Positions 1 through 57,883 of a stretch of 57,883 bases of DNA are shown piece by piece; the stretch's first letter is position 1, and each line of letters starts with the position of its first letter. The translations under genes were made by a program, and so were the position numbers. Under the pieces are notes generated by a model, which saw only the letters and a list, made by a program, of their open reading frames with translations, did no database searches and was not told where the DNA came from. The stretch comes from Leptospirales bacterium. Lineage in GTDB: Bacteria > Spirochaetota > Leptospiria > Leptospirales > Leptospiraceae. The stretch lies in NCBI GenBank assembly GCA_013297885.1, contig JAAFIR010000034.1:1-57883 (forward strand). Direction: 5' to 3'.

Positions 1-162
1 TGTTGAGAAACTTTTCTGCTTATAATTGACTTATTTGCTTTGAAAAACTTGTTTTGTTTCGAATAATCTTTCTGTGTCGAAAAAACTTACCGAAATCTGA
101 ATAACTATTCGTTTCTCAAAGTTCTATCGATTTCAGAAAAATTTTTCAGATTAAAAAAAATT
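1..162. repeat. AT-rich intergenic region with diverged repeat
   Basis: No gene is visible here. On the minus strand the stretch contains TATTCAGATTT followed further on by AAAAGTTTCTCAA. The same two words occur in the same order on the plus strand at about 1054-1100, so the DUF1564 gene lies between diverged, inverted copies of one sequence. The similarity is patchy, and the boundaries cannot be fixed by eye. Confidence 0.35.
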
Positions 163-726
163 TCAGTTATTCAAAACAGATTCTTCATTATCGTGAAAGT
201 CAAACCTACGATAATAAAATCTTCGATGATACGTCCAAGTTTTTGTGTTAAAATAGACCTTGCTACATAAAAAAAACTTGGCAGTTTCAGGAGTTATGAA
301 GTTGCCAAATTCTTCTGGCATATTTTCAGCCACTCCAAGAAAGTCCAAATACAAAAAATAAGTCATAAGTTTACAACAAGACCAATTTGTAATTTGCTTG
401 AGAGTTTTAATTTCAGCCCAAGTTTCACATTCCAAAGAAATTGTTTTGGCTTGCAAATTTTGCCCTTCATCTTGGTAAGAAGTATTAAAATCGCCTGAAA
501 ATTCAGCCTTATCGTGATACAAAATGTATCGATAACGGCGAAGAAGCTCTTTGAAATATTCACGAGATTTCTTTTTTGAACCGTGAATCAAAAAAAATTC
601 GTATAAAAATTCTGGCACAAGAATTGTGGATCTTGTGATTTGGCTAATTTTTTCACCATCAGATAAAATCTTGGTGTTAAAATCATTCTGAAAATGCTGA
701 TCGTAGATAAGTTTAGAAGTGTTCAT
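163..726 (-). CDS. DUF1564-family protein
   Basis: This 187-residue protein of unknown function has no signal peptide or membrane helix. Its layout matches what I recall of DUF1564, a paralogous family abundant in Leptospira. An N-terminal 'LVPEFLYEFF' stretch leads into a basic helix (KELLRRYRYIL), then a central 'ETWAEIKTLKQITNWS' and 'YLDFLGV' segment. The C-terminal part is rich in Tyr, Arg and Phe (YHRRFYYRRFDF). It stands alone, flanked by diverged repeats on both sides, which fits a dispersed, mobile-like family. No catalytic motif is visible. The family assignment is from memory, not from a search. Confidence 0.6.
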   Translation of the reverse strand: MNTSKLIYDQHFQNDFNTKILSDGEKISQITRSTILVPEFLYEFFLIHGSKKKSREYFKELLRRYRYILYHDKAEFSGDFNTSYQDEGQNLQAKTISLECETWAEIKTLKQITNWSCCKLMTYFLYLDFLGVAENMPEEFGNFITPETAKFFLCSKVYFNTKTWTYHRRFYYRRFDFHDNEESVLNN

Positions 727-828
727 ATAAATAGTCTAGGGCAAAAGTCATATTCAACTAATATTTTTTTTCAAATTTAGGAATTTTTTTTAATTATAAT
801 TCTGAAAAATTGAACAAGCAAAAAATTT

Positions 829-1108
829 TGCATAACTATTCGATTTTAGAATACAAAAAAGTTTCTGAATACAGAAAAATTTCTCAAAGCAAACAAGTTC
901 ATTTTACAAAAAAATCTACCAAGACGAAAAAGTGTTTCGAGGCAAAAAAGTTTTTATTCCTCTACAAATTTATAGTTTACAAAATGAATTTTTCATTAAA
1001 ATAAAATCCATTTTTTTAAAAAAATTTAAACATTCATAAATCCCATTTTGCATAACTATTCAGATTTAGGTGGGCTTCAGAATACGGAAAAGTTTCTCAA
1101 TACAAGCG
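829..1108 (+). repeat. Direct repeat pair downstream of the DUF1564 gene
   Basis: Two diverged copies of a roughly 65-base sequence lie at about 829-898 and 1046-1108. Both begin GCATAACTATTC and both contain a GAATAC word, then GAAAA(A/G)TTTCTCAA and a CAA(A)G word. A 64-codon ORF at 810-1004 overlaps the first copy. It is Lys/Phe-rich, low-complexity and probably not a gene. The rest of 727-1102 is AT-rich with no other feature. Confidence 0.5.
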
Positions 1109-1200
1109 AACGGGATTGTAGCGTTTCTGAATCCTCTGACTTTAGTCACAGGATTCAGAAGTAGCGAAAAGCCCAGTTTTTGCGATAGCAAAAATTCGCC
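1103..1200 (-). repeat. Composite palindromic element, copy 1 (type A)
   Basis: On the minus strand it reads GGCGAA, a hairpin (TTTTTGC/GCAAAAA), the box GGGCTTTTCGCTACTTCT, a long hairpin, then CGCTACAATCCC. The long hairpin is built on AGGATTCAGAA at 1150-1160 pairing with TTCTGAATCCT at 1125-1135. The element lies about 50 bp downstream of the umuC stop, in the same orientation. It may act as terminator or 3' UTR for umuDC. Confidence 0.75.
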
Positions 1201-1252
1201 AAAAAAATCTGCTAAAAAATTGATATAATTAGAGATTTACAAAAAATAAAAA

Positions 1253-2539
1253 TTAAATTTTTATAATACGAATATCTGTGTCACGAGTAGAGTAACGAGG
1301 TGAAACAAGTTCTCCTCTCATCTGCCATTTCTTGTCACCAGTTCCGCAGGAAGCAATGAACATTTTTCTTCTACCAAAATTTTCTCTTAAGTTAGAATAA
1401 AAATCCATAAATTTTTCTTCTTTGTCTGTCTCATCAAGTAAAAATAAATCCATTTGTAAAAATTCTTTTAAGTCCAATTTTCCCAAAATTACTCCAGCTT
1501 TTTTGTATTCGATATTTTCAACAAAACACTTTTTTAAAACATATAAACTTGCTTTTACAATTTTTTGGATACTTCTGGTTGGATTTTTTAATAAAACTGT
1601 TTCATAAATATTTCTTTTTTTTTGAGTAGAAGATTTTTCTGCACGAAGATAAATTGTTATACTTTTAGTGTATTCATTTTCTTTGATTAATTTATCAGTC
1701 GCAATGCTTGCATAAGTTGAAACTGCTTGAACCATTTCATCATAATCTCGAACTCTTCTTCCAAATGAACGACTCATCATTATATTTTTTTTTGGAGGTC
1801 TGATTGTTTCCATTTCAATACAAGGAATTCCTTTTAGTTCTTGTTGAATTTTAAAGCCAACAACTGTAAATCTTTTTTTTATCCAAGACTCTTTTGCATT
1901 TCTAAAATCTAAAGCATTTAAAATATTTTCTTTCCGAAGAGCTGTTGTGCTTGCAAAACCAATTCCCCAAACTTTTTCCACTTCAGAGATTTGTAAAATT
2001 TTTCCAATATTGGGATGATTCACTAAATTACAAACTCCATTTAACTTTTTAATATCTTTTGCATACTTATTTGCAAGTTTAGAGAGAGTTTTTGTTGTAC
2101 CAATTCCTACTGAAACAGGAAGTTTCACATTTTGCCAAATTCTTTTTTTGATTTCATGACCTAGTTCAACTAAATTTTCTTTTTTTACAAAACCAATATC
2201 CAAAAAAACTTCATCAATCGAATATTGCTCTACTGAATTAGAAAAAGATTTTAAGTTTTCAAAAAATCTTCTGCTTAAATCTGCATACAAAGCGTAATTA
2301 CTCGAAAATATGATCAATTGTTTTTTTAAATTTGGTTCGATTAAATGTAAGGGTGCACCCATTTTAATTCCAATTTGTTTTGCTTCATTGGAACGAGAAA
2401 TTATACAACCATCATTATTTGACAAGACTACAACCGGCAAACGAGAGTATTTTGGTTGAAAAACACGTTCACAACTGGCGTAAAAATTATTCACATCCAC
2501 AAGTGCAAAAATGCGTTCATCTGGTCTGGCGGATAACAC
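1253..2539 (-). CDS. umuC: Y-family DNA polymerase V catalytic subunit UmuC
   Basis: A 428-residue translesion DNA polymerase of normal UmuC length. The first catalytic Asp lies in 'VDVNNFYASCE' (Asp15). The palm carboxylates lie in 'YSIDEVFLDIG' near residue 108. The helix-hairpin-helix 'SVGIGTTKTLSKLANKYAK' follows, and a little-finger domain containing 'SRSFGRRV' comes after that. It copies past damaged bases when partnered by processed UmuD. It overlaps the umuD 3' end by 23 bp, so the two are translated from one message. A type A palindromic element follows at 1103-1200. No frameshift or missing catalytic residue is visible. Confidence 0.95.
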   Translation of the reverse strand: MLSARPDERIFALVDVNNFYASCERVFQPKYSRLPVVVLSNNDGCIISRSNEAKQIGIKMGAPLHLIEPNLKKQLIIFSSNYALYADLSRRFFENLKSFSNSVEQYSIDEVFLDIGFVKKENLVELGHEIKKRIWQNVKLPVSVGIGTTKTLSKLANKYAKDIKKLNGVCNLVNHPNIGKILQISEVEKVWGIGFASTTALRKENILNALDFRNAKESWIKKRFTVVGFKIQQELKGIPCIEMETIRPPKKNIMMSRSFGRRVRDYDEMVQAVSTYASIATDKLIKENEYTKSITIYLRAEKSSTQKKRNIYETVLLKNPTRSIQKIVKASLYVLKKCFVENIEYKKAGVILGKLDLKEFLQMDLFLLDETDKEEKFMDFYSNLRENFGRRKMFIASCGTGDKKWQMRGELVSPRYSTRDTDIRIIKI

Positions 2540-2939
2540 AGCTTACAACCCCCCAAATACAAGAATCAGAAAAATTTGAAATATCAATTACCGGATAAGA
2601 ATCGTTAGCTGGTGCTAAATAAATTCCCGTTTTGTCTTTTTGGTAAAACTTAACTGTAAATTCATTATCCAAAACTGCCACAACAATATCTTTATTTCTT
2701 GGAAAAAGTGAACAATCTACTAAGATCAAATCACCAGTACGGATTCCAGCATCTATCATTGAATCACCTGAAATTTTTAAAATAAAAGTAGCGTTTGGAT
2801 TTTTAATTAAAATTTTATCCAAACTAATAGGAGGCTCTTCATAATCCCCTGCTGGGCTTGGAAAACCTGCTTTCACAGTTGAAATCGGAACTCTAATTTG
2901 TAACTTGGATTCAGAAAGTTTAGATATGAAACTAATCAT
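2517..2939 (-). CDS. umuD: UmuD, self-cleaving subunit of DNA polymerase V
   Basis: This 140-residue S24-family protein has no DNA-binding domain, so it is UmuD rather than LexA. The cleavage site is Ala24-Gly25 in 'VKAGFPSPA'. The catalytic dyad is Ser60 in 'SGDSM' and Lys97 in 'EFTVKF', the same numbering as E. coli UmuD. That agreement supports the ATG at 2939. RecA filaments should trigger autocleavage, and the processed form would activate the neighbouring UmuC. There is no Shine-Dalgarno sequence upstream, and a TTGACA/TATATA promoter ends very close to the start codon, so the message may be leaderless. Confidence 0.93.
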   Translation of the reverse strand: MISFISKLSESKLQIRVPISTVKAGFPSPAGDYEEPPISLDKILIKNPNATFILKISGDSMIDAGIRTGDLILVDCSLFPRNKDIVVAVLDNEFTVKFYQKDKTGIYLAPANDSYPVIDISNFSDSCIWGVVSCVIRQTR

Positions 2940-2946
2940 ATTATAG

Positions 2947-2975
2947 TATATATAAATATAGTTTTATTTTGTCAA
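2947..2975 (-). promoter_or_regulatory. Probable umuDC promoter
   Basis: On the minus strand TTGACA (2975-2970) is followed after 17 bases by TATATA (2952-2947). The predicted transcription start would fall within a few bases of the umuD ATG at 2939. The spacer and -10 region form an alternating TA tract (ACTATATTTATATATACTAT) that could hold the SOS operator. I do not see the TTTGN5CAAA LexA box described for Leptospira. Confidence 0.5.
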
Positions 2976-3034
2976 GAATATGTAGCTTATAGATAGGTAA
3001 TTTTTTCTTAGCTTATTGCTGGTTTTTAACTTTA

Positions 3035-4828
3035 TTATACTTTAAAAAACTCAATTTGTTTTAATAGGATTTTAGCATCGTTTTTTAATTCTTGGGAAAC
3101 GTTCTTGAGATTTTTTGCTGATAGTGTAAGCTCAGCAGAGCCATTAAATAGTTTTTTTAGTTCATCATTTGACTCATTGATATTTATCTTCTGTTCTTTT
3201 GCAGATTCCCTAATCGCCAATGATTGATCTTTAAGTTGAAGAACAAAAGTTTTAACAGTTGCATGAAGTTTAAACTGTCTTCCTAAATTTTCTGAAATCA
3301 TCTTGATAGATTGGTCAGATTTAATAGAAGCTTCTTGGATTTCTTTAAATTTTGCAGAGACCTCTTGAATTTGTTCATAACCGTGTTTTATTTTTAAACT
3401 AAGTGTTTTTAATTTTTTTGAAATCAATGCGGAGTTTTCATTTGTATTTTCACCAAGTTTTGAAATTTCTCTTGCTACAACTTGAAACCCTCTTCCTGAT
3501 TCACCAGCACGAGCAGATTCGATAGAGGCATTTAAGGATAATAAACCAACTTGATCTGAAATTTCAGAAATTAATTGTGCATAATCAATAATTGCTTTTG
3601 ATTCATCTTGAATTTCAGAAATTGCATTTTCCGTACTTAATCCTAAATTAGATCCAACTTCAGCAAATTCATTTGCTTTTTTGGAAAGTTTAGCTGATGT
3701 TCCAGCTTGAGTTAAACTACTTTGCATTTCAGTATCTAATTCAAAAAGTGCGGTTGCACAAACATCTGCTAGACCTTTTTGTATTTCAGTATTTTGTTCA
3801 GTTTGGTTAATAGAAGTTTGGAATTCTTCCATACTTGCTGAAAGTTCTTCTGCAAAGTTTGATTGATTTTCAGCTTCAAGTGCTACATCGGATGAATTAG
3901 TTTCTAGAGTAGAAGAAAGTTCTGTTAATTTATTTGAAGTTAATTTTAATTGTGTTACAACCTCAAAAATTTTATCTCTAAGTTCATTAAAATGAACTGC
4001 TAAAATAAAACCCAATTCTTCACTATCAACTAAAGGCATAGAATAAGAGAGGTTTCCATTTTTAAGTTCATTTAATGCTTCTCTAACATTTTCAGTATTC
4101 TTACTTAAAATTTTTGAAATCAAATTTGAACAAATAAAACTAATTGAAATAGATTGAATTCCAATTAAAGCAACTAAATAATTTCTGAATGGATCATCTG
4201 GATCAGATAAACTTCCAAAAAAATATAATCCAACAAGTACTCCAACTGGTAAAAATAAAATAGAAAAACTAGCAAGGCTAACTCTTTGTAAAATAGTGAC
4301 TGCATTGATATTCTTTTTATTTACTGGAATATCTCTAATTTCAGGTAAAGTCAAAATTTTAGATAAAAATAAATCTGCTTGGGTAGAATGAATCATATAG
4401 TTGATTGGAGCTAAAAAAACTACTAGTAAAAAAAATGTTGTTAATCCATATAAACTAACAGGTACAAAGTAATAATAAACAGATAAAGTTGTTATATCAC
4501 CAAGGATCCACTGTAGTTGAACTAGAATTCCACAATATTTAGGAAATTTAAGTAATCTTTCTTTAATGGAGCTTAATTCAGAAATATTCTTTTTTTCTAA
4601 AATAGGGTTAAATAATTGGTAGAACATTTTTGTTCTGAGATAAGGAAAAATAATTAATGTTATAGTTACAGCAGCAAAAAAACCAAGTAATACAAAATAA
4701 AACTTATCATAATACATTTTTTGGGACAGAACTAAAAAAAACACTGCAAGAGGAACCCCACCGATATAGTTTACAAACTCTATTCTTAAGTTTAGATCTC
4801 TTAATTCTTTCTTTATTAGATTTTGCAA
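3035..4828 (-). CDS. Methyl-accepting chemotaxis protein with six-helix membrane domain
   Basis: A 597-residue chemoreceptor. The N-terminal ~250 residues hold about six hydrophobic segments, two each near residues 20-65, 95-150 and 180-235, with only short loops and no periplasmic ligand domain. A HAMP-like stretch ('[20 protein letters not shown]') follows. The C-terminal helical signalling domain contains the conserved hairpin tip '[19 protein letters not shown]'. Such receptors report to CheA/CheW. The sensor is probably membrane-embedded, so the stimulus may be lipophilic, energetic or intracellular. No che gene lies nearby. It is a single-gene unit. Confidence 0.9.
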
Positions 4829-5146
4829 TATTATTTTCCTTAAGAAATGTCAAAAGTAGCTCAATTAACGTTCTATTAACCAAAAATTTCAGATAAGAAA
4901 ATTTTGCTCTACAGTTTTAAAAAAAAATGTAGTTTGACGACTTTCCCAATTCCATTGAAAGCAGTAATGTGCTTGAACAAGGTGAAAGAGATAGTTAATG
5001 GGGTTTAATGCCACAAGCTTAAGTATTAGTTAGTAAATAAAAACTTTTTTTTCAACTTTTCATTTAAAATGAAAAATATTTAAGCTTCCTTTAGTAAAAA
5101 ACCTTAGTCTGGAAAAAAATTTCTTGAAAAAAGAACATACTTATAA
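4829..5146. repeat. Intergenic region with diverged MITE-like copy
   Basis: This 318 bp divergent gap between the chemoreceptor and thrC contains no gene. About 4940-5035 resembles the minus strand of 38950-39035. Shared words in order are TTTCCCAATT, AG(C)A(A/G)TAATG, GTGAA, GAGAT, CAAGCTT and GTTAGT. The match is nearly gapless for about 70 bases, at roughly two-thirds identity by eye. It is a decayed relative of the element at 38934-39093. Confidence 0.5.
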
Positions 5147-6511
5147 ATGAATTATACTTTGGTCATGTCTATAAACAAATTTCAACACAAATTTGTTGCA
5201 AATTTCAAATGTATAAACCTTACTTGTGGAGCAGAGTATTCTCTTAAGGATATAATATACACTTGTTCAAAATGTAATAGTTTATTGAGAGTTAATCATA
5301 ATATCTCTGAGTTAAAAAAAGTTTCTGCATCAGATTGGAAAGAAGTTTTTAAAGAAAGAGCAGCTTCTTTTGACTTTCCAAACAATTCTGGAATTTGGAA
5401 TAAAAGAGAATTTGTTTTACCTGAAATAAAAACAGAAAATATAATATCTGCTGGTGAAGGGAAAACTCATTTATTTAATTCCAAAAGACTTGCAAAGGAA
5501 TTAAAGCTATCTTCATTATATGTTAAACAATGTGGTGTCTCCCATACAGGTTCATTTAAAGATTTAGGAATGACTGTTTTAGTGAGTCAAGTAAATCAGC
5601 TAATTTCAGAAGGAATTAAAATTAAAGCTGTGGCTTGTGCTAGCACAGGCGATACTTCAGCAGCACTTGCTTCTTATGCAGCAATTGCCGGAATTCCTAC
5701 AATTGTGTTTTTACCAGCTAATAAAGTTTCAAAAGCACAGTTGATTCAACCAGTTTCAAATGGTGCAAAAGTAATTTCAGTTGATACAGATTTTGATGGT
5801 TGTATGAAAATTGTCCAAGAAGTTTCAAAAGAAGCTGGAATTTATTTAGCCAACTCTATGAACTCTTTAAGAATAGAAGGACAAAAAACTATTTCATTTG
5901 AAATTTCTGAACAATTAAATTGGCAAGTTCCTGATTGGATAATTATCCCTGGGGGAAATTTAGGAAATGTTTCAGCACTTGGTAGTGGTTATGAGATGTT
6001 ATACGAACTTGGTTTGATTTCAAAACTTCCCAGAATCATCCTAGCTCAAGCAGAAAATGCAAATCCGCTTTATATTTCATATCAAAAAGAGTTTAAAGAT
6101 TTTAAACCTATTGAAGCTAAAAAAACATTAGCATCAGCAATTCAAATTGGTAATCCCGTTTCTGTAAATAAAGCAATAGATACGTTAAAAAAATTTAATG
6201 GAATTGTTGAACAAGCTTCCGAGATAGAACTTTCTGATGCTAGTGCAAGAGCTGATTTACATGGTTTATACAATGATCCGCATACAGGAGTAGCTCTAGC
6301 AACACTATTTAAGCAAATTGAAAAAAATAATATCAAAGAACATGATTCTGTTGTTATAATTTCTACTGCGAATGGTTTAAAATTTACAGAATTCAAAACT
6401 GCTTTTCATGAAAAGAAAATTGAAGGAATTAACCCAAAAATGGTAAATGAAATAATCTCCTGCAAAGCAGATATTTCTGATGTAATGGGTGTAATTAAGA
6501 GTGTTACTTAA
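5147..6511 (+). CDS. thrC: Threonine synthase
   Basis: This 454-residue PLP enzyme converts O-phosphohomoserine to threonine. The PLP lysine is Lys138 in 'SHTGSFKDLGM'. Other fold-II motifs are 'CASTGDTSAALASYA' and the glycine-rich 'PGGNLGNVSALGSG' phosphate loop. Near the N-terminus are Cys pairs (CINLTC, CSKC) of the zinc-ribbon type seen in some threonine synthases. An alternative ATG six codons in (5165) gives the same core. Neither start has a good Shine-Dalgarno. The stop overlaps the next gene by one base (TAATG), so the following gene is probably translationally coupled. Other thr genes are not adjacent. Confidence 0.93.
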   Translation: MNYTLVMSINKFQHKFVANFKCINLTCGAEYSLKDIIYTCSKCNSLLRVNHNISELKKVSASDWKEVFKERAASFDFPNNSGIWNKREFVLPEIKTENIISAGEGKTHLFNSKRLAKELKLSSLYVKQCGVSHTGSFKDLGMTVLVSQVNQLISEGIKIKAVACASTGDTSAALASYAAIAGIPTIVFLPANKVSKAQLIQPVSNGAKVISVDTDFDGCMKIVQEVSKEAGIYLANSMNSLRIEGQKTISFEISEQLNWQVPDWIIIPGGNLGNVSALGSGYEMLYELGLISKLPRIILAQAENANPLYISYQKEFKDFKPIEAKKTLASAIQIGNPVSVNKAIDTLKKFNGIVEQASEIELSDASARADLHGLYNDPHTGVALATLFKQIEKNNIKEHDSVVIISTANGLKFTEFKTAFHEKKIEGINPKMVNEIISCKADISDVMGVIKSVT

Positions 6512-7233
6512 TGGAAGATAGTTTTAATCATGACCAACATTTATTAACTAAAGAATTTAAAGACAAAGTCATTTCTGGAGTAATGGAAAATCGTCCTATT
6601 TCTTTAATTACATATGTCATGGGAGATCATGGTGAAGCAAAGTTAAAATTTATAATTAAAGAAGTTCTTAAAAAATATGAAAAATCTGATTTACAAGATT
6701 TATTGTACACTTGTTCAAAAGAATTGATTATGAATTCTATTAAAGCAGCAATTAAAAGATTAGAATTTATAGATACAGGAAAAGATCCAAATAATGAAAG
6801 TCAGTATCTAGAATTTATGCTATCATTCAGAGACAATCTCACAGATAAAAAGTTTCAGTTCTACAGAGATAAAATGAAAAAGAATAATTTTTTTGTTAAA
6901 ATAAAGTTTTTTTTTGATAACCAAAAATTGATTTTAAGAATTATAAATAATTTTCCTTTATTTAAACAAGAAGAAGAAAGAATCAAAGAAAAATTTTTAA
7001 AAGCAAAAAAATATGAGAACCTTTTTGAATTTTATATGGAGCATTCAGATAATACTGAAGGTGCTGGAATGGGTATTACAATGATTGAAATTTTGCTTGC
7101 ACAAAGTGGTTTTGATCGTCGCTTATTCACTATTTATTCTTCAAGTGAAAGTAAAGAAACTGTTGCTAAAGTTGAAATTCCAATTGATCCAAAATATGTC
7201 CCGCCAAAGCACGGTTTTAATTCAGGAATATAA
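6511..7233 (+). CDS. GHKL/HATPase-like protein, orphan
   Basis: A 240-residue soluble protein with two signs of a GHKL ATPase fold. One is an N-box-like 'ELIMNSIKAA' (71-80); the other is a glycine box 'EGAGMGIT' (183-190) followed by a typical last beta-alpha-beta. There is no phosphoacceptor His domain, sensor or membrane segment. It could therefore be an anti-sigma-type serine kinase or a stand-alone ATP-binding regulator. A 65-residue Lys/Phe-rich insert sits between the two boxes. It starts inside the thrC stop codon and is followed 9 bp later by a tail-anchored protein. The function is not known to me. Confidence 0.6.
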   Translation: MEDSFNHDQHLLTKEFKDKVISGVMENRPISLITYVMGDHGEAKLKFIIKEVLKKYEKSDLQDLLYTCSKELIMNSIKAAIKRLEFIDTGKDPNNESQYLEFMLSFRDNLTDKKFQFYRDKMKKNNFFVKIKFFFDNQKLILRIINNFPLFKQEEERIKEKFLKAKKYENLFEFYMEHSDNTEGAGMGITMIEILLAQSGFDRRLFTIYSSSESKETVAKVEIPIDPKYVPPKHGFNSGI

Positions 7234-7242
7234 TGAGGTTCC

Positions 7243-8328
7243 ATGTCAGAAAATAATAATGAAAATTCACAACATTCTCAATTAATGAAATATGCACTTG
7301 AATCAGTTAAAGATAATGAACAAGCATTTCTATTAGTTGAAGGTAAAATTACAGATGCAATTTTAGTCAAAGCACAAGTTCATGTAGAAAATCGCTCTGG
7401 AATTTTAATTTTTCCATTTTCTGTATTTAAAGGAGATATTTTAACTATTTACTCAGTTTTTGGTAATTCTCCATTAATTATTCGTATGAGAACCTATGAA
7501 AAATATCCTCAGTTTCTTCTTGATACGATGGAAATTGTTAAATCAGGTGGAATTGACAAAGCTTTATCTGAAAGAATTGCAAGATCTATTTATAAAAATA
7601 TTTCTGCTTCTTCTTTGTTCAAAACAGTACAAAAGATATCTAAAAAAAATTATGAGGAATTAGTTGCACTAATTCAAAACGGTATTAATTTAGAATTAAA
7701 AATCAATACTACAAAAGCAAATATTGATGTGGAGAAAATTTCTTCATTACAATTTCGTATTGGTAATCAGTTAGATGCTGTTCTTCTACCTGTTCAGAAT
7801 CCTTATAATATTCAGAAAGAAGAAGAAACAAAAAAAATAGTAATTCCAGTTTTTGAAAATAGTCCAGAAAAAATAAAAGCAGAAAAAGAAATAACTGAAA
7901 TCCAAAAAGAATTTCAAAAAGTAATAGTTTGTAAAACTGTTGTTTCACCTGTAGCTGGTCTAGAATTTGATGCTTTGAAAGAAAATACAAAGTTGCTTTT
8001 TTTACTTCCTTTTCAGACCGAAGAAGAAATTGAATTTGCTAAACAAATGGGTGCTGTAAACAAAGAAGGTGTTAATAAACCAATATTAGGTACTTTTTAT
8101 CGAATTATTACAAGCGGAAAAAATGAGTTTCATATTTTTGCAAAAGGACCAAATGGTATTTTATTTAGAGCATTTGAAGAAAGGCCTGTAAGATTAGCTA
8201 CACCGAAAAAAGCAGGTTCCAATTTAAAAAAAGTTGAATCAAAATCTGATATATCGATGACTCTAAGTATTATTGTTGGTGTTTTAGTGACATTAGTTGC
8301 AATATTGTTATTTTTATATATTTCATGA
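7243..8328 (+). CDS. Tail-anchored protein of unknown function
   Basis: I do not recognise this 361-residue protein. The body is soluble, with an N-terminal beta-rich domain (about 20-190) and a second domain (about 220-320). A Glu/Lys-rich linker between them contains 'EEETKK'. The C-terminus is a single hydrophobic helix (about 337-360) ending 'LFLYIS', so it is probably anchored to the inner membrane with the body in the cytoplasm. It overlaps the next gene by 4 bp (ATGA). Its position after the GHKL-like protein suggests the two work together; that is inference from gene order only. Confidence 0.6.
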   Translation: MSENNNENSQHSQLMKYALESVKDNEQAFLLVEGKITDAILVKAQVHVENRSGILIFPFSVFKGDILTIYSVFGNSPLIIRMRTYEKYPQFLLDTMEIVKSGGIDKALSERIARSIYKNISASSLFKTVQKISKKNYEELVALIQNGINLELKINTTKANIDVEKISSLQFRIGNQLDAVLLPVQNPYNIQKEEETKKIVIPVFENSPEKIKAEKEITEIQKEFQKVIVCKTVVSPVAGLEFDALKENTKLLFLLPFQTEEEIEFAKQMGAVNKEGVNKPILGTFYRIITSGKNEFHIFAKGPNGILFRAFEERPVRLATPKKAGSNLKKVESKSDISMTLSIIVGVLVTLVAILLFLYIS

Positions 8329-8657
8329 AGATTTTAATTTTTTTTATTCTATTAAATTTTTGCTCTGATGCAAAAACAAATAAGTTAAAAACTGCAATTT
8401 CCGAAAAGGATTTTTTGACAGTTGCAAGTCTTTGTTCAGAATATAAGTTTGAAAAATTTGAAAAAGACTGTAATCAAAGTATTGAAGAATCTATTCAAGA
8501 AATTGAAAAAATTATCAGCCAAAAAAGAACCTTACCTTTTATGAAAATTATTTTAGATAAAGAAAAAGCTAGAAAAATTGATAGTATCTTAAAATATAAT
8601 ATTCACATCGGCATAAAGTATAGGTCTATTTGGTATGAAACAGCTGAACAGTATTGA
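8325..8657 (+). CDS. Small putative lipoprotein
   Basis: A 110-residue protein with a very short hydrophobic leader (MKILIFFILLNFCSD). The lipobox-like 'LLNFC' puts the lipidated Cys at residue 13. The mature part is Lys/Glu-rich and mostly helical, with two further cysteines (CSEYKFEKFEKDC). No family is recognised. It overlaps the preceding gene by 4 bp and the following fur-type gene by 23 bp, so it is almost certainly co-transcribed with both. Confidence 0.55.
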   Translation: MKILIFFILLNFCSDAKTNKLKTAISEKDFLTVASLCSEYKFEKFEKDCNQSIEESIQEIEKIISQKRTLPFMKIILDKEKARKIDSILKYNIHIGIKYRSIWYETAEQY

Positions 8658-9096
8658 TAATAAAACTTCAAAAAAAGTTAAAATTACTTTTGAGGAAGTA
8701 TTACAAAATGCTGATTTAAAAATTACACGCAGCAGACTTGAAGTATTGAAACTTTTTTTCTCGGCAAAAAAACCTTTAACTCATCAGTTAATTATGGACA
8801 ATTTACCAAAAAACGAAAGTTGGGATAGAGTAACAATTTATAGAACTCTTTCTGAATTTTCAGAAAAAAAAATTTTAAAATTACTTATTTCAAATGATAG
8901 AATTAGTTATTTTGAATTGGTTCATCTTGAAAAATCACATGGACATTTTTTTTGTAATGAATGTGGTAAAATTGAATGTCTTAACAAAAATACTTTTGAA
9001 ATTGATTTAAAATTTAATAATTCAAAATATTTAATTCATAGTTTAGAAATTTTAGTAACTGGAAAATGTGAGGTTTGTAATAAATGGAAAGAGTAA
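8635..9096 (+). CDS. Fur-family transcriptional regulator
   Basis: A 153-residue metalloregulator. The winged-helix region ends in the recognition helix 'DRVTIYRTLSEF' (64-75). The dimer domain contains 'HGHFFCNECG' and a second pair 'CEVC', giving the two structural zinc pairs Cys107/110 and Cys145/148. Members sense iron, zinc, manganese or peroxide; the regulatory residues here do not let me choose (Fur, Zur and PerR are all possible). Its start lies 23 bp inside the preceding lipoprotein gene, and its end overlaps the next gene by 13 bp. No Fur box was identified. Confidence 0.85.
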   Translation: MKQLNSIDNKTSKKVKITFEEVLQNADLKITRSRLEVLKLFFSAKKPLTHQLIMDNLPKNESWDRVTIYRTLSEFSEKKILKLLISNDRISYFELVHLEKSHGHFFCNECGKIECLNKNTFEIDLKFNNSKYLIHSLEILVTGKCEVCNKWKE

Positions 9097-9344
9097 TAAA
9101 AATAAAAAAATGGACTTCTAATATTCATAACTCAAATGAAAAAAGAGTAAAAACTTGTCTAAAAGAAATCCTTCCAAATTATAAAAATATTTCATGGACA
9201 GAAGAATTGTATATAAATTTTTTAACTGAGATATTAAATTCCTTACCTTCAAGATACAAACAAAAAAACTCAATAGAAATAAATGGAAAATTAAAAAAAC
9301 AAGTAATCAAAGATGCAATTTTAGAAAAATTAAACGAAATGTAA
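9084..9344 (+). CDS. ComFB-like small protein
   Basis: An 86-residue protein resembling late-competence ComFB domains. It has an N-terminal 'IHNSNEKRV' helix and the hallmark 'EILNSLPSRYKQK' (ComFB: ALN-LPPRY). The cysteines that bind zinc in classical ComFB are absent between these parts. ComFB-type domains have been linked to c-di-GMP binding in cyanobacteria; whether this variant binds anything is unknown. It overlaps the fur-family gene by 13 bp and its stop abuts the CCA gene (TAATG). The family call rests on one motif. Confidence 0.4.
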   Translation: MERVIKIKKWTSNIHNSNEKRVKTCLKEILPNYKNISWTEELYINFLTEILNSLPSRYKQKNSIEINGKLKKQVIKDAILEKLNEM

Positions 9345-10618
9345 TGATTGAAACTGATCCAAAAATATTAGTAAATCGAATTCCTGAAAAAAATCTAAAT
9401 GACTTAAAGTTCATATCAAAAAAAATAAAAAATTTAAATCACCAAGTTTATTTAATTGGTGGTTCAGTTAGGGATTTAATTTTAAATAAAGAACCTAAAG
9501 AATATGATTTAACAACTTCTTTAGAGCCATTAGAAGTTAAAAAGAATTTTAAAAGAGTTGTTGAAACTGGAATTAAACACGGAACTCTTACTATACTAAT
9601 TGATTCAAACTCCTATGAAATAACAACTTTTAGAAAAGATATTGATTACATAGATGGAAGAAGACCTGAAGCAGTCGAGTTTGGTGCTACTCTTTCTGAA
9701 GATTTAAAAAGAAGAGATTTTACAATGAATGGAATCGCCTTAGATGTTTTAGAGTTCAAGTTAATTGATGAACATGAAGGTATTAATGATATTGAAAAAA
9801 AAATTATTCGTACAATTGGGGATCCATTTAAAAGATTTTCAGAAGACGGTTTGAGACCTGTTCGTGGTATTAGGTTTCAGTCTACACTTAATTTTACATT
9901 TGATGATTTTACATATACAGCAATTGAAAAAACAAAGTCAATTATTGAAAAAATTTCTAAAGAAAGATTTCATGATGAATTAATTAAAATTTTAGAATCC
10001 AATAAGCCTTCAATAGGAATCAAAGAACTAATAAATCTCAAAATTTTTGAACTATTTTCAAAAAGTGATTATAGATATGATTTTGTCAAATTAGAAAATA
10101 TTGATTTATTAATCAATATTCCAATAAGTTTAAGACTGAGTTATTTAATTTTTCAAATTTTAGGGCTTAAAGAATCAGAGGGAAATGAATTTTTTATAAG
10201 AATTCGTTTTTCTTTAAAAAATCAAAAAGAGTCGTTATTTTTTAATCAAATTATAAATTTTTCATATGATATTTTTTCTGAACCAAGAAGATTTTTATTT
10301 TATTATGTTAAATTTATAGGAAATAGAAATGATTTGATTTTGATAAATTCTATTTCTTCATTATTGAAAATTATTTATTCAAATAAAAATATTAAAGAAT
10401 ATATTGATGAATTAGAAATAATTTTGAAAAATGAAGAAATCCCATTGAGTTTAAAAGATTTAAAGTTAGATGGAAATTTAATAGAAAAAAATTTCCCTGA
10501 GTTAGCAAAGAATAAGTATGGTTTTGTGCTAAACCATTTATTGGAAAAGGTTCTAATAGAACCAAAATTGAATAAAATTGAAAACTTATTGATAGAAACT
10601 AAAATTTTTTTAACTTAA
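9344..10618 (+). CDS. cca: CCA tRNA nucleotidyltransferase / poly(A) polymerase family
   Basis: This 424-residue class II nucleotidyltransferase would add or repair the CCA end of tRNAs. Signature motifs are 'LIGGSVRDLIL', the catalytic 'EYDLTT' (D-x-D replaced by DLT in this reading, acidic residues present nearby), 'EITTFRKD', 'RRDFTMNGIALD' and 'GLRPVRGIRFQ'. The C-terminal half is helical and Lys/Ile-rich with no HD domain, so this is the short bacterial form. A CCA-adding and an A-adding enzyme cannot be told apart by eye. The gene follows its neighbour with a 1 bp overlap and ends the operon; 128 bp of AT-rich DNA follow. Confidence 0.85.
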   Translation: MIETDPKILVNRIPEKNLNDLKFISKKIKNLNHQVYLIGGSVRDLILNKEPKEYDLTTSLEPLEVKKNFKRVVETGIKHGTLTILIDSNSYEITTFRKDIDYIDGRRPEAVEFGATLSEDLKRRDFTMNGIALDVLEFKLIDEHEGINDIEKKIIRTIGDPFKRFSEDGLRPVRGIRFQSTLNFTFDDFTYTAIEKTKSIIEKISKERFHDELIKILESNKPSIGIKELINLKIFELFSKSDYRYDFVKLENIDLLINIPISLRLSYLIFQILGLKESEGNEFFIRIRFSLKNQKESLFFNQIINFSYDIFSEPRRFLFYYVKFIGNRNDLILINSISSLLKIIYSNKNIKEYIDELEIILKNEEIPLSLKDLKLDGNLIEKNFPELAKNKYGFVLNHLLEKVLIEPKLNKIENLLIETKIFLT

Positions 10619-10745
10619 TTTGGTTTGAAAAAAAAGTTTGAAGAACTAATTTGTTTTTTTTACTAAATAAAAAATTATATCCATTTAAACAAATTGCAAT
10701 AAAATGACTTTAATAGAATACTGAAAAAATTTCTATTGGTAATAA

Positions 10746-12533
10746 ATGGACAAAGAGCTTTTAATCTTTATTGATAGTTTTTTAGACGGAATAATCTTAT
10801 TAGATAAAGATTTAAATCGAATAAATAATAATTCTAACTTTGAAAAAATCATGAGGAATATCTTACATGGCAATTCCTTAGAAGACAATCCTAATGAGTT
10901 TTATTGGATTGAAATTAAGAAAAAAGCTAAAATTAGCCCAAAAGTTTTTAAATACCAATTTGAAATCAGCTCAGAATATTCACTTCGTCATTTTGAATTA
11001 ACTTTAAATCCAACTCCGAATATTGAAAATATTTCTTTTATTGCTTTAGTTAAAGATACAACTGTTCAGAGACAAAGATTTTTAGAGCAGAATGAGTTTC
11101 AGGATATGTTGATTCAAAAAATTGAAACCAAAGAAAAAACACTTTCTGAGTTGACTGTTAATTTAAAAAAAGAAGAAGAAGATCGGATTCAAGCTGAACA
11201 AGATTTAGAATTTTTAGCATACCATGATCAATTAACTGGATTAGTAAATAGACTTTCAGTAAAAAAATACTTTGTAGAAAAAATTTTATTTGAGAATCAA
11301 GATAAACCTGTAGCTTTTTTCTTTATGGATTTAAGCAAATTTAAATTAGTAAATGATACTCTGGGCCATCATGTAGGTGACGAATTATTAATTCAGTTAG
11401 GTAAAAGGTTAAAAGAATTTATTGGAAAAAAAGGAATTGTTTCAAGGTTTGGAGGAGATGAATTTTTAATTTTGTACCATAATTTTAGTGTAAAATCTGA
11501 ACTTCCAGAAGTATGTGAAATGATAATTAAAGAAGTATCTGAAGAGTTTCAAATTTTTGACCATAAATTAAATATCGAAACTTCAATTGGAATTACTGTC
11601 TATCCTGAAGATGGTTCAGATTTTAATAGCCTTGTTCAAGAAGCAGATACAGCGATGTATGTTGCAAAAGAATTGGGTCCAAGTACAGCTGAATTTTATT
11701 CAACCGAAATGAGTTTAGATTTGTATGAACAATTAACAATTTCAAATTGGTTGAAAGTTGCTCCTGAAAAAAATGAACTTATTTTATTTTACCAACCTAA
11801 ATTAGATTTAAAAACGAATATAGTAAATTCTTGCGAAGGTTTAATTAGATGGAATAATCCTATTAAAGGATTGGTCTCACCAAATAAATTTATTCCAATT
11901 GCTGAACAAACAGGTATTATTTCAAAAATTGGTAACTGGGTTTTACATGAAGCTTGTAGAGAGATTATAAATTGGAAAAAAGAAAATATTCAAATGAAAG
12001 TTGCAGTGAATCTTTCTCCATTTCAATTTAACAGAGGAAATATTCATAAAGAAATAAAAGAAATTATTAATGAATACAATATTAATCCCGAATTATTAGA
12101 ATTAGAAATTACTGAAAGCGGAATGATGAGAGATATTCAATCTGCTATTAAAACTATGCATCAATTTAGAGATTTGGGTGTAACTATTACTATTGATGAT
12201 TTTGGTACGGGATATTCATCGCTTAGTTATTTAAAAGAACTTCCAATTCATAATTTAAAAATAGATAAATCTTTTTTAAATTCCGTACCTGAAGATAAAA
12301 AAGAATCCTCTATCGTCAAAGCAATAATTGATATTTCAAAAAGTCTTGATTTATATGTAATTGCTGAAGGAGTTGAAAGAGTTGAACAACAAGAATTTTT
12401 ATTTGAAAATGGATGTGATTCAATTCAAGGTTTTCTTTTATCAAAACCAATTCCGATTATTGAATTTAAAAGTTCTGAAATAATAAAAAAACATTTTACT
12501 AAAACACTTGTAGTTTCAAAATATAAAAAGTAA
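10746..12533 (+). CDS. GGDEF-EAL cyclic-di-GMP signalling protein
   Basis: A 595-residue cytoplasmic protein. The N-terminal ~110 residues look like a PAS-type sensor ('FLDGIILLDKDLNRI'). A coiled coil follows (about 112-160), then a GGDEF cyclase domain with intact 'RFGGDEF' (236-240). Last is an EAL phosphodiesterase domain with Glu364 in 'EGLIRW', 'EITES' and 'IDDFGTGYSS' (Asp484-Asp485). Both active sites look complete, so it may be bifunctional. The RxxD inhibitory site is missing: the bases before GGDEF encode GKKG at that position. It stands alone and converges with the lamin-tail lipoprotein gene, with 5 bp between stop codons. Confidence 0.92.
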   Translation: MDKELLIFIDSFLDGIILLDKDLNRINNNSNFEKIMRNILHGNSLEDNPNEFYWIEIKKKAKISPKVFKYQFEISSEYSLRHFELTLNPTPNIENISFIALVKDTTVQRQRFLEQNEFQDMLIQKIETKEKTLSELTVNLKKEEEDRIQAEQDLEFLAYHDQLTGLVNRLSVKKYFVEKILFENQDKPVAFFFMDLSKFKLVNDTLGHHVGDELLIQLGKRLKEFIGKKGIVSRFGGDEFLILYHNFSVKSELPEVCEMIIKEVSEEFQIFDHKLNIETSIGITVYPEDGSDFNSLVQEADTAMYVAKELGPSTAEFYSTEMSLDLYEQLTISNWLKVAPEKNELILFYQPKLDLKTNIVNSCEGLIRWNNPIKGLVSPNKFIPIAEQTGIISKIGNWVLHEACREIINWKKENIQMKVAVNLSPFQFNRGNIHKEIKEIINEYNINPELLELEITESGMMRDIQSAIKTMHQFRDLGVTITIDDFGTGYSSLSYLKELPIHNLKIDKSFLNSVPEDKKESSIVKAIIDISKSLDLYVIAEGVERVEQQEFLFENGCDSIQGFLLSKPIPIIEFKSSEIIKKHFTKTLVVSKYKK

Positions 12534-12538
12534 TGAAT

Positions 12539-15433
12539 TTAGTTTGGATTATTAACTCCAGGTGATGGAGAATTCGTTTCACCCCATTTTGAAAGATCAG
12601 TAGTAAGATCAGTATTAAAATTAAAATTATTTCTCAAGAACATTGTTCCATTTGTGAAGCTTCCAATAGGAGTTGTTGGTGTTAGTGACCAATTTATTGT
12701 TCCATAATTTAATCTTGCCTGATTTTGTCTTGTAAGTTGTGATGAACCTGATGTCATAAGTGAAGTTCTATTCAAAGAAAAAACTTTTCCAGTAAATCCA
12801 TTAATGGCTCTTAGTCCTGGAATATTTCCATCTGATTCAACTATTAAAATAATTTCACTTGGAGCAATTGTAACTCCATCAGTAGGAATAGCTGAAAGTG
12901 TATTTCCTGTAGCAGCATATTGAAATAAATTTCCTCCTATCGAAAATCCTGACCCGTATTCTATTTTTAATTCAGAATCTAATATAATTGAAGTAGTCCC
13001 TAAATTTTTTAATTCAATAAAATCAAAATTTGTAGCACCATCTGAAAATTCATTTATTACTAAAGTAGTTGGTGGAGGTGAACAAGGATTTTCCGATTTG
13101 GGGCTCTTTCTTCTTTTTGAAAAATCATTTGCATTTATATTTGTATCAATACCATTTGCACAACGAGAATAAGATGAATTTGCAATCACAGTAACAAAAG
13201 AGTTATTTTCTCTACTTCCAGCACCACCAATATTTACAAAGTCTATTACATAGATTCCCTGTGGAGATTTTTCTTTTTCATCTGAGATGGTTAAAGCAAT
13301 ACAATTACTATTACTAATTGTCTCAAAATCTATTTGATTTGCAATTTCTAAAATACTTGCCGAAGCGGATGCTCTCGAAACCAGATAATATCCTTTTTTT
13401 TGAATCACTCCTGTTAAAGCTATTGTTTTTGTCCAAGAACCATCAGAAATACTACAACTAGAATCTCTTCTTAAAAAAACTTTATTCAAAGCTAAGTTGA
13501 TATCAGTATCAGTGGGATTATAAATTTCAACCCATTGGTCGTTAGAATTTGGATCATCAATTCCAATTTCATTTATCAACAAATTTCTTGCAATATTTCT
13601 TGGATAACTTGGAAGTGATAAAACCGGTGAGTTACTGTATCCAGGTGTTCCAAAAGTTGCATCTAGATAATCCGATTTAATATTTGCATTATTTCGATAA
13701 GAATTATTAGAATTTGTGTGCCAATTTGTTAAATTATTTCCCAATTTATTCAGTTCATTTCTTTCCATTGACCTAACAAATTTATTATCTATATTCATTA
13801 AACCTTGATTAGAATTTGAAATTTGAAAAGGACTTCCTAAAACTCCAATTAGATCAATTTCTGTATTAAAATTATCTAATATTCTACATTGATCAGTTAA
13901 TCCATTTTCAATTTTATCATCTCCTGACCAATTGGTTCTTAAATGAGCTTGTTCTAATATATCGCTAGTAATATCTGTAATGACGAAATATTGATTTTGA
14001 CCAATCACAGTTCTTTTTGGAAAAGTAAATACATTAGTAAAAATTCCATTAACACCACATTCAAATTTCCAATCAGAAATGTTTATAGTTTGGTTTGTGT
14101 TATTAAACAATTCTAAATATTCAAATCCACTAGAAATTCCTTTTTTATACCCACCCATCCAGTTTAATTCAGAGATTACAATTTCTAAATTTTTAGCTTG
14201 AATCCCAGTTGGAGTTATGTTAATTACACTTTTCGAAAGTAATTTGTCATAAACTGATCGAACCTCTGATACTAAACCCCTATCTTCTAAAGTAATCATA
14301 AATCCATCGTGTGAACTATTTGATCTCGAAGAATAAGGATGTGAAGAAATAAAAGCCATTGGTGAAGAACTAAGAGAATCAATTAAACTAAAATTTAATC
14401 CATTATTAGGAAAATCAGAAGAAAAAATATTGGGGTTGATTCCATTTTTTTTTAAATAAATTAAAGAGTTTAATCCTCTAGGATTATTACTTGTGATACC
14501 TGTTGTTTTTGAGGAATCGCAAGTAATTCCAAGGTAATCATTCATCGCACAATCACCTGAAGCAGATGGATCTATTGCTAAGCTTGTTGATTGACTTCCA
14601 ACCACTTGTTTAAATTTTGCTGGAGATGATAATAGCTCATAAGAAATATCAGTAAATGTTCGTGTATCAAAATCAGAATCAAGTTTGTTTGAAAAAAATT
14701 CTGTTGTGTACATTTGAATTGAATCTTTTGCACCTAAAATTCTTTTTTGAATAAACTCAATTGGTTTTTCTTCTGGAGCAAAATAAATTCCTACATCAGC
14801 ATTTCGAATTAGAAAATGATTTCTCTGATTTAATTTTTGTTTCGAAGAACCGAAAGCTCCATTTGTAATTAAATCCATAGTTTGTGCAAATTTTTTTATA
14901 ATTCCATCTTCATTACTTTGAATATAAAAATAAAAAGCTGTTTCATTATAAAATCCTTGAACTGTTGGAGGTGCAGTGGACAAAAAAACTCGTCGATCAT
15001 CAATAACACAAATATTCATATAAACTTCGGAGTCACCTTTATTGCCAATTAATAGTCTTTTTCCTTCCCCTCTTGTTGACAAAAATTCAGAAAGAATTCT
15101 ATAACCAATTTGTTCTCGGTTATCTTCATCAAGACCAATTTTTACATCGAGTTTTTTTTGTGATAAAATTTTAAATTCATCAATTATGGTTAATAGGTTG
15201 ATATCTTGAAAAACACAATAAGCTTTTGAAGTTGTTGACTGAAGAGTTTGTTTGAGAAGAGTTTCCATATCATTACCTCTATTTTCAAAATTAGAGAAAG
15301 AAGTTCTCATAAAAAATTGATCTGAATAACCTAAAATTTTACTTAAATCTGCAATTGGATTTTTCTTGTTTTTATTTGAACAAGAAAATATAAAAAGAAA
15401 TATAATATGAATAATAATTAAAAAATTTTTCAT
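12539..15433 (-). CDS. Large lipoprotein with degenerate PLD-like and lamin-tail domains
   Basis: This 964-residue protein has a leader ending in 'FIFSC', giving a lipidated Cys at residue 18. The first ~400 residues have a phospholipase D-like layout, with 'VYMNICVIDDRRVFLSTA' where PLD enzymes have H-x-K-x4-D. The catalytic His and Lys are not visible, so this part is probably inactive. Three lamin-tail (LTD) beta-sandwich domains follow, recognised by 'EYLELFNNT', 'QWVEIYNPT' and 'DFIELKNLG'. LTD domains on exported bacterial proteins usually serve adhesion or surface display. The protein is probably on the cell surface or in the periplasm. It is a single-gene unit. Confidence 0.75.
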   Translation of the reverse strand: MKNFLIIIHIIFLFIFSCSNKNKKNPIADLSKILGYSDQFFMRTSFSNFENRGNDMETLLKQTLQSTTSKAYCVFQDINLLTIIDEFKILSQKKLDVKIGLDEDNREQIGYRILSEFLSTRGEGKRLLIGNKGDSEVYMNICVIDDRRVFLSTAPPTVQGFYNETAFYFYIQSNEDGIIKKFAQTMDLITNGAFGSSKQKLNQRNHFLIRNADVGIYFAPEEKPIEFIQKRILGAKDSIQMYTTEFFSNKLDSDFDTRTFTDISYELLSSPAKFKQVVGSQSTSLAIDPSASGDCAMNDYLGITCDSSKTTGITSNNPRGLNSLIYLKKNGINPNIFSSDFPNNGLNFSLIDSLSSSPMAFISSHPYSSRSNSSHDGFMITLEDRGLVSEVRSVYDKLLSKSVINITPTGIQAKNLEIVISELNWMGGYKKGISSGFEYLELFNNTNQTINISDWKFECGVNGIFTNVFTFPKRTVIGQNQYFVITDITSDILEQAHLRTNWSGDDKIENGLTDQCRILDNFNTEIDLIGVLGSPFQISNSNQGLMNIDNKFVRSMERNELNKLGNNLTNWHTNSNNSYRNNANIKSDYLDATFGTPGYSNSPVLSLPSYPRNIARNLLINEIGIDDPNSNDQWVEIYNPTDTDINLALNKVFLRRDSSCSISDGSWTKTIALTGVIQKKGYYLVSRASASASILEIANQIDFETISNSNCIALTISDEKEKSPQGIYVIDFVNIGGAGSRENNSFVTVIANSSYSRCANGIDTNINANDFSKRRKSPKSENPCSPPPTTLVINEFSDGATNFDFIELKNLGTTSIILDSELKIEYGSGFSIGGNLFQYAATGNTLSAIPTDGVTIAPSEIILIVESDGNIPGLRAINGFTGKVFSLNRTSLMTSGSSQLTRQNQARLNYGTINWSLTPTTPIGSFTNGTMFLRNNFNFNTDLTTDLSKWGETNSPSPGVNNPN

Positions 15434-15698
15434 CTATGATAAATCTATTTTTGAAATTAATTTTGAAAACTAGAATTTTAATTTTTTAAAAAAATATTTC
15501 TTTTAATTCTATTAAAAATTAATATTAATGATAAAATATTGTAAAAATACTCAATAAGAGATATAACTTATAGAATTCAAAAAAGATTAAAACAATTATT
15601 ATAAACTTTCTCCAATACATTAATTATAGACTTATTGAACTTTTTTATCAAAAATTTAATTATTGTTACATCTCTTGTTTTTAAAATTATTGTAATGA
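15434..15698. other. AT-rich divergent intergenic region
   Basis: This 265 bp gap separates the lamin-tail lipoprotein gene (minus) from lon (plus). It must carry both promoters. A weak TTGAAC with a 17-base spacer to AATTAT near 15635-15663 could serve lon. I see no CIRCE element, clear operator or hairpin. Confidence 0.3.
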
Positions 15699-18074
15699 AT
15701 GATTAAAAACAAATCGATTAAAGATAGACTCGGAAAAAAAAATTTAGGTGAAGAACTTCCAGACTTTCTGCCACTCATTCCAATTAAATACAGACCACTT
15801 TTTCCAGGTGTTATTGCACCAATCATAGTTCAGCATGGAATTTTTTCAAATACAATAGATCGTGCTTTTATCAAAAATGAATTTATAGGAGTTGTTCTTC
15901 AAAAAAAAGAAGATGATGACGAAAAAAACTTCAAAGAAAATTTTTATAAAATGGGAACAGTTTGTAAAATTTTAAAAAAACTTACAATGCCTGATGGGAG
16001 CAATAATCTACTTGTAACATCTCTTCATCGTTTCAAAATTAAATCATTTGAAAACAATAAAGATTCTGTAATTGCAAAAGTCTCATATCCAATTGATGGT
16101 TCAATTGATTTGAATAAATTAGATGTGAAAGCAACAATGCGAAACATGACAGTTCTAGTTCGTGAACTATCAGTAAACAATCCACTCATCACTGATGAAA
16201 TGAAATTATCATTAATTAATATGAATGAACCAGGCAAACTTGCAGATTTTGTTTGTTCTATTTTGAGTGTAGAAAAAGAAGATCACCAATTTGTTCTTGA
16301 AGAAGAAGATGTTTTAATTCGTATGATGAAAGTTATGCAATTTCTTCGTTCTGAACTAGATGTTCTAGCTGTTCAAAGAAAAATTAACGAAAAAATTCAA
16401 GATAAATTAGACAAACAACAAAAAAGTTTCTTCTTAAAAGAACAAATGAAAGCAATACAAATTGAACTTGGAGTTGAAGAAGGCAAAGTACAAAAAAAAT
16501 TTGAAACTTTACTTGATAGATTAAAAACTTGTAAGGTAAGTGAAGAAATTTTAGATGAAGTTTCAAGAGAAATTGATAAATTTAATTTGACTGAACCAAT
16601 ATCTCCTGAATACAATATTATAAGAAATTATTTAGAGATTATTGAATCTCTTCCATGGGAAGAACCAAAACCACTTGAAATAGATTTAAATAAATCCAAA
16701 AAAATTCTAAATCGAGATCATCATCATCTAGAAGATGTTAAAGATAGAATTTTAGAGTATCTGGCTGTAAAAAAACTAAACAAAGAAAATAAATCTGGAA
16801 CAATAATTTGTTTTGTTGGTCCACCAGGTGTTGGAAAAACTTCAATTGCAAAATCAATTGCTGAATCTCTTGGAAAAAAATTCTACCGTTTTTCACTTGG
16901 TGGAGTTAGAGATGAAGCTGAAGTAAAAGGTCATCGCAGAACATATATTGGAGCATTGCCAGGAAAAATCATATCTGCTTTGAGGATTTTAAAAGAAAAA
17001 GATCCTGTTATATTACTAGATGAAATTGATAAAATAAAACCCGGCTATTCAGGAGATCCTTCGGCTGCTCTACTAGAAGTATTAGACCCAGAACAAAATT
17101 CAAGCTTTAGAGACCATTATCTGGATTTACCTTTTGATTTATCTAATGTTCTTTTTATTGCAACAGCAAATACAATGGATACAATTCCAAGAGTTCTTTC
17201 AGATAGGATGGATATAATTAGATTATCAGGTTATATTACTGAAGAAAAAATTCAAATTTTTGAAAAATATCTTTGGAAAAAAGTTTTAAATAAAAATGGT
17301 CTCAAAGATAAAAATATTTCTTTAAAAAAAGATGCAATCCACACTTTAATTGAATCATATTCTCGTGAATCTGGTTTAAGAAATTTAGAAAGAATGGCAG
17401 ATAAAATTGCTCGAAAAATTGCTTTCAAAATTGTTTCCAAAAAAAAATATTCTAAACAAGTTGAGAAAAAAGACCTAGAATCTATTTTAGGAATTCCAAT
17501 TTATATTAACGATAGAATGATTGATACAAAAAAAGTTGGAACTGCACTTGGTCTAGCGTGGACCTCAGTTGGTGGCAGTACGATTTTAATTGAGTCAATT
17601 TTTTTAAGAGGTAGAGATGGCCTCACAATTACAGGCAAATTAGGAAAAACGATGAATGAATCTGCTGTTATTGCCTATAGTTTTATTAAAAACTTGATTG
17701 ATCTTGATGGGAAAATTTTTGCTGATAAAAAAATTCATATTCATGTGCCAGATGGAGCTACGCCAAAGGATGGACCTAGTGCAGGAATCACAATAGCAAG
17801 TGCCATTTATTCTTTAGGAACAAATCAAATTTTAAATCCGGGTTTTGGAATGACAGGTGAGTTAACTTTAACTGGTGAAGTTTTACCTATTGGTGGGTTA
17901 AAAGAAAAAATTCTTGCAGCAAGAAGAGTAGGTATAAAAAAAGTTATTTTTCCAAAAGACAATGAGCAGAACTTAAGAGAGATAGCTGATTATGTAAAAA
18001 AAGGTGTACAGTTTTTTCCTGTAAGTCATTACAAAGATGTTGAAGCATTATTATTTAAAAAAAAACTTAAATGA
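15699..18074 (+). CDS. lon: ATP-dependent Lon protease
   Basis: A 791-residue cytoplasmic AAA+ protease that degrades misfolded and regulatory proteins. The order is a LON substrate-binding N-domain ('[19 protein letters not shown]'), a coiled coil, an AAA+ module with Walker A 'GPPGVGKTS' and Walker B 'VILLDEIDK', and the protease domain. The catalytic dyad is Ser694 in 'DGPSAG' and Lys737 in 'GGLKEK'. Length and motifs are those of a full LonA. The first residues are basic and the ATG at 15699 has no strong Shine-Dalgarno. The stop overlaps the ATG at 18071; the next gene probably starts at 18083. Confidence 0.96.
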
Positions 18075-18082
18075 GGATAGAT

Positions 18083-19204
18083 ATGGGTGTACCATTTATA
18101 GATATTAAAAGATTCGAGGAAGGTTTTCTTGATGAGTGGAAAGAAAAAGTTGCTGCATTAAGTTTAAACGCACAATTCATCGGTGGGGCAGAAGTTGCTA
18201 ATTTAGAGAAATCACTTTCTGAATATACTGAAACTAAATATACAGTTGCATGTGCAAATGGAACTGATGCCATCCAATTAGCTTTAAGAGCTGTTGGTGT
18301 TTCAAAAAACGATAAAGTTCTTTTACCTGATTCTACTTTTTGGGCAACATTTGAATCTGTTGTGAATGTAGGAGCTTTACCTTACACAATTGACACTAAC
18401 CCTGTTGACATGCAAATGGATTTTTCTCAATTTGAAAAAGCTGTTGAAGAAGTAAAACCAAAAGCTGCAATTATCGTTCATTTATATGGATGGGGCTCTT
18501 CTAGAATTGAAGATTATCGCGAATTATGTAAAAAGAAAAATATAATTTTAATTGAAGACGGAGCACAATGTTTTGGTGTGAAGTACAAAGGTTCACCACT
18601 TTATAAAAATTCTACAATTGCTACAACTTCATTTTATCCAGCTAAAGTTCTAGGTGCAGCTGGTGACGGTGGGGCAGTTTTTGCTAATGATGAAACACTT
18701 GCGAATAAAGTTCGTTGTTTAGCTAATCATGGAAGAACTTCTCATTATGGACATGGTCTTGTTGGTTGGAATTCAAGGATGGATTCATTACAAGCTGCTT
18801 TTGTTAATTTATCACTTAAAAGATTTGATAAAAGATTAGAGTCTAGAATTTCAATTGCAAATAAATACCAAGAAGATTTTAAAAAAATTGGAGTTAATGT
18901 AATTAATCCACCTTCCGATTATACTGAAAATGGATATTGTAATGTAACTCTTTTTGATAACCAAAAAAGAACTGCTTTAGAAACAATTCTTAAAGAAAAA
19001 GGAATTGGTTTTGCAAATATTTATCCTGGTGCAATGTCTGATCAAGAAGGTTCAAAAGAACATTTACAAAAGAAATTTTCAACAGGTGAAGCTGGAAAAA
19101 TTGCAAGTACAGTTTTGAATTTTCCATTATTTCCTTATATGACTGATATAGAATATAATGAAGTATTAGGTATTGTAACGAATTTTCAAAGTGGAAAAAA
19201 TTAA
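18083..19204 (+). CDS. DegT/DnrJ/EryC1/StrS-family aminotransferase
   Basis: This PLP-dependent sugar aminotransferase (373 residues from 18083) would act on a nucleotide-linked keto-sugar for surface polysaccharide. The PLP lysine is Lys188 in '[10 protein letters not shown]'. '[13 protein letters not shown]' and 'IEDGAQCFG' are the cofactor-binding motifs. An ATG exists at 18071, but 'AGGA' five bases before the ATG at 18083 and the family-typical 'GVPFIDIKR' start favour the later codon. No other sugar gene is adjacent; it lies between lon and a membrane-anchored protein whose start it overlaps by 14 bp. The exact substrate cannot be told. Confidence 0.9.
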
Positions 19205-19907
19205 ATTTACCGTATATTTAATTTTGGGAGTACTAGTATTAATACTACTGTACTCTCTTTCTAAAAGTTTATATTTTTTTGATCGTGAATCAGTTAAAGT
19301 AAACGAACAAGCTTCTCAAAAAAAAGGCTCTGAAGCTAAAACTATTGAAAAACCTCATGATAATTTAGAAGAAAATTCTAAAATACTTTGGAAGAATTAT
19401 TTATTTTATCCAACTGACTTAGTACGTGAAGCAGGGGGTTTTAGTCCTGATGAAGTAATGAGTCATGCTAAAAATTTAACTTTTATTAATTTAAACACTG
19501 CAAAGAAAAAAAGAATTTTTAAAAAAAATGTGTATATTTTAGATTATTTTACAGGCGATTTCCAAAAAAAAATCCCAAAGAACTTGGATCAACCAAAAGA
19601 AAGTTTAGAAATTGAAAATAGACTTTTAATTTTTGCTATGACAGAGGATACAAATAAAGATGGTTTTTTTAATCAAAAAGATTTAATTAAAGTTTATATC
19701 TACAATCCATTTGAAGAAAAATTGTATGATATATTACCTGAAAAATATTATTTTCAAAAATTAGTTTTAAATTCCAAAAAGAATTTACTTGTTATGATAA
19801 TTAAAAAAAATTCTCCAACCGAAAAAAATGAATCATTAGTATATACTTATAATACAGAACTAAAAAAAGGGAAAATAATTAAAGAAGAAGATGGAAAAGA
19901 ATTCTGA
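19191..19907 (+). CDS. Membrane-anchored protein with EF-hand-like loop
   Basis: A 238-residue protein with one N-terminal hydrophobic helix (residues 6-28, '[16 protein letters not shown]') and the rest predicted extracytoplasmic. Near residue 143-155 is '[13 protein letters not shown]', which fits the calcium loop pattern DxNxDGxxxxxD found in EF-hands and dockerins. The surrounding beta-rich sequence resembles no enzyme I know. It overlaps the aminotransferase gene by 14 bp and the lipase-like gene by 17 bp, so all are co-transcribed. A calcium-stabilised surface or periplasmic role is plausible but unproven. Confidence 0.55.
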
Positions 19908-21144
19908 ATTAGCTTTTGGCACAAAAGAAATTTTAAACTCAATTGGTTTTATCGTAAACTCTGTTCTAGGTGGTGTTAAAGAAAGTTTACAAGTAGGATT
20001 AAATTGGACTGCTGATAGATTTGATAATCTTTCTGATGAAAAGATTTTACAATTTGAAGATTTACCTGTTTTATTTCAAAAAGCATCAGAGAGTTTACAA
20101 AATACTGCATATTTAACTACAAATGGTATGAATGTTGCAATTGAAGAAACCACAAAAGCATTCAATTTAGCAAAAGAATCAATAGATATAGCTGATGACT
20201 ATACAACTAAAGCTCTATATGAAAACAAAGTCATCTCAAGTATTTTGGGAAGTAGTCATGATAGTTTACTTTCATTTTCAAAAATAAAACTAAGTTTAAG
20301 AATCAATAATGAAGATGTTTCAGTAGAAACTTGTCTAGAAAATTTCAGGAATTCAAATCTCCAAAAAGCAATTCTTTATATACCTGGACTATTTTGTGAT
20401 GAAAAACTTTGGATAAAAACTTCTGAGGATGATGGTGGTCTTGGAGATTATTATTTGAATAAAGGTTATTATCCATTTTATATCAGATACAACCAAGGAG
20501 CACATATTTCTGAAAATGGAAAACTATTGGAAGAATTAATTAGAAAAATTTATGAACAATCACCTAATATTGATTTGTCGATAATCTCTTATAGCCAAGG
20601 TGGTTTGGTTTTAAGATCAGCACTTTATTATGCAAAAGATAAAAATGAAACATATGTAAAAAAAATAAAAAAAATTGTTTTAATAAGTTCACCAAATGGC
20701 GGTTCTTATATTGAGAAAATTGGATTTTGGGCAGGGATTATTATGCAAGCTTCTCCATTTTGGTATTTAAAAATTGCCGGTATAATTGGAAATTTGAGAT
20801 CAGATGCAATTAAAGATTTATCTCACGGAGTTATTCGAGAATATGATTGGAAAACAGGAAATCAAGTTTCAAGATATAATAATCCATATTATTTTGGTGA
20901 ATTGGATGATTTAGATGTTTATCAAGTTTATAGTTTTGCATTTCAAAAAGAAAATCTTTTTGGTTTATTTTTTGGTGATGGGATAATTGAAAAACCAAGC
21001 CTCGAAGCACTAGACCAAATTTATTTTTCAAAATTTGATGCAAAAGAAAATAGAACTCATGTAATTTATGAAGCTAATCATTATAAAATTATGAATCTAC
21101 CAGAATTGTACGATTATTTGGATTCTATTTTTTCAAAAGAATGA
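19891..21144 (+). CDS. Alpha/beta-hydrolase, lipase/esterase-like
   Basis: A 417-residue protein. Residues 1-110 are helical without a signal peptide. From about 160 there is an alpha/beta-hydrolase domain starting 'AILYIPGLF', the oxyanion strand. The nucleophile elbow is 'SYSQGG' with Ser235, where the usual first Gly is Ser. 'ISSPNGGSYIEKIG' resembles the PGAP1/DUF676 lipase group. A candidate His is 'EANHYKI' near the C-terminus. It probably hydrolyses a lipid or ester; the substrate is unknown. It overlaps its upstream neighbour by 17 bp and recG by 4 bp. Confidence 0.75.
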   Translation: MEKNSELAFGTKEILNSIGFIVNSVLGGVKESLQVGLNWTADRFDNLSDEKILQFEDLPVLFQKASESLQNTAYLTTNGMNVAIEETTKAFNLAKESIDIADDYTTKALYENKVISSILGSSHDSLLSFSKIKLSLRINNEDVSVETCLENFRNSNLQKAILYIPGLFCDEKLWIKTSEDDGGLGDYYLNKGYYPFYIRYNQGAHISENGKLLEELIRKIYEQSPNIDLSIISYSQGGLVLRSALYYAKDKNETYVKKIKKIVLISSPNGGSYIEKIGFWAGIIMQASPFWYLKIAGIIGNLRSDAIKDLSHGVIREYDWKTGNQVSRYNNPYYFGELDDLDVYQVYSFAFQKENLFGLFFGDGIIEKPSLEALDQIYFSKFDAKENRTHVIYEANHYKIMNLPELYDYLDSIFSKE

Positions 21145-23210
21145 AATTAGAAGATTCAATTTCAAAACTCACCGGAATTGGACCAAAAAAACTCAAAGCT
21201 TTAGAATCAATTTCTATTAAAACGATTTCAGAATTGTTAAATTATTTTCCAAGAAGATATATTGATAGAAATTTTTCAGATACTATCTTATTAAAACATG
21301 GAGAGATTGTAACCCTTATCGTTACAGTAATTGATTCTTATCTAGCACATGGAAAAAGATCTAGACTTCTTGTTGGAGTTAAAACAAAAAATCATGAAAG
21401 AATTAGTTTGGTTTTTTTTAGTGGAGTAAATTATTTTCAATCTGTTTTTAAAACAGGAATGAATTTAGTCATATCTGGAAAATTGGAATATTTCCGTGGA
21501 CTGCAAATTTCTCATCCAGATTATGAAGTGATTTCTTCAGAAACAGAAGAAGATTTCGTTCATGCAGGAAGAATTATTCCGCTTTATAGTTTAACTGAAA
21601 GTATGAAACGAGACGGAATTGATTCTCGTTCATTAAGAAAATTAATGATTCAAATAGTAGATGAAATGAATCAGAAAAAAATTTTAATTTCAGAAATTTT
21701 ACCAAAACCTATTTTAAAAAAAAGAAATTTGCTAGATAGAAATTCATCTTATTCAGAAATTCATTTTCCAACTGATGATAAAAAATTACAAGAGGCAAGA
21801 AAAAGATTTGCTTATGAAGAATTTTATTTTTTTCATTTGCTGATGAATTTTAAGAAAAAAGAAAGAGAAAAAATCAAACGTAAACTATGGGCATTGCCTC
21901 ATTCTCAAACTGCTGAATTAATTGAAAAAAAACTTCCATTTGAATTAACACCAGATCAAAAATCAGCAATCCAAAAAGTTACATCTCTTTCCAAATCTGA
22001 TATTCCTTACGCTTGTCTTTTACAAGGAGATGTTGGCTCTGGTAAAACGATCACTGCTTTAGAAATTGCACTTCATTATATTGATAACGATGTTCAAGTT
22101 GTGTTACTTGCACCAACAGAAGTTTTAGCAAGACAACATTATTCTACAATTCAAAATTTATTATCGCACTCGCCGTTTATGAAAATGGATTTATTTGTGG
22201 GAAAAGAAAAAGAAAAAACTAGAAAAGAAAAAATTGGAAGATTAAAAAGTTCTGAAACACTTCTGGCAATTGGAACTCATACACTTTTTCAAGATGATAT
22301 TGAATTTGCAAATTTGGGTTTAGTGATAATTGATGAGCAACATAAATTTGGCGTGGAACAAAGAGAGTCCATCAGACTAAAAGGAAAAAATCCTGACATA
22401 CTTGCAATGACAGCAACTCCAATTCCAAGAACACTAAGTCTCACTTTTTATGGAGATTTGGAATTGGTGTTAATTAAATCCAAACCAAAAAACAGAAAAG
22501 AAATTCAAACCAAATGGATTAAAGAAGACAAACGTGCTTTAGTTTATAATTCAGTAAAAAAATATTTGAACCAAGGGCGACAAGCTTTTATCATTTATCC
22601 ACTTGTGGAAGAATCTGAAAAAGTCGATTTGGAATCTTGTATTGAAGCTTATGAAAGATTAAAAGAATTAGAATTTAAAGAATACAATGTTGGACTAATT
22701 CACGGAAAAATGCCTCAACAAGAAAAAGAAAGAGTGATGGTGGAATTTAAAAAAAATAATATTCATGTTCTAGTTGCAACAACAGTTATCGAAGTGGGAA
22801 TTGATATTCCAAATGCAAATGTTCTTGTAATAGAAAATGCAGATCGTTATGGAATTTCACAGCTTCATCAGCTCAGAGGTCGTGTGGGTCGAGGAGAACA
22901 CGAAAGTTTTTGTATAATGATCACAGCTGAAAAAGTTACAGATGAAGCTACTGAGCGTTTAACAGCATTAACCCAGAGCAACGATGGATTTTATCTTGCT
23001 GAAGTGGATTTAAAACTTCGCGGACCAGGTGAGCTTTTGGGTCTTCGTCAAAGTGGTCTTCCCGATTTTAAAGTTGGGGATATTATCAAAGATGAAAAAC
23101 TTGTTGTGGAAGCCCGTGAAGATGTTTTGGAATTTGGTTCAATTGGTGATATGGAAAAAATAGAAATGCGAAATCGTTTCACTGAAGGTAGAATTTTATT
23201 CCCAAATTAG
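21141..23210 (+). CDS. recG: ATP-dependent DNA helicase RecG
   Basis: This 689-residue branched-DNA translocase remodels stalled forks and Holliday junctions. An N-terminal wedge/OB domain starts 'LTGIGPKKLKALE'. The helicase motifs are 'LLQGDVGSGKT' (I), 'IDEQH' (II), 'MTATPIPRTL' (III), 'ATTVIEVGIDIPNA' (V) and 'QLRGRVGRG' (VI). Length and motifs are standard. It overlaps the lipase-like gene by 4 bp (ATGA) and is the last gene of the lon-recG run. A type A palindromic element begins two bases after its stop codon. Confidence 0.96.
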   Translation: MKLEDSISKLTGIGPKKLKALESISIKTISELLNYFPRRYIDRNFSDTILLKHGEIVTLIVTVIDSYLAHGKRSRLLVGVKTKNHERISLVFFSGVNYFQSVFKTGMNLVISGKLEYFRGLQISHPDYEVISSETEEDFVHAGRIIPLYSLTESMKRDGIDSRSLRKLMIQIVDEMNQKKILISEILPKPILKKRNLLDRNSSYSEIHFPTDDKKLQEARKRFAYEEFYFFHLLMNFKKKEREKIKRKLWALPHSQTAELIEKKLPFELTPDQKSAIQKVTSLSKSDIPYACLLQGDVGSGKTITALEIALHYIDNDVQVVLLAPTEVLARQHYSTIQNLLSHSPFMKMDLFVGKEKEKTRKEKIGRLKSSETLLAIGTHTLFQDDIEFANLGLVIIDEQHKFGVEQRESIRLKGKNPDILAMTATPIPRTLSLTFYGDLELVLIKSKPKNRKEIQTKWIKEDKRALVYNSVKKYLNQGRQAFIIYPLVEESEKVDLESCIEAYERLKELEFKEYNVGLIHGKMPQQEKERVMVEFKKNNIHVLVATTVIEVGIDIPNANVLVIENADRYGISQLHQLRGRVGRGEHESFCIMITAEKVTDEATERLTALTQSNDGFYLAEVDLKLRGPGELLGLRQSGLPDFKVGDIIKDEKLVVEAREDVLEFGSIGDMEKIEMRNRFTEGRILFPN

Positions 23211-23211
23211 T

Positions 23212-23370
23212 TGGGCGATTCATCGCTTAACTTCGTTTAAGCGATATCGGGCTTTTCGCTACTTCTTTGGACTTGTTGGGAGACAGTGGGTTTTAACCCA
23301 CTGCCCTAAGTCCAAAGAAAAGCTGCAATCCCTATTCTCTCGGAAGAGAGAATGGGCTTGAACGGAGTTA
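23212..23370 (+). repeat. Composite palindromic element, copy 2 (type A)
   Basis: Starting just after the recG stop it reads GGGCGATTC, hairpin ATCGCTTAA/TTAAGCGAT, the box GGGCTTTTCGCTACTTCTTT, a large nested hairpin, then GCTGCAATCCC. In the nested hairpin TTCTTTGGACTT pairs with AAGTCCAAAGAA around an inner CAGTGGGTT/AACCCACTG stem. A further small hairpin (ATTCTCTC/GAGAGAAT) follows at 23334-23353. It probably ends recG transcription. The remainder to 23468 is featureless. Confidence 0.8.
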
Positions 23371-23468
23371 AAGAGATGGGGACACTTGCATTGAAAAATT
23401 TTCTAGATTTAAAAGCTAATTTTAATTCGTAGAATTAAATATATAAATTTAAGTATAAAGGTTTAATC

Positions 23469-23792
23469 ATGGACTACAAAGAATTTGAAGAAATGGGATT
23501 GTACAAAAAAAAAGAAAATGCCTTGCAAAGAGTAAGAGAGTTATATCTAAGCGGCAAATCAATTCTTGAAATAAAAGATTTGATTAAATCAGAATCCTTG
23601 ATTGCATATCTAGCAATTACTGATATTGGACTTTTTATCTTAGAATGCTTTTGTCTTGAATCTGGTAGCTTAATGTTACTTATGACCTTATTCACTATTA
23701 GACAAGATAAAGATTATGAAAGGCATGTGAATTTTTATAATCAAAGAATAATAACTCTCATCGAAGAAAATAAATCTAAATGGAATGTTTAA
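23469..23792 (+). CDS. Small tandem paralogue 1, unknown function
   Basis: A 107-residue protein, paralogous to the next gene. Both share 'KKENA', 'VRxLYLxGKSIxEIKDLIKSESLI' and a hydrophobic 'ECFCL...MTLF' segment. The central GKSIxEIKDLI resembles a helix-turn-helix-like stretch, but no known family is evident. The C-terminal half has a hydrophobic stretch too short for confident membrane assignment. The two copies have diverged, so the duplication is not recent. The setting, beside immunity-like proteins and dead mobile genes, suggests accessory DNA. Confidence 0.55.
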   Translation: MDYKEFEEMGLYKKKENALQRVRELYLSGKSILEIKDLIKSESLIAYLAITDIGLFILECFCLESGSLMLLMTLFTIRQDKDYERHVNFYNQRIITLIEENKSKWNV

Positions 23793-23828
23793 AATAGATC
23801 AATTAAACTTTACTAGAGGAGAATAAAT

Positions 23829-24131
23829 ATGTTTGAAGAAGTATACACAAAAAAAGAAAATGCAGTCCAAATAGTTCGAGATCTATATTTAAATGGTAAG
23901 TCAATTATAGAAATTAAAGATTTGATTAAATCAGAATCATTAATTGAATTTGATCTAAATAGCAATACTGCAATTGGAATATTTATGATTGAATGTTTTT
24001 GTCTTGATTGGTGTCTAAATTTAATTATGACCTTATTCTCCCTAAAACCAGATCAACCAGACTATGAATATTATTTGAATCATTGGAGCAAAGAAGTAGC
24101 AAACCTCATAAAAGAAAGTAAACCAAAATAG
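23829..24131 (+). CDS. Small tandem paralogue 2, unknown function
   Basis: A 100-residue copy of the preceding protein with the same 'GKSIIEIKDLIKSESLI' core and 'ECFCLDW' motif. A good Shine-Dalgarno (AGAGGAG, 3 bp spacing class) precedes the ATG. The 36 bp gap between the copies supports one transcript. Function unknown; a role as immunity or antitoxin partner is only a guess from the surroundings. Confidence 0.55.
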   Translation: MFEEVYTKKENAVQIVRDLYLNGKSIIEIKDLIKSESLIEFDLNSNTAIGIFMIECFCLDWCLNLIMTLFSLKPDQPDYEYYLNHWSKEVANLIKESKPK

Positions 24132-24152
24132 AATGTATAAAATAATAGAGTT

Positions 24153-24806
24153 ATGAAAAAATTTGAAATTTTAATATCAAATTTTTTATTTTTATCTTTC
24201 CTAAGCTGTGAAGATAAAGTCAAACAAGAAGAAGTAAAAGTAAACATTGATAAAGAAATTGGATATGTTTCGTTTTGTGATAAGTTGAATGATTCAATAA
24301 AAGGAAATAAATTTATTGAGTTCATCAAAGAATTTAAAAATTGGGGCTCAAGAAACTCAAATATTCAAATCAACGATAGAGGATTCGTTATAGAAAGATA
24401 CGATGAAAATTGTAAGACTATTCATATTGAAGATAAAAAAGGTAATATAATCGGAGCTAAAGAAAAATGCACACGTGAACCAGATAGAAAAACTAAACAA
24501 TTTATTAATGAAAAAGGGGAACTCTATTTAAAAGAGTTTAATGTGAGAAAAAAAATTACAAATTTATTATGTGATGTAGTATTTTTCTCTGGTGATGGGC
24601 AGAATGATATTTACATTGGCTTTGATAATTATTTTTATATTTATCATTTTTTCTTTGGCATATCTGCAACTTATATAGATGAATCAGTTTTTATCAAAGA
24701 GAATAAGAAAGTCAAAAATAATAAACGAGAGAATATAGAATACAAATTAAAAAGAAAAAATGATAGTATTTATTTAGTCAAGATGATTTTTTTGATGAGA
24801 ATATAA
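24153..24806 (+). CDS. Putative lipoprotein
   Basis: A 217-residue protein with a leader ending 'LSFLSC', giving a lipidated Cys at residue 19 followed by EDK. The mature part is charged, with beta-strand patterns and several cysteines. The C-terminal part is Lys/Asn-rich and ends 'MIFLMRI'. No family is recognised. It lies 21 bp after the second tandem paralogue, so the three may form an operon. The AT content is as high as the surroundings. Confidence 0.55.
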   Translation: MKKFEILISNFLFLSFLSCEDKVKQEEVKVNIDKEIGYVSFCDKLNDSIKGNKFIEFIKEFKNWGSRNSNIQINDRGFVIERYDENCKTIHIEDKKGNIIGAKEKCTREPDRKTKQFINEKGELYLKEFNVRKKITNLLCDVVFFSGDGQNDIYIGFDNYFYIYHFFFGISATYIDESVFIKENKKVKNNKRENIEYKLKRKNDSIYLVKMIFLMRI

Positions 24807-24993
24807 CTTTAATAGCATGAGTAAAAAATATTCAATAATTAATCAAAGCTAGAATAAAATTATTGAAATCTTCAGAGAAAAAAGTTGTAGCAAAAAAAAG
24901 AAAAAAGATTTGAAGAATAAATAAAGTTTGCAAAAAAACGAACTTATCTGAACTTTTTGCACTAAACAATATTTACATTATAATCTAAAATTT

Positions 24994-25251
24994 ATGTCAG
25001 AAAAAATTCCATTAACAGATAATTTTTTATTTAAAGCAATATTTTCAGAGCATGAAGATATGCTTTTGGATTTATTAAATTCATTTCCAAAATTTCAAAA
25101 TGAAAAAATGATTTCGAAAATAAAAGTTTTAAATCCAGAACTTCCAAAAGCAACTGAATTAGAAAAACTTTCTATTTTGGATATTCATGCGTTCAGAAGA
25201 CAGACCAGCCCTGAGGGCGTGTGCAGTTTTACAAACATGCACATTGACTGA
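24994..25251 (+). pseudogene. Truncated Rpn/PD-(D/E)XK nuclease-family protein
   Basis: The first ~65 residues match the N-terminus of Rpn-type (PD-(D/E)XK transposase-like) nucleases: 'TDNFLFKAIFSEHEDMLLDLLNSF' and 'VLNPELPKATELEKLSILDIHA'. The full family runs to about 280 residues, with the catalytic D-E/Q-K just after the 'LDI' strand. Here the sequence breaks at that point into less AT-rich DNA and a stop. The nuclease core is therefore lost. No remaining piece of the gene is seen downstream. Confidence 0.7.
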
Positions 25252-25290
25252 CGCTTCGCTAACAGAAGACTGATAGCTTCTTTAAAAAAT
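25190..25290. repeat. Short GC-richer segment with CAGAAGAC repeats
   Basis: This ~100 bp segment interrupts the Rpn gene. It contains CAGAAGAC at about 25195 and again at about 25263, a TGTGCA/TGCACA pair (GTGTGCAGTTTTACAAACATGCACA) and GACGCTTCGCT. It is clearly less AT-rich than its surroundings. It looks like an inserted repeat fragment or recombination scar. Confidence 0.45.
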
Positions 25291-25404
25291 AAAATTTTAC
25301 TTTACAAAACGTTTCATTAATTATATAATTCTTTAGGGAATAATTATAAATTTCTTAACACTACTTTTGATATTCTAGGAAGTTAAAAGGAAAATTAGCG
25401 AACT

Positions 25405-25809
25405 ATGAAACTAAAATTAACTTCTTTTAAATCTTTGGGAGATATTCAATTTAAAATGAATATTCCAGATATAGAAAAAATTTTGGGACCCTTTACAAAT
25501 AGTTTTTACAGAAATGAATTTTCCAAAATGCCTACCTATTCTTTTGAAGCACATGGAATTTTTATTTTAGTAAATAAAGATTCTTTGTGTGAAGCCATCG
25601 AAGTAAGTTCTCCTTCTATAATAATTTTTGAAGGTAAGGAAATACAAGGTAATTTTAAAACGATATTGGAAGATTTTAAAAAGCAAGATATGAATTTAGA
25701 AATAGAAGATGCAGTTGGATTCACTTCTCACAAATTTGGCTTAAGCGTTTATTCCATTAATACTGTGATAGAAAGTGTTCTTGCATTTTCTGATGGGTAT
25801 TACACTTAG
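25405..25809 (+). CDS. Immunity-like small protein
   Basis: A 134-residue soluble protein. The opening 'SLGDIQFKMNIPDIEKILGPF' matches a pattern seen in many small proteins next to polymorphic toxins (G-x-I-x-F-x-M, then E-x-x-x-I-L-G). It is followed by a 'GIFILV...EAIEVSSP' strand pair, 'IIFEGKEI' and 'FGLSVYSINTVIESVLAFSDGYY'. This layout is typical of the alpha/beta immunity-protein group. No toxin gene is adjacent. The function is inferred from the pattern and location only. Confidence 0.45.
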   Translation: MKLKLTSFKSLGDIQFKMNIPDIEKILGPFTNSFYRNEFSKMPTYSFEAHGIFILVNKDSLCEAIEVSSPSIIIFEGKEIQGNFKTILEDFKKQDMNLEIEDAVGFTSHKFGLSVYSINTVIESVLAFSDGYYT

Positions 25810-25882
25810 TTAATTTTAAGGATTATTTAAGATTTATAATTGAAAACATATATTCTTTTTTCACATACTTACTCAAAAACCT

Positions 25883-26671
25883 TTGCTCTGTGAAGATGGG
25901 GTAACTTTTTTTAAGTCATTGAGAGATTGTTCAGATTTTTTAGTTCCTGAAAAAATAAATCATTATGAACCAATTAAATTTCCATTTCTTTCCTACGATA
26001 CTAATTTTTTAAATCAATATTGGGGAAGTAATACTATTTTTTTTAAAAATTCAAATAAAGTCGACGGAAGTATTTTTTTTAAAAAAGGGAGAATAAAACA
26101 CTCTGATTTTTCAATAGAATATCAATTAAAAAAAAAGTCTAAATCTATCTCAGAACTTACTAATCTTTTCAAAAAGCTTACAGAAAAATTTGAAATTGAA
26201 TTTGGATATTTACATATTTTGCAAGAAGAGGATTTGAGATTAGCTAAAATCAACAATACAAAAGTTGCAGATTCAATTCATGTAAGTTCATTAGTTCTAC
26301 ATAAATATATACCAGATTTGTATTTATGTAATTTATACGTTGGTAAGTTTACAGAAGAATTTGGTATGAAAAATCTTCTTTCAATTCCAGCACCTGTTAT
26401 CGAAAAAATTTCAAATAACCAAGTTTATTTTCAATTAGTAAAAGATCTAAAAAACTTTAATTTAGATGAATTTAATCAAAATAAAAAGGCAATTAAAGAG
26501 CATTTAGGAATAGACTATTTTTTTCAAGAAACAAAAGGAATAGACTTCTCATATAAAAGAGTTTTTAAAGAAATTATTCCTGAACCAAGTAAGTCAATTT
26601 TTGCTATTAGTGATGGTTCTGGAGGTATGAAAGTGGTAGAAGTCGAAAATAAAAAAAATTTCCAATTATAG
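25883..26671 (+). CDS. Imm52/DUF3396-like immunity protein
   Basis: A protein of about 262 residues whose second half resembles the DUF3396/Imm52-type immunity domain. Matching features are 'GYLHI', 'PDLYLCNLYVGKFTEEFGMKNL', 'IPAPVIEKISNNQVYFQL' and 'IKEHLGIDYFF'. Related proteins neutralise secreted antibacterial toxins. The start is uncertain: the TTG at 25883 is the only conventional start, but the frame is open upstream to 25844 with no ATG. The 5' end may therefore be damaged. No toxin or T6SS gene is present in the window. Confidence 0.5.
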   Translation: MLCEDGVTFFKSLRDCSDFLVPEKINHYEPIKFPFLSYDTNFLNQYWGSNTIFFKNSNKVDGSIFFKKGRIKHSDFSIEYQLKKKSKSISELTNLFKKLTEKFEIEFGYLHILQEEDLRLAKINNTKVADSIHVSSLVLHKYIPDLYLCNLYVGKFTEEFGMKNLLSIPAPVIEKISNNQVYFQLVKDLKNFNLDEFNQNKKAIKEHLGIDYFFQETKGIDFSYKRVFKEIIPEPSKSIFAISDGSGGMKVVEVENKKNFQL

Positions 26672-26773
26672 AGAAAAAATAAATCATAGGTCTATAAATT
26701 AAGAAGAACAAAGCAATAAAAAAAATTTCATTTATTCCAATAAGAGATAATCAATAATAAAAAGTTTTTCTCT

Positions 26774-26925
26774 GCAAGCGTTAGTGATACAAAATGCCGC
26801 TGCGGGTGCGAAGCACGGAACCATTTTGTAGCACGACGGCATACTATTGGGGTGTGATACTATCATGAGACGAGAGTATATGCCGAACGCCCTTCTAACC
26901 TCCATCCTCTATAACCGATTCGCCC
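26774..26925 (-). repeat. Composite palindromic element, copy 3 (type A)
   Basis: On the minus strand it reads GGGCGAATCGG, a long hairpin (AGTATATGCCG at 26875-26885 pairing with CGGCATACT at 26837-26845), CGTGCTACAAAATG, then a hairpin with GTGCTTCGCAC, then CATTTTGTATCACTAACGCTTG. It begins 3 bp downstream of the amt stop codon and shares its inner stem with copy 5. Confidence 0.75.
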
Positions 26926-26928
26926 AAA

Positions 26929-28350
26929 CTAATTTTTATAATCTGGATATGCTTCGTTTCCATGTTCCAATAAATCTAGTCCAATAATTTCTTCATCTTC
27001 AGAAACTCTTAACCCAATAGTTTTGTGCATAACATAAAAAACTAAAAAGCTTGTGCAAAAAGACCAAGCCATTGCCATTAGAACACCAATAGCTTGGATT
27101 CCAAGTAATCCGAATCCACCACCATGAAATAAACCTTTTTGCCCACCACCAAAATCTGGACTGGCAAATAATCCTACACATAAAGTTCCAAATGCTCCAC
27201 AAACTCCATGTACACTTACTGCCCCAACAGGATCATCAATTACAAGTTTGTCTAATAATAAAACTGAAGCTACAACTAATAATCCAGCAAGAAGACCAAT
27301 AATTAATGAAGAAGTAATTCCTACATTATTACAACCAGCAGTGATTGCAACTAAACCAGCTAAACCACCATTTAACGTAATTCCTATATCGGGCTTTTTA
27401 AATAAAATCCAACTCAAAAACATTGCACTAAGTGCACCAGCACACGCAGACATATTTGTGTTCACTGCAATAATTGCAAAAGTTCCACCATCCACCATTG
27501 CAGTACTTCCAGCATTAAAACCGAACCAGCCAAGCCATAAAATAAAAACTCCTAAAGAAGCTAAACTCATATTGTGACCTAAGATTGGAATGATAGTGCC
27601 TTTTTGGTAACGACCGAGTCTTGGTTTTAAAATTAATGTTCCAGCTAGCCCTGCCCATCCCCCAATTGAATGAACAACTGTTGAACCAGCAAAATCAATA
27701 AAACCAAGCTTCACTAAATAACCTTGATTCTCAGGATAAAATAAATTTGACCAAGCCAGACTTCCAAAAATTGGATAAATGAGACCAGTCATTAAAACTG
27801 AATAAACCAGATAAGAAACAAACTTGGTTCTTTCAGCCATTGCACCAGAAACAATTGTTGTTGAAGTAGCAGCAAAAACCAATTGGAATAAAAAAAATCC
27901 ATATTTAGATGGATTTGGTTTTCCATTTTCAACAAGTAATGTGTCCTCTAGGTATTGAATTTTACCAAATCCAATCGATTCAATTAATTGAGGACCAAAC
28001 ATAATTGAAAAACCAATTAACCAGAAAAAAATACTTCCAAGAGTAAAATCAGAAAGATTTTTCATTAAAATATTTACAGCATTTTTTGCACGAGTGAAAC
28101 CAGCTTCTACAAAAGCAAATCCAGCTTGCATAAAAAAAACTAAAAAAGCAGACATGCAAAGCCAAAATAAATTTGTTTCAGATCTGAGAGTTTTAGTAGC
28201 AACTTCTAAAAGATTATTTTGTTCGTTTACTTTTTTGATTCCTTCTTCAAGAAGAATTATTCTATCGTTTAAAATTTCGTCAGGTTTTTTTACATCTTGG
28301 GAGAATACATAAGATATGAAAAAAAATAATAATATGGCTAATCTAGTCAT
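26929..28350 (-). CDS. amt: Ammonium transporter Amt
   Basis: A 473-residue Amt/MEP/Rh channel. A signal sequence and a ~50-residue charged extension ('EILNDRIILLEEGIKKVNEQ', coiled-coil-like) precede the usual eleven helices. Conserved motifs include 'FVEAGFTRAKNAVNILMKN', 'FDFAGSTVVHSIGGWAGLAG' (first pore His) and 'SVHGVCGAFGT' (second pore His). It imports ammonium across the inner membrane. A strong Shine-Dalgarno (AAGGAG) lies before the ATG. It follows the GAF-SpoIIE phosphatase gene by 10 bp, so the two are co-transcribed. No glnK/PII gene is adjacent, which is unusual. A palindromic element follows the stop. Confidence 0.93.
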   Translation of the reverse strand: MTRLAILLFFFISYVFSQDVKKPDEILNDRIILLEEGIKKVNEQNNLLEVATKTLRSETNLFWLCMSAFLVFFMQAGFAFVEAGFTRAKNAVNILMKNLSDFTLGSIFFWLIGFSIMFGPQLIESIGFGKIQYLEDTLLVENGKPNPSKYGFFLFQLVFAATSTTIVSGAMAERTKFVSYLVYSVLMTGLIYPIFGSLAWSNLFYPENQGYLVKLGFIDFAGSTVVHSIGGWAGLAGTLILKPRLGRYQKGTIIPILGHNMSLASLGVFILWLGWFGFNAGSTAMVDGGTFAIIAVNTNMSACAGALSAMFLSWILFKKPDIGITLNGGLAGLVAITAGCNNVGITSSLIIGLLAGLLVVASVLLLDKLVIDDPVGAVSVHGVCGAFGTLCVGLFASPDFGGGQKGLFHGGGFGLLGIQAIGVLMAMAWSFCTSFLVFYVMHKTIGLRVSEDEEIIGLDLLEHGNEAYPDYKN

Positions 28351-28360
28351 TTTTAACTCC

Positions 28361-30217
28361 TTAATTTTCAGCTAATAATATTTCTGATTCGATTGTTTCA
28401 ACTCTGGTGATATTAATTCCTTCTAATTTTTTTAATGAAGATTTTAATACATCATTTCCAGGAGTACTTTTTATTCCTTGTTGCAAAGTTTTAATTGCTT
28501 TTGGGATTGCATTTTCTTTTAAATAACATTTTGCAAGTAAAAGACTTGATTTTGTAAATGTATGATCACAAGATAAAGATTTTTTTAAAACTCTTTTTGA
28601 TTCGGGGTATTTTTCGCAATTAAACAAAGCTTTTCCATGAAGATAATGTATAATCGCTGTATCTTCGCCACTTGTTTTAATATATTCATCAATAAACTTT
28701 ACGCTTTCAGAATAATTTCCATCATTGTAATACATTTTACCAAGGAATAATAAATTGTCTTTTAAGGAAGGATCTATTTGGTATGCTTTTAAAGCAAGGT
28801 TGTATGCATCAGAGTTATTTTTTTTGCTAGCTGAAAGTTTTGCTGAACGATACAAAGGAAGTGCATCTTCTATACTAATATTACATTGAAGTAATAACAT
28901 CGCCAAGTCATCGTTATTCGATTGTCCAGATTTAAATTCTTTCCATTCTAAATGAATTTGTTTTACTAAATCTTTTACAAAAAGATTTCCTAGATTTTTT
29001 TCTTTTAATAAATTTTCCTGATTAGAATAAAAACTATTAATTAATCTTTCGCCACCATATTGTTCAAACATTTTATCTTTTTGTTCAGTAAAGCCATCTG
29101 TAAACATCATCAGATAGTCTCCAGGATTCATCACACCAAATTTTTCTTCATAATCAGATTTTTTTACATCTAAAATTCCAAGAGGTACGCCAATTGTATC
29201 AAGCTCTTCAACTGTTTTATCTTTTTTAAAGTGGATCATTTTTTGATGACCACCATTTACATAAGAAAAAGAATAATCATGATATATCCTAACAATAAAT
29301 GCAGTAAAATAAGTTGATTCAGGTAATTGAGGTTTTAAAGATTCTCCCATTTGCTCCATGATTTCGGCAAGCCCAAGTCCTTGAATTACACATCTTTGAA
29401 AATGAAAATGAATTGCCATTGTGACAAGTGCTGCTGGAATTCCATGCCCTGAAACATCTACTACAATTGCAGTCATTGTATTACCTTGTTTTACAACATC
29501 AAAATAATCACCACTCACTTCAACCATTGGCTCATAATGTGTTCCAAAATAAATTCCATTCCAAGGTGGAATAGAGTTTTGTAAAATTTGACTTTGAACA
29601 TTTCTGCCCATTTTTAAATCCCATTCGAGTTGAGTTAGGATTGCAGCTTCTCTAGCTCTCGCGGTCATCAGACCCTCAATTAACCTTACGCCGGTCAAAG
29701 CAAGTGCTAATTGAGCGCCTAACGCCTCAAGAATTTCCAGATCATCTTCTTTATAAAAGAATGCAGTGTCAGATTCGACAGAAATTGTTCCAAGCAATTC
29801 GTCTTTATGGCTTATGGGAACACATATAACGCTAGAAGTAGTTTCATCATTATCTAAATATTGTGGAGTATTTTTTAAATCAGGAATAATTAAAGGTTTT
29901 TTGGAGGTAAAACATTCACCAGAATATCCCTCTTCGGGTTTTAAGTTTCGTCTAGGTGGGATGGTTTCGATTGTATATTTTACTGGCACTAAAAGTTCTC
30001 CATCCCAAAGTCTTAAAGTGGTATTATTACATTCAAAAATTTCTTTACATAAAGTGATTAATTTATCAAAAAGGTCTTCTTCTCGTCCAACATTTGAAAA
30101 CTCTTTGCTAATATACAATAGAACTGCAATTTTATTTTGGTCGGATAAACCACCCACTACCTTTTTTGCACCTCGAAATGAGATAACTTTTCTGGTTCCA
30201 TATTTCAGTTCTATCAT
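28361..30217 (-). CDS. GAF-SpoIIE (PP2C-type) phosphatase with TPR tail
   Basis: A 618-residue cytoplasmic regulator. A GAF domain (about 40-185, 'SVICVPISHKDELLGTISVES') senses a small ligand. The RsbU/SpoIIE serine phosphatase domain (about 215-450) keeps its metal ligands in 'VSGDYFD', 'DVSGHG' and 'NNDDLAML'. Four or five TPR-like repeats follow (about 465-610, e.g. 'YNLALKAYQIDPSLKDNL'). Such phosphatases usually dephosphorylate an anti-anti-sigma (STAS) protein, but none is in the window. It is 10 bp upstream of amt, so the GAF domain could respond to nitrogen status; that is inference. Confidence 0.88.
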   Translation of the reverse strand: MIELKYGTRKVISFRGAKKVVGGLSDQNKIAVLLYISKEFSNVGREEDLFDKLITLCKEIFECNNTTLRLWDGELLVPVKYTIETIPPRRNLKPEEGYSGECFTSKKPLIIPDLKNTPQYLDNDETTSSVICVPISHKDELLGTISVESDTAFFYKEDDLEILEALGAQLALALTGVRLIEGLMTARAREAAILTQLEWDLKMGRNVQSQILQNSIPPWNGIYFGTHYEPMVEVSGDYFDVVKQGNTMTAIVVDVSGHGIPAALVTMAIHFHFQRCVIQGLGLAEIMEQMGESLKPQLPESTYFTAFIVRIYHDYSFSYVNGGHQKMIHFKKDKTVEELDTIGVPLGILDVKKSDYEEKFGVMNPGDYLMMFTDGFTEQKDKMFEQYGGERLINSFYSNQENLLKEKNLGNLFVKDLVKQIHLEWKEFKSGQSNNDDLAMLLLQCNISIEDALPLYRSAKLSASKKNNSDAYNLALKAYQIDPSLKDNLLFLGKMYYNDGNYSESVKFIDEYIKTSGEDTAIIHYLHGKALFNCEKYPESKRVLKKSLSCDHTFTKSSLLLAKCYLKENAIPKAIKTLQQGIKSTPGNDVLKSSLKKLEGINITRVETIESEILLAEN

Positions 30218-30343
30218 ACAACTAACATAAGCAAGAATTGTACCAATCCCAAGTCATTACAAAATTCTATATTTTAAACTAAAATGCACAATATTTAAGC
30301 CTTTTCAAAATATGCTAAATCTTTAAGCATTTTGTATTAATTT

Positions 30344-30461
30344 TAGCGAGAATTTTTCCCTTCGGGAAAAACCGGGCTTTCAACTCCCGTCAAAAAATTT
30401 CTCGACTTGGAGAACCTCACTGAAAGAAAATTTTTTGACGCCGTTTCAATCCCTTTCTCAT
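30344..30461 (+). repeat. Composite palindromic element, copy 4 (type B)
   Basis: It reads GCGAGAATTTTTCCC, a short hairpin (TTTTTCCC/GGGAAAAA), CCGGGCTTTCAACTCC, a longer stem (GTCAAAAAATTT pairing with AAATTTTTTGAC), then GCCGTTTCAATCCCTTTCTCATG. It lies upstream of the SpoIIE gene rather than behind a stop codon. The flanking parts of 30218-30609 are AT-rich and show nothing else. Confidence 0.7.
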
Positions 30462-30609
30462 GTATATTAAAAATTTGATTTGGGGTGAAAAAGAAATTTT
30501 AATATTTCCATTTTTTGATTCATATATTTTTAAAATTTTTTCCATTAACTTTCTTTATTTTAGTTAAAAATCCTTTACTTTTGTTAAAAATATACTAAAG
30601 ATGTTTTAA

Positions 30610-31068
30610 ATGAATAGGATTTATATTTTAATTCTTAGTATTTTTTTTATATTTTGTAAGGTTAGCTGTGAAGTTGATACTCCAAGTTTAAAAAATCCAG
30701 ACGGAATAACTCGTTATGGATGTGGTAAACCAGCTTCGCCATTATTAGCTCTTCTAATTGAAAATCGAAAAGTAACTTCAATAGATCCAAAAATAAAAAT
30801 TAGGGCTCCTGAAAATTTAGGAAATCTCATAGTAGAGATTCAAACACACAATATAAATTTAGAAGCAGGGAAAACGTCTTCAGCAATATCAATAAAATTA
30901 GAAAAAGGTCTCTATTCTATTAGTAATGCTGAAAAAAAAGTATTATTCATAAATACAGCTTTTGATTTCAACGAAAGTATTATCGACGGATTAATTATAA
31001 AACAAGGAAGTAAAATAGTTAAAGATAAATGTTACCTTTTTGGTGGTATTGAAGGTGTAATTTCTTAA
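30610..31068 (+). CDS. Putative exported protein or lipoprotein
   Basis: A 152-residue protein with a hydrophobic leader; candidate lipoboxes are 'FIFC' (Cys16) and 'KVSC' (Cys20). The mature protein is beta-rich and contains 'CGKPASPLLALLIENRK' and a late 'DKCYLFGGIEG', which together could form a disulfide. No family is recognised. It lies alone in the accessory region, ahead of a dead ImmA gene. Confidence 0.5.
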   Translation: MNRIYILILSIFFIFCKVSCEVDTPSLKNPDGITRYGCGKPASPLLALLIENRKVTSIDPKIKIRAPENLGNLIVEIQTHNINLEAGKTSSAISIKLEKGLYSISNAEKKVLFINTAFDFNESIIDGLIIKQGSKIVKDKCYLFGGIEGVIS

Positions 31069-31095
31069 CAAAATTGCAGTAATTTTTAAACTTGC

Positions 31096-31402
31096 AAGAA
31101 CTTGTTTTATCTGGTAAATTTGAATTTTGGTTAACCAGAGAAGCTTTACTAATCTTTTTCATGAAATAGGTCATTTTTTATTACATAAAAAGAAAATGAT
31201 TTATTTAGAAATGAAAACTCAAATTACAAATAGTGATGAAAAAGAAGCTGATAAATTTGCTAGTGATTTTTTAATTATAGCAAAAATATTCGACTCTATC
31301 ATTCAACATTCTTTAAATAAATAAACAATATTTGATTTAGCTAAACAACTATGTATTGCCCCAGCAATTATAATCGGAAGACTACAAAAAGAAAAAAACT
31401 AA
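31096..31402 (+). pseudogene. ImmA/IrrE-family metallopeptidase remnant
   Basis: The remains of an ImmA/IrrE C-terminal peptidase are split over two frames. One frame gives 'LSGKFEFWLT', which matches the strand before the active site. A second frame gives 'NLFHEIGHFLLH' (the HExxH zinc site) and 'EKEADKFASDFLI'. That frame hits a TAA at 31322 and then continues with 'TIFDLAKQLCIAPAIIIGRLQ', the family's usual end, to a stop at 31400. The N-terminal helix-turn-helix is missing. A frameshift, an internal stop and a lost front half make it nonfunctional. Confidence 0.75.
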
Positions 31403-31459
31403 CTTGGACTACAAGGATGAATTCTTTAAAAGTTTTTTATGAATGGAAAAAAAATTTCC

Positions 31460-31556
31460 CAAACACTAGCGATAGTGATATAAAATGTCCGAAGGAGTGC
31501 GAAGCACCGTGCATTTTGTAGCACGGTCGCCATCATCTTTTTGATGGCGAATCGCC
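31460..31556 (-). repeat. Composite palindromic element, copy 5 (type A)
   Basis: On the minus strand it reads GGCGATTCGCCATC, loop, GATGGCGACCGTGCTACAAAATG, an inner hairpin with GTGCTTCGCAC, then CATTTTATATCACTATCGCTAGTG. The first stem (GGCGATTCGCCATC region with GATGGCGA) and the second (CAAAATG/CATTTTA) are clear. It sits 10 bp downstream of the secG stop, oriented with the gene. Confidence 0.75.
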
Positions 31557-31566
31557 AATAAACTAA

Positions 31567-31965
31567 TTACTGTTTTGCAGGTGCTGGAGTTTCTTTAGCT
31601 GGAGCTGGTGGAGTTAGAGTTGGTGTTGCTTCCTTTGCTGGTGCAGGTGTTGCAGATTTTGAGTCTTTGGGTTCGTCTTTTGCAGGAGCGATGATAGCGT
31701 TTTCATCTTTTGGAGTTTCAAGGATGGTTTCTTTTTTTGCAAACAAGAATGAAAGTATAAAAGCAAATAATAAAAATCCAAATGCAACAATTCTAGTTGC
31801 TTTTGTCATTACATCAGCTCCAGAAGAACCAAATGCAGTTTGACTTGCTCCTCCACCGAGGCTACCAAGTCCACCACCTTTTCCAGATTGAACCATTACT
31901 AATAAAATTAAAAAAAATGCAGCGAATACGAAAAATACAACAAATGTACCGATTAAAAATCCCAT
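31567..31965 (-). CDS. secG: Preprotein translocase subunit SecG
   Basis: A 132-residue inner-membrane component of SecYEG. Two helices (about 4-25 and 57-76) flank the conserved 'MVQSGKGGGLGSLGGGASQTAFGSSGADVMTK' type loop. The C-terminal ~50 residues are a Pro/Ala/Lys-rich low-complexity tail ('PAPAKEATPTLTPPAPAKE') absent from short SecG proteins. It is divergent from the AAA/VWA gene. A palindromic element follows its stop. Confidence 0.9.
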   Translation of the reverse strand: MGFLIGTFVVFFVFAAFFLILLVMVQSGKGGGLGSLGGGASQTAFGSSGADVMTKATRIVAFGFLLFAFILSFLFAKKETILETPKDENAIIAPAKDEPKDSKSATPAPAKEATPTLTPPAPAKETPAPAKQ

Positions 31966-32043
31966 GTAGTCATAATTTTTCTTGTGTACAGCTTGGCAAC
32001 GAAAATCACTTTACAGTATAAGCTTTTTGAAAATCATCAATTC

Positions 32044-35000
32044 ATGGATTTCGTTACTATTGCTGGTTTAAAAGTTCCTAAATTTGAGAATAAAAAAGGC
32101 TTTATTCCAGATGTAAAAATAATTGAAACTGATACCACTTTAAAAAATTTACAAAATATTTTATATCCCGTTTTAGAAAACGAATCTGTTCTTCTTGTGG
32201 GTGATGCTGGTGTTGGAAAAAATGCACTCATCTATTATATCAACTCAAAAAGAAATCTTCCAACTATCAGGTATTCATTTAATGAAGACACATTGCCTGA
32301 AGATTTACTCGGCTCCTATCGTCTGTCTCTTGGTGGAAAAGGTTTTGAATGGATTAATGGTCCACTGATTCAAGCAATGAAATCTGGTGTATCTTTTGTT
32401 GCTGATGAAATGAATTTATCTTCTCCAAATGTTTTGAAGCGTTTTGCATCTTGTTATGAATCTAGATTTATTCAACTAATTGAATCCAACGGCGAAAGAA
32501 TCAATTCTGAATCTGGATTTGGTTTTATTGCTACACAAAATCCATCTGAGGGTTTTGAAGGTAGAAAAAATATTTCATTTGATATTACAAAACATTTTTC
32601 TACAATTTATTTGGACGCATATACTCCTGACGAATTATTCTTTATACTAAAACAACTTTATCCTGAACTCACAGAATCCATCATTCAAGTTTCTATTCGC
32701 ATCAATTTGGAAACTGAAAAAAGAGTTATTCTAAATGAACTTGGAAAAGGTGATTTAGAAAAATATCATTTTAATTTGAGAACTTTGAAAAAGCTCGCTG
32801 TAAGATTTATGAAATTCAATTGTTCAGATACTGAAATTGCATATAGAGAAATTTTTAATTTATATGTAGAGCCATTTAGAAGAAAAGAAGATCGTGATAA
32901 ACAAATTGAATTAATTTCTGCTGAACTTGGTTACAAAGAAAAATCTTCTGCAAATATAAAATTCCAATTTCAAAATGAAGAATTGTTTTATGCAGATAAA
33001 AAGATTTTGTCCAATGAAAAATTAGTCAAAGAAAATTTGGCATCAATTCCATTTTCAAAATCTATTTCTTTATTTTTAGAAAAAGTAATTACTTCTATTG
33101 AACTTAAAGAAAATATTCTAATTGAATTTAAAGAAGAAGATGATCTGAATTATTTACTTCCATTAATCACAAATTTATCTGGTCGCAAAGTAGAAACCAT
33201 TCATTTGTCAAAAGGAATTCATACATCAGATATTTTAGGTGCATTAAAGCCTGTTTCAGAAACAAAAGTAGAATGGCTAGATGGTCCACTTGCAAAAGCG
33301 ATCAAAGAAGAAAGCACAATTTTAATTCTAGGTCTGGAAACTGTTGGTGCTGAGTTAGTAGAAAAATTAAATATGCTCACTGATGATGCAAAATCCATTT
33401 CGCTTCCAGCTGAAAGTGGTGAAGAAAATTTAATTCATCTTGGTGAACATTCTAGAATATTTGCATGTAAATTATTTAGAAAAACAAAATCCACCCCCAC
33501 AATTTCTCGTGCATTTAGAAATCGTTTTACATCAGTCTTATTTCCAGATTTGGAAGAAGTCGAAACTCTCAGCGAAATTTTAAATTTTTATTTTGAAGAT
33601 AAAGAATTAGTTTCTGTTATGCAAAATTTTCACACAAAAGTAAAAGAAATTTCTGTAAAAAGATTGATTGGGTCTGCAAATTTATCTCCATATATTTTTG
33701 GTCTTATCAATTTATTAAAATGGAAAAAACATATTTTTGATTATTTAGATGAAGAAAATTTGGAAGAAGTAATTTTTAGAGGAGCAAAAATTTATTACAT
33801 CAATCAAATTTCTGATCCAAAAGAAAGAGCAGATGTCATAAAACTTTTGGAGTCGATTCTCAAAAAAACTCCACTCCCAAAATCTCTGAAAGAAAAATTA
33901 GAGAGTAAAAAAAAAACTTTTACTGAATCTATAAACTTAGACAAATCCCTTTGGTGGGACCCAAAAGATCATTTTAGAGAAGCAAACACAGGAAAAGCAG
34001 AACTTAAAAATTCTGGTAAACCTTTAAAAAAAGGAATTGAAATCAACACTCCCGAAACAGGCGGAAACACCAAAGAAGGTGCTGATGCTTGGTATGGTGA
34101 AGAAACTCGCGGAAATATGGGTCAAGGTGAACCAGCTGGTGGAGGTGGAGCTTGGGGTTATCGCACTGAAGAATTGTACAAACAATTTTTACAAAAAAGA
34201 AAGTTATTATGGAATTATTCAATGAATGTAAGTCTCAAAGAATTTAAAGATTTATTTTCTAAAAGTTTAGAAGAAGTTGAAATGAATTTGGAATCTTTAT
34301 TTGACCCTGATTTGGACATTACCCGCATGTACAAATCTGAAGGCAAAAGAGTTGATGCAAGAAAGTACATCTCATTTCAAAATGGAAAAGGTGATTTTAA
34401 AGTTTTTGATAAAACCATCATTGATAAAAAAGAAGAAAAATTAAAAGGTGTAGAAGTAATTTTTTTAGTTTCTAAAGCTAGAAGAATTTTTAATTTTGAA
34501 TATTCTGTTGCAACACTTTCCGCAATGCTCACTTCCGCTCATATTTTAAATGAACATAATGTTAAATTTGGAATTTATACTTATTCAGATCGTTTCAATA
34601 AAAAAGATGTAATTGATTTAATTTGTATCAAAGAACTTGAAGAAGATTATACTTCAAACAAAGAAGAAGAAATGTTTACTTCACTCACTAAAGATTGGCA
34701 AGGAGATTCTGTTTATGAATTTTCTTTAATTGAAGATGTGGATAAATATTTTTCTGCTGAAGCCGATACAAAAATTATTGTGATGATTTCTGATTTTAGA
34801 GGACAACGTGGAAAAGTGGAAGTAGAAAGAGAAATTGATTCTTTTGAAAATCGAAAATTAAAAGAACAAATTTTAAAAAATCAAAAAAAAGATTATGTGT
34901 TTCTTGGGGTTGGACTGGGAAATCGCTACATTGCAGAAAATTTATTTGAAAGTTCGATTCAAATCACAGCGGATAATTTTTCTAACATGCCAAATTTGAT

Positions 35001-35049
35001 CGGCACTGAAATTACAAAATTAATTCACGTCCACCACGCACTAAGATGA
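32044..35049 (+). CDS. Midasin-like AAA ATPase with C-terminal VWA-like domain
   Basis: About 1001 residues from the ATG at 32044; a GTG at 31984 would add 20. The first AAA_5/MoxR-type module has Walker A 'GDAGVGKN' (53-60), '[10 protein letters not shown]' as Walker B and 'IATQNP' as sensor 1. A second module (about 370-500) keeps the '[19 protein letters not shown]' region but has lost its P-loop. An acidic/Gly-rich linker leads to a VWA-like domain (about 800-1000) whose metal site reads 'LVSKARR' instead of DxSxS. MoxR-VWA systems remodel protein complexes. It overlaps smpB by 4 bp and heads that operon. Confidence 0.75.
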
Positions 35050-35516
35050 AAAAAAAAGAAAGTACAGATATTGTTCAAAATAAAAAAGCAAGATTCGAAT
35101 TTGAATTATTAGAATTTTATGAATGTGGAATTGTGCTTTCTGGCTCAGAAGTAAAAAGCCTCCGAGAAAAAAAAGCAAACCTCACAGACGCATTTGCCAA
35201 AATTAAAAACTCTGAAGTGTTTTTGGAAAATTTTCACATCACTCCTTATCGAAATGGCGGATATGCAAATCATCCTGAAGTGCGTGCTAGAAAATTGCTT
35301 TTAAAAAGAAAAGAGATTGAAAAAATTCATAAATTGATGAAAGAAAAAGGTTATGTTTTGGTAGCTGTCAAAACTTATTTTTCAGAAAGCCAATTTGTAA
35401 AAGTTCAAATTGCAACTGCAAGACCAAAAAAACTTCACGACAAACGTGAAACCATCCAAAAGAAAGAAGCCAAAATCGAAATCGAAAGAGCATTAAAAAA
35501 TAGGAATAAGTTTTGA
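35046..35516 (+). CDS. smpB: SsrA-binding protein SmpB
   Basis: A 156-residue protein that delivers tmRNA to stalled ribosomes. It shows the family features '[29 protein letters not shown]', 'NFHITPY' and the basic tail '[15 protein letters not shown]'. Length is normal. It overlaps both neighbours by 4 bp (ATGA and the following TTGA), so it is translated in a chain with the AAA/VWA protein and Der. No tmRNA gene is visible in the window. Confidence 0.95.
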
Positions 35517-36859
35517 AAAATTTACCAGTCCTTTCCATTGTTGGAAGACAAAATGTTGGCAAGTCAACTTTATTTAATTTATTTGCAAAAAGGAAAGTTG
35601 CTATTACTCACGATTTTCCGGGAGTAACCAGAGATGTTTTAAAAAAGGATATTGATCTAGAAGATTTTTTAAAACCATTCACTTTGTGTGATACACCAGG
35701 TCTTGATATTGAAAACTTAAATGATCTTGCTGAATCAGTAATTCAAATTTCATTTGAACAATTATTAAAATCAGATTTGATTTTATATATTTTAGATAGA
35801 ACAGAAATTACCAAATATGACGAAAAATTAATTGCACTGTTTCGCGAAGATGAGAGATTTAAACATAAAAATATTTTATATGTATTAAACAAATCTGATA
35901 ATCCTGAAGAAGATTTTGAATTAGATTATTTTTACAAACTTGGTCTAAAAGAAATCATTCCAATTTCAGCAACAGGTAGAAGAAATATAAAATTACTTTT
36001 TGAAAAAATCAATTTTTATTTAGAAAATTCTAGAACAGGAATTTTGGAAAATTCAGATTTTTCAGTTTCCATTGTAGGCAAACCAAATTCTGGAAAATCA
36101 AGCATTCTAAATTCCATACTCGGATTTAATCGTTCTGTTGTGAGCGAAATTCCCGGCACTACAAGAGATTCAGTCCACACATTGTATCATTACAAAGAAA
36201 AAAAAATTTTGATTTTGGACACTGCTGGAATTCGCAAACAAAGTAAAAAAGCAGAAGAGTTAGAATTTTATTCTTATATTCGCACACTAGATTCGATTAA
36301 AGAAACTGATGTAGTAATACATGTAATTGATGCCAAAAAAGGTTTTGGTGAATACGATAAAAAAATTTACACCAATTTAAAAAAAGAAGGCAAGTCCTAT
36401 ATTTTAGTAGTGAACAAATGGGATTTAATTCCCGACAAAGATGGAAAAAGTTTTGTGGAATTTAAAAAAGATTTGATAGATCGATTTAATCCAGTTTCAA
36501 AAGTTCCAATTCTTTCTACCTCTGCAATCAAAGGTCAACGCACAAATAAAATTATTGATCTTTGTATGGAAGTATTTCAAAAATCAAAAGTTACTGTTAC
36601 AACTTCTGAGTTAAACCAAAAACTAAAAATTTGGATGTCAGAAAAAAAAATTGGTTCAATGGGAAAACTTCCAAAAATTTTATATGGAGTACAAACTTCT
36701 TCTTCCCCTTTTAAAGTTTTATTATTTGTAAATCAATTAGAAAAATTTCCAAATACTGTGATGTCTTATTTGAAGAAAAAAATTACTGACGAATTTAAAA
36801 TCGAAGGAATACCAGTTGAAATAGAATTAAAATCTGAGCGAAGGAAATTTGCAAAATGA
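35513..36859 (+). CDS. der: Ribosome-assembly GTPase Der (EngA)
   Basis: A 448-residue double GTPase needed for 50S subunit assembly. G domain 1 has 'GRQNVGKST', 'DTPG' and 'NKSD'; G domain 2 has 'GKPNSGKSS', 'DTAG' and 'NKWD'. A KH-like domain ends the protein. The start is TTG at 35513, overlapping the smpB stop by 4 bp; the first residues '[14 protein letters not shown]' fit the family, so this rare start is well supported. It overlaps plsY by 4 bp. Confidence 0.96.
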
Positions 36860-37461
36860 TTTTGTATTTTCTGATTTGTTTTTTTATTGGTTCAATCCCA
36901 ACTGCATATTTAATTGCAAAAACAAAAGGGATCGACATCAAAAAAGTTGGAAGTGGAAATTCTGGTGCAACAAATGTTCTCCGTTCAGTTGGGGCTACTC
37001 ATGGTTTTGTGGTGATGGTAATTGACATCCTAAAAGGTTTTCTGGCTGTATTTCTTTCTAAATATTTTGAACTGAACAATGAAAATTATAATGCTTTTCA
37101 AATGTCTGCATTCGGTGGATTTATTTCCATACTTGGTCATATCTATACTCCATTTTTAAAATTTAATGGTGGCAAAGGTGTTGCAACTTCAATTGGAATT
37201 TATATGCTCATCTCTCCTCTGTCTTGTCTTGGTGGAGTTTTATCAGCTGTGGTATTAATTTATTTTACAAAAAAAGCTTCTATTGGAACTCTAATTGGTT
37301 TGGTTACTCTTCCAATTTTTTGTTTTCTATTTGAAAGACAAAATCCCGAATTTTATTTTTTATTAAAATTTATGTGTGCAAATATTTTATTAGTTCTATT
37401 CACTCATAAAGAAAATTTAAAACGCATCTTAAAAGGTGAAGAACTAGGTTTGAAGAAATAA
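36856..37461 (+). CDS. plsY: Glycerol-3-phosphate acyltransferase PlsY
   Basis: This 201-residue inner-membrane enzyme transfers the acyl group from acyl-phosphate to glycerol-3-phosphate, the first step in phospholipid synthesis. It has five to six helices and three conserved loops: 'GSIPTAYLIAK...GSGNSGATNVLR', 'GHIYTPFLKFNGGKGVATS' and 'THKENLKRILKGEE'. It overlaps der by 4 bp and ends the operon. Confidence 0.96.
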   Translation: MILYFLICFFIGSIPTAYLIAKTKGIDIKKVGSGNSGATNVLRSVGATHGFVVMVIDILKGFLAVFLSKYFELNNENYNAFQMSAFGGFISILGHIYTPFLKFNGGKGVATSIGIYMLISPLSCLGGVLSAVVLIYFTKKASIGTLIGLVTLPIFCFLFERQNPEFYFLLKFMCANILLVLFTHKENLKRILKGEELGLKK

Positions 37462-37560
37462 TATGAATCAACCTAAAATAATTTTGAATTTAAAAAATAC
37501 TATGTCTCATATTTAGCGAAAGTTAAATAAAAAAAAGTTCAAAAAAAAATAATTTTTGCC

Positions 37561-37593
37561 TTGCATTTTTTGAAGAAATTTCGAATATATAAT
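37561..37593 (+). promoter_or_regulatory. Probable promoter of the LipL21-like gene
   Basis: TTGCAT at 37561-37566 precedes overlapping -10 candidates AATATA (37584, 17-base spacer) and TATAAT (37588, 21-base spacer). A strong Shine-Dalgarno AAGGAG lies at 37607-37612, six bases before the ATG. This fits the high expression known for LipL21. Confidence 0.5.
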
Positions 37594-37618
37594 TTAGCTT
37601 AATTTTAAGGAGTTAAGA

Positions 37619-38143
37619 ATGTCAAAAAAAATAAAATATGTTTTACCTTTAGCAATCATGCTATCTGTTGTACTTGGATGTAAATCTGATGATGTAACAA
37701 CTGTAGGTGAAGGTGCAAAAAAATTTGAAGGTTGGGCTGGAGCCCCTGATTCTCCAGGTAAAAAACCTTTTGATTTCTTTTACATGAAAGCAACTGGTAG
37801 AGCATCCAACAAAGCAATGGAGAGAAGATCTGGAGCAATGATGCAAACAACTTGTTCAGATGCAGCTGTTACTGGTATGAAAGGTAATATGATCGGTAAA
37901 TTAATTGGTGAAAATGTTGTTGGTGCTTCTGGTACCTCTGACGGTGAGTCAACTGGTGTAGTAGTAGTAAGAGAATTTGCAGGAGATTTAAGAGGTGTTA
38001 ACGTTAAAGAATGTAAAGCTCTTTATGAAGACGAACCCACTACTCCATACAGCGGTTGGAAAGAATGTGAATGTGTTGTATTCATTAAAATTCCTGGTGG
38101 AAAAGAAGCTGTAGTTGCTAAAGCAGAAAAAATAAAGCAGTAG
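37619..38143 (+). CDS. lipL21: LipL21-like surface lipoprotein
   Basis: A 174-residue lipoprotein with signal peptide and lipobox 'SVVLGC' (Cys21). The mature protein follows LipL21 of Leptospira closely as I remember it: 'TTVGEGAKKFEGWAGAPD', 'FYMKATGRASNKAMERRSGAMMQTTC', 'GASGTSDGEST', 'GVNVKECKA' and 'WKECECVVFIKIPGGKEAVVAKA'. LipL21 is an abundant outer-membrane lipoprotein reported to bind peptidoglycan in pathogenic Leptospira. This gene is single, with its own promoter and a strong terminator. It is the best taxonomic marker in the window. The match is from recall and not a search. Confidence 0.85.
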   Translation: MSKKIKYVLPLAIMLSVVLGCKSDDVTTVGEGAKKFEGWAGAPDSPGKKPFDFFYMKATGRASNKAMERRSGAMMQTTCSDAAVTGMKGNMIGKLIGENVVGASGTSDGESTGVVVVREFAGDLRGVNVKECKALYEDEPTTPYSGWKECECVVFIKIPGGKEAVVAKAEKIKQ

Positions 38144-38171
38144 TTTTCTCTCAAATTAAATTTTTTGTAAC

Positions 38172-38199
38172 ACGGGTGAGTTTCACCCGTTTGTTTTTT
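38172..38199 (+). terminator. Rho-independent terminator after the LipL21-like gene
   Basis: A perfect 8-bp stem ACGGGTGA / TCACCCGT with a 3-base loop is followed by TTGTTTTTT. It lies 29 bp after the stop. It also abuts the end of the convergent TPR gene and may stop both. Confidence 0.9.
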
Positions 38200-38887
38200 A
38201 TAAAATTTCCAATTCCTTTTTTGCTTTCATTTTATATTTATCAATTTCAATTTTGAATTTATCAACACCTGCAAAATCTATAATCCAGTTGAGATGTTCT
38301 TTTGCTTTAGCTTTTTGATTTAATGCTTTATAAACATAACTAATATATAAATGATTTAAACAAAACTCAGGACCATATATGAGAGCTTTTTGTAAATATT
38401 CTAACGCTTTTCGATTATCTCCTTTTGAAATTGGCCAACTTGGAATGCGATGATAAAATAGTCCTGCTACTCTAAGCGGACCTCCGTAATAATATGATTC
38501 ATCAAGTTTGAGACATTTTTCAATTGAGCTCTCCATTGGACCGAGCAAAAAGATACTATTTAAAATTCCTTGTTCATCTCCTAGAAGTCCCATACAAACA
38601 CTTGTCCAAAATTGTGATTCAATATTAGTTGGGTCAATTGAAATACCAACTTTCCCTAGTTCCATACCAGTTTTGTAAATTTCTAATTTTTCTGATTTAT
38701 CTGCAATTTCACCTTTCCAATAATTTACTTCGGCTAATAGGCCATAAGATATTGCGATATGGTTTTTTTCATTATAGTCTATTAATTTTTTTTCAGCTTC
38801 AATAAGATTATTTTTATTTAACTCTCTATCTATAATTTTACTTTTTATTCTCTTAAAAAACTCATCCATTAATATACACTGAAACAA
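38198..38887 (-). CDS. TPR protein, TRAP-associated TatT-like
   Basis: A 229-residue helical-repeat protein. The segment 'YYYGGPLRVAGLFYHRIPSWP...GDNRKALEYLQKALIYGPEF' followed by 'LYISYVYKALNQKAKAKEHL' resembles TatT-type TRAP-transporter-associated TPR proteins. No signal peptide is present and no TRAP transporter genes are nearby. An alternative ATG lies six codons in (38869). It converges with the LipL21-like gene and shares its terminator region. Confidence 0.6.
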   Translation of the reverse strand: MFQCILMDEFFKRIKSKIIDRELNKNNLIEAEKKLIDYNEKNHIAISYGLLAEVNYWKGEIADKSEKLEIYKTGMELGKVGISIDPTNIESQFWTSVCMGLLGDEQGILNSIFLLGPMESSIEKCLKLDESYYYGGPLRVAGLFYHRIPSWPISKGDNRKALEYLQKALIYGPEFCLNHLYISYVYKALNQKAKAKEHLNWIIDFAGVDKFKIEIDKYKMKAKKELEIL

Positions 38888-38933
38888 AATTATATTTTTT
38901 TGAAAACTAAAAATAATTTTTTTATTAACTCAT

Positions 38934-39093
38934 GTAACGCAAATTTTTTGTTAACTAACAAGTGCTCAAGCTTGAGTTAGTAAACTCCCTTTCACGATCT
39001 CATTCACTTCATTAAAGACCATTATTGCTCTGGTAGTAATTGGGAAACTCATCTCCTGACTTTTGCGCGAAATGCATAACGTGAGTTATTAAG
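38934..39093 (-). mobile_element. MITE-like element with terminal inverted repeats
   Basis: A ~160 bp unit is bounded by imperfect inverted repeats: TTAACTCATGTAACGCA on the left and, on the opposite strand, ATAACTCACGTTATGCA on the right. Inside, the minus strand carries a 28-codon frame starting at an ATG ('MSFPITTRAIMVFNE...'). A diverged relative lies at about 4940-5035. It could be an IS-derived non-autonomous element or a remnant of a small conserved ORF. No transposase is present. Confidence 0.5.
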
Positions 39094-39135
39094 TTAGTTT
39101 GAAGAACGAGTTTGGTAAAAATTTGTAATTTAATT

Positions 39136-39266
39136 TGGGCAAATTTTTGCAGCCTTGAAGATGGCTACAAAAAACAGGCTCTCACTTTGGTCAAAAAATT
39201 TCTATAATTACCTTTTACTATTCTTTAGAAAATTTTTTGACCCCGCTTCGATCCTTTTTGCTTGGT
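39136..39266 (+). repeat. Composite palindromic element, copy 6 (type B)
   Basis: It reads GGGCAAATTTTTGCAGCC, loop, GGCTACAAAAAACAGGCTCTCA, a stem in which GGTCAAAAAATTTCT pairs with AGAAAATTTTTTGACC, then CGCTTCGATCCTTTTTGCTTG. It is not directly behind a gene. A 63-codon ORF over 39208-39399 runs through it and is not considered real. The rest of 39267-39403 shows nothing. Confidence 0.65.
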
Positions 39267-39403
39267 GATAGAAAAAATAATAGATAATTAAATATTTTAT
39301 AAGCATAAAAAAAAATGAAAGGTATTTTTTCTCAATACTACTCCCGTTTTGCGATAGTATTAAAAAAAATTCCGATAAAAATCTCTCAAACGAAAACACT
39401 CAG

Positions 39404-40738
39404 CTAAGGTGAAGAAGCTATAATATTTGTAGGAGCAAGGTATCCACCCACCGCTACAAAGATTCCGTTTCCAAAAGCCGCTGATTGCCATTGTTGAGAG
39501 TTTGGTAGATTTACATTTGTCCAGTTATTTCCATCTGGTGAGGTTGCTGCTAATTGGGAAGGATTGGGAACACTACCTCTCAGAATTAGAAAAATTCCAT
39601 TCCCAAAAGTCACGCAATTCGTAGAAGTACCAGTATTTACGTTTGATTGTGTCCAAGTAATTCCATTATCCGTGGAAAGAGTTGCTCTACTGATGCCAGA
39701 ACCCACTCCTACAAAGACGCCATTTCCAAATGCTACCGAAGTCCAGCCTGACGGTGCGGTTAAGTTGATTCTAGTAGTCCAATTGATTGCATCCGTTGAT
39801 GTCGCTGATCTTGAGTTTCCATTATCTGCTAAAGCTACAAAAACCCCATTCCCATAAGCCACCGAGTTCCACGTCACTGTATTAAATAAGCTGAAACTTG
39901 TCACCCAAATGATTCCATCCGTTGATGTCGCTGAGGTTGCATTACCAGCCACAGCTACAAAAGTTCCATTTGCAAAAGTAACAGATTTCCAATTTTGATT
40001 GGGTATGGTCCTAGCGATCCAGTTTATTCCATCAGGCGATGTGGCTGCTCTTACTGCGGATCCATTACTTGAGACAGTAACAAAAACTCCATTCCCATAG
40101 GCCACGGATTCCCAATCTAGGGTAGTCAAACCAGGTAAGGTTCCTTGCGACCAATTGATTCCATCGGAAGAAACAACTGCTATGTTGGTCGTGCCTGTTC
40201 CTGCCGCTACTGCAACAAATAATCCATTTCCGAATGTTATGGATTTCCAACTTGAGGTAACTGGTAAGGTTCTTTGTATCCAGCTAGTTGCAATGTTTTG
40301 AGTCGCAATGTTATTGTTTGGAGTCACAGCAATGCTGATAGAAGCAGTTCTGCTACCACTAGAATTGGAAGCAGTAATGTTGTAATTTGAAGTCGATTGG
40401 ACAGTTGTAGGTGTTCCAGTGATTGCACAGGTTGAGCTCTCTAGGGTGAGTCCAGTTGGAAGTGCTGGACTAGATATGCAGCTAGCAATTGTTCCTGTGA
40501 TTGTGGCTGAAATTCTTGTCATTGCTACACCAACCAAAATTGAAAAAGGGCTACCTGTGTAGGAGAGAGTTGGTGGAGCATTCAAGTTTGATAAAGTTAC
40601 AGATAGAATCTGAAGGTTGCTTCCTTGAGTACTTAGAATATCATAAATTGAACGTTTTGCTTTTAAACAATTAAAATGAATTAAAATTAGAAAAATTACG
40701 AAATAGTTTTTTTTTAAAAAAATCATTATTGAATTCAC
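39404..40738 (-). CDS. Beta-propeller-like repeat lipoprotein with Ig-like domain
   Basis: A 444-residue lipoprotein with leader and lipobox 'LIHFNC' (Cys24). Residues ~45-140 form a putative Ig-like domain ('LPTGLTLESSTCAITGTPT', typical of He_PIG). From ~150 there are about seven repeats of 40 residues with the pattern W-x-S-V-x-F/Y-G-N-G-x-F-V-A-V ... S-x-D-G-I-x-W. The last repeat ends abruptly at 'NIIASSP', and the 'SWIQRTLP' strand before repeat 1 could close the ring. This layout suggests a seven-bladed propeller on the cell surface. The ligand is unknown. It is a single gene. Confidence 0.75.
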   Translation of the reverse strand: MNSIMIFLKKNYFVIFLILIHFNCLKAKRSIYDILSTQGSNLQILSVTLSNLNAPPTLSYTGSPFSILVGVAMTRISATITGTIASCISSPALPTGLTLESSTCAITGTPTTVQSTSNYNITASNSSGSRTASISIAVTPNNNIATQNIATSWIQRTLPVTSSWKSITFGNGLFVAVAAGTGTTNIAVVSSDGINWSQGTLPGLTTLDWESVAYGNGVFVTVSSNGSAVRAATSPDGINWIARTIPNQNWKSVTFANGTFVAVAGNATSATSTDGIIWVTSFSLFNTVTWNSVAYGNGVFVALADNGNSRSATSTDAINWTTRINLTAPSGWTSVAFGNGVFVGVGSGISRATLSTDNGITWTQSNVNTGTSTNCVTFGNGIFLILRGSVPNPSQLAATSPDGNNWTNVNLPNSQQWQSAAFGNGIFVAVGGYLAPTNIIASSP

Positions 40739-40883
40739 AGCCCTAGTTTATTCTGTAATCTTTATGATTCAAGTTTTTTTTTATATTATAAAAAAACTTT
40801 TTTAATTTTTTATTGAGAAATAATTTTATTAATAAATTTTATTTCAACTTGCCTGAAAATAAGATTTCAAAGATAAGAATTTC

Positions 40884-41657
40884 ATGTACAAATTCTTGAC
40901 TTACTTTTTTATTCTAAATTTATTTTTTATAACAAATTTATATTCACAATCTTTAGAACAAGTGAAACCTTGGATGGGAATTAACATTGACAAAGGTTCA
41001 AAAGGAGTTTTGATTAAAGGAGCTATTCCAGAAACCCCTGCAGATAAAGCAGGTTTAAAATCTGGAGATGAAATTTTATCAGTTGATTCCACAAAAGTAA
41101 CCAATCCAAAAGAGCTAATCAACTACATTCAATCCAAAGGTGTTGGAACTGAAGTGAAAGTAAATTTTATCAGAGAAAAAAAATCCCAAAGTTTGAGTTT
41201 AAAATTAGAAGCCAAACCAGACCAAACAGAATTAGTAAAAAAACAATTAATTGGAAAAAAACTTCCTGAATTAAAATTACAAACTCTGGAAGAAAAAATT
41301 TTTACAAATAAAGATTTAAAAAATAAAGTTACCGTGATTGAGTTTTGGGCAACATGGTGTGTTCCTTGTAGAGCCACTCATGAAACTCTATCTAAATTTG
41401 CAAAAGATAATCCAAAAATAAATGTTTTAGCAATTTCATCTGAAGAAATTGAGTTGATAAAAAGTTATTCCAAAAAAGAAAAAAGAAGTTTTACTATCCT
41501 CAGAGATTCTGATAGTTCCATTCATTCCTACTTTTTAGTTTATTCAATTCCAACCACAATTCTAATCGATAAAGATGGAATTGTGAAAGAAGTTTCACTT
41601 GGCGGTGGATTTTATTTGGATGAAGTTTTAAAAAAAGCAATTGAAATGAATAAATAG
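40884..41657 (+). CDS. Exported PDZ-thioredoxin (TlpA-like) protein
   Basis: A 257-residue periplasmic protein. A signal peptide ends near 'NLYSQ' (residue 21). A PDZ domain (about 28-105, 'PADKAGLKSGDEILSVDSTKV') is joined to a TlpA/ResA-type thioredoxin domain with 'WCVPC' (Cys159 and Cys162) and the cis-Pro 'YSIPTT'. TlpA proteins usually reduce periplasmic disulfides, for example in cytochrome c or oxidase assembly. The fused PDZ domain may select the substrate. It stands alone and converges on the DUF4143 ATPase gene. Confidence 0.88.
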   Translation: MYKFLTYFFILNLFFITNLYSQSLEQVKPWMGINIDKGSKGVLIKGAIPETPADKAGLKSGDEILSVDSTKVTNPKELINYIQSKGVGTEVKVNFIREKKSQSLSLKLEAKPDQTELVKKQLIGKKLPELKLQTLEEKIFTNKDLKNKVTVIEFWATWCVPCRATHETLSKFAKDNPKINVLAISSEEIELIKSYSKKEKRSFTILRDSDSSIHSYFLVYSIPTTILIDKDGIVKEVSLGGGFYLDEVLKKAIEMNK

Positions 41658-41714
41658 AGTTTTTCATTTTTAAATTTTGATTATTATTTGAATTAAAACA
41701 TGAATTTGAATAAA

Positions 41715-42887
41715 TTAAATCAGTGCAGAAAGGAATTTATCTATGGGCATTACTCTAATATTTCCTTTCCTATAATCTTCTTTTGAATTTAAAGAAACTT
41801 GAAAACAAAAGGGAATAGAGATTTTTTCGTTGAAGTATATTAAATTTTTGTGAATGTCTTCTTTGCCTTGTTTTACTTCCACTGCAAACCAAGGTTTTTT
41901 TGAATTTGTGATTAAAAAATCAACTTCCCTTTTTTCATTATCACGAATATAAAATAATTCACATGAATGTCCTTCCACATCATGAAGATAATTACAAAAT
42001 TTTAGTAAATGAGATGCAACTAGATTTTCTAATCTTGCCCCATCATTTAAAATTTGTGACCAATCCCAAAGATATAGTTTGGGTTCCTTTTTTAAAGCTC
42101 TATATTTTTTTGTTTGAAAAGGATAAACTCTAAAACAATAATAAAATTCTTCTAAAATATTCATCCAAAGATTGATTGATCTATGACTTACTTGGATATC
42201 TTCTCTAAGACTATTTAATGATAAAACTCCACTGGCTCTTTCAGGTAAAATTTCACTTAGAATTTGCATGCTAGATAAATCTTGAACAAGAGTTAATTCA
42301 CGAATATCTTCTTTAAAAAATCTTTCAATTCTTTCCCCACTCCAAATGCGGTGAAACTTTTCTGACTGTTTTAAAAATGGTTCTGGAAATCCACCAAATT
42401 TTAAAAGAGAATCAATTGTAGAGTGAGAATATTTTTTTGAAAAATTTAACTCTTTACCGGGTTCTTGTATTATGATTTCATTCTTATTTTCTAACTCAGC
42501 AAATGATAATGGATGTAACCGATAATAATGGTATCTACCTTGAAGTGAGTCCCCACCTTTTCGGTAAACATTTAAACGAGCAGAACCTGTTAACAAAAAT
42601 TTGACTCTACTTTTATGTAAATCAAATTCACCTTTGATCCAATTTTTCCACTTTGAATATTTATGAAATTCATCTAAAATAATCAATTCAGTTTCAGAAG
42701 CCCATTTACCTTCTAAAAATTCTTTTTTCTTTTTTATTGAATCCCAATTAAAGTATTCTGTATTTTTAAAACTTAAACCAATTTGTTTGGACATGGTTGT
42801 CTTTCCAACTTGCCTTGGTCCGCCAAGAAATACCATTTTTTCTGAAAGATTTGTTTTTAAGACAGACTCGAAGTATCTATACACCAC
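41715..42887 (-). CDS. AAA ATPase with DUF4143 domain (AAA_14)
   Basis: A 390-residue protein with P-loop 'GGPRQVGKTT' (22-31), Walker B 'LIILDEFHK', an arginine-rich sensor region 'LLTGSARLNVYRKGGDSLQGRYH' and a C-terminal DUF4143 region with the nuclease-like 'REVDFLITN...FAVEVKQG'. This family is common in accessory genome positions and its role is unclear; some members look like toxin-antitoxin or selfish loci. The start is GTG at 42887. Two palindromic sites lie just upstream, suggesting tight or self regulation. Confidence 0.88.
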   Translation of the reverse strand: MVYRYFESVLKTNLSEKMVFLGGPRQVGKTTMSKQIGLSFKNTEYFNWDSIKKKKEFLEGKWASETELIILDEFHKYSKWKNWIKGEFDLHKSRVKFLLTGSARLNVYRKGGDSLQGRYHYYRLHPLSFAELENKNEIIIQEPGKELNFSKKYSHSTIDSLLKFGGFPEPFLKQSEKFHRIWSGERIERFFKEDIRELTLVQDLSSMQILSEILPERASGVLSLNSLREDIQVSHRSINLWMNILEEFYYCFRVYPFQTKKYRALKKEPKLYLWDWSQILNDGARLENLVASHLLKFCNYLHDVEGHSCELFYIRDNEKREVDFLITNSKKPWFAVEVKQGKEDIHKNLIYFNEKISIPFCFQVSLNSKEDYRKGNIRVMPIDKFLSALI

Positions 42888-42890
42888 TTA

Positions 42891-42944
42891 AATTTTTGCT
42901 AGGTAGCAAAAAAGTAAACTATAATTTTTGCTAGGTAGAGAAAA
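42891..42944 (-). promoter_or_regulatory. Tandem palindromic operator upstream of the DUF4143 ATPase
   Basis: Copy 1 has perfect 9-bp arms TTTTTGCTA / TAGCAAAAA around GG (42893-42912). Copy 2 (42924-42944) has the same left half and GG, with right arm TAGAGAAAAA. The centres are 31 bp apart, about three helical turns, so two dimers could bind on one face. Copy 1 ends 5 bases before the GTG start, so binding would block transcription or ribosome entry. A TATAGT on the minus strand between the sites may be the -10 box. Confidence 0.6.
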
Positions 42945-42946
42945 AA

Positions 42947-43831
42947 TCATCTCTTTTTTTTCCGATTTTTTAACATATAAATAACCATTGTTTTTTCCAA
43001 TGTACTAAGTGATTTTTTCTCTTTTACATTTTTCGCATTTGGAGTTTTTCGAGAATCATCTTCGTAAGATAATTGATTTTGTTCTTCTCTGTCAACTGAA
43101 TCTTTATCATCAGAAAGTTTTGAAAAGAATTTATCTGATTCTTTTTCATAAAGTTTATAATTATTTTCTGCTTTTAACTCATTCTTTAGCAAGGTATAAA
43201 AAATATTATAGAAATTTTTTGAAAATTGATTTGGATTATTTTTTAATTTGGGATAGAAAATGTATTCTTTAAAAAAATGATTATCACAAAAATTATACTT
43301 ATAATATTTTTCTTTAAAAAATTTTTCATCAAAGATTTTTATTTTTTTTATATCATTTACACTCAGAATCTTAGAGGAAAAAATTTCATTTTCAAAATCA
43401 TAAAATTTACCTAAAAATTTATCAAATTCAGTTTCCAAAAAAAATGTTCTATAAGCAAAATAAGATCCAATATAATCAAATGCTTTTGTATTCAAATTTT
43501 TAAAATTAGTATGTACAACTTCTGTGACTTCAAAATTTTTCAAAAAATCTTCATAATGATTTAAAACAATTAACTCTTCAAGTTCTTGGCTTATATGAAT
43601 TTTGTTTTTATTTTTAAAATAATAAATCATTTGTAAAGTTGCAAATTGTTTTGCAGTGATGATTCGGTTTTCTTCTTTATCTAAAAAAGATTTTTGTTTT
43701 ATTGAGAATGAAATGCTACCTTTAAAAGAATCATATTTTGCATCTCTTAAAAAATTATCTGTATAAGGTACAACTTGTGAATGTAAAAAAAAGTTAGCAA
43801 AAAATAGAATGAATACTTTTATAAACATCAC
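42947..43831 (-). CDS. Exported protein of unknown function
   Basis: A 294-residue protein with an N-terminal signal peptide ('FIKVFILFFANFFLHSQ', cleavage near residue 18). The mature part is rich in Phe, Tyr, Lys and Asn, with repeated 'KFY/FFK' patterns and no cysteine pairs of note. The C-terminus is charged and ends in a basic 'LKNRKKKR' tail. No family is recognised. It overlaps the upstream DUF6438 gene by 4 bp and is probably its partner. Confidence 0.55.
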   Translation of the reverse strand: MMFIKVFILFFANFFLHSQVVPYTDNFLRDAKYDSFKGSISFSIKQKSFLDKEENRIITAKQFATLQMIYYFKNKNKIHISQELEELIVLNHYEDFLKNFEVTEVVHTNFKNLNTKAFDYIGSYFAYRTFFLETEFDKFLGKFYDFENEIFSSKILSVNDIKKIKIFDEKFFKEKYYKYNFCDNHFFKEYIFYPKLKNNPNQFSKNFYNIFYTLLKNELKAENNYKLYEKESDKFFSKLSDDKDSVDREEQNQLSYEDDSRKTPNAKNVKEKKSLSTLEKTMVIYMLKNRKKKR

Positions 43832-44817
43832 TCCTCCAATTCAACTTCAAATGGACTTTCAAAATTTGCTTTTTGATACCAATAATCTTTAGTCTTGTAT
43901 TCAGTTGCGAATCTGGAAAATATTACTTCATTTGGAAAGTTTTTTTCAAATTCGAGTATTTCAAAAAAGATTTCATCATTCTCTACATCTTCAAGACGTA
44001 ATGAAACTAAATTACAATCATATTCTTTTTTTCGATTTGGATATAGCTCTTCTATTCTTTGAATTACATCTTCTTCAGATTTCCCATAAACTAGAAAATG
44101 ATCAAAATTCAAATCCATATATCTTGCTTTTTTTTCCTTTACTAAATAAACTAATCCAAATTTTTCAACTCTTTTGCCTTTATTAAAATTAAATCCTTTT
44201 TTCCCCTCAGGAAAATTTTTTAAAAAACTAGTTAATATAAATGGCTCGTCATAAGTAGAACTACCAACAAAATAAATTTTCCATTTATCAACTTTATAAC
44301 CTTCGTTTTGATAGATTGTTTCTTCTAACATAATTTGTGCATCTGATTTGTTAATTGCACTTACTAAGTGAAAATCTTTTATTTCAGAATTGGAATCTTC
44401 AACAAATAGATAAATATAAGTTTGAAATCCAAGAAATTTTTCTTCGATTTGAAGAATTTTATCAATTTCATCTTCAAAATCAGAAAGTTCATCTGGGTAT
44501 GAATCTTCTCCATGATCATGCTCTATACTTCTTAACTTTCCATCTTTCATTAAAATTGAAGTCAATGTAGATGGATGACAAGTAGCCGAATCAGTTGCTT
44601 CTTTTTTTTCTATTCCAAAATAATTATATTTTTTGATAGTATCGTTTAGGTTTTTTATTTTCTTTTCATCAATTTTAAATTCTAGATTAATTCTCCTTGA
44701 AACAAAATGTTCACCAAAATATTGAACTCTTCCATCAGAGTGGATTTTTAATATATATGCTGGACAAGTTCCAAAACACATTGTTCTTTCAAAATAGATT
44801 TCTTTAAATTCTTCCAT
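43828..44817 (-). CDS. DUF6438-domain protein
   Basis: A 329-residue protein whose first ~125 residues match DUF6438: 'YFERTMCFGTCPAYILKIHSDGRVQYFGE' with Cys14 and Cys18 in CFGTCP, then 'YNYFGI' and 'ATCHPSTLTSILMKDGKLRSIEHDHGE'. The rest (130-329) is an unrecognised alpha/beta region in which 'SAINKSDAQIMLEE' and 'LVYGKSEEDVIQRIEELYP' look like two internal repeats. No signal peptide is present, though DUF6438 proteins are often exported. Its stop overlaps the exported-protein gene by 4 bp. Confidence 0.65.
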   Translation of the reverse strand: MEEFKEIYFERTMCFGTCPAYILKIHSDGRVQYFGEHFVSRRINLEFKIDEKKIKNLNDTIKKYNYFGIEKKEATDSATCHPSTLTSILMKDGKLRSIEHDHGEDSYPDELSDFEDEIDKILQIEEKFLGFQTYIYLFVEDSNSEIKDFHLVSAINKSDAQIMLEETIYQNEGYKVDKWKIYFVGSSTYDEPFILTSFLKNFPEGKKGFNFNKGKRVEKFGLVYLVKEKKARYMDLNFDHFLVYGKSEEDVIQRIEELYPNRKKEYDCNLVSLRLEDVENDEIFFEILEFEKNFPNEVIFSRFATEYKTKDYWYQKANFESPFEVELEE

Positions 44818-44924
44818 TTTCTTTCCTCTTTAAAGAAGCAGAATGCTTTAACTTAAATAATAAAGTTTAAGCTGACAAAATGGAATTATTTTTGTGATTT
44901 TTTTTCTAAAAAAAAATTTTCAAA

Positions 44925-45063
44925 GCAAGCGATAGTGATTGTAGCGTTTCTTTAGACAGTGGGTTGAATTAGACAGCTGGTAGCTACCAGCTGTCCAGTG
45001 GGTTGCGACCCACTGTCTAAAGAAGTAGCGAAAAGCACGGTCGCCGCTTTGCGGCGAATCGCC
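44925..45063 (-). repeat. Composite palindromic element, copy 7 (type A)
   Basis: It begins directly after the sbtB stop: GGGCGATTCGCCGC, loop, GCGGCGACCGTGCTTTTCGCTACTTCTTT, a large hairpin, then AAAGAAACGCTACAATCACTATCGCTTG. The large hairpin pairs TTCTTTAGACAGTGGGT with ACCCACTGTCTAAAGAA. Nested within it are CAGTGGGT/ACCCACTG and a perfect 24-bp palindrome at 44972-44995 (half-site GACAGCTGGTAG). Confidence 0.85.
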
Positions 45064-45366
45064 CTAATTAAACTTTTCTGGTCTAAGCACTTCAACATTG
45101 GTGACAAAAGTAACCACTCCATAAGCTTTTAAGTATTTATCATACAAAACTTGTAGAAGTTTATTTGCTTTTTCTTCAGAGACCAAAGTTTCAATGCGAA
45201 TATTTTTTCCTTCCCAGTCAGACATTTTTTGGGAATGAAGACCTTGACCAACAGCATCACAAATTGTAAATCCTGAAATTTCTAATTTGGTAAACTCTTC
45301 CAAAATTTTTTTCTCTAAACTATCTAGTGCAATAATGGTAACTAATTTAACTTGTCTTAAATGCAT
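45064..45366 (-). CDS. sbtB: PII-like regulator SbtB
   Basis: A 100-residue PII-like protein. A longer frame opens at 45417, but the ATG at 45366 has a strong Shine-Dalgarno (GGAGG, 5 bp spacing) and falls just after the sbtA stop. The N-terminal 'VKLVTIIALDSLEKKILEEFTKL' and 'GFTICDAVGQG' strands and the C-terminal 'YGVVTFVTNVEVLR' are typical of the family. In cyanobacteria SbtB binds adenine nucleotides and controls the SbtA bicarbonate transporter. The C-terminal redox loop of some SbtB proteins is absent here. Confidence 0.8.
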   Translation of the reverse strand: MHLRQVKLVTIIALDSLEKKILEEFTKLEISGFTICDAVGQGLHSQKMSDWEGKNIRIETLVSEEKANKLLQVLYDKYLKAYGVVTFVTNVEVLRPEKFN

Positions 45367-45367
45367 G

Positions 45368-46348
45368 TCAACCTCCGTGAATTGTTTTTGCAATTGTATA
45401 ATAAACTGGTAATCCAATTGTTACATTAAATGGAAATGTAATTGCAAGTGAGGCTGTTAAATAATAAGTTGGGCTTGCTTCTGGAATTGCAATTCTAACT
45501 GAAGCAGGTGCTGCGATATAAGAAGCAGATGCACAAAGCACACCAAATAATGTGCTACCACCAACTGAAAGTCCAGCAAGATTTCCAAGATACACGCCAA
45601 TTGTTCCGTGTACTAATGGCATTGCTAATCCAAAGAAAATTAAAAACCAACCAGCTTTTTTTAAATCAGCTAATCTTCTTCCTGTCACAAGTCCCACTTC
45701 CAATAAAAACAAAGTCAACATTCCTCTGAAAGGTCCGTCAAAAAGTGGAGCGACTTGGTCATAGCCTTTTTTTCCACCTACCATTCCAATGATGATTCCA
45801 CCAACTAACAGTATTGTGCCTTTACCTGTGAGTAATTCATGTAAAACTTTTTTCATGTTTGAGCTTTCAGAAGTTTTTTCTTCTTTTAAAACTTTGGACA
45901 TAAAAATTGCAATGATGATTGCAGGAATTTCCATGATGGCTAACATACTAGACATATATCCTTCATAATCGACTTTCATTAAATCTAAAAATGATGTTGC
46001 TTCCGAAAAAGTCACAGCTGAAACTGAACCATAATGAGCTGCAATTGCTGCTGAATTTGCTACATCAAATTTTCCAAGTTTGTTTAAAATAAAGTAGGAC
46101 CAAACTGGAATCATCATACAAATTAAAATTGCAAAACTAGCTGGTTTTACTATTTGATCAAAACTTACGTTGGAAAGTTTGAGTCCACCTTTGATTCCAA
46201 TTGCAAATAATAAATATGCTGTTAAACCAAGATACCAACCTTCTGGAAATTTTAAATCTGATTTAACAACAGTTGCAATGATTCCAAGTAAAAAAGCTAG
46301 CACCATCGGTGAAGAAAGGCTAGCAAATAAGGAATTAAAAATTTCCAT
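45368..46348 (-). CDS. sbtA: Sodium-dependent bicarbonate transporter SbtA
   Basis: A 326-residue inner-membrane permease with about ten helices in two inverted halves. 'FPEGWYLGLTAYLLFAIGIKGG' and 'VSAVTFSEATSFLD' in the first half and 'GTIGVYLGNLAGLSVGGSTLFGVLCASASYIAAPASVR' in the second match the SbtA (PF05982) family. It should import bicarbonate with sodium. Its ATG overlaps the carbonic anhydrase stop by one base (TAATG), and sbtB follows after one base. The three are clearly one operon. Confidence 0.9.
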   Translation of the reverse strand: MEIFNSLFASLSSPMVLAFLLGIIATVVKSDLKFPEGWYLGLTAYLLFAIGIKGGLKLSNVSFDQIVKPASFAILICMMIPVWSYFILNKLGKFDVANSAAIAAHYGSVSAVTFSEATSFLDLMKVDYEGYMSSMLAIMEIPAIIIAIFMSKVLKEEKTSESSNMKKVLHELLTGKGTILLVGGIIIGMVGGKKGYDQVAPLFDGPFRGMLTLFLLEVGLVTGRRLADLKKAGWFLIFFGLAMPLVHGTIGVYLGNLAGLSVGGSTLFGVLCASASYIAAPASVRIAIPEASPTYYLTASLAITFPFNVTIGLPVYYTIAKTIHGG

Positions 46349-47082
46349 TATTCTTTTTCCTTCTCTTTTTTGGATTCAATTCTTGATTTATTTCTTGCTT
46401 TTAATTTAGATCTTTCAATTTCTTTATTTACTTGATCCAAATAATTACTTGGTAAAAATTCTACTTTGCCTGTGCTGATATCATAAACTGCACCAACTAT
46501 ATCTGCTGTTTTGTTTTTAACAGATTTTGATAGAACTGGCTCTAGTCCTCTTAAAGTTTTGACTTGCATAGCTACATTAATTTTTACAGCATTTTCAATG
46601 TGGTCTCCATCTTGTTCATTTGCTAACTCTGCCGCTGGCTTAATTGCATTGATTAACGTAACGATATGACCGGGAACTTCTGGAACTGTACATGCTGCAG
46701 CAACTGCTCCACATTTTGTGTGACCTAGCACAACAATTAATTTTGCTTTTAAAACTGCTTCAGCAAATTCGATACTTCCATATGATGCAAATGTGGAAAC
46801 TTGACCAGCTGTTCTCACAATAAATAGATCCCCAAGTCCTTGGTCAAAAATAATTTCATTTGGAACACGAGAATCAGAACAACCTACAATAATTGCAAAT
46901 GGATTTTGTCCTTTTGAAGTTTCTTTGATTCTGTCTATAGTTTGGTTTGGTCTAATTGATTTCCCTTCAATAAATCTTTTGTTTCCTTCTACAAGTCTTG
47001 CAAGTGCAACTTCTGGTTTGACTTGTGAATATAAATTAAATGCAACCAAGTTTAAAACTAGTAATTGAAATATTCTTTTCAT
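46348..47082 (-). CDS. Exported beta-carbonic anhydrase
   Basis: A 244-residue beta-class carbonic anhydrase with zinc ligands Cys68, Asp70 (CSDSR), His121 and Cys124 (HTKC). The first ~20 residues form a signal peptide ('IFQLLVLNLVAFNLYSQ'), so it probably works in the periplasm and interconverts CO2 and bicarbonate next to SbtA. A Lys/Arg/Glu-rich C-terminal tail ('KARNKSRIESKKEKEKE') extends beyond the family core. A GGAGA Shine-Dalgarno precedes the ATG. It is the first gene of the CA-sbtA-sbtB operon; the promoter must lie in 47083-47332, which is AT-rich with no clear operator. Confidence 0.92.
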   Translation of the reverse strand: MKRIFQLLVLNLVAFNLYSQVKPEVALARLVEGNKRFIEGKSIRPNQTIDRIKETSKGQNPFAIIVGCSDSRVPNEIIFDQGLGDLFIVRTAGQVSTFASYGSIEFAEAVLKAKLIVVLGHTKCGAVAAACTVPEVPGHIVTLINAIKPAAELANEQDGDHIENAVKINVAMQVKTLRGLEPVLSKSVKNKTADIVGAVYDISTGKVEFLPSNYLDQVNKEIERSKLKARNKSRIESKKEKEKE

Positions 47083-47332
47083 AATGTTCTCCTATTGCCA
47101 TTATTATTAACATGTAAAATTATTCAAGAAAAAAAATACATGAAAATTTGTTCATGTAAAAAATTTTTAATATTTCTTTGATTAAAATTATATTTTTTTG
47201 AAAAATCAAATTTTTAAAATTCAAATTCAAATAATTTTGATTTTGTTTAAGTAATTGATTTTAGTTTTATTTATCAATTTAATATTTTAATTCAGTTATT
47301 TTTGTTTTAGTGTGACTATAATTTGTTTAACT

Positions 47333-48205
47333 TCAATATTTTAGAAATTCAATATGACTTTTAATTTCTCCAATTCTGAAACAGGAATAAATAGAATTAG
47401 TTGTAGGAGTTTTTCCTTCCCAAACAGGCTCAATGCTTTTAATTTTCAAAGTTTTGTTAAATAAATAATCTGGAAGGATTGAAAATCCTTCGTAATTTTC
47501 TAAAAATTTCAAAATACTTATTAAATTAGGAAGAATAATTTTATTATTTATTTTAGGTCTTGAGTCAAAATTATTTTTCCAAAACCTTTTAATAATAGAA
47601 AAATTATTATCATATAAAATCCAATTATGAGTTAATAAATATTTTTCAACATCATTCCACTTATTTTTTTTTATAGCAAAAATAATTTCTTTTAAGTTAG
47701 ATTTTTTATTTCCTACTAAAATAAATTTCTCTTCATAAATCATTCTAGAATCAAAATCTTGAGAATTTGGTTTGATTGTAGAAATTACTAAATCTAAAGA
47801 TTTATTTTTTAATTTTTCTAACAAATTAATTGCTAAGCCAAATTCAACTGAAAATTGTTCAGGAAAATTATTTGAAATTTCTTTTGAAAAACAAGTAAAG
47901 AACTCCATTGGAGAACCAAGCTTCAAATAATTTTCTTTTTTTAATTCAGATTTTTTAAAATGTTTTTCAGTTCTTTCCAATAATTCCAAAGGCTCAATTA
48001 TTTTAGAATAAATTTCTTTTGCTCTATCTGTTGGAATTAATTTTCTTGGTGTTCTAATAAATAAAGTTTCTCCAATATAATTTTCTAAAGAAGCAAGCTG
48101 TTGACTTAATGCGGGTTGAGTTAATAATAACAAACCAGAAGCTTTTGTCAAAGTACCTGATTGGTATATCACTTTAAAAGTTCTATATAATTCTAAATTA
48201 ATCAT
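47333..48205 (-). CDS. LysR-family transcriptional regulator
   Basis: A 290-residue regulator. The N-terminal winged helix-turn-helix has 'SGTLTKASGLLLLTQPALSQQLASLENYIG' and the wing 'LFIRTPRKLIPTDRA'. A periplasmic-binding-protein-like effector domain follows. It is divergent from the DJ-1/PfpI gene, 109 bp away, the usual geometry for a LysR target. It is also upstream of, and co-directional with, the carbonic anhydrase operon (250 bp gap). It could control either; the divergent gene is the better guess. The effector is unknown. Confidence 0.9.
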   Translation of the reverse strand: MINLELYRTFKVIYQSGTLTKASGLLLLTQPALSQQLASLENYIGETLFIRTPRKLIPTDRAKEIYSKIIEPLELLERTEKHFKKSELKKENYLKLGSPMEFFTCFSKEISNNFPEQFSVEFGLAINLLEKLKNKSLDLVISTIKPNSQDFDSRMIYEEKFILVGNKKSNLKEIIFAIKKNKWNDVEKYLLTHNWILYDNNFSIIKRFWKNNFDSRPKINNKIILPNLISILKFLENYEGFSILPDYLFNKTLKIKSIEPVWEGKTPTTNSIYSCFRIGEIKSHIEFLKY

Positions 48206-48314
48206 TTAATATAAAAAAATTTATATATATCTATAAATCAATTAGTATTTTTATATTTAATAAATCATTTACTAGATCATTTAATTTGAAATAAAAGTAA
48301 AAGAGGAATTTAAA
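48206..48314. promoter_or_regulatory. Divergent LysR/PfpI promoter region
   Basis: This 109 bp AT-rich gap must hold both promoters and, by family precedent, the LysR site of T-N11-A type. Dyad-like TATATATCTATAAATCAATTAG and ATTTAATAAATCATTTA stretches are present, but AT-richness prevents choosing one. Confidence 0.35.
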
Positions 48315-49079
48315 ATGAAAGCAAAAATTTTACTAGTTCTTTATTTTATGTTTTTGATTTATAAATTTTTTACTGCTACAAAAGGAGAACATATGAATAA
48401 GAAAGTTTTGTTTGTATTAACTAGTCATGGAATTAAAGGGTCTACTGGTAAACCAACTGGTTATTATTTGGGAGAAGTTAGTCATCCTTGGAAAGAAATA
48501 ATTAGTGCTGGTTATGAAGTTGATTTTGTCAGTCCAAAAGGTGGAGAACCTCCTGTTGATGGTTATGATCTCAAAGATCTTACAAATAAAGAATTAGTCG
48601 AAAACGAAATTTATTCCAAAAAATTAAATTCAACCAAAACTCCAGATCAAGTTAATTCAAAAGAATATTCTGCTATTTTTTATGCTGGTGGACATGGAAC
48701 TATGTGGGATTTTCCTGATATGCCTAAATTAGATAATGTTGCTTCAGAAATTTATTCTGAAGGTGGAATTGTTGCGGCAGTTTGTCATGGACCAAGTGGA
48801 ATTGTGAATATTAAACTTCCCAATGGAAAATATTTAGTCGAAGGAAAAAGAGTAAATTCTTTTACAAATAAAGAAGAAGAAGCAGTTGGACTTACTAACG
48901 TAGTACCATTTTTATTAGAAGATAAGTTAAAAGAAAAAGGTGGAAAATTTCTAAATTCAGATTTATGGAATGAACATGTGGAAGTTGATGAAAGGCTTGT
49001 TACTGGACAAAATCCGCAGTCTGCAAAAAAAGTTGGTGAAGAAATTGTGAAACTTCTCAAATCAATTTCTTCAAATTAA
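48315..49079 (+). CDS. DJ-1/PfpI-family protein (Hsp31-like)
   Basis: This DJ-1/PfpI protein carries the nucleophile elbow 'VAAVCHGPSGI' and the early 'LTSHGIKG' and 'FVSPKGGEPPVDG' regions of the Hsp31/glyoxalase-III-like branch. Two starts are possible. The ATG at 48315 (AGAGG upstream) gives 254 residues with an N-terminal hydrophobic anchor. The ATG at 48393, with AAAGGAG six bases before it, gives 228 residues without the anchor. Both sites look functional, so anchored and cytosolic forms could coexist. Members act as chaperones or detoxify reactive aldehydes. It is divergent from a LysR gene. Confidence 0.85.
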   Translation: MKAKILLVLYFMFLIYKFFTATKGEHMNKKVLFVLTSHGIKGSTGKPTGYYLGEVSHPWKEIISAGYEVDFVSPKGGEPPVDGYDLKDLTNKELVENEIYSKKLNSTKTPDQVNSKEYSAIFYAGGHGTMWDFPDMPKLDNVASEIYSEGGIVAAVCHGPSGIVNIKLPNGKYLVEGKRVNSFTNKEEEAVGLTNVVPFLLEDKLKEKGGKFLNSDLWNEHVEVDERLVTGQNPQSAKKVGEEIVKLLKSISSN

Positions 49080-49090
49080 AAAAAGTTTTT

Positions 49091-49243
49091 CAAAGCATGA
49101 GAAAGGGATTGACTTGGTCTAAAAAATTTGTGAATGCAAATTTTTTAGAAGAAAGGAAAGCCCGGTTTTTTTGTGGGTAGTTTTTTAAAGTAAATTTTGG
49201 AAAAATATCAAATTTACCACCCACAAAAAAATTCTCCCAAACT
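49091..49243 (-). repeat. Composite palindromic element, copy 8 (type B)
   Basis: On the plus strand it reads CATGAGAAAGGGATTGA, a stem (TCTAAAAAATTTG with CAAATTTTTTAGA), GGAAAGCCCGG, a second stem (TTTTTTTGTGGGTAGT with ACCACCCACAAAAAAA, imperfect), then ATTCTCCC. The order of boxes is that of copy 4 reversed. The rest of 49244-49491 is AT-rich and shows no other feature. Confidence 0.7.
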
Positions 49244-49491
49244 AAAATCTAAAATTCTATTTAGATAACAGCACTATTATAATTTGTTTTATGACATAAT
49301 TTGTTAAATTTATTGGTTAATTTTCTTTTTTTTTAACTAAAAATTTTATTTATTATTATTTAAAATCAAGCCTAAATTTAAAATCGATAATATAAAATAA
49401 GTAGCAATTTTGCTAAATGCTATTCTAAATCTAAGTAATAAGACATATTAAATTTTCTATAAAAAAAGACGATTTTTCCGATATTTAATAA

Positions 49492-52047
49492 GTGAATAAA
49501 CTGAATAATGAAAGAATTTTACCAGATGGAACTTTTATCTGTGAAAATTGCCATTCCAGGTCTAAGCTTTCTACTTTACCTACAAAAACTGGCTCTTATA
49601 AAATTACTTGTTATAAATGTAAACACCAAACTTTGGTAAAAGTTGAAGAGGACGATTATAAAGAAAAAGTCATAGAAGAACAAAATTTTACATCTTATAA
49701 AATTGAAATTCCACCAAGTATTGATGAAGAAAAACCAAAAGTAAATATATTAGATAAACCTAATACAGAAAAAAAAGAAGAAATTAAATATAATGAAATA
49801 ATGCTACCAACAACAAAATTTTTTACAGTTGAAGATGCAGTTTCAAAACCATTTATCGAAATTACAAAAGTTACAAAAAGACTTCAAGACACAATTTATG
49901 AAAAAACCGCTTTTTTTAGAAATATAATACCGCAAGGTATTAAAGATTTTTTTAAATCAAAAGGTTTAATTTTAGTGGGTATAATTATTTTGGCTTTGTT
50001 CTTGGTTTTGTATTTTTTTATAAGTTCAGTTTATGCTGAAGTACAAATTGAAACTGAAAAATTATTATTACAATTGAATAAACATAAACCTTCAAAAATT
50101 TTAGACAGAAATGATAATTTGGTTTCAGAAATTTATCAAAAAAAAACTGGAACAATGAAACTTTCTGAAATGCCCGATAAGTTAAAAAAAATTATTTTAG
50201 CTGTTGAAGATAAAAATTTTTATTCACACTCTGGAATCGACTATCTTGCATTTGCAAGAGCTTCTTATAAAAATTTGATTAATTTAAAATATATTCAAGG
50301 TGCTTCCACAATCACTCAACAGCTTGCAAGAATATTATTAAACGACAGAAGAAAAAGTTTAAGCAGAAAATTTAAAGAAGCAATGATTGCAATTTCTTTA
50401 GAAAAAAAATTAACTAAAGAACAAATTTTAGAAGCTTATTTAAATCAAGTCTATTTGGGTCATGGTGCGTTTGGAATAGAAAACGCTGCAAAATATTATT
50501 TTGATAAAACTCCAACAGAATTAAAAGTTATGGAAATTATTTTGATTTCTTCTCTTGCCTCTGCACCAAATAAATATTCTCCATTTAAAAATCGTGAACT
50601 TTCTGAAAATCGAGTTAGACAAATTGTTACTACTCTTGAAACAAAAGGAATCATTAAGGAAAAATTTTCTGGAAAAATTTATAAATTTTATGAAAGACTA
50701 AAATCCCCTGAAGCTCAAACTGTTTTTGGAAGTAGATATGACAAAGCTCCATTTGTAACTGAACATATTCGAGAATTATTAAAATCAATTGATCCAAATA
50801 TTGATATTTATGAATTAGGTGGTTATGTAATTGAAACAACTTTAATAAAAGAAGCTCAAGAATTTTTAGCTGAAGAAATAAAATCTCATATCACAAATTT
50901 AAAAGACAAAAAGAAAATCAAACGGGTTAAAGTAAAAAATACCACTGAAAAAGAATCTGTTTCTAAAGAATTACAAGCTGCAGTAATTGGACTTGAACCA
51001 AGTAGTGGTGCAGTTTTATTTATGCATGGTGGTGGAGAAGAATTTAGCTCCAACAATCAATTTAATCGTGCAATTCAAATGAAGCGTCAAACTGGTAGTT
51101 CCATTAAACCGATTTTGTATTCTGCTGCAATTGATACAGGAAAATTTAACGCAGCATCAGTTTTAATTGATTCCCCAATTCAATTTGTTACACCAGATGG
51201 GAGGGGGGGGTGGTCACCTGATAATTTTGGAAATTCTTATGAAGGTGAAATGACTATAAGAGATGCTCTCGCAAAATCAAAAAATACAATTGCTGTTCAA
51301 GTGGGTGAGAGGCTTGGACTTCCAGTTTTAGAAAAATACTATTCCAATTATTTTTTTCCTGAAAAAGAAGAAAAACAAAAAAGATATAGAAATGATTTAT
51401 CTGTGACACTTGGCTCACTGGAAATTTCTCCATTGGAAATGGCATCAGCATTTTCTGCATTTGCAAATGATGGAGTTATCAAAAGACCTTATCTTGTAAA
51501 AAGAATTTTGGATCAAAATGGAAAAGAAATTTTTAACTCTGAAAACACAGATGAATTTCAATTAAAAGTTCCAAAAGAAAGAAAAATTATTTCACCAGAA
51601 GCAGCAGAAGTAATGGTGAGTTTAATGAGAGGTTCAGCAAATTCCAGTGGATTAAAAAAATATGGCAAAGTTGGTGACGTTGCAGGAAAGACTGGCACTA
51701 CAAATGATTATATTGATGCTTGGTTTGTTGGAACAAAATCAAATTTGGCGATGGCAATTTGGATTGGATATGATGATCCAGCTTTTAGCATGGGAAGAAG
51801 TGGAATGGGAGCAGAGTTTTCAGCACCACTTTGGGCAAAAATTGTTTCAAGGTTAAAATCAGAAGAAATTTTACCAGAAACCAAATTTAATTTTTCAAGA
51901 CATGCATCTAGACTTTCAGTTTGTAGAAGCACAGGAAATATTGCAAAAGATTGTGATTGTTCTGATAAATACACTGAATATTTTACAAAAGAAGGAAGAC
52001 CTTCAAGTGAATGTATTCTTTCCGATTATGGTCCAAAATTAAGATGA
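49492..52047 (+). CDS. Class A penicillin-binding protein with N-terminal zinc ribbon
   Basis: This 851-residue peptidoglycan synthase combines GT51 transglycosylase and transpeptidase domains. GT51 has Glu239 in 'AVEDKNFYSH' and 'GASTITQQLAR'. The transpeptidase has Ser536-x-x-Lys539 ('TGSSIK'), 'SKN' and 'KTGTT' (733-735). Before the single helix (about 163-187) lies a ~160-residue cytoplasmic part that opens with a zinc ribbon, Cys17/Cys20 and Cys40/Cys43. That is an unusual addition and may bind a partner. The start is GTG at 49492. A Gly-rich run of seven or more G bases near 51200 is a possible slippage site. It overlaps the next gene by 4 bp. Confidence 0.93.
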   Translation: MNKLNNERILPDGTFICENCHSRSKLSTLPTKTGSYKITCYKCKHQTLVKVEEDDYKEKVIEEQNFTSYKIEIPPSIDEEKPKVNILDKPNTEKKEEIKYNEIMLPTTKFFTVEDAVSKPFIEITKVTKRLQDTIYEKTAFFRNIIPQGIKDFFKSKGLILVGIIILALFLVLYFFISSVYAEVQIETEKLLLQLNKHKPSKILDRNDNLVSEIYQKKTGTMKLSEMPDKLKKIILAVEDKNFYSHSGIDYLAFARASYKNLINLKYIQGASTITQQLARILLNDRRKSLSRKFKEAMIAISLEKKLTKEQILEAYLNQVYLGHGAFGIENAAKYYFDKTPTELKVMEIILISSLASAPNKYSPFKNRELSENRVRQIVTTLETKGIIKEKFSGKIYKFYERLKSPEAQTVFGSRYDKAPFVTEHIRELLKSIDPNIDIYELGGYVIETTLIKEAQEFLAEEIKSHITNLKDKKKIKRVKVKNTTEKESVSKELQAAVIGLEPSSGAVLFMHGGGEEFSSNNQFNRAIQMKRQTGSSIKPILYSAAIDTGKFNAASVLIDSPIQFVTPDGRGGWSPDNFGNSYEGEMTIRDALAKSKNTIAVQVGERLGLPVLEKYYSNYFFPEKEEKQKRYRNDLSVTLGSLEISPLEMASAFSAFANDGVIKRPYLVKRILDQNGKEIFNSENTDEFQLKVPKERKIISPEAAEVMVSLMRGSANSSGLKKYGKVGDVAGKTGTTNDYIDAWFVGTKSNLAMAIWIGYDDPAFSMGRSGMGAEFSAPLWAKIVSRLKSEEILPETKFNFSRHASRLSVCRSTGNIAKDCDCSDKYTEYFTKEGRPSSECILSDYGPKLR

Positions 52048-53018
52048 AATTTTTAGCATTTATTTTTATTTACTTCTGTTTGACGATACTATCGGCGAAA
52101 GAGAGTAATCAAAATTATGCACTTGCATACAAAGTTGAAAAAATTTCTCCTGTACTTTCGATCAATCTATATGAAAAAGTTGTTCAAGCAGAAAAAGTAA
52201 ATAAAAAATTCCAAAAAAATTCATTATCCAGATTGTTTTATTTGTACAATCGTTATTCTATGTATGAAGAAATTTTTATATTAAATGAAAATTTTCCAAA
52301 TGATAAATCTAGACTTAAAAAAACTGATAAAATTTATCAGAAAATTTCTAAAAATTTGAAAATAGAAGAATCCCAATTTAAAAAAATCATTTTACTTACT
52401 GTGAAAAAAGATGATTTGTCTTTGAGAAATTTAATTTTAGAATACAATAAAACTCCCAATATTTATTTGCTTTCTTATATTTTTGCAATTAAATTAAAAC
52501 AAGAAGAATATGAAGCTTTGTCTTATATCATTTCCGAAATTCCAAACATCAACCCAGTTTTAAAATTTTATTATTATGTAAAAGTTTCTTCTAAATTAAC
52601 AATGATCAATACAGTTGAAAAAGTATTAAATGAAATTTCTTCCATTTCCGAACTCACAAATTCCCAAAAAGCAGATATTTTATTTTTTTATGCCATGTAT
52701 TTGGAGGAAAAAAAAAGATTTCGTCAGTCAATCCGGTTTTATAGAATGAGTTCTACTTTTTCCAAAAAGGAAGATAGAAATATTTCACTTAGCAATAACC
52801 AAATTGCAAAAATTTTTTTAATTCAAAAACAACCAAAAAAAGCTTGTACTATTTTTAATCAAACTCCTAGAGTTGGTTCAGAATCTGATGAAGTAATTTA
52901 TATTTATTGTAATAAAAAACAAAACTTAAAACAACTAAAAACTCCAATTCAAAATTTATTTCAAAAAGAAAAATCTAGATTTTATAAAAAAATATTACAA
53001 GAGATAGCTAATTTATGA
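52044..53018 (+). CDS. Exported helical-repeat protein
   Basis: A 324-residue protein from the ATG at 52044, which overlaps the PBP stop (ATGA); an upstream in-frame ATG lies inside the PBP gene and is unlikely. A signal peptide ends near 'LTILSAKES'. The rest is an alpha-helical solenoid with TPR-like segments such as 'ADILFFYAMYLEEKKRFRQSIRFYRMSS' and 'NNQIAKIFLIQKQPKKACTIFNQ'. It probably works in the periplasm, perhaps with the PBP. No specific family is recognised. Confidence 0.65.
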   Translation: MKFLAFIFIYFCLTILSAKESNQNYALAYKVEKISPVLSINLYEKVVQAEKVNKKFQKNSLSRLFYLYNRYSMYEEIFILNENFPNDKSRLKKTDKIYQKISKNLKIEESQFKKIILLTVKKDDLSLRNLILEYNKTPNIYLLSYIFAIKLKQEEYEALSYIISEIPNINPVLKFYYYVKVSSKLTMINTVEKVLNEISSISELTNSQKADILFFYAMYLEEKKRFRQSIRFYRMSSTFSKKEDRNISLSNNQIAKIFLIQKQPKKACTIFNQTPRVGSESDEVIYIYCNKKQNLKQLKTPIQNLFQKEKSRFYKKILQEIANL

Positions 53019-53470
53019 AAGTATTTTTTTTAATCCTACTTTTTCTTTTAAACTTATTTTCTAGTGAAGAAAAAAACCCTTTTTCATTTTTTAAAATTAA
53101 TGATAAACAAAACAAATTAAAAATAAATACAAAAGAAATTCAAATTTGTAAAATCAAAACTAAAGATTATCTTGATTTGAATGAATATGATGTGCAAGAA
53201 TGTTATTTTTTGGATAAAAATTTAACAGCTAAATTAAAAGAAATTGTAGAAGAACATAAAAATAAAAAAGAAATTCAATTGATTTTTTTAAAAGATCAAA
53301 AACAAAAAGTAAAACCAATTCTAGAAACAAAAGATTCTACTTATGAAGTTCATTCCATTTTGTATTATAAAAAAACCAAAACTTATCATTTGGAACTTTT
53401 AAAAGGTCGTGAAGAATATTATTATTTTTTATTTGATCCAGACCAAATTTTAATTGAGGAAACTCAGTGA
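53015..53470 (+). CDS. Small exported protein of unknown function
   Basis: A 151-residue protein with a signal peptide ('FFLILLFLLNLFSSEEK'). The mature part is Lys/Glu-rich and beta-strand-like, with two cysteines ('QICKIKTK', 'QECYFLDK') that could pair. It overlaps both neighbours by 4 bp, so it is translated in a chain with the helical-repeat protein and the membrane protease. No family is recognised. Confidence 0.6.
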   Translation: MKVFFLILLFLLNLFSSEEKNPFSFFKINDKQNKLKINTKEIQICKIKTKDYLDLNEYDVQECYFLDKNLTAKLKEIVEEHKNKKEIQLIFLKDQKQKVKPILETKDSTYEVHSILYYKKTKTYHLELLKGREEYYYFLFDPDQILIEETQ

Positions 53471-54315
53471 AAAAACAAAAACTGATGTTTTTCTTTGCAA
53501 TAACAATTTCAGTTATCGCTTTTTGGGATTTAGTATTTTTAAAAAAATTAAAACTACTAATTGTATTGTTTCATGAAATATTTCATGCACTTGCTTCTCT
53601 AGCAACAGGTGGAATTGTAAAACAAATTTTTCTTCATTCTAAAGAAGCAGGTGAAACAATTATCCAAGGAAATGGAATTTCATTTTTATTTGTAGTTTCA
53701 GCTGGTTATGTTGGAACTTCTATTTTTGGGGGTTATTTACTGTTAGTTGGATTTGAAAAAAAATTAGCCAAATTAAATTTAATCTTAATTAGTTTAATTT
53801 TAATTTTCACAACAACAACATTTACAGAATCAAATTCCCTTGCTTATAAAATTGGAATTCAATCAGGAGTTCTATTTCTATTTATGGGAATTGTTTCTAA
53901 AGAAATATCTTCATTGATATTAATATTTCTTGGAACCAGTTTTTCACTTTATAGCATTTATGATTTGTCTGATTTTACAGAACAAGTTTTAAGTTCAGAT
54001 GCTGGAATTTTAGCAAAATGGTTAATCCAAAATAGAAAAACTTTTTTGGGAATGAATTTAGAACAACTTGCGTATTCGATTGCTTTGTTTTGGACTTTAG
54101 TAAGTTTAGTATTTGTAATACAGTTGCTAAAAAAAACTTTTAAAGAGGATGATCCGTTTAAAAATATGAATGAGATTCAAAAACAATTTGCAAGTTCAAA
54201 TGTTAATCCTGAAGTTGCAAAATGGTTTTTAGAAAGAGGTCTAGACTTAAATGGTAAACCATTAAAAAAAAATTGGGCTGTTGAAATTAACAAAGAAAGG
54301 AATTCAAATGGGTAA
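53467..54315 (+). CDS. M50B-type membrane metalloprotease
   Basis: A 282-residue inner-membrane protein with about six helices. The zinc site 'HEIFHALAS' (His36-Glu37, His40) lies in the second hydrophobic segment, followed by 'ATGGIVKQI' and a glycine-rich '[14 protein letters not shown]' helix, as in the M50B-like group. The start is GTG at 53467. The C-terminal 40 residues are soluble ('[18 protein letters not shown]'). Such proteases cut membrane proteins; the substrate is unknown. It overlaps the upstream gene by 4 bp and the UXS gene by 8 bp. Confidence 0.75.
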
Positions 54316-55243
54316 AAGAATTTTAATTACAGGTGGAGCAGGATTTATTGGTTCACATCTTTCTGAAAAACTTTTAAATGAAGGAAACGAAGTTATAGTT
54401 GTAGATAATTTTTTCACTGGCAGAAAAAAAAATATAGAACATCTTTTATCCAATACAAATTTTGAATTAATCCGTCATGATATCATTGATGAGCTAAGAA
54501 TTGAAGTAGACCAAATTTACAACATGGCTTGTCCAGCTTCTCCTGTTCATTACCAATACAATGCAATTTCAACTGTAAAAACAAATGTGCTCGGAATGAT
54601 TAATATGCTTGGACTTGCAAAGCGAACCAAATCTAGAATTTTACAAGCTTCCACTTCTGAAGTGTACGGAAATCCACTTGAACATCCACAAAAAGAAACC
54701 TATTGGGGAAATGTAAACACAATTGGAATTAGAAGTTGTTATGATGAAGGAAAAAGAATTTCTGAAACTTTATGTTTTGATTATCATCGCCAACACCAAG
54801 TTGATATACGTGTGATTCGAATTTTTAATACGTATGGTCCAAACATGAATCCAGATGATGGCCGTGTGGTGAGTAATTTTATTGTGCAAGCTTTAAAGAA
54901 TCAAAATATTACTATGTTTGGTGATGGTTCTCAAACTAGATCTTTTTGTTATGTGGATGATTTGGTGAACGGAATTGTAGCTATGATGAATAAAGAAGAT
55001 TTTCTTGGTCCTGTGAATCTTGGCAACTCTGATGAATTTACTGTTAAAGCTCTTGCTGAAAAAATAATTGAGCTAACAAATTCAAAATCAAAAATTGAAT
55101 ACAGACCTCTTCCTAGTGACGATCCACTCATGAGAAGACCTGACTTAACTTTAGCACAAGAAAAATTAAATTACAAATTCAATTATCCATTAGTGGATGG
55201 TTTGAAAAAAACTATTTCTTATTTTGAAAAAGAGATAAAGTAG
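54308..55243 (+). CDS. UDP-glucuronate decarboxylase (UXS)
   Basis: A 311-residue SDR enzyme making UDP-xylose from UDP-glucuronate. It has the NAD-binding '[10 protein letters not shown]', '[10 protein letters not shown]', '[10 protein letters not shown]' and the catalytic 'YDEGK' (Tyr145, Lys149). The ATG at 54308 has AAGGA upstream and starts one turn before the Rossmann loop; an ATG at 54281 lies inside the protease gene and is less likely. UDP-xylose would feed a surface polysaccharide. No glycosyltransferase is adjacent. A hairpin element follows the stop. Confidence 0.92.
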
Positions 55244-55251
55244 GTTTTTTT

Positions 55252-55332
55252 TGGGCGAATTTTTTTGGAGAGCTACTTGATGAAACTGCTCTCCAAAAAA
55301 AACACGCTCTCCTCTCTTGTCAATTTTTTGTC
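55252..55332 (+). repeat. Composite palindromic element, copy 9 (truncated, type B), likely terminator
   Basis: Eight bases after the UXS stop it reads GGGCGAA, then a strong hairpin TTTTTTTGGAGAGC / GCTCTCCAAAAAAA with a 14-base loop, then CACGCTCTC and GTCAATTTTTTGTCC. The second half of the element is reduced. The poly-T/poly-A stem could end transcription in both directions. Confidence 0.7.
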
Positions 55333-55371
55333 CACAAATCAGTTTTCAAAATTTTTTTAATTCACAAAAAG

Positions 55372-55400
55372 TTGACATCGAGTCGATCGTTTTCGCTAGT
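55372..55400 (+). promoter_or_regulatory. Possible promoter of the SH3b-FGE gene pair
   Basis: TTGACA at 55372-55377 is a perfect -35 box. The -10 is weak (GCTAGT or CTAGTA after 17-18 bases). It lies about 95 bp before the ATG at 55493. The spacer contains the palindrome-rich GAGTCGATCG. Confidence 0.3.
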
Positions 55401-55492
55401 AAAGAAAAAATTTTTTTTGAACAGAAAAATCGAAATTTTTTTAAAAAATAATTTCTTACTGACAAAAAACTTTTTTCCTAGAAACTATTTTT

Positions 55493-56182
55493 ATGAATCC
55501 ACAAATTAAATCTATTTTATTCATCACAATTCTATTTTTACAAAACACGATACTCAATTCATCAGACATTAAAAATAAGCCACCCATTAGTAGATGGTAT
55601 GTAACAGCAAATTCTTTAAAAGTTAGAACAGAGCCAAATTTAAAATCAAAAACAGTTGGGCTTTTGGAAAAAGGAGATTCAGTTGAAATTTTAGAAGAAA
55701 CCACTGAAACAATTACTGTTGAATCCATCACTTCCAATTGGGGAAAAGTTTCAGTAAAAGGTTTTACTGGTTGGGTGTTCAAAGGTTTTTTGAGTAAAAC
55801 ACCACCGGACTTAGTTTCAAAAAAAGAAGCAATCGAGATTACAAAAGAATATGATCAAATTGTAAAAAAATGTGAAATTGAAGAAGAAAAATTAAGAAAA
55901 AAAGATCCCGAATACCAAAATTGTGATCCATGTGGTTGTGGTTATCCAACAACTGAATCAATTCAAAATGATAGAGGTTGTAAACAATACAAATTAGATG
56001 AAATCGCTAAGATTGCAAAAAAAGATGGTTATAAATTTAATGGAGGAATGTCTAGTTCTTTTAGTTCTTATGTTGAATTTTATGGAGATAGTTATTGTTT
56101 AGCAGCATATAATAATTCATGGTCACAATGCCCCAATTCAGAGATTAATTTTAGTCAAATGAAAAATAATTCAAAAAAATAA
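55493..56182 (+). CDS. Exported SH3b-domain protein
   Basis: A 229-residue protein with a signal peptide (cleavage near 'TILNSSD'). It has one bacterial SH3 domain (about 35-105: 'YVTANSLKVRTEPNLKSKTVGLLEKGDSVEI' ... 'WGKVSVKGFTGWVFKGFL'). A Cys-rich C-terminal part follows with 'CDPCGCGYP', 'GCKQ', 'YCLA' and 'QCPN', probably disulfide-bonded. SH3b domains often bind cell-wall peptides. It ends 11 bp before the FGE-type lipoprotein gene, so the two are likely co-expressed. Confidence 0.8.
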   Translation: MNPQIKSILFITILFLQNTILNSSDIKNKPPISRWYVTANSLKVRTEPNLKSKTVGLLEKGDSVEILEETTETITVESITSNWGKVSVKGFTGWVFKGFLSKTPPDLVSKKEAIEITKEYDQIVKKCEIEEEKLRKKDPEYQNCDPCGCGYPTTESIQNDRGCKQYKLDEIAKIAKKDGYKFNGGMSSSFSSYVEFYGDSYCLAAYNNSWSQCPNSEINFSQMKNNSKK

Positions 56183-56193
56183 ATTCCATATAA

Positions 56194-57081
56194 ATGTTTT
56201 TTCTGATTCAACTAATTTTAATTTGTCTTGTCTTTTGTTCACCTCCACAAAATAAATTGATTTTGATTCAAGGTGGAATTTTTACTAGAGGAAAAGACAT
56301 TACGAATAGACCAGACGAATCTCCAAAACACAAAGTCTATGTAAATGATTTTTACTATCATGAAACATTAGTATCTCAATTTGAGTTCAAAAAATTTATA
56401 GCTGAATCAAATTATAAAACTGATGCAAAAAAAAAAGGTTATTGTATGATTTCATATGAAGGAATGAAAGACTGGGATTGGGAAGAAAAAAAAGAAGCAA
56501 ATTATCTTTTTCCATTTGGGAAAGATTCAAAAATTGATGTTAGTGAAGATACTCCTGTAGTTTGTGTTTCTTATAACGATGCAAAATCCTATTGCGAATT
56601 TTATGGATTAAGATTACCAACTGAGGCAGAATGGGAATACGCAGCAAGAGCCGGAAGCCAAACAAAATTTCCTTGGGGTGATTCAGAAATTTTTGAAGGT
56701 AAATTCAGATTAAATTTTTGGCAAGGAGAAGATCACAAAACTGCCAATTCAAAAGATGGTCATAAATATCTATCACCTGTTCGAGCGTATCCTCCAAATA
56801 AATGGGGAGTATTTGATCCGGTTGGAAATGTTTGGCAATTTACAAATGATTTTTATTCTCCTCTGACTTATCTCGAAGCTTATCAATATGAACAACAAAA
56901 TGGCAAACCAATCCAAAATCCAATGGGTATAAAAAACGGTACAAAAAAAGTTTCTAGAGGTGGATCTTGGTGGTGTTCCGAAAAAACCTGTAATGGTTAT
57001 GGATTAAATTATCGAGGAAAGATAAACCCAGATTCTCCTTTTAATAATAATGGTTTTCGTTGTGCTAAAAAAATCATGTGA
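56194..57081 (+). CDS. Formylglycine-generating-enzyme-type lipoprotein
   Basis: A 295-residue protein with leader and lipobox 'CLVFC' (Cys15). The FGE/SUMF1 fold follows: 'IQGGIFTRGKD', 'CVSYNDAKSYCEFYGLRLPTEAEWEYAARAG', 'FPWGD', 'DPVGNVWQFTND' and 'RGGSWWC...FRCAKK'. Most bacterial relatives lack the redox cysteines. Here both are present (Cys261 and Cys266, spaced as in SUMF1), which fits a copper-dependent enzyme that oxidises Cys to formylglycine in sulfatases. No sulfatase is in the window. It could instead be a structural relative with disulfides. Probably envelope-located. Confidence 0.8.
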   Translation: MFFLIQLILICLVFCSPPQNKLILIQGGIFTRGKDITNRPDESPKHKVYVNDFYYHETLVSQFEFKKFIAESNYKTDAKKKGYCMISYEGMKDWDWEEKKEANYLFPFGKDSKIDVSEDTPVVCVSYNDAKSYCEFYGLRLPTEAEWEYAARAGSQTKFPWGDSEIFEGKFRLNFWQGEDHKTANSKDGHKYLSPVRAYPPNKWGVFDPVGNVWQFTNDFYSPLTYLEAYQYEQQNGKPIQNPMGIKNGTKKVSRGGSWWCSEKTCNGYGLNYRGKINPDSPFNNNGFRCAKKIM

Positions 57082-57083
57082 CC

Positions 57084-57536
57084 TTCCACAATTTTTATTT
57101 GGTTTTTTTATTTATAGAGTCGGTGGCTGTATCTCTAAACCGTAGACTGAAATTCTCTCGCAGAGCAAAAAATAATTTAACTACAATAAACTTACTTTTC
57201 GATTCAACTTAGCGGAAAAAATAGATTGTAGAGAAGGTTAAATTTTTATTGCCTTGAGGCTTCAAAACGCAGAAAGGAATTTTTCAGATAAAAATTTGAC
57301 CATTAGCATAGCTAAGTGCTTCGACTAAGAAGCAGGCGGGAAAAGCTTTCGAACGATAGAATCTATATGATTCTGCAGAATGTTAAAGCGTTCAAGGATA
57401 TTCGACCTCTAATAATGATTGACGCGTATACTCTAAAGACTGTAAATATAATATCGAAAACGTCAGTATGGAATTATCAAAGAACGACTTCTGTTTTAGG
57501 TAGATAATTTTTAAAACTTGGGTATTTACCTAAATA
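57084..57536. other. Unexplained, less AT-rich intergenic stretch
   Basis: This stretch is noticeably less AT-rich than the rest of the window, especially at 57290-57450. It carries several short hairpins, e.g. ATAGAATC/GATTCTGC region near 57356-57377 and CTAAGTGCTTCG.. near 57312. A 63-codon ORF at 57316-57507 has no resemblance I recognise and no good Shine-Dalgarno. It may be a structured RNA, a decayed gene or part of the mobile element that follows. Confidence 0.3.
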
Positions 57537-57841
57537 GGGCTTGCTGAAAAAAGTAAATTGCTCGAAAAACTAATGACAAACGAGGTATTTTAATTAACAA
57601 GGTGCAAGGCTTTTTGTCGAAAATCATCAAAAGGCTTGCACTTAGGGAGAATATTTTGTATAAAAAAGAATTTGATAAGCAGCCGACATTCGAAAATTTC
57701 TTTTTACCTTTTAGTGGAAAATTGGATGGATCGAATCGTTGGATTACACTTTCAAAAATAGACTTGTTGCAAAATTCAGCATTGGGGCTATCTAGAAATT
57801 TTTTAGATTCAAATTCCATAATCCGCAACATAGATTCATAA
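57537..57841 (+). mobile_element. Remnant of an insertion sequence
   Basis: The stretch starts near GGGCTTGCTGAAAAAAG, which looks like an IS end. An imperfect hairpin follows, GTGCAAGGCTTTTTG with CAAAAGGCTTGCAC (57602-57642), as found in IS leader regions. The transposase start and then a second end-like word GACTTGTTGCAAAATTCAG near 57761-57780 come next. The interior of the transposase is missing. The left and right words are related in direct rather than inverted orientation, so the structure is rearranged. Confidence 0.45.
57656..57841 (+). pseudogene. Transposase N-terminal fragment (IS1182/IS5-type)
   Basis: From a TTG at 57656, six bases after AGGGAGA, the frame reads 'YKKEFDKQPTFENFFLPFSGKLDGSNRWITLSKI'. 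This matches the opening 'FEDFxLPFGGKLxxxNRWVxLA' of IS1182/IS5-related transposases. After about 35 residues the similarity ends and the frame runs to a stop through unrelated sequence. The DDE catalytic domain is absent, so this is a dead fragment. Confidence 0.55.
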
Positions 57842-57883
57842 TTAAATCACAGAATCCTTTTTTTATGTTTCTAAATACATCAG

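Follow-up and report, generated by a model that had tools for sequence, protein, structure and literature searches.

A candidate bicarbonate-supply operon of carbonic anhydrase, SbtA-fold permease and PII-like protein in a Leptospirales bacterium

Most bacteria need bicarbonate for their carboxylases at ambient CO2, and its textbook source is a cytoplasmic carbonic anhydrase (CA); MpsAB/DAB complexes are known to spare CA. The locus described here raises the question of what a Leptospirales bacterium gains from an operon in which a CA with a candidate export signal stands beside a permease and a PII-family gene resembling the SbtA-SbtB pair of cyanobacteria. The operon lies in a window of 57,883 nucleotides, meaning the whole stretch of DNA that was analysed (contig JAAFIR010000034.1), which belongs to a genome that is 99.99% complete (G000 in our set). 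SbtA-like proteins in heterotrophs have already been published, according to the excerpts available of PMC10117731 and PMC10880623, and a literature search, with subscription journals mostly outside it and some sources available in part, returned no description of an operon of exported CA, SbtA2-type permease and PII gene in heterotrophs.

The operon (45064-47082, minus strand) runs from a beta-CA gene (46348-47082, 244 aa; Pfam Pro_CA, E 4.3e-39) through the gene of an SbtA-fold permease of the 'SASYI' subfamily (45368-46348, 326 aa; Sbt_1, PF05982, E 8.6e-120) to the gene of a PII-like protein in the position of SbtB (45064-45366, 100 aa from its ATG; Pfam P-II, E 3.7e-18), in agreement with the coordinates and order of the original prediction. 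The tight coupling that it claimed is also present at both junctions, as the CA stop and the permease start share one base (TAATG) and the TGA stop of the permease gene is followed after a 1-bp gap by the ATG of the PII-like gene. For the latter, the program's list of open reading frames (ORFs) gives an alternative upstream TTG start (117 aa), and the ATG is the more plausible of the two because GGAGG precedes it. Given the family scores and the conservation in congeners, the operon is not a chance arrangement. The attribution to a spirochaete receives indirect support from a Leptospira-named family, LIC_11026, found in the genome at 609 bits against a cut-off of 325.

Seven bp past the PII-like stop there is a terminator-like hairpin (45041-45057, minus strand), a consensus match only. 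Further 3' of the operon lie nested perfect palindromes with 17-nt and 12-nt arms (44948-45024), whose core CAGTGGGTTGCGACCCACTG has a related copy at window positions 23284-23303; no such palindrome is expected by chance, and they are a repeat element outside the operon mechanism, perhaps a dispersed repeat. A LysR-type regulator gene, assigned by family match, lies upstream on the same strand (47333-48205, minus) and was set aside as the operon's regulator, being absent beside the operon in 3/3 congeners; it probably lies outside the conserved unit, and a different small DNA-binding-like ORF precedes the operon in two of these congeners (G001 and G003). The promoter reading was uninformative, with 17 found versus 17.8 expected in shuffled sequence, and the NCBIfam search gave no carbon regulator over its cut-off.

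The CA contains the strings CSDSR (C68-S-D-S-R72) and HTKCG (H121-T-K-C124), which we take to be the Cys, His and Cys zinc ligands and the Asp-Arg pair, and thus has the Pro_CA domain, the zinc-ligand residues and the Asp-Arg pair of a beta-CA. Its nearest solved structures are PDB 2a5v/1ym3 (E 6e-36), and the match begins at residue 22, directly past a hydrophobic N-terminus in which residues 1-20 are a predicted signal peptide (MKRIFQLLVLNLVAFNLYSQ; 47023-47082, minus strand). Taking for each CA the highest Kyte-Doolittle mean over 12 residues within the first 30, we obtained 2.4 for the window protein and 2.0-3.2 for the CAs of three congeners, versus -1.2 to 0.6 for 21 cytoplasmic-looking CAs of relatives, and in the former group the hydrophobic stretch closes with a small residue preceding Gln in all cases (4/4). 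A stricter rule, under which Asn and Gln were forbidden in the stretch, missed the hydrophobic region of the window protein, which two Asn and one Gln interrupt. At the level of sequence, the signal peptide claimed for the CA is thus upheld by a hydrophobic N-terminus in the window protein and 3/3 congeners against 0/21 cytoplasmic-looking CAs, and the window CA is likely exported.

The operon CA is the sole Pro_CA gene of the whole genome, in which searches for alpha-CA, RuBisCO and SulP gave no hit, so that the lack of Rubisco noted earlier for the window holds for the genome as well. Two Carboxyl_trans genes, for subunits of biotin-type carboxylases, are present. The genome also encodes a gamma-CA homologue, a 175-aa hexapeptide protein with the three His present that reaches 201 bits against an NCBIfam cut-off of 250; cytoplasmic CA activity may therefore not be missing, and the notion of a genome without cytoplasmic CA was dropped. 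An exported CA would serve either direction and no carbon-fixing enzyme was found (RuBisCO being absent from the genome), which would fit an outward system in which bicarbonate from a CO2-rich metabolism leaves through the permease and is dehydrated to CO2 by the CA in the periplasm, for pH control or CO2 disposal. However, the sodium gradient drives symporters of the SbtA type in the inward direction (PMC8352866), it is uptake that the PII-like partner of SbtA1 gates, and cyanobacteria needing uptake (Calothrix, Nostoc and Scytonema) have the same gene set; we regard such bicarbonate export as highly improbable.

The permease shares with the cyanobacterial SbtA1-SbtB system (Slr1512; PDB 7cye, 7egk, 7egl and 8zor) the fold, the two-gene pairing and a PII-family partner: an AlphaFold model built with 14 sequences (pLDDT 84.8) aligns with SbtA 8zor at Z 40.4 and rmsd 2.5 over 321 residues, against Z 22.0 for the best non-SbtA chain. 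Identity to SbtA1 is about 26%, however, and the linker between the permease halves is about 42 residues shorter in the window protein. In Slr1512, docking and mutagenesis assigned the bicarbonate site to Ser114, Tyr140, Ser324 and Ser327, and a change of Ser327 to Ala reduced transport (Liu et al. 2021, PMC8352866). The window permease has S110, L136, S276 and A279 at the equivalent places, and Y277 for Asp325; the contact set of SbtA1 is thus incomplete, the serines equivalent to S114 and S324 being kept and the other two of the four residues replaced.

These replacements characterise the whole subfamily. The SASYI string occurs in 102 of the 114 family rows aligned (the remainder including five more clade rows without the exact string and one SbtA1-type row filtered to 'other'), and all 102 have Tyr at the D325 place, Ala at the S327 place and Glu at the D144 place, with the limit that A112-to-S, D325-to-Y and S327-to-A were partly preselected by the choice of motifs in the 80 loci that came from a motif scan; the spirochaete and cyanobacterial rows were taken by PF05982 search without motif preselection. 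The place of Tyr140 is occupied by L, M, V or A, and by Tyr in 0/102. One row of the alignment (L031) includes seven extra residues ahead of its start. Eleven cyanobacterial rows were left out of the tree, nearly all of them duplicates, with one (L180) a separate second copy. This quick tree, of 103 rows in which L189 duplicates L152, parts seven SbtA1-type rows from the 96 others by a long branch with support of 100, and the window permease falls inside the 96-row clade. Residues and tree together led us to reject a near relationship to cyanobacterial SbtA1, and the prediction of a cyanobacterial-type SbtA did not stand, with two of four mutagenesis-supported bicarbonate ligands replaced and a separate clade.

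Within the 96-row clade, the window permease belongs to the half that contains Verrucomicrobia, Planctomycetes and Thermus-group rows. The genome holds a second SASYI-type permease, on contig C62, and it is this copy that groups with the cyanobacterial rows. A PF05982 search of 11 cyanobacterial genomes gave 12 places at 412-432 bits and three at 298-314 bits, a fragment and a weak match aside, and the higher-scoring class also belongs to the 96-row clade, but not to the half with the window permease. The two score classes agree with the SbtA1/SbtA2 split described for cyanobacteria in the accessible text of Cabello-Yeves et al. (PMC9477826), although the high-scoring rows can be equated with the published SbtA2 by elimination only. 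To judge from alignment and tree, the SASYI clade has members in many phyla, the second cyanobacterial SbtA being one of them. The part of a review (PMC13249358) available to us reports that SbtA2 of marine Synechococcus confers chloride-dependent bicarbonate uptake in E. coli and that SbtA2 has its own PII-like partner. Compared with the cyanobacterial SbtA2-SbtB2 system, as described in excerpts of Cabello-Yeves 2022 and of Rourke 2026 via the review, the window pair has in common the non-SbtA1 clade and the PII-like partner, and some Nostocales loci likewise include an exported-looking CA; it differs in the half of the clade to which the permease belongs. In the literature searched, partly available as excerpts, no transport or enzyme assay is reported for any member of the window permease's subclade.

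We therefore considered whether the permease could carry another small anion, such as a short carboxylate, with the CA serving pH balance or CO2-linked anion metabolism. The substrate-site changes shared by all SASYI rows (Y140 to L/M/V/A, S327 to A, D325 to Y and D144 to E), the long branch that separates them from SbtA1, the fold relatives, which include bile-acid symporters and auxin transporters, and the limited share of loci with a directly adjoining CA (12 of the best 80 among at least 580) would all suit such a permease. Against it, the linkage to exported-looking CAs recurs in unrelated phyla, and the clade includes the second cyanobacterial SbtA, whose bicarbonate uptake in E. coli is reported in the review excerpt (PMC13249358); we consider another anion unlikely. 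Bicarbonate is our best guess for the substrate, since among these best 80 of at least 580 loci a CA adjoins the permease type in 12, and in 10 of them looks exported.

The 80 loci are the best of at least 580 relatives obtained in one scan of genome contigs with the motifs [YF]GS[VI]SAVTF or ASASYIA[VA]P, and organism and metagenome-assembled genome names are used as deposited. Within this best-80 set, a PII-like gene was near the permease in 62 loci, its distance from the stop codon of SbtA being -25 to +60 bp in 59 cases, and a CA gene was found in 17. The CA directly adjoins the SbtA-PII pair, or SbtA alone, on the same strand and with no more than 68 bp between them, in 12 of the 80 (L083, L085, L093, L095, L104, L110, L116, L126, L150, L152, L154 and L156), from Verrucomicrobia, Planctomycetes, Gemmatimonadaceae, Nostocales and Sphingomonadales, and stands before or after the pair in several phyla. 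Sec, Tat or lipoprotein signals were assigned by eye to 10 of the 12 adjacent CAs, with none on L154 and L156. In Haloferula rosea (L113), an exported-looking CA lies 450 bp upstream; the mechanical ORF caller set some starts too far upstream, that of this CA among them. As an internal control in the same 80 loci, inner flanks (within 1 kb of the pair) held 14 CA ORFs in 152,371 bp and outer flanks (beyond 1 kb) four in 523,777 bp. On the tree, where 18 rows are labelled for CA, adjacency changed at least 10 times, gains and losses being counted together. A RuBisCO-family match was present in one of 13 genomes, hand-picked from the non-cyanobacterial loci.

Closer to the window, the order CA-SbtA-PII on one strand is conserved in 3/3 congeners (G001, G002 and G003). 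The CA of G002 is shortened in frame to 66 aa by an internal deletion, keeping the signal peptide and losing the active site (L026:6409-6609, L212), which may be either a real loss or an assembly artefact, and the SbtA and PII-like genes of G002 are intact. This persistence of the pair beside a lost CA active site is what would be expected of a conserved neighbourhood without a joint pathway, in which the CA would serve only periplasmic pH/CO2 equilibration. The TAATG overlap and 1-bp gap in the window and the adjacency of CA in several phyla, before or after the pair, count against such a neighbourhood, which we think quite improbable.

In the wider relatives, a PF05982 match over the cut-off was present in 15/61 genomes (relatives search) and in 17/392 (phylum search). 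The CA directly adjoins a SASYI permease in 0/9 other carrier genomes of the class outside the genus, and in G023 a cytoplasmic-looking CA lies 1.2 kb from the permease with an opposite-strand gene between them. With CA classes assigned by eye in 48 genomes of the class, a standalone cytoplasmic beta-CA was found in 3/13 genomes with a SASYI SbtA versus 18/35 without (p 0.107, kinship ignored), and at completeness of at least 90%, a filter chosen after the data had been seen, in 1/10 versus 12/22 (p 0.024, likewise ignoring phylogeny). A strict one-or-the-other rule for SbtA and cytoplasmic CA was rejected, and the pattern is a trend only. Within genus g6, two genomes (G008 and G020) have a SASYI SbtA and no beta-CA, and in two others (G009 and G010) a cytoplasmic beta-CA is present and SbtA absent. 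That genomes have either a cytoplasmic CA or a dissolved inorganic carbon (DIC) transporter has been published for other groups, as given in the excerpt of PMC10880623.

The third gene was predicted to be SbtB, of which the PII-family gene beside SbtA stands but the strict SbtB identity does not. The nearest solved relative of the protein is TTHA0516 (PDB 2cz4, E 1e-22), presumably from Thermus thermophilus to judge by the locus name, followed by SbtB (3e-6). Its T-loop is short (GQGLHSQKMSDWEG) and ends in DWEG as in TTHA0516, which is deposited as a hypothetical protein and keeps the GSRGIR arginines that are gone from the window protein. GSRGVR or a similar string is retained by many of the PII-like proteins from the 62 loci (among the best 80 of at least 580). 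In the window protein, Arg43 is replaced by His and Arg46 by Lys (6mm2 numbering), Arg43 also being lost in the PII-like proteins of three congeners, and these two T-loop arginines are required for the apyrase activity of SbtB according to the excerpt of PMC10117731. Additionally, the C-terminal end, VLRPEKFN, has no cysteine and no R-loop; the R-loop CGPxGC occurs in about half of cyanobacterial SbtBs in the text available of PMC10991534. With both arginines lost, no R-loop and TTHA0516 as the closest relative, nucleotide control cannot be assumed. The partner thus differs from that of SbtA1, and the operon differs from the SbtA1-SbtB pair in having a CA; the name SbtA/SbtB hides differences of both parts from the characterised proteins.

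Taken together, we read the locus as a bicarbonate-supply operon that probably combines periplasmic CO2 hydration with bicarbonate import for carboxylases. The exported CA would hydrate CO2 in the periplasm, both that of the environment and that which escapes from respiration, and the SASYI permease, a trimeric elevator-type symporter by analogy, would carry the bicarbonate inward. An ion gradient would power the import, with sodium as the likely ion if SbtA1 is a guide, and chloride may be required, as reported for cyanobacterial SbtA2. A PII-like trimer would dock on the cytoplasmic face of the permease and gate it, and the imported bicarbonate would feed cytoplasmic carboxylases in an organism without cytoplasmic beta- or alpha-CA. 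In favour of bicarbonate supply count the SbtA fold, the conservation of the operon and the PII-like pairing; the CA enrichment in inner flanks with its at least 10 tree changes; a genome without another beta-CA, an alpha-CA or SulP; the rarer cytoplasmic beta-CA in class genomes with a SASYI SbtA; and, as far as the excerpt of PMC10880623 goes, the published one-or-the-other pattern and DIC transporters in heterotrophs. Counting against it are the replacement of two of the four SbtA1 bicarbonate ligands, one of them by Ala, the lack of a direct CA neighbour in 68 of the best 80 of at least 580 loci and in nine class genomes, the retention of SbtA and the PII-like gene without an active CA in G002, and the gamma-CA homologue. 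Of the original proposal, the exported-looking CA, the SbtA fold and the PII-like partner in one operon of a genome without RuBisCO are upheld, and carboxylase subunits are present, for which fatty-acid synthesis may be one use of the bicarbonate; the SbtA1 type and the strict SbtB fall away.

The permease type is widespread and little-studied, and is unlike cyanobacterial SbtA1 at its substrate-binding site. Proteins annotated as 'SbtA' in heterotrophs include a subfamily whose substrate site is different. Extracellular CA and SbtA are also found together in the DIC toolkits of autotrophs, which share with the window genome, in the part of PMC10880623 available, the combination of DIC transporter and extracellular CA and the one-or-the-other relation with cytoplasmic CA; the window genome differs in having no RuBisCO and in a single operon that includes a PII-like gene. 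Together with the corresponding loci of several phyla, the operon suggests an alternative to the textbook supply, namely hydration outside the cell and import of bicarbonate. A possible though more doubtful generalisation is that non-autotrophs in many phyla import bicarbonate as a rule through the SASYI SbtA, whose site lacks a Tyr and a Ser of cyanobacterial SbtA1 and has a new Tyr beside the shared Ser. Combined with an exported CA, and gated by a PII-like protein no longer reading adenylates in the cyanobacterial way, it would form a periplasmic 'hydrate and import' pathway replacing supply by cytoplasmic CA. This little-characterised PF05982 branch, with its at least 580 relatives, is directly testable in CA-free E. 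coli assays.

Other arrangements of related genes were seen in the genome and the class. The second permease gene, on C62, lies directly 3' of a complex-I-related hyfB-C-E-F-G-HI-like cluster (L003:11087-17877, L046:184-2789), and genes for a SulP transporter and a PII-like protein are also part of the same cluster in G003 (L024) and G005 (L033). On inspection by eye, the protein resembling HyfG is without the paired cysteines of NiFe hydrogenases, and the cluster may therefore be an energy-coupled DIC system. Long ORFs of 601-728 aa ending in a beta-CA domain, best read as SulP-CA fusions, occur in eight class genomes (L199, L200, L202, L048, L050, L051, L052 and L058) and are commoner with a SASYI SbtA (5/13 genomes vs 3/35). 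Finally, G001 and G002 encode membrane-anchored CA-like proteins of 214-223 aa without the HxxC zinc motif (L205, L206, L207 and L208).
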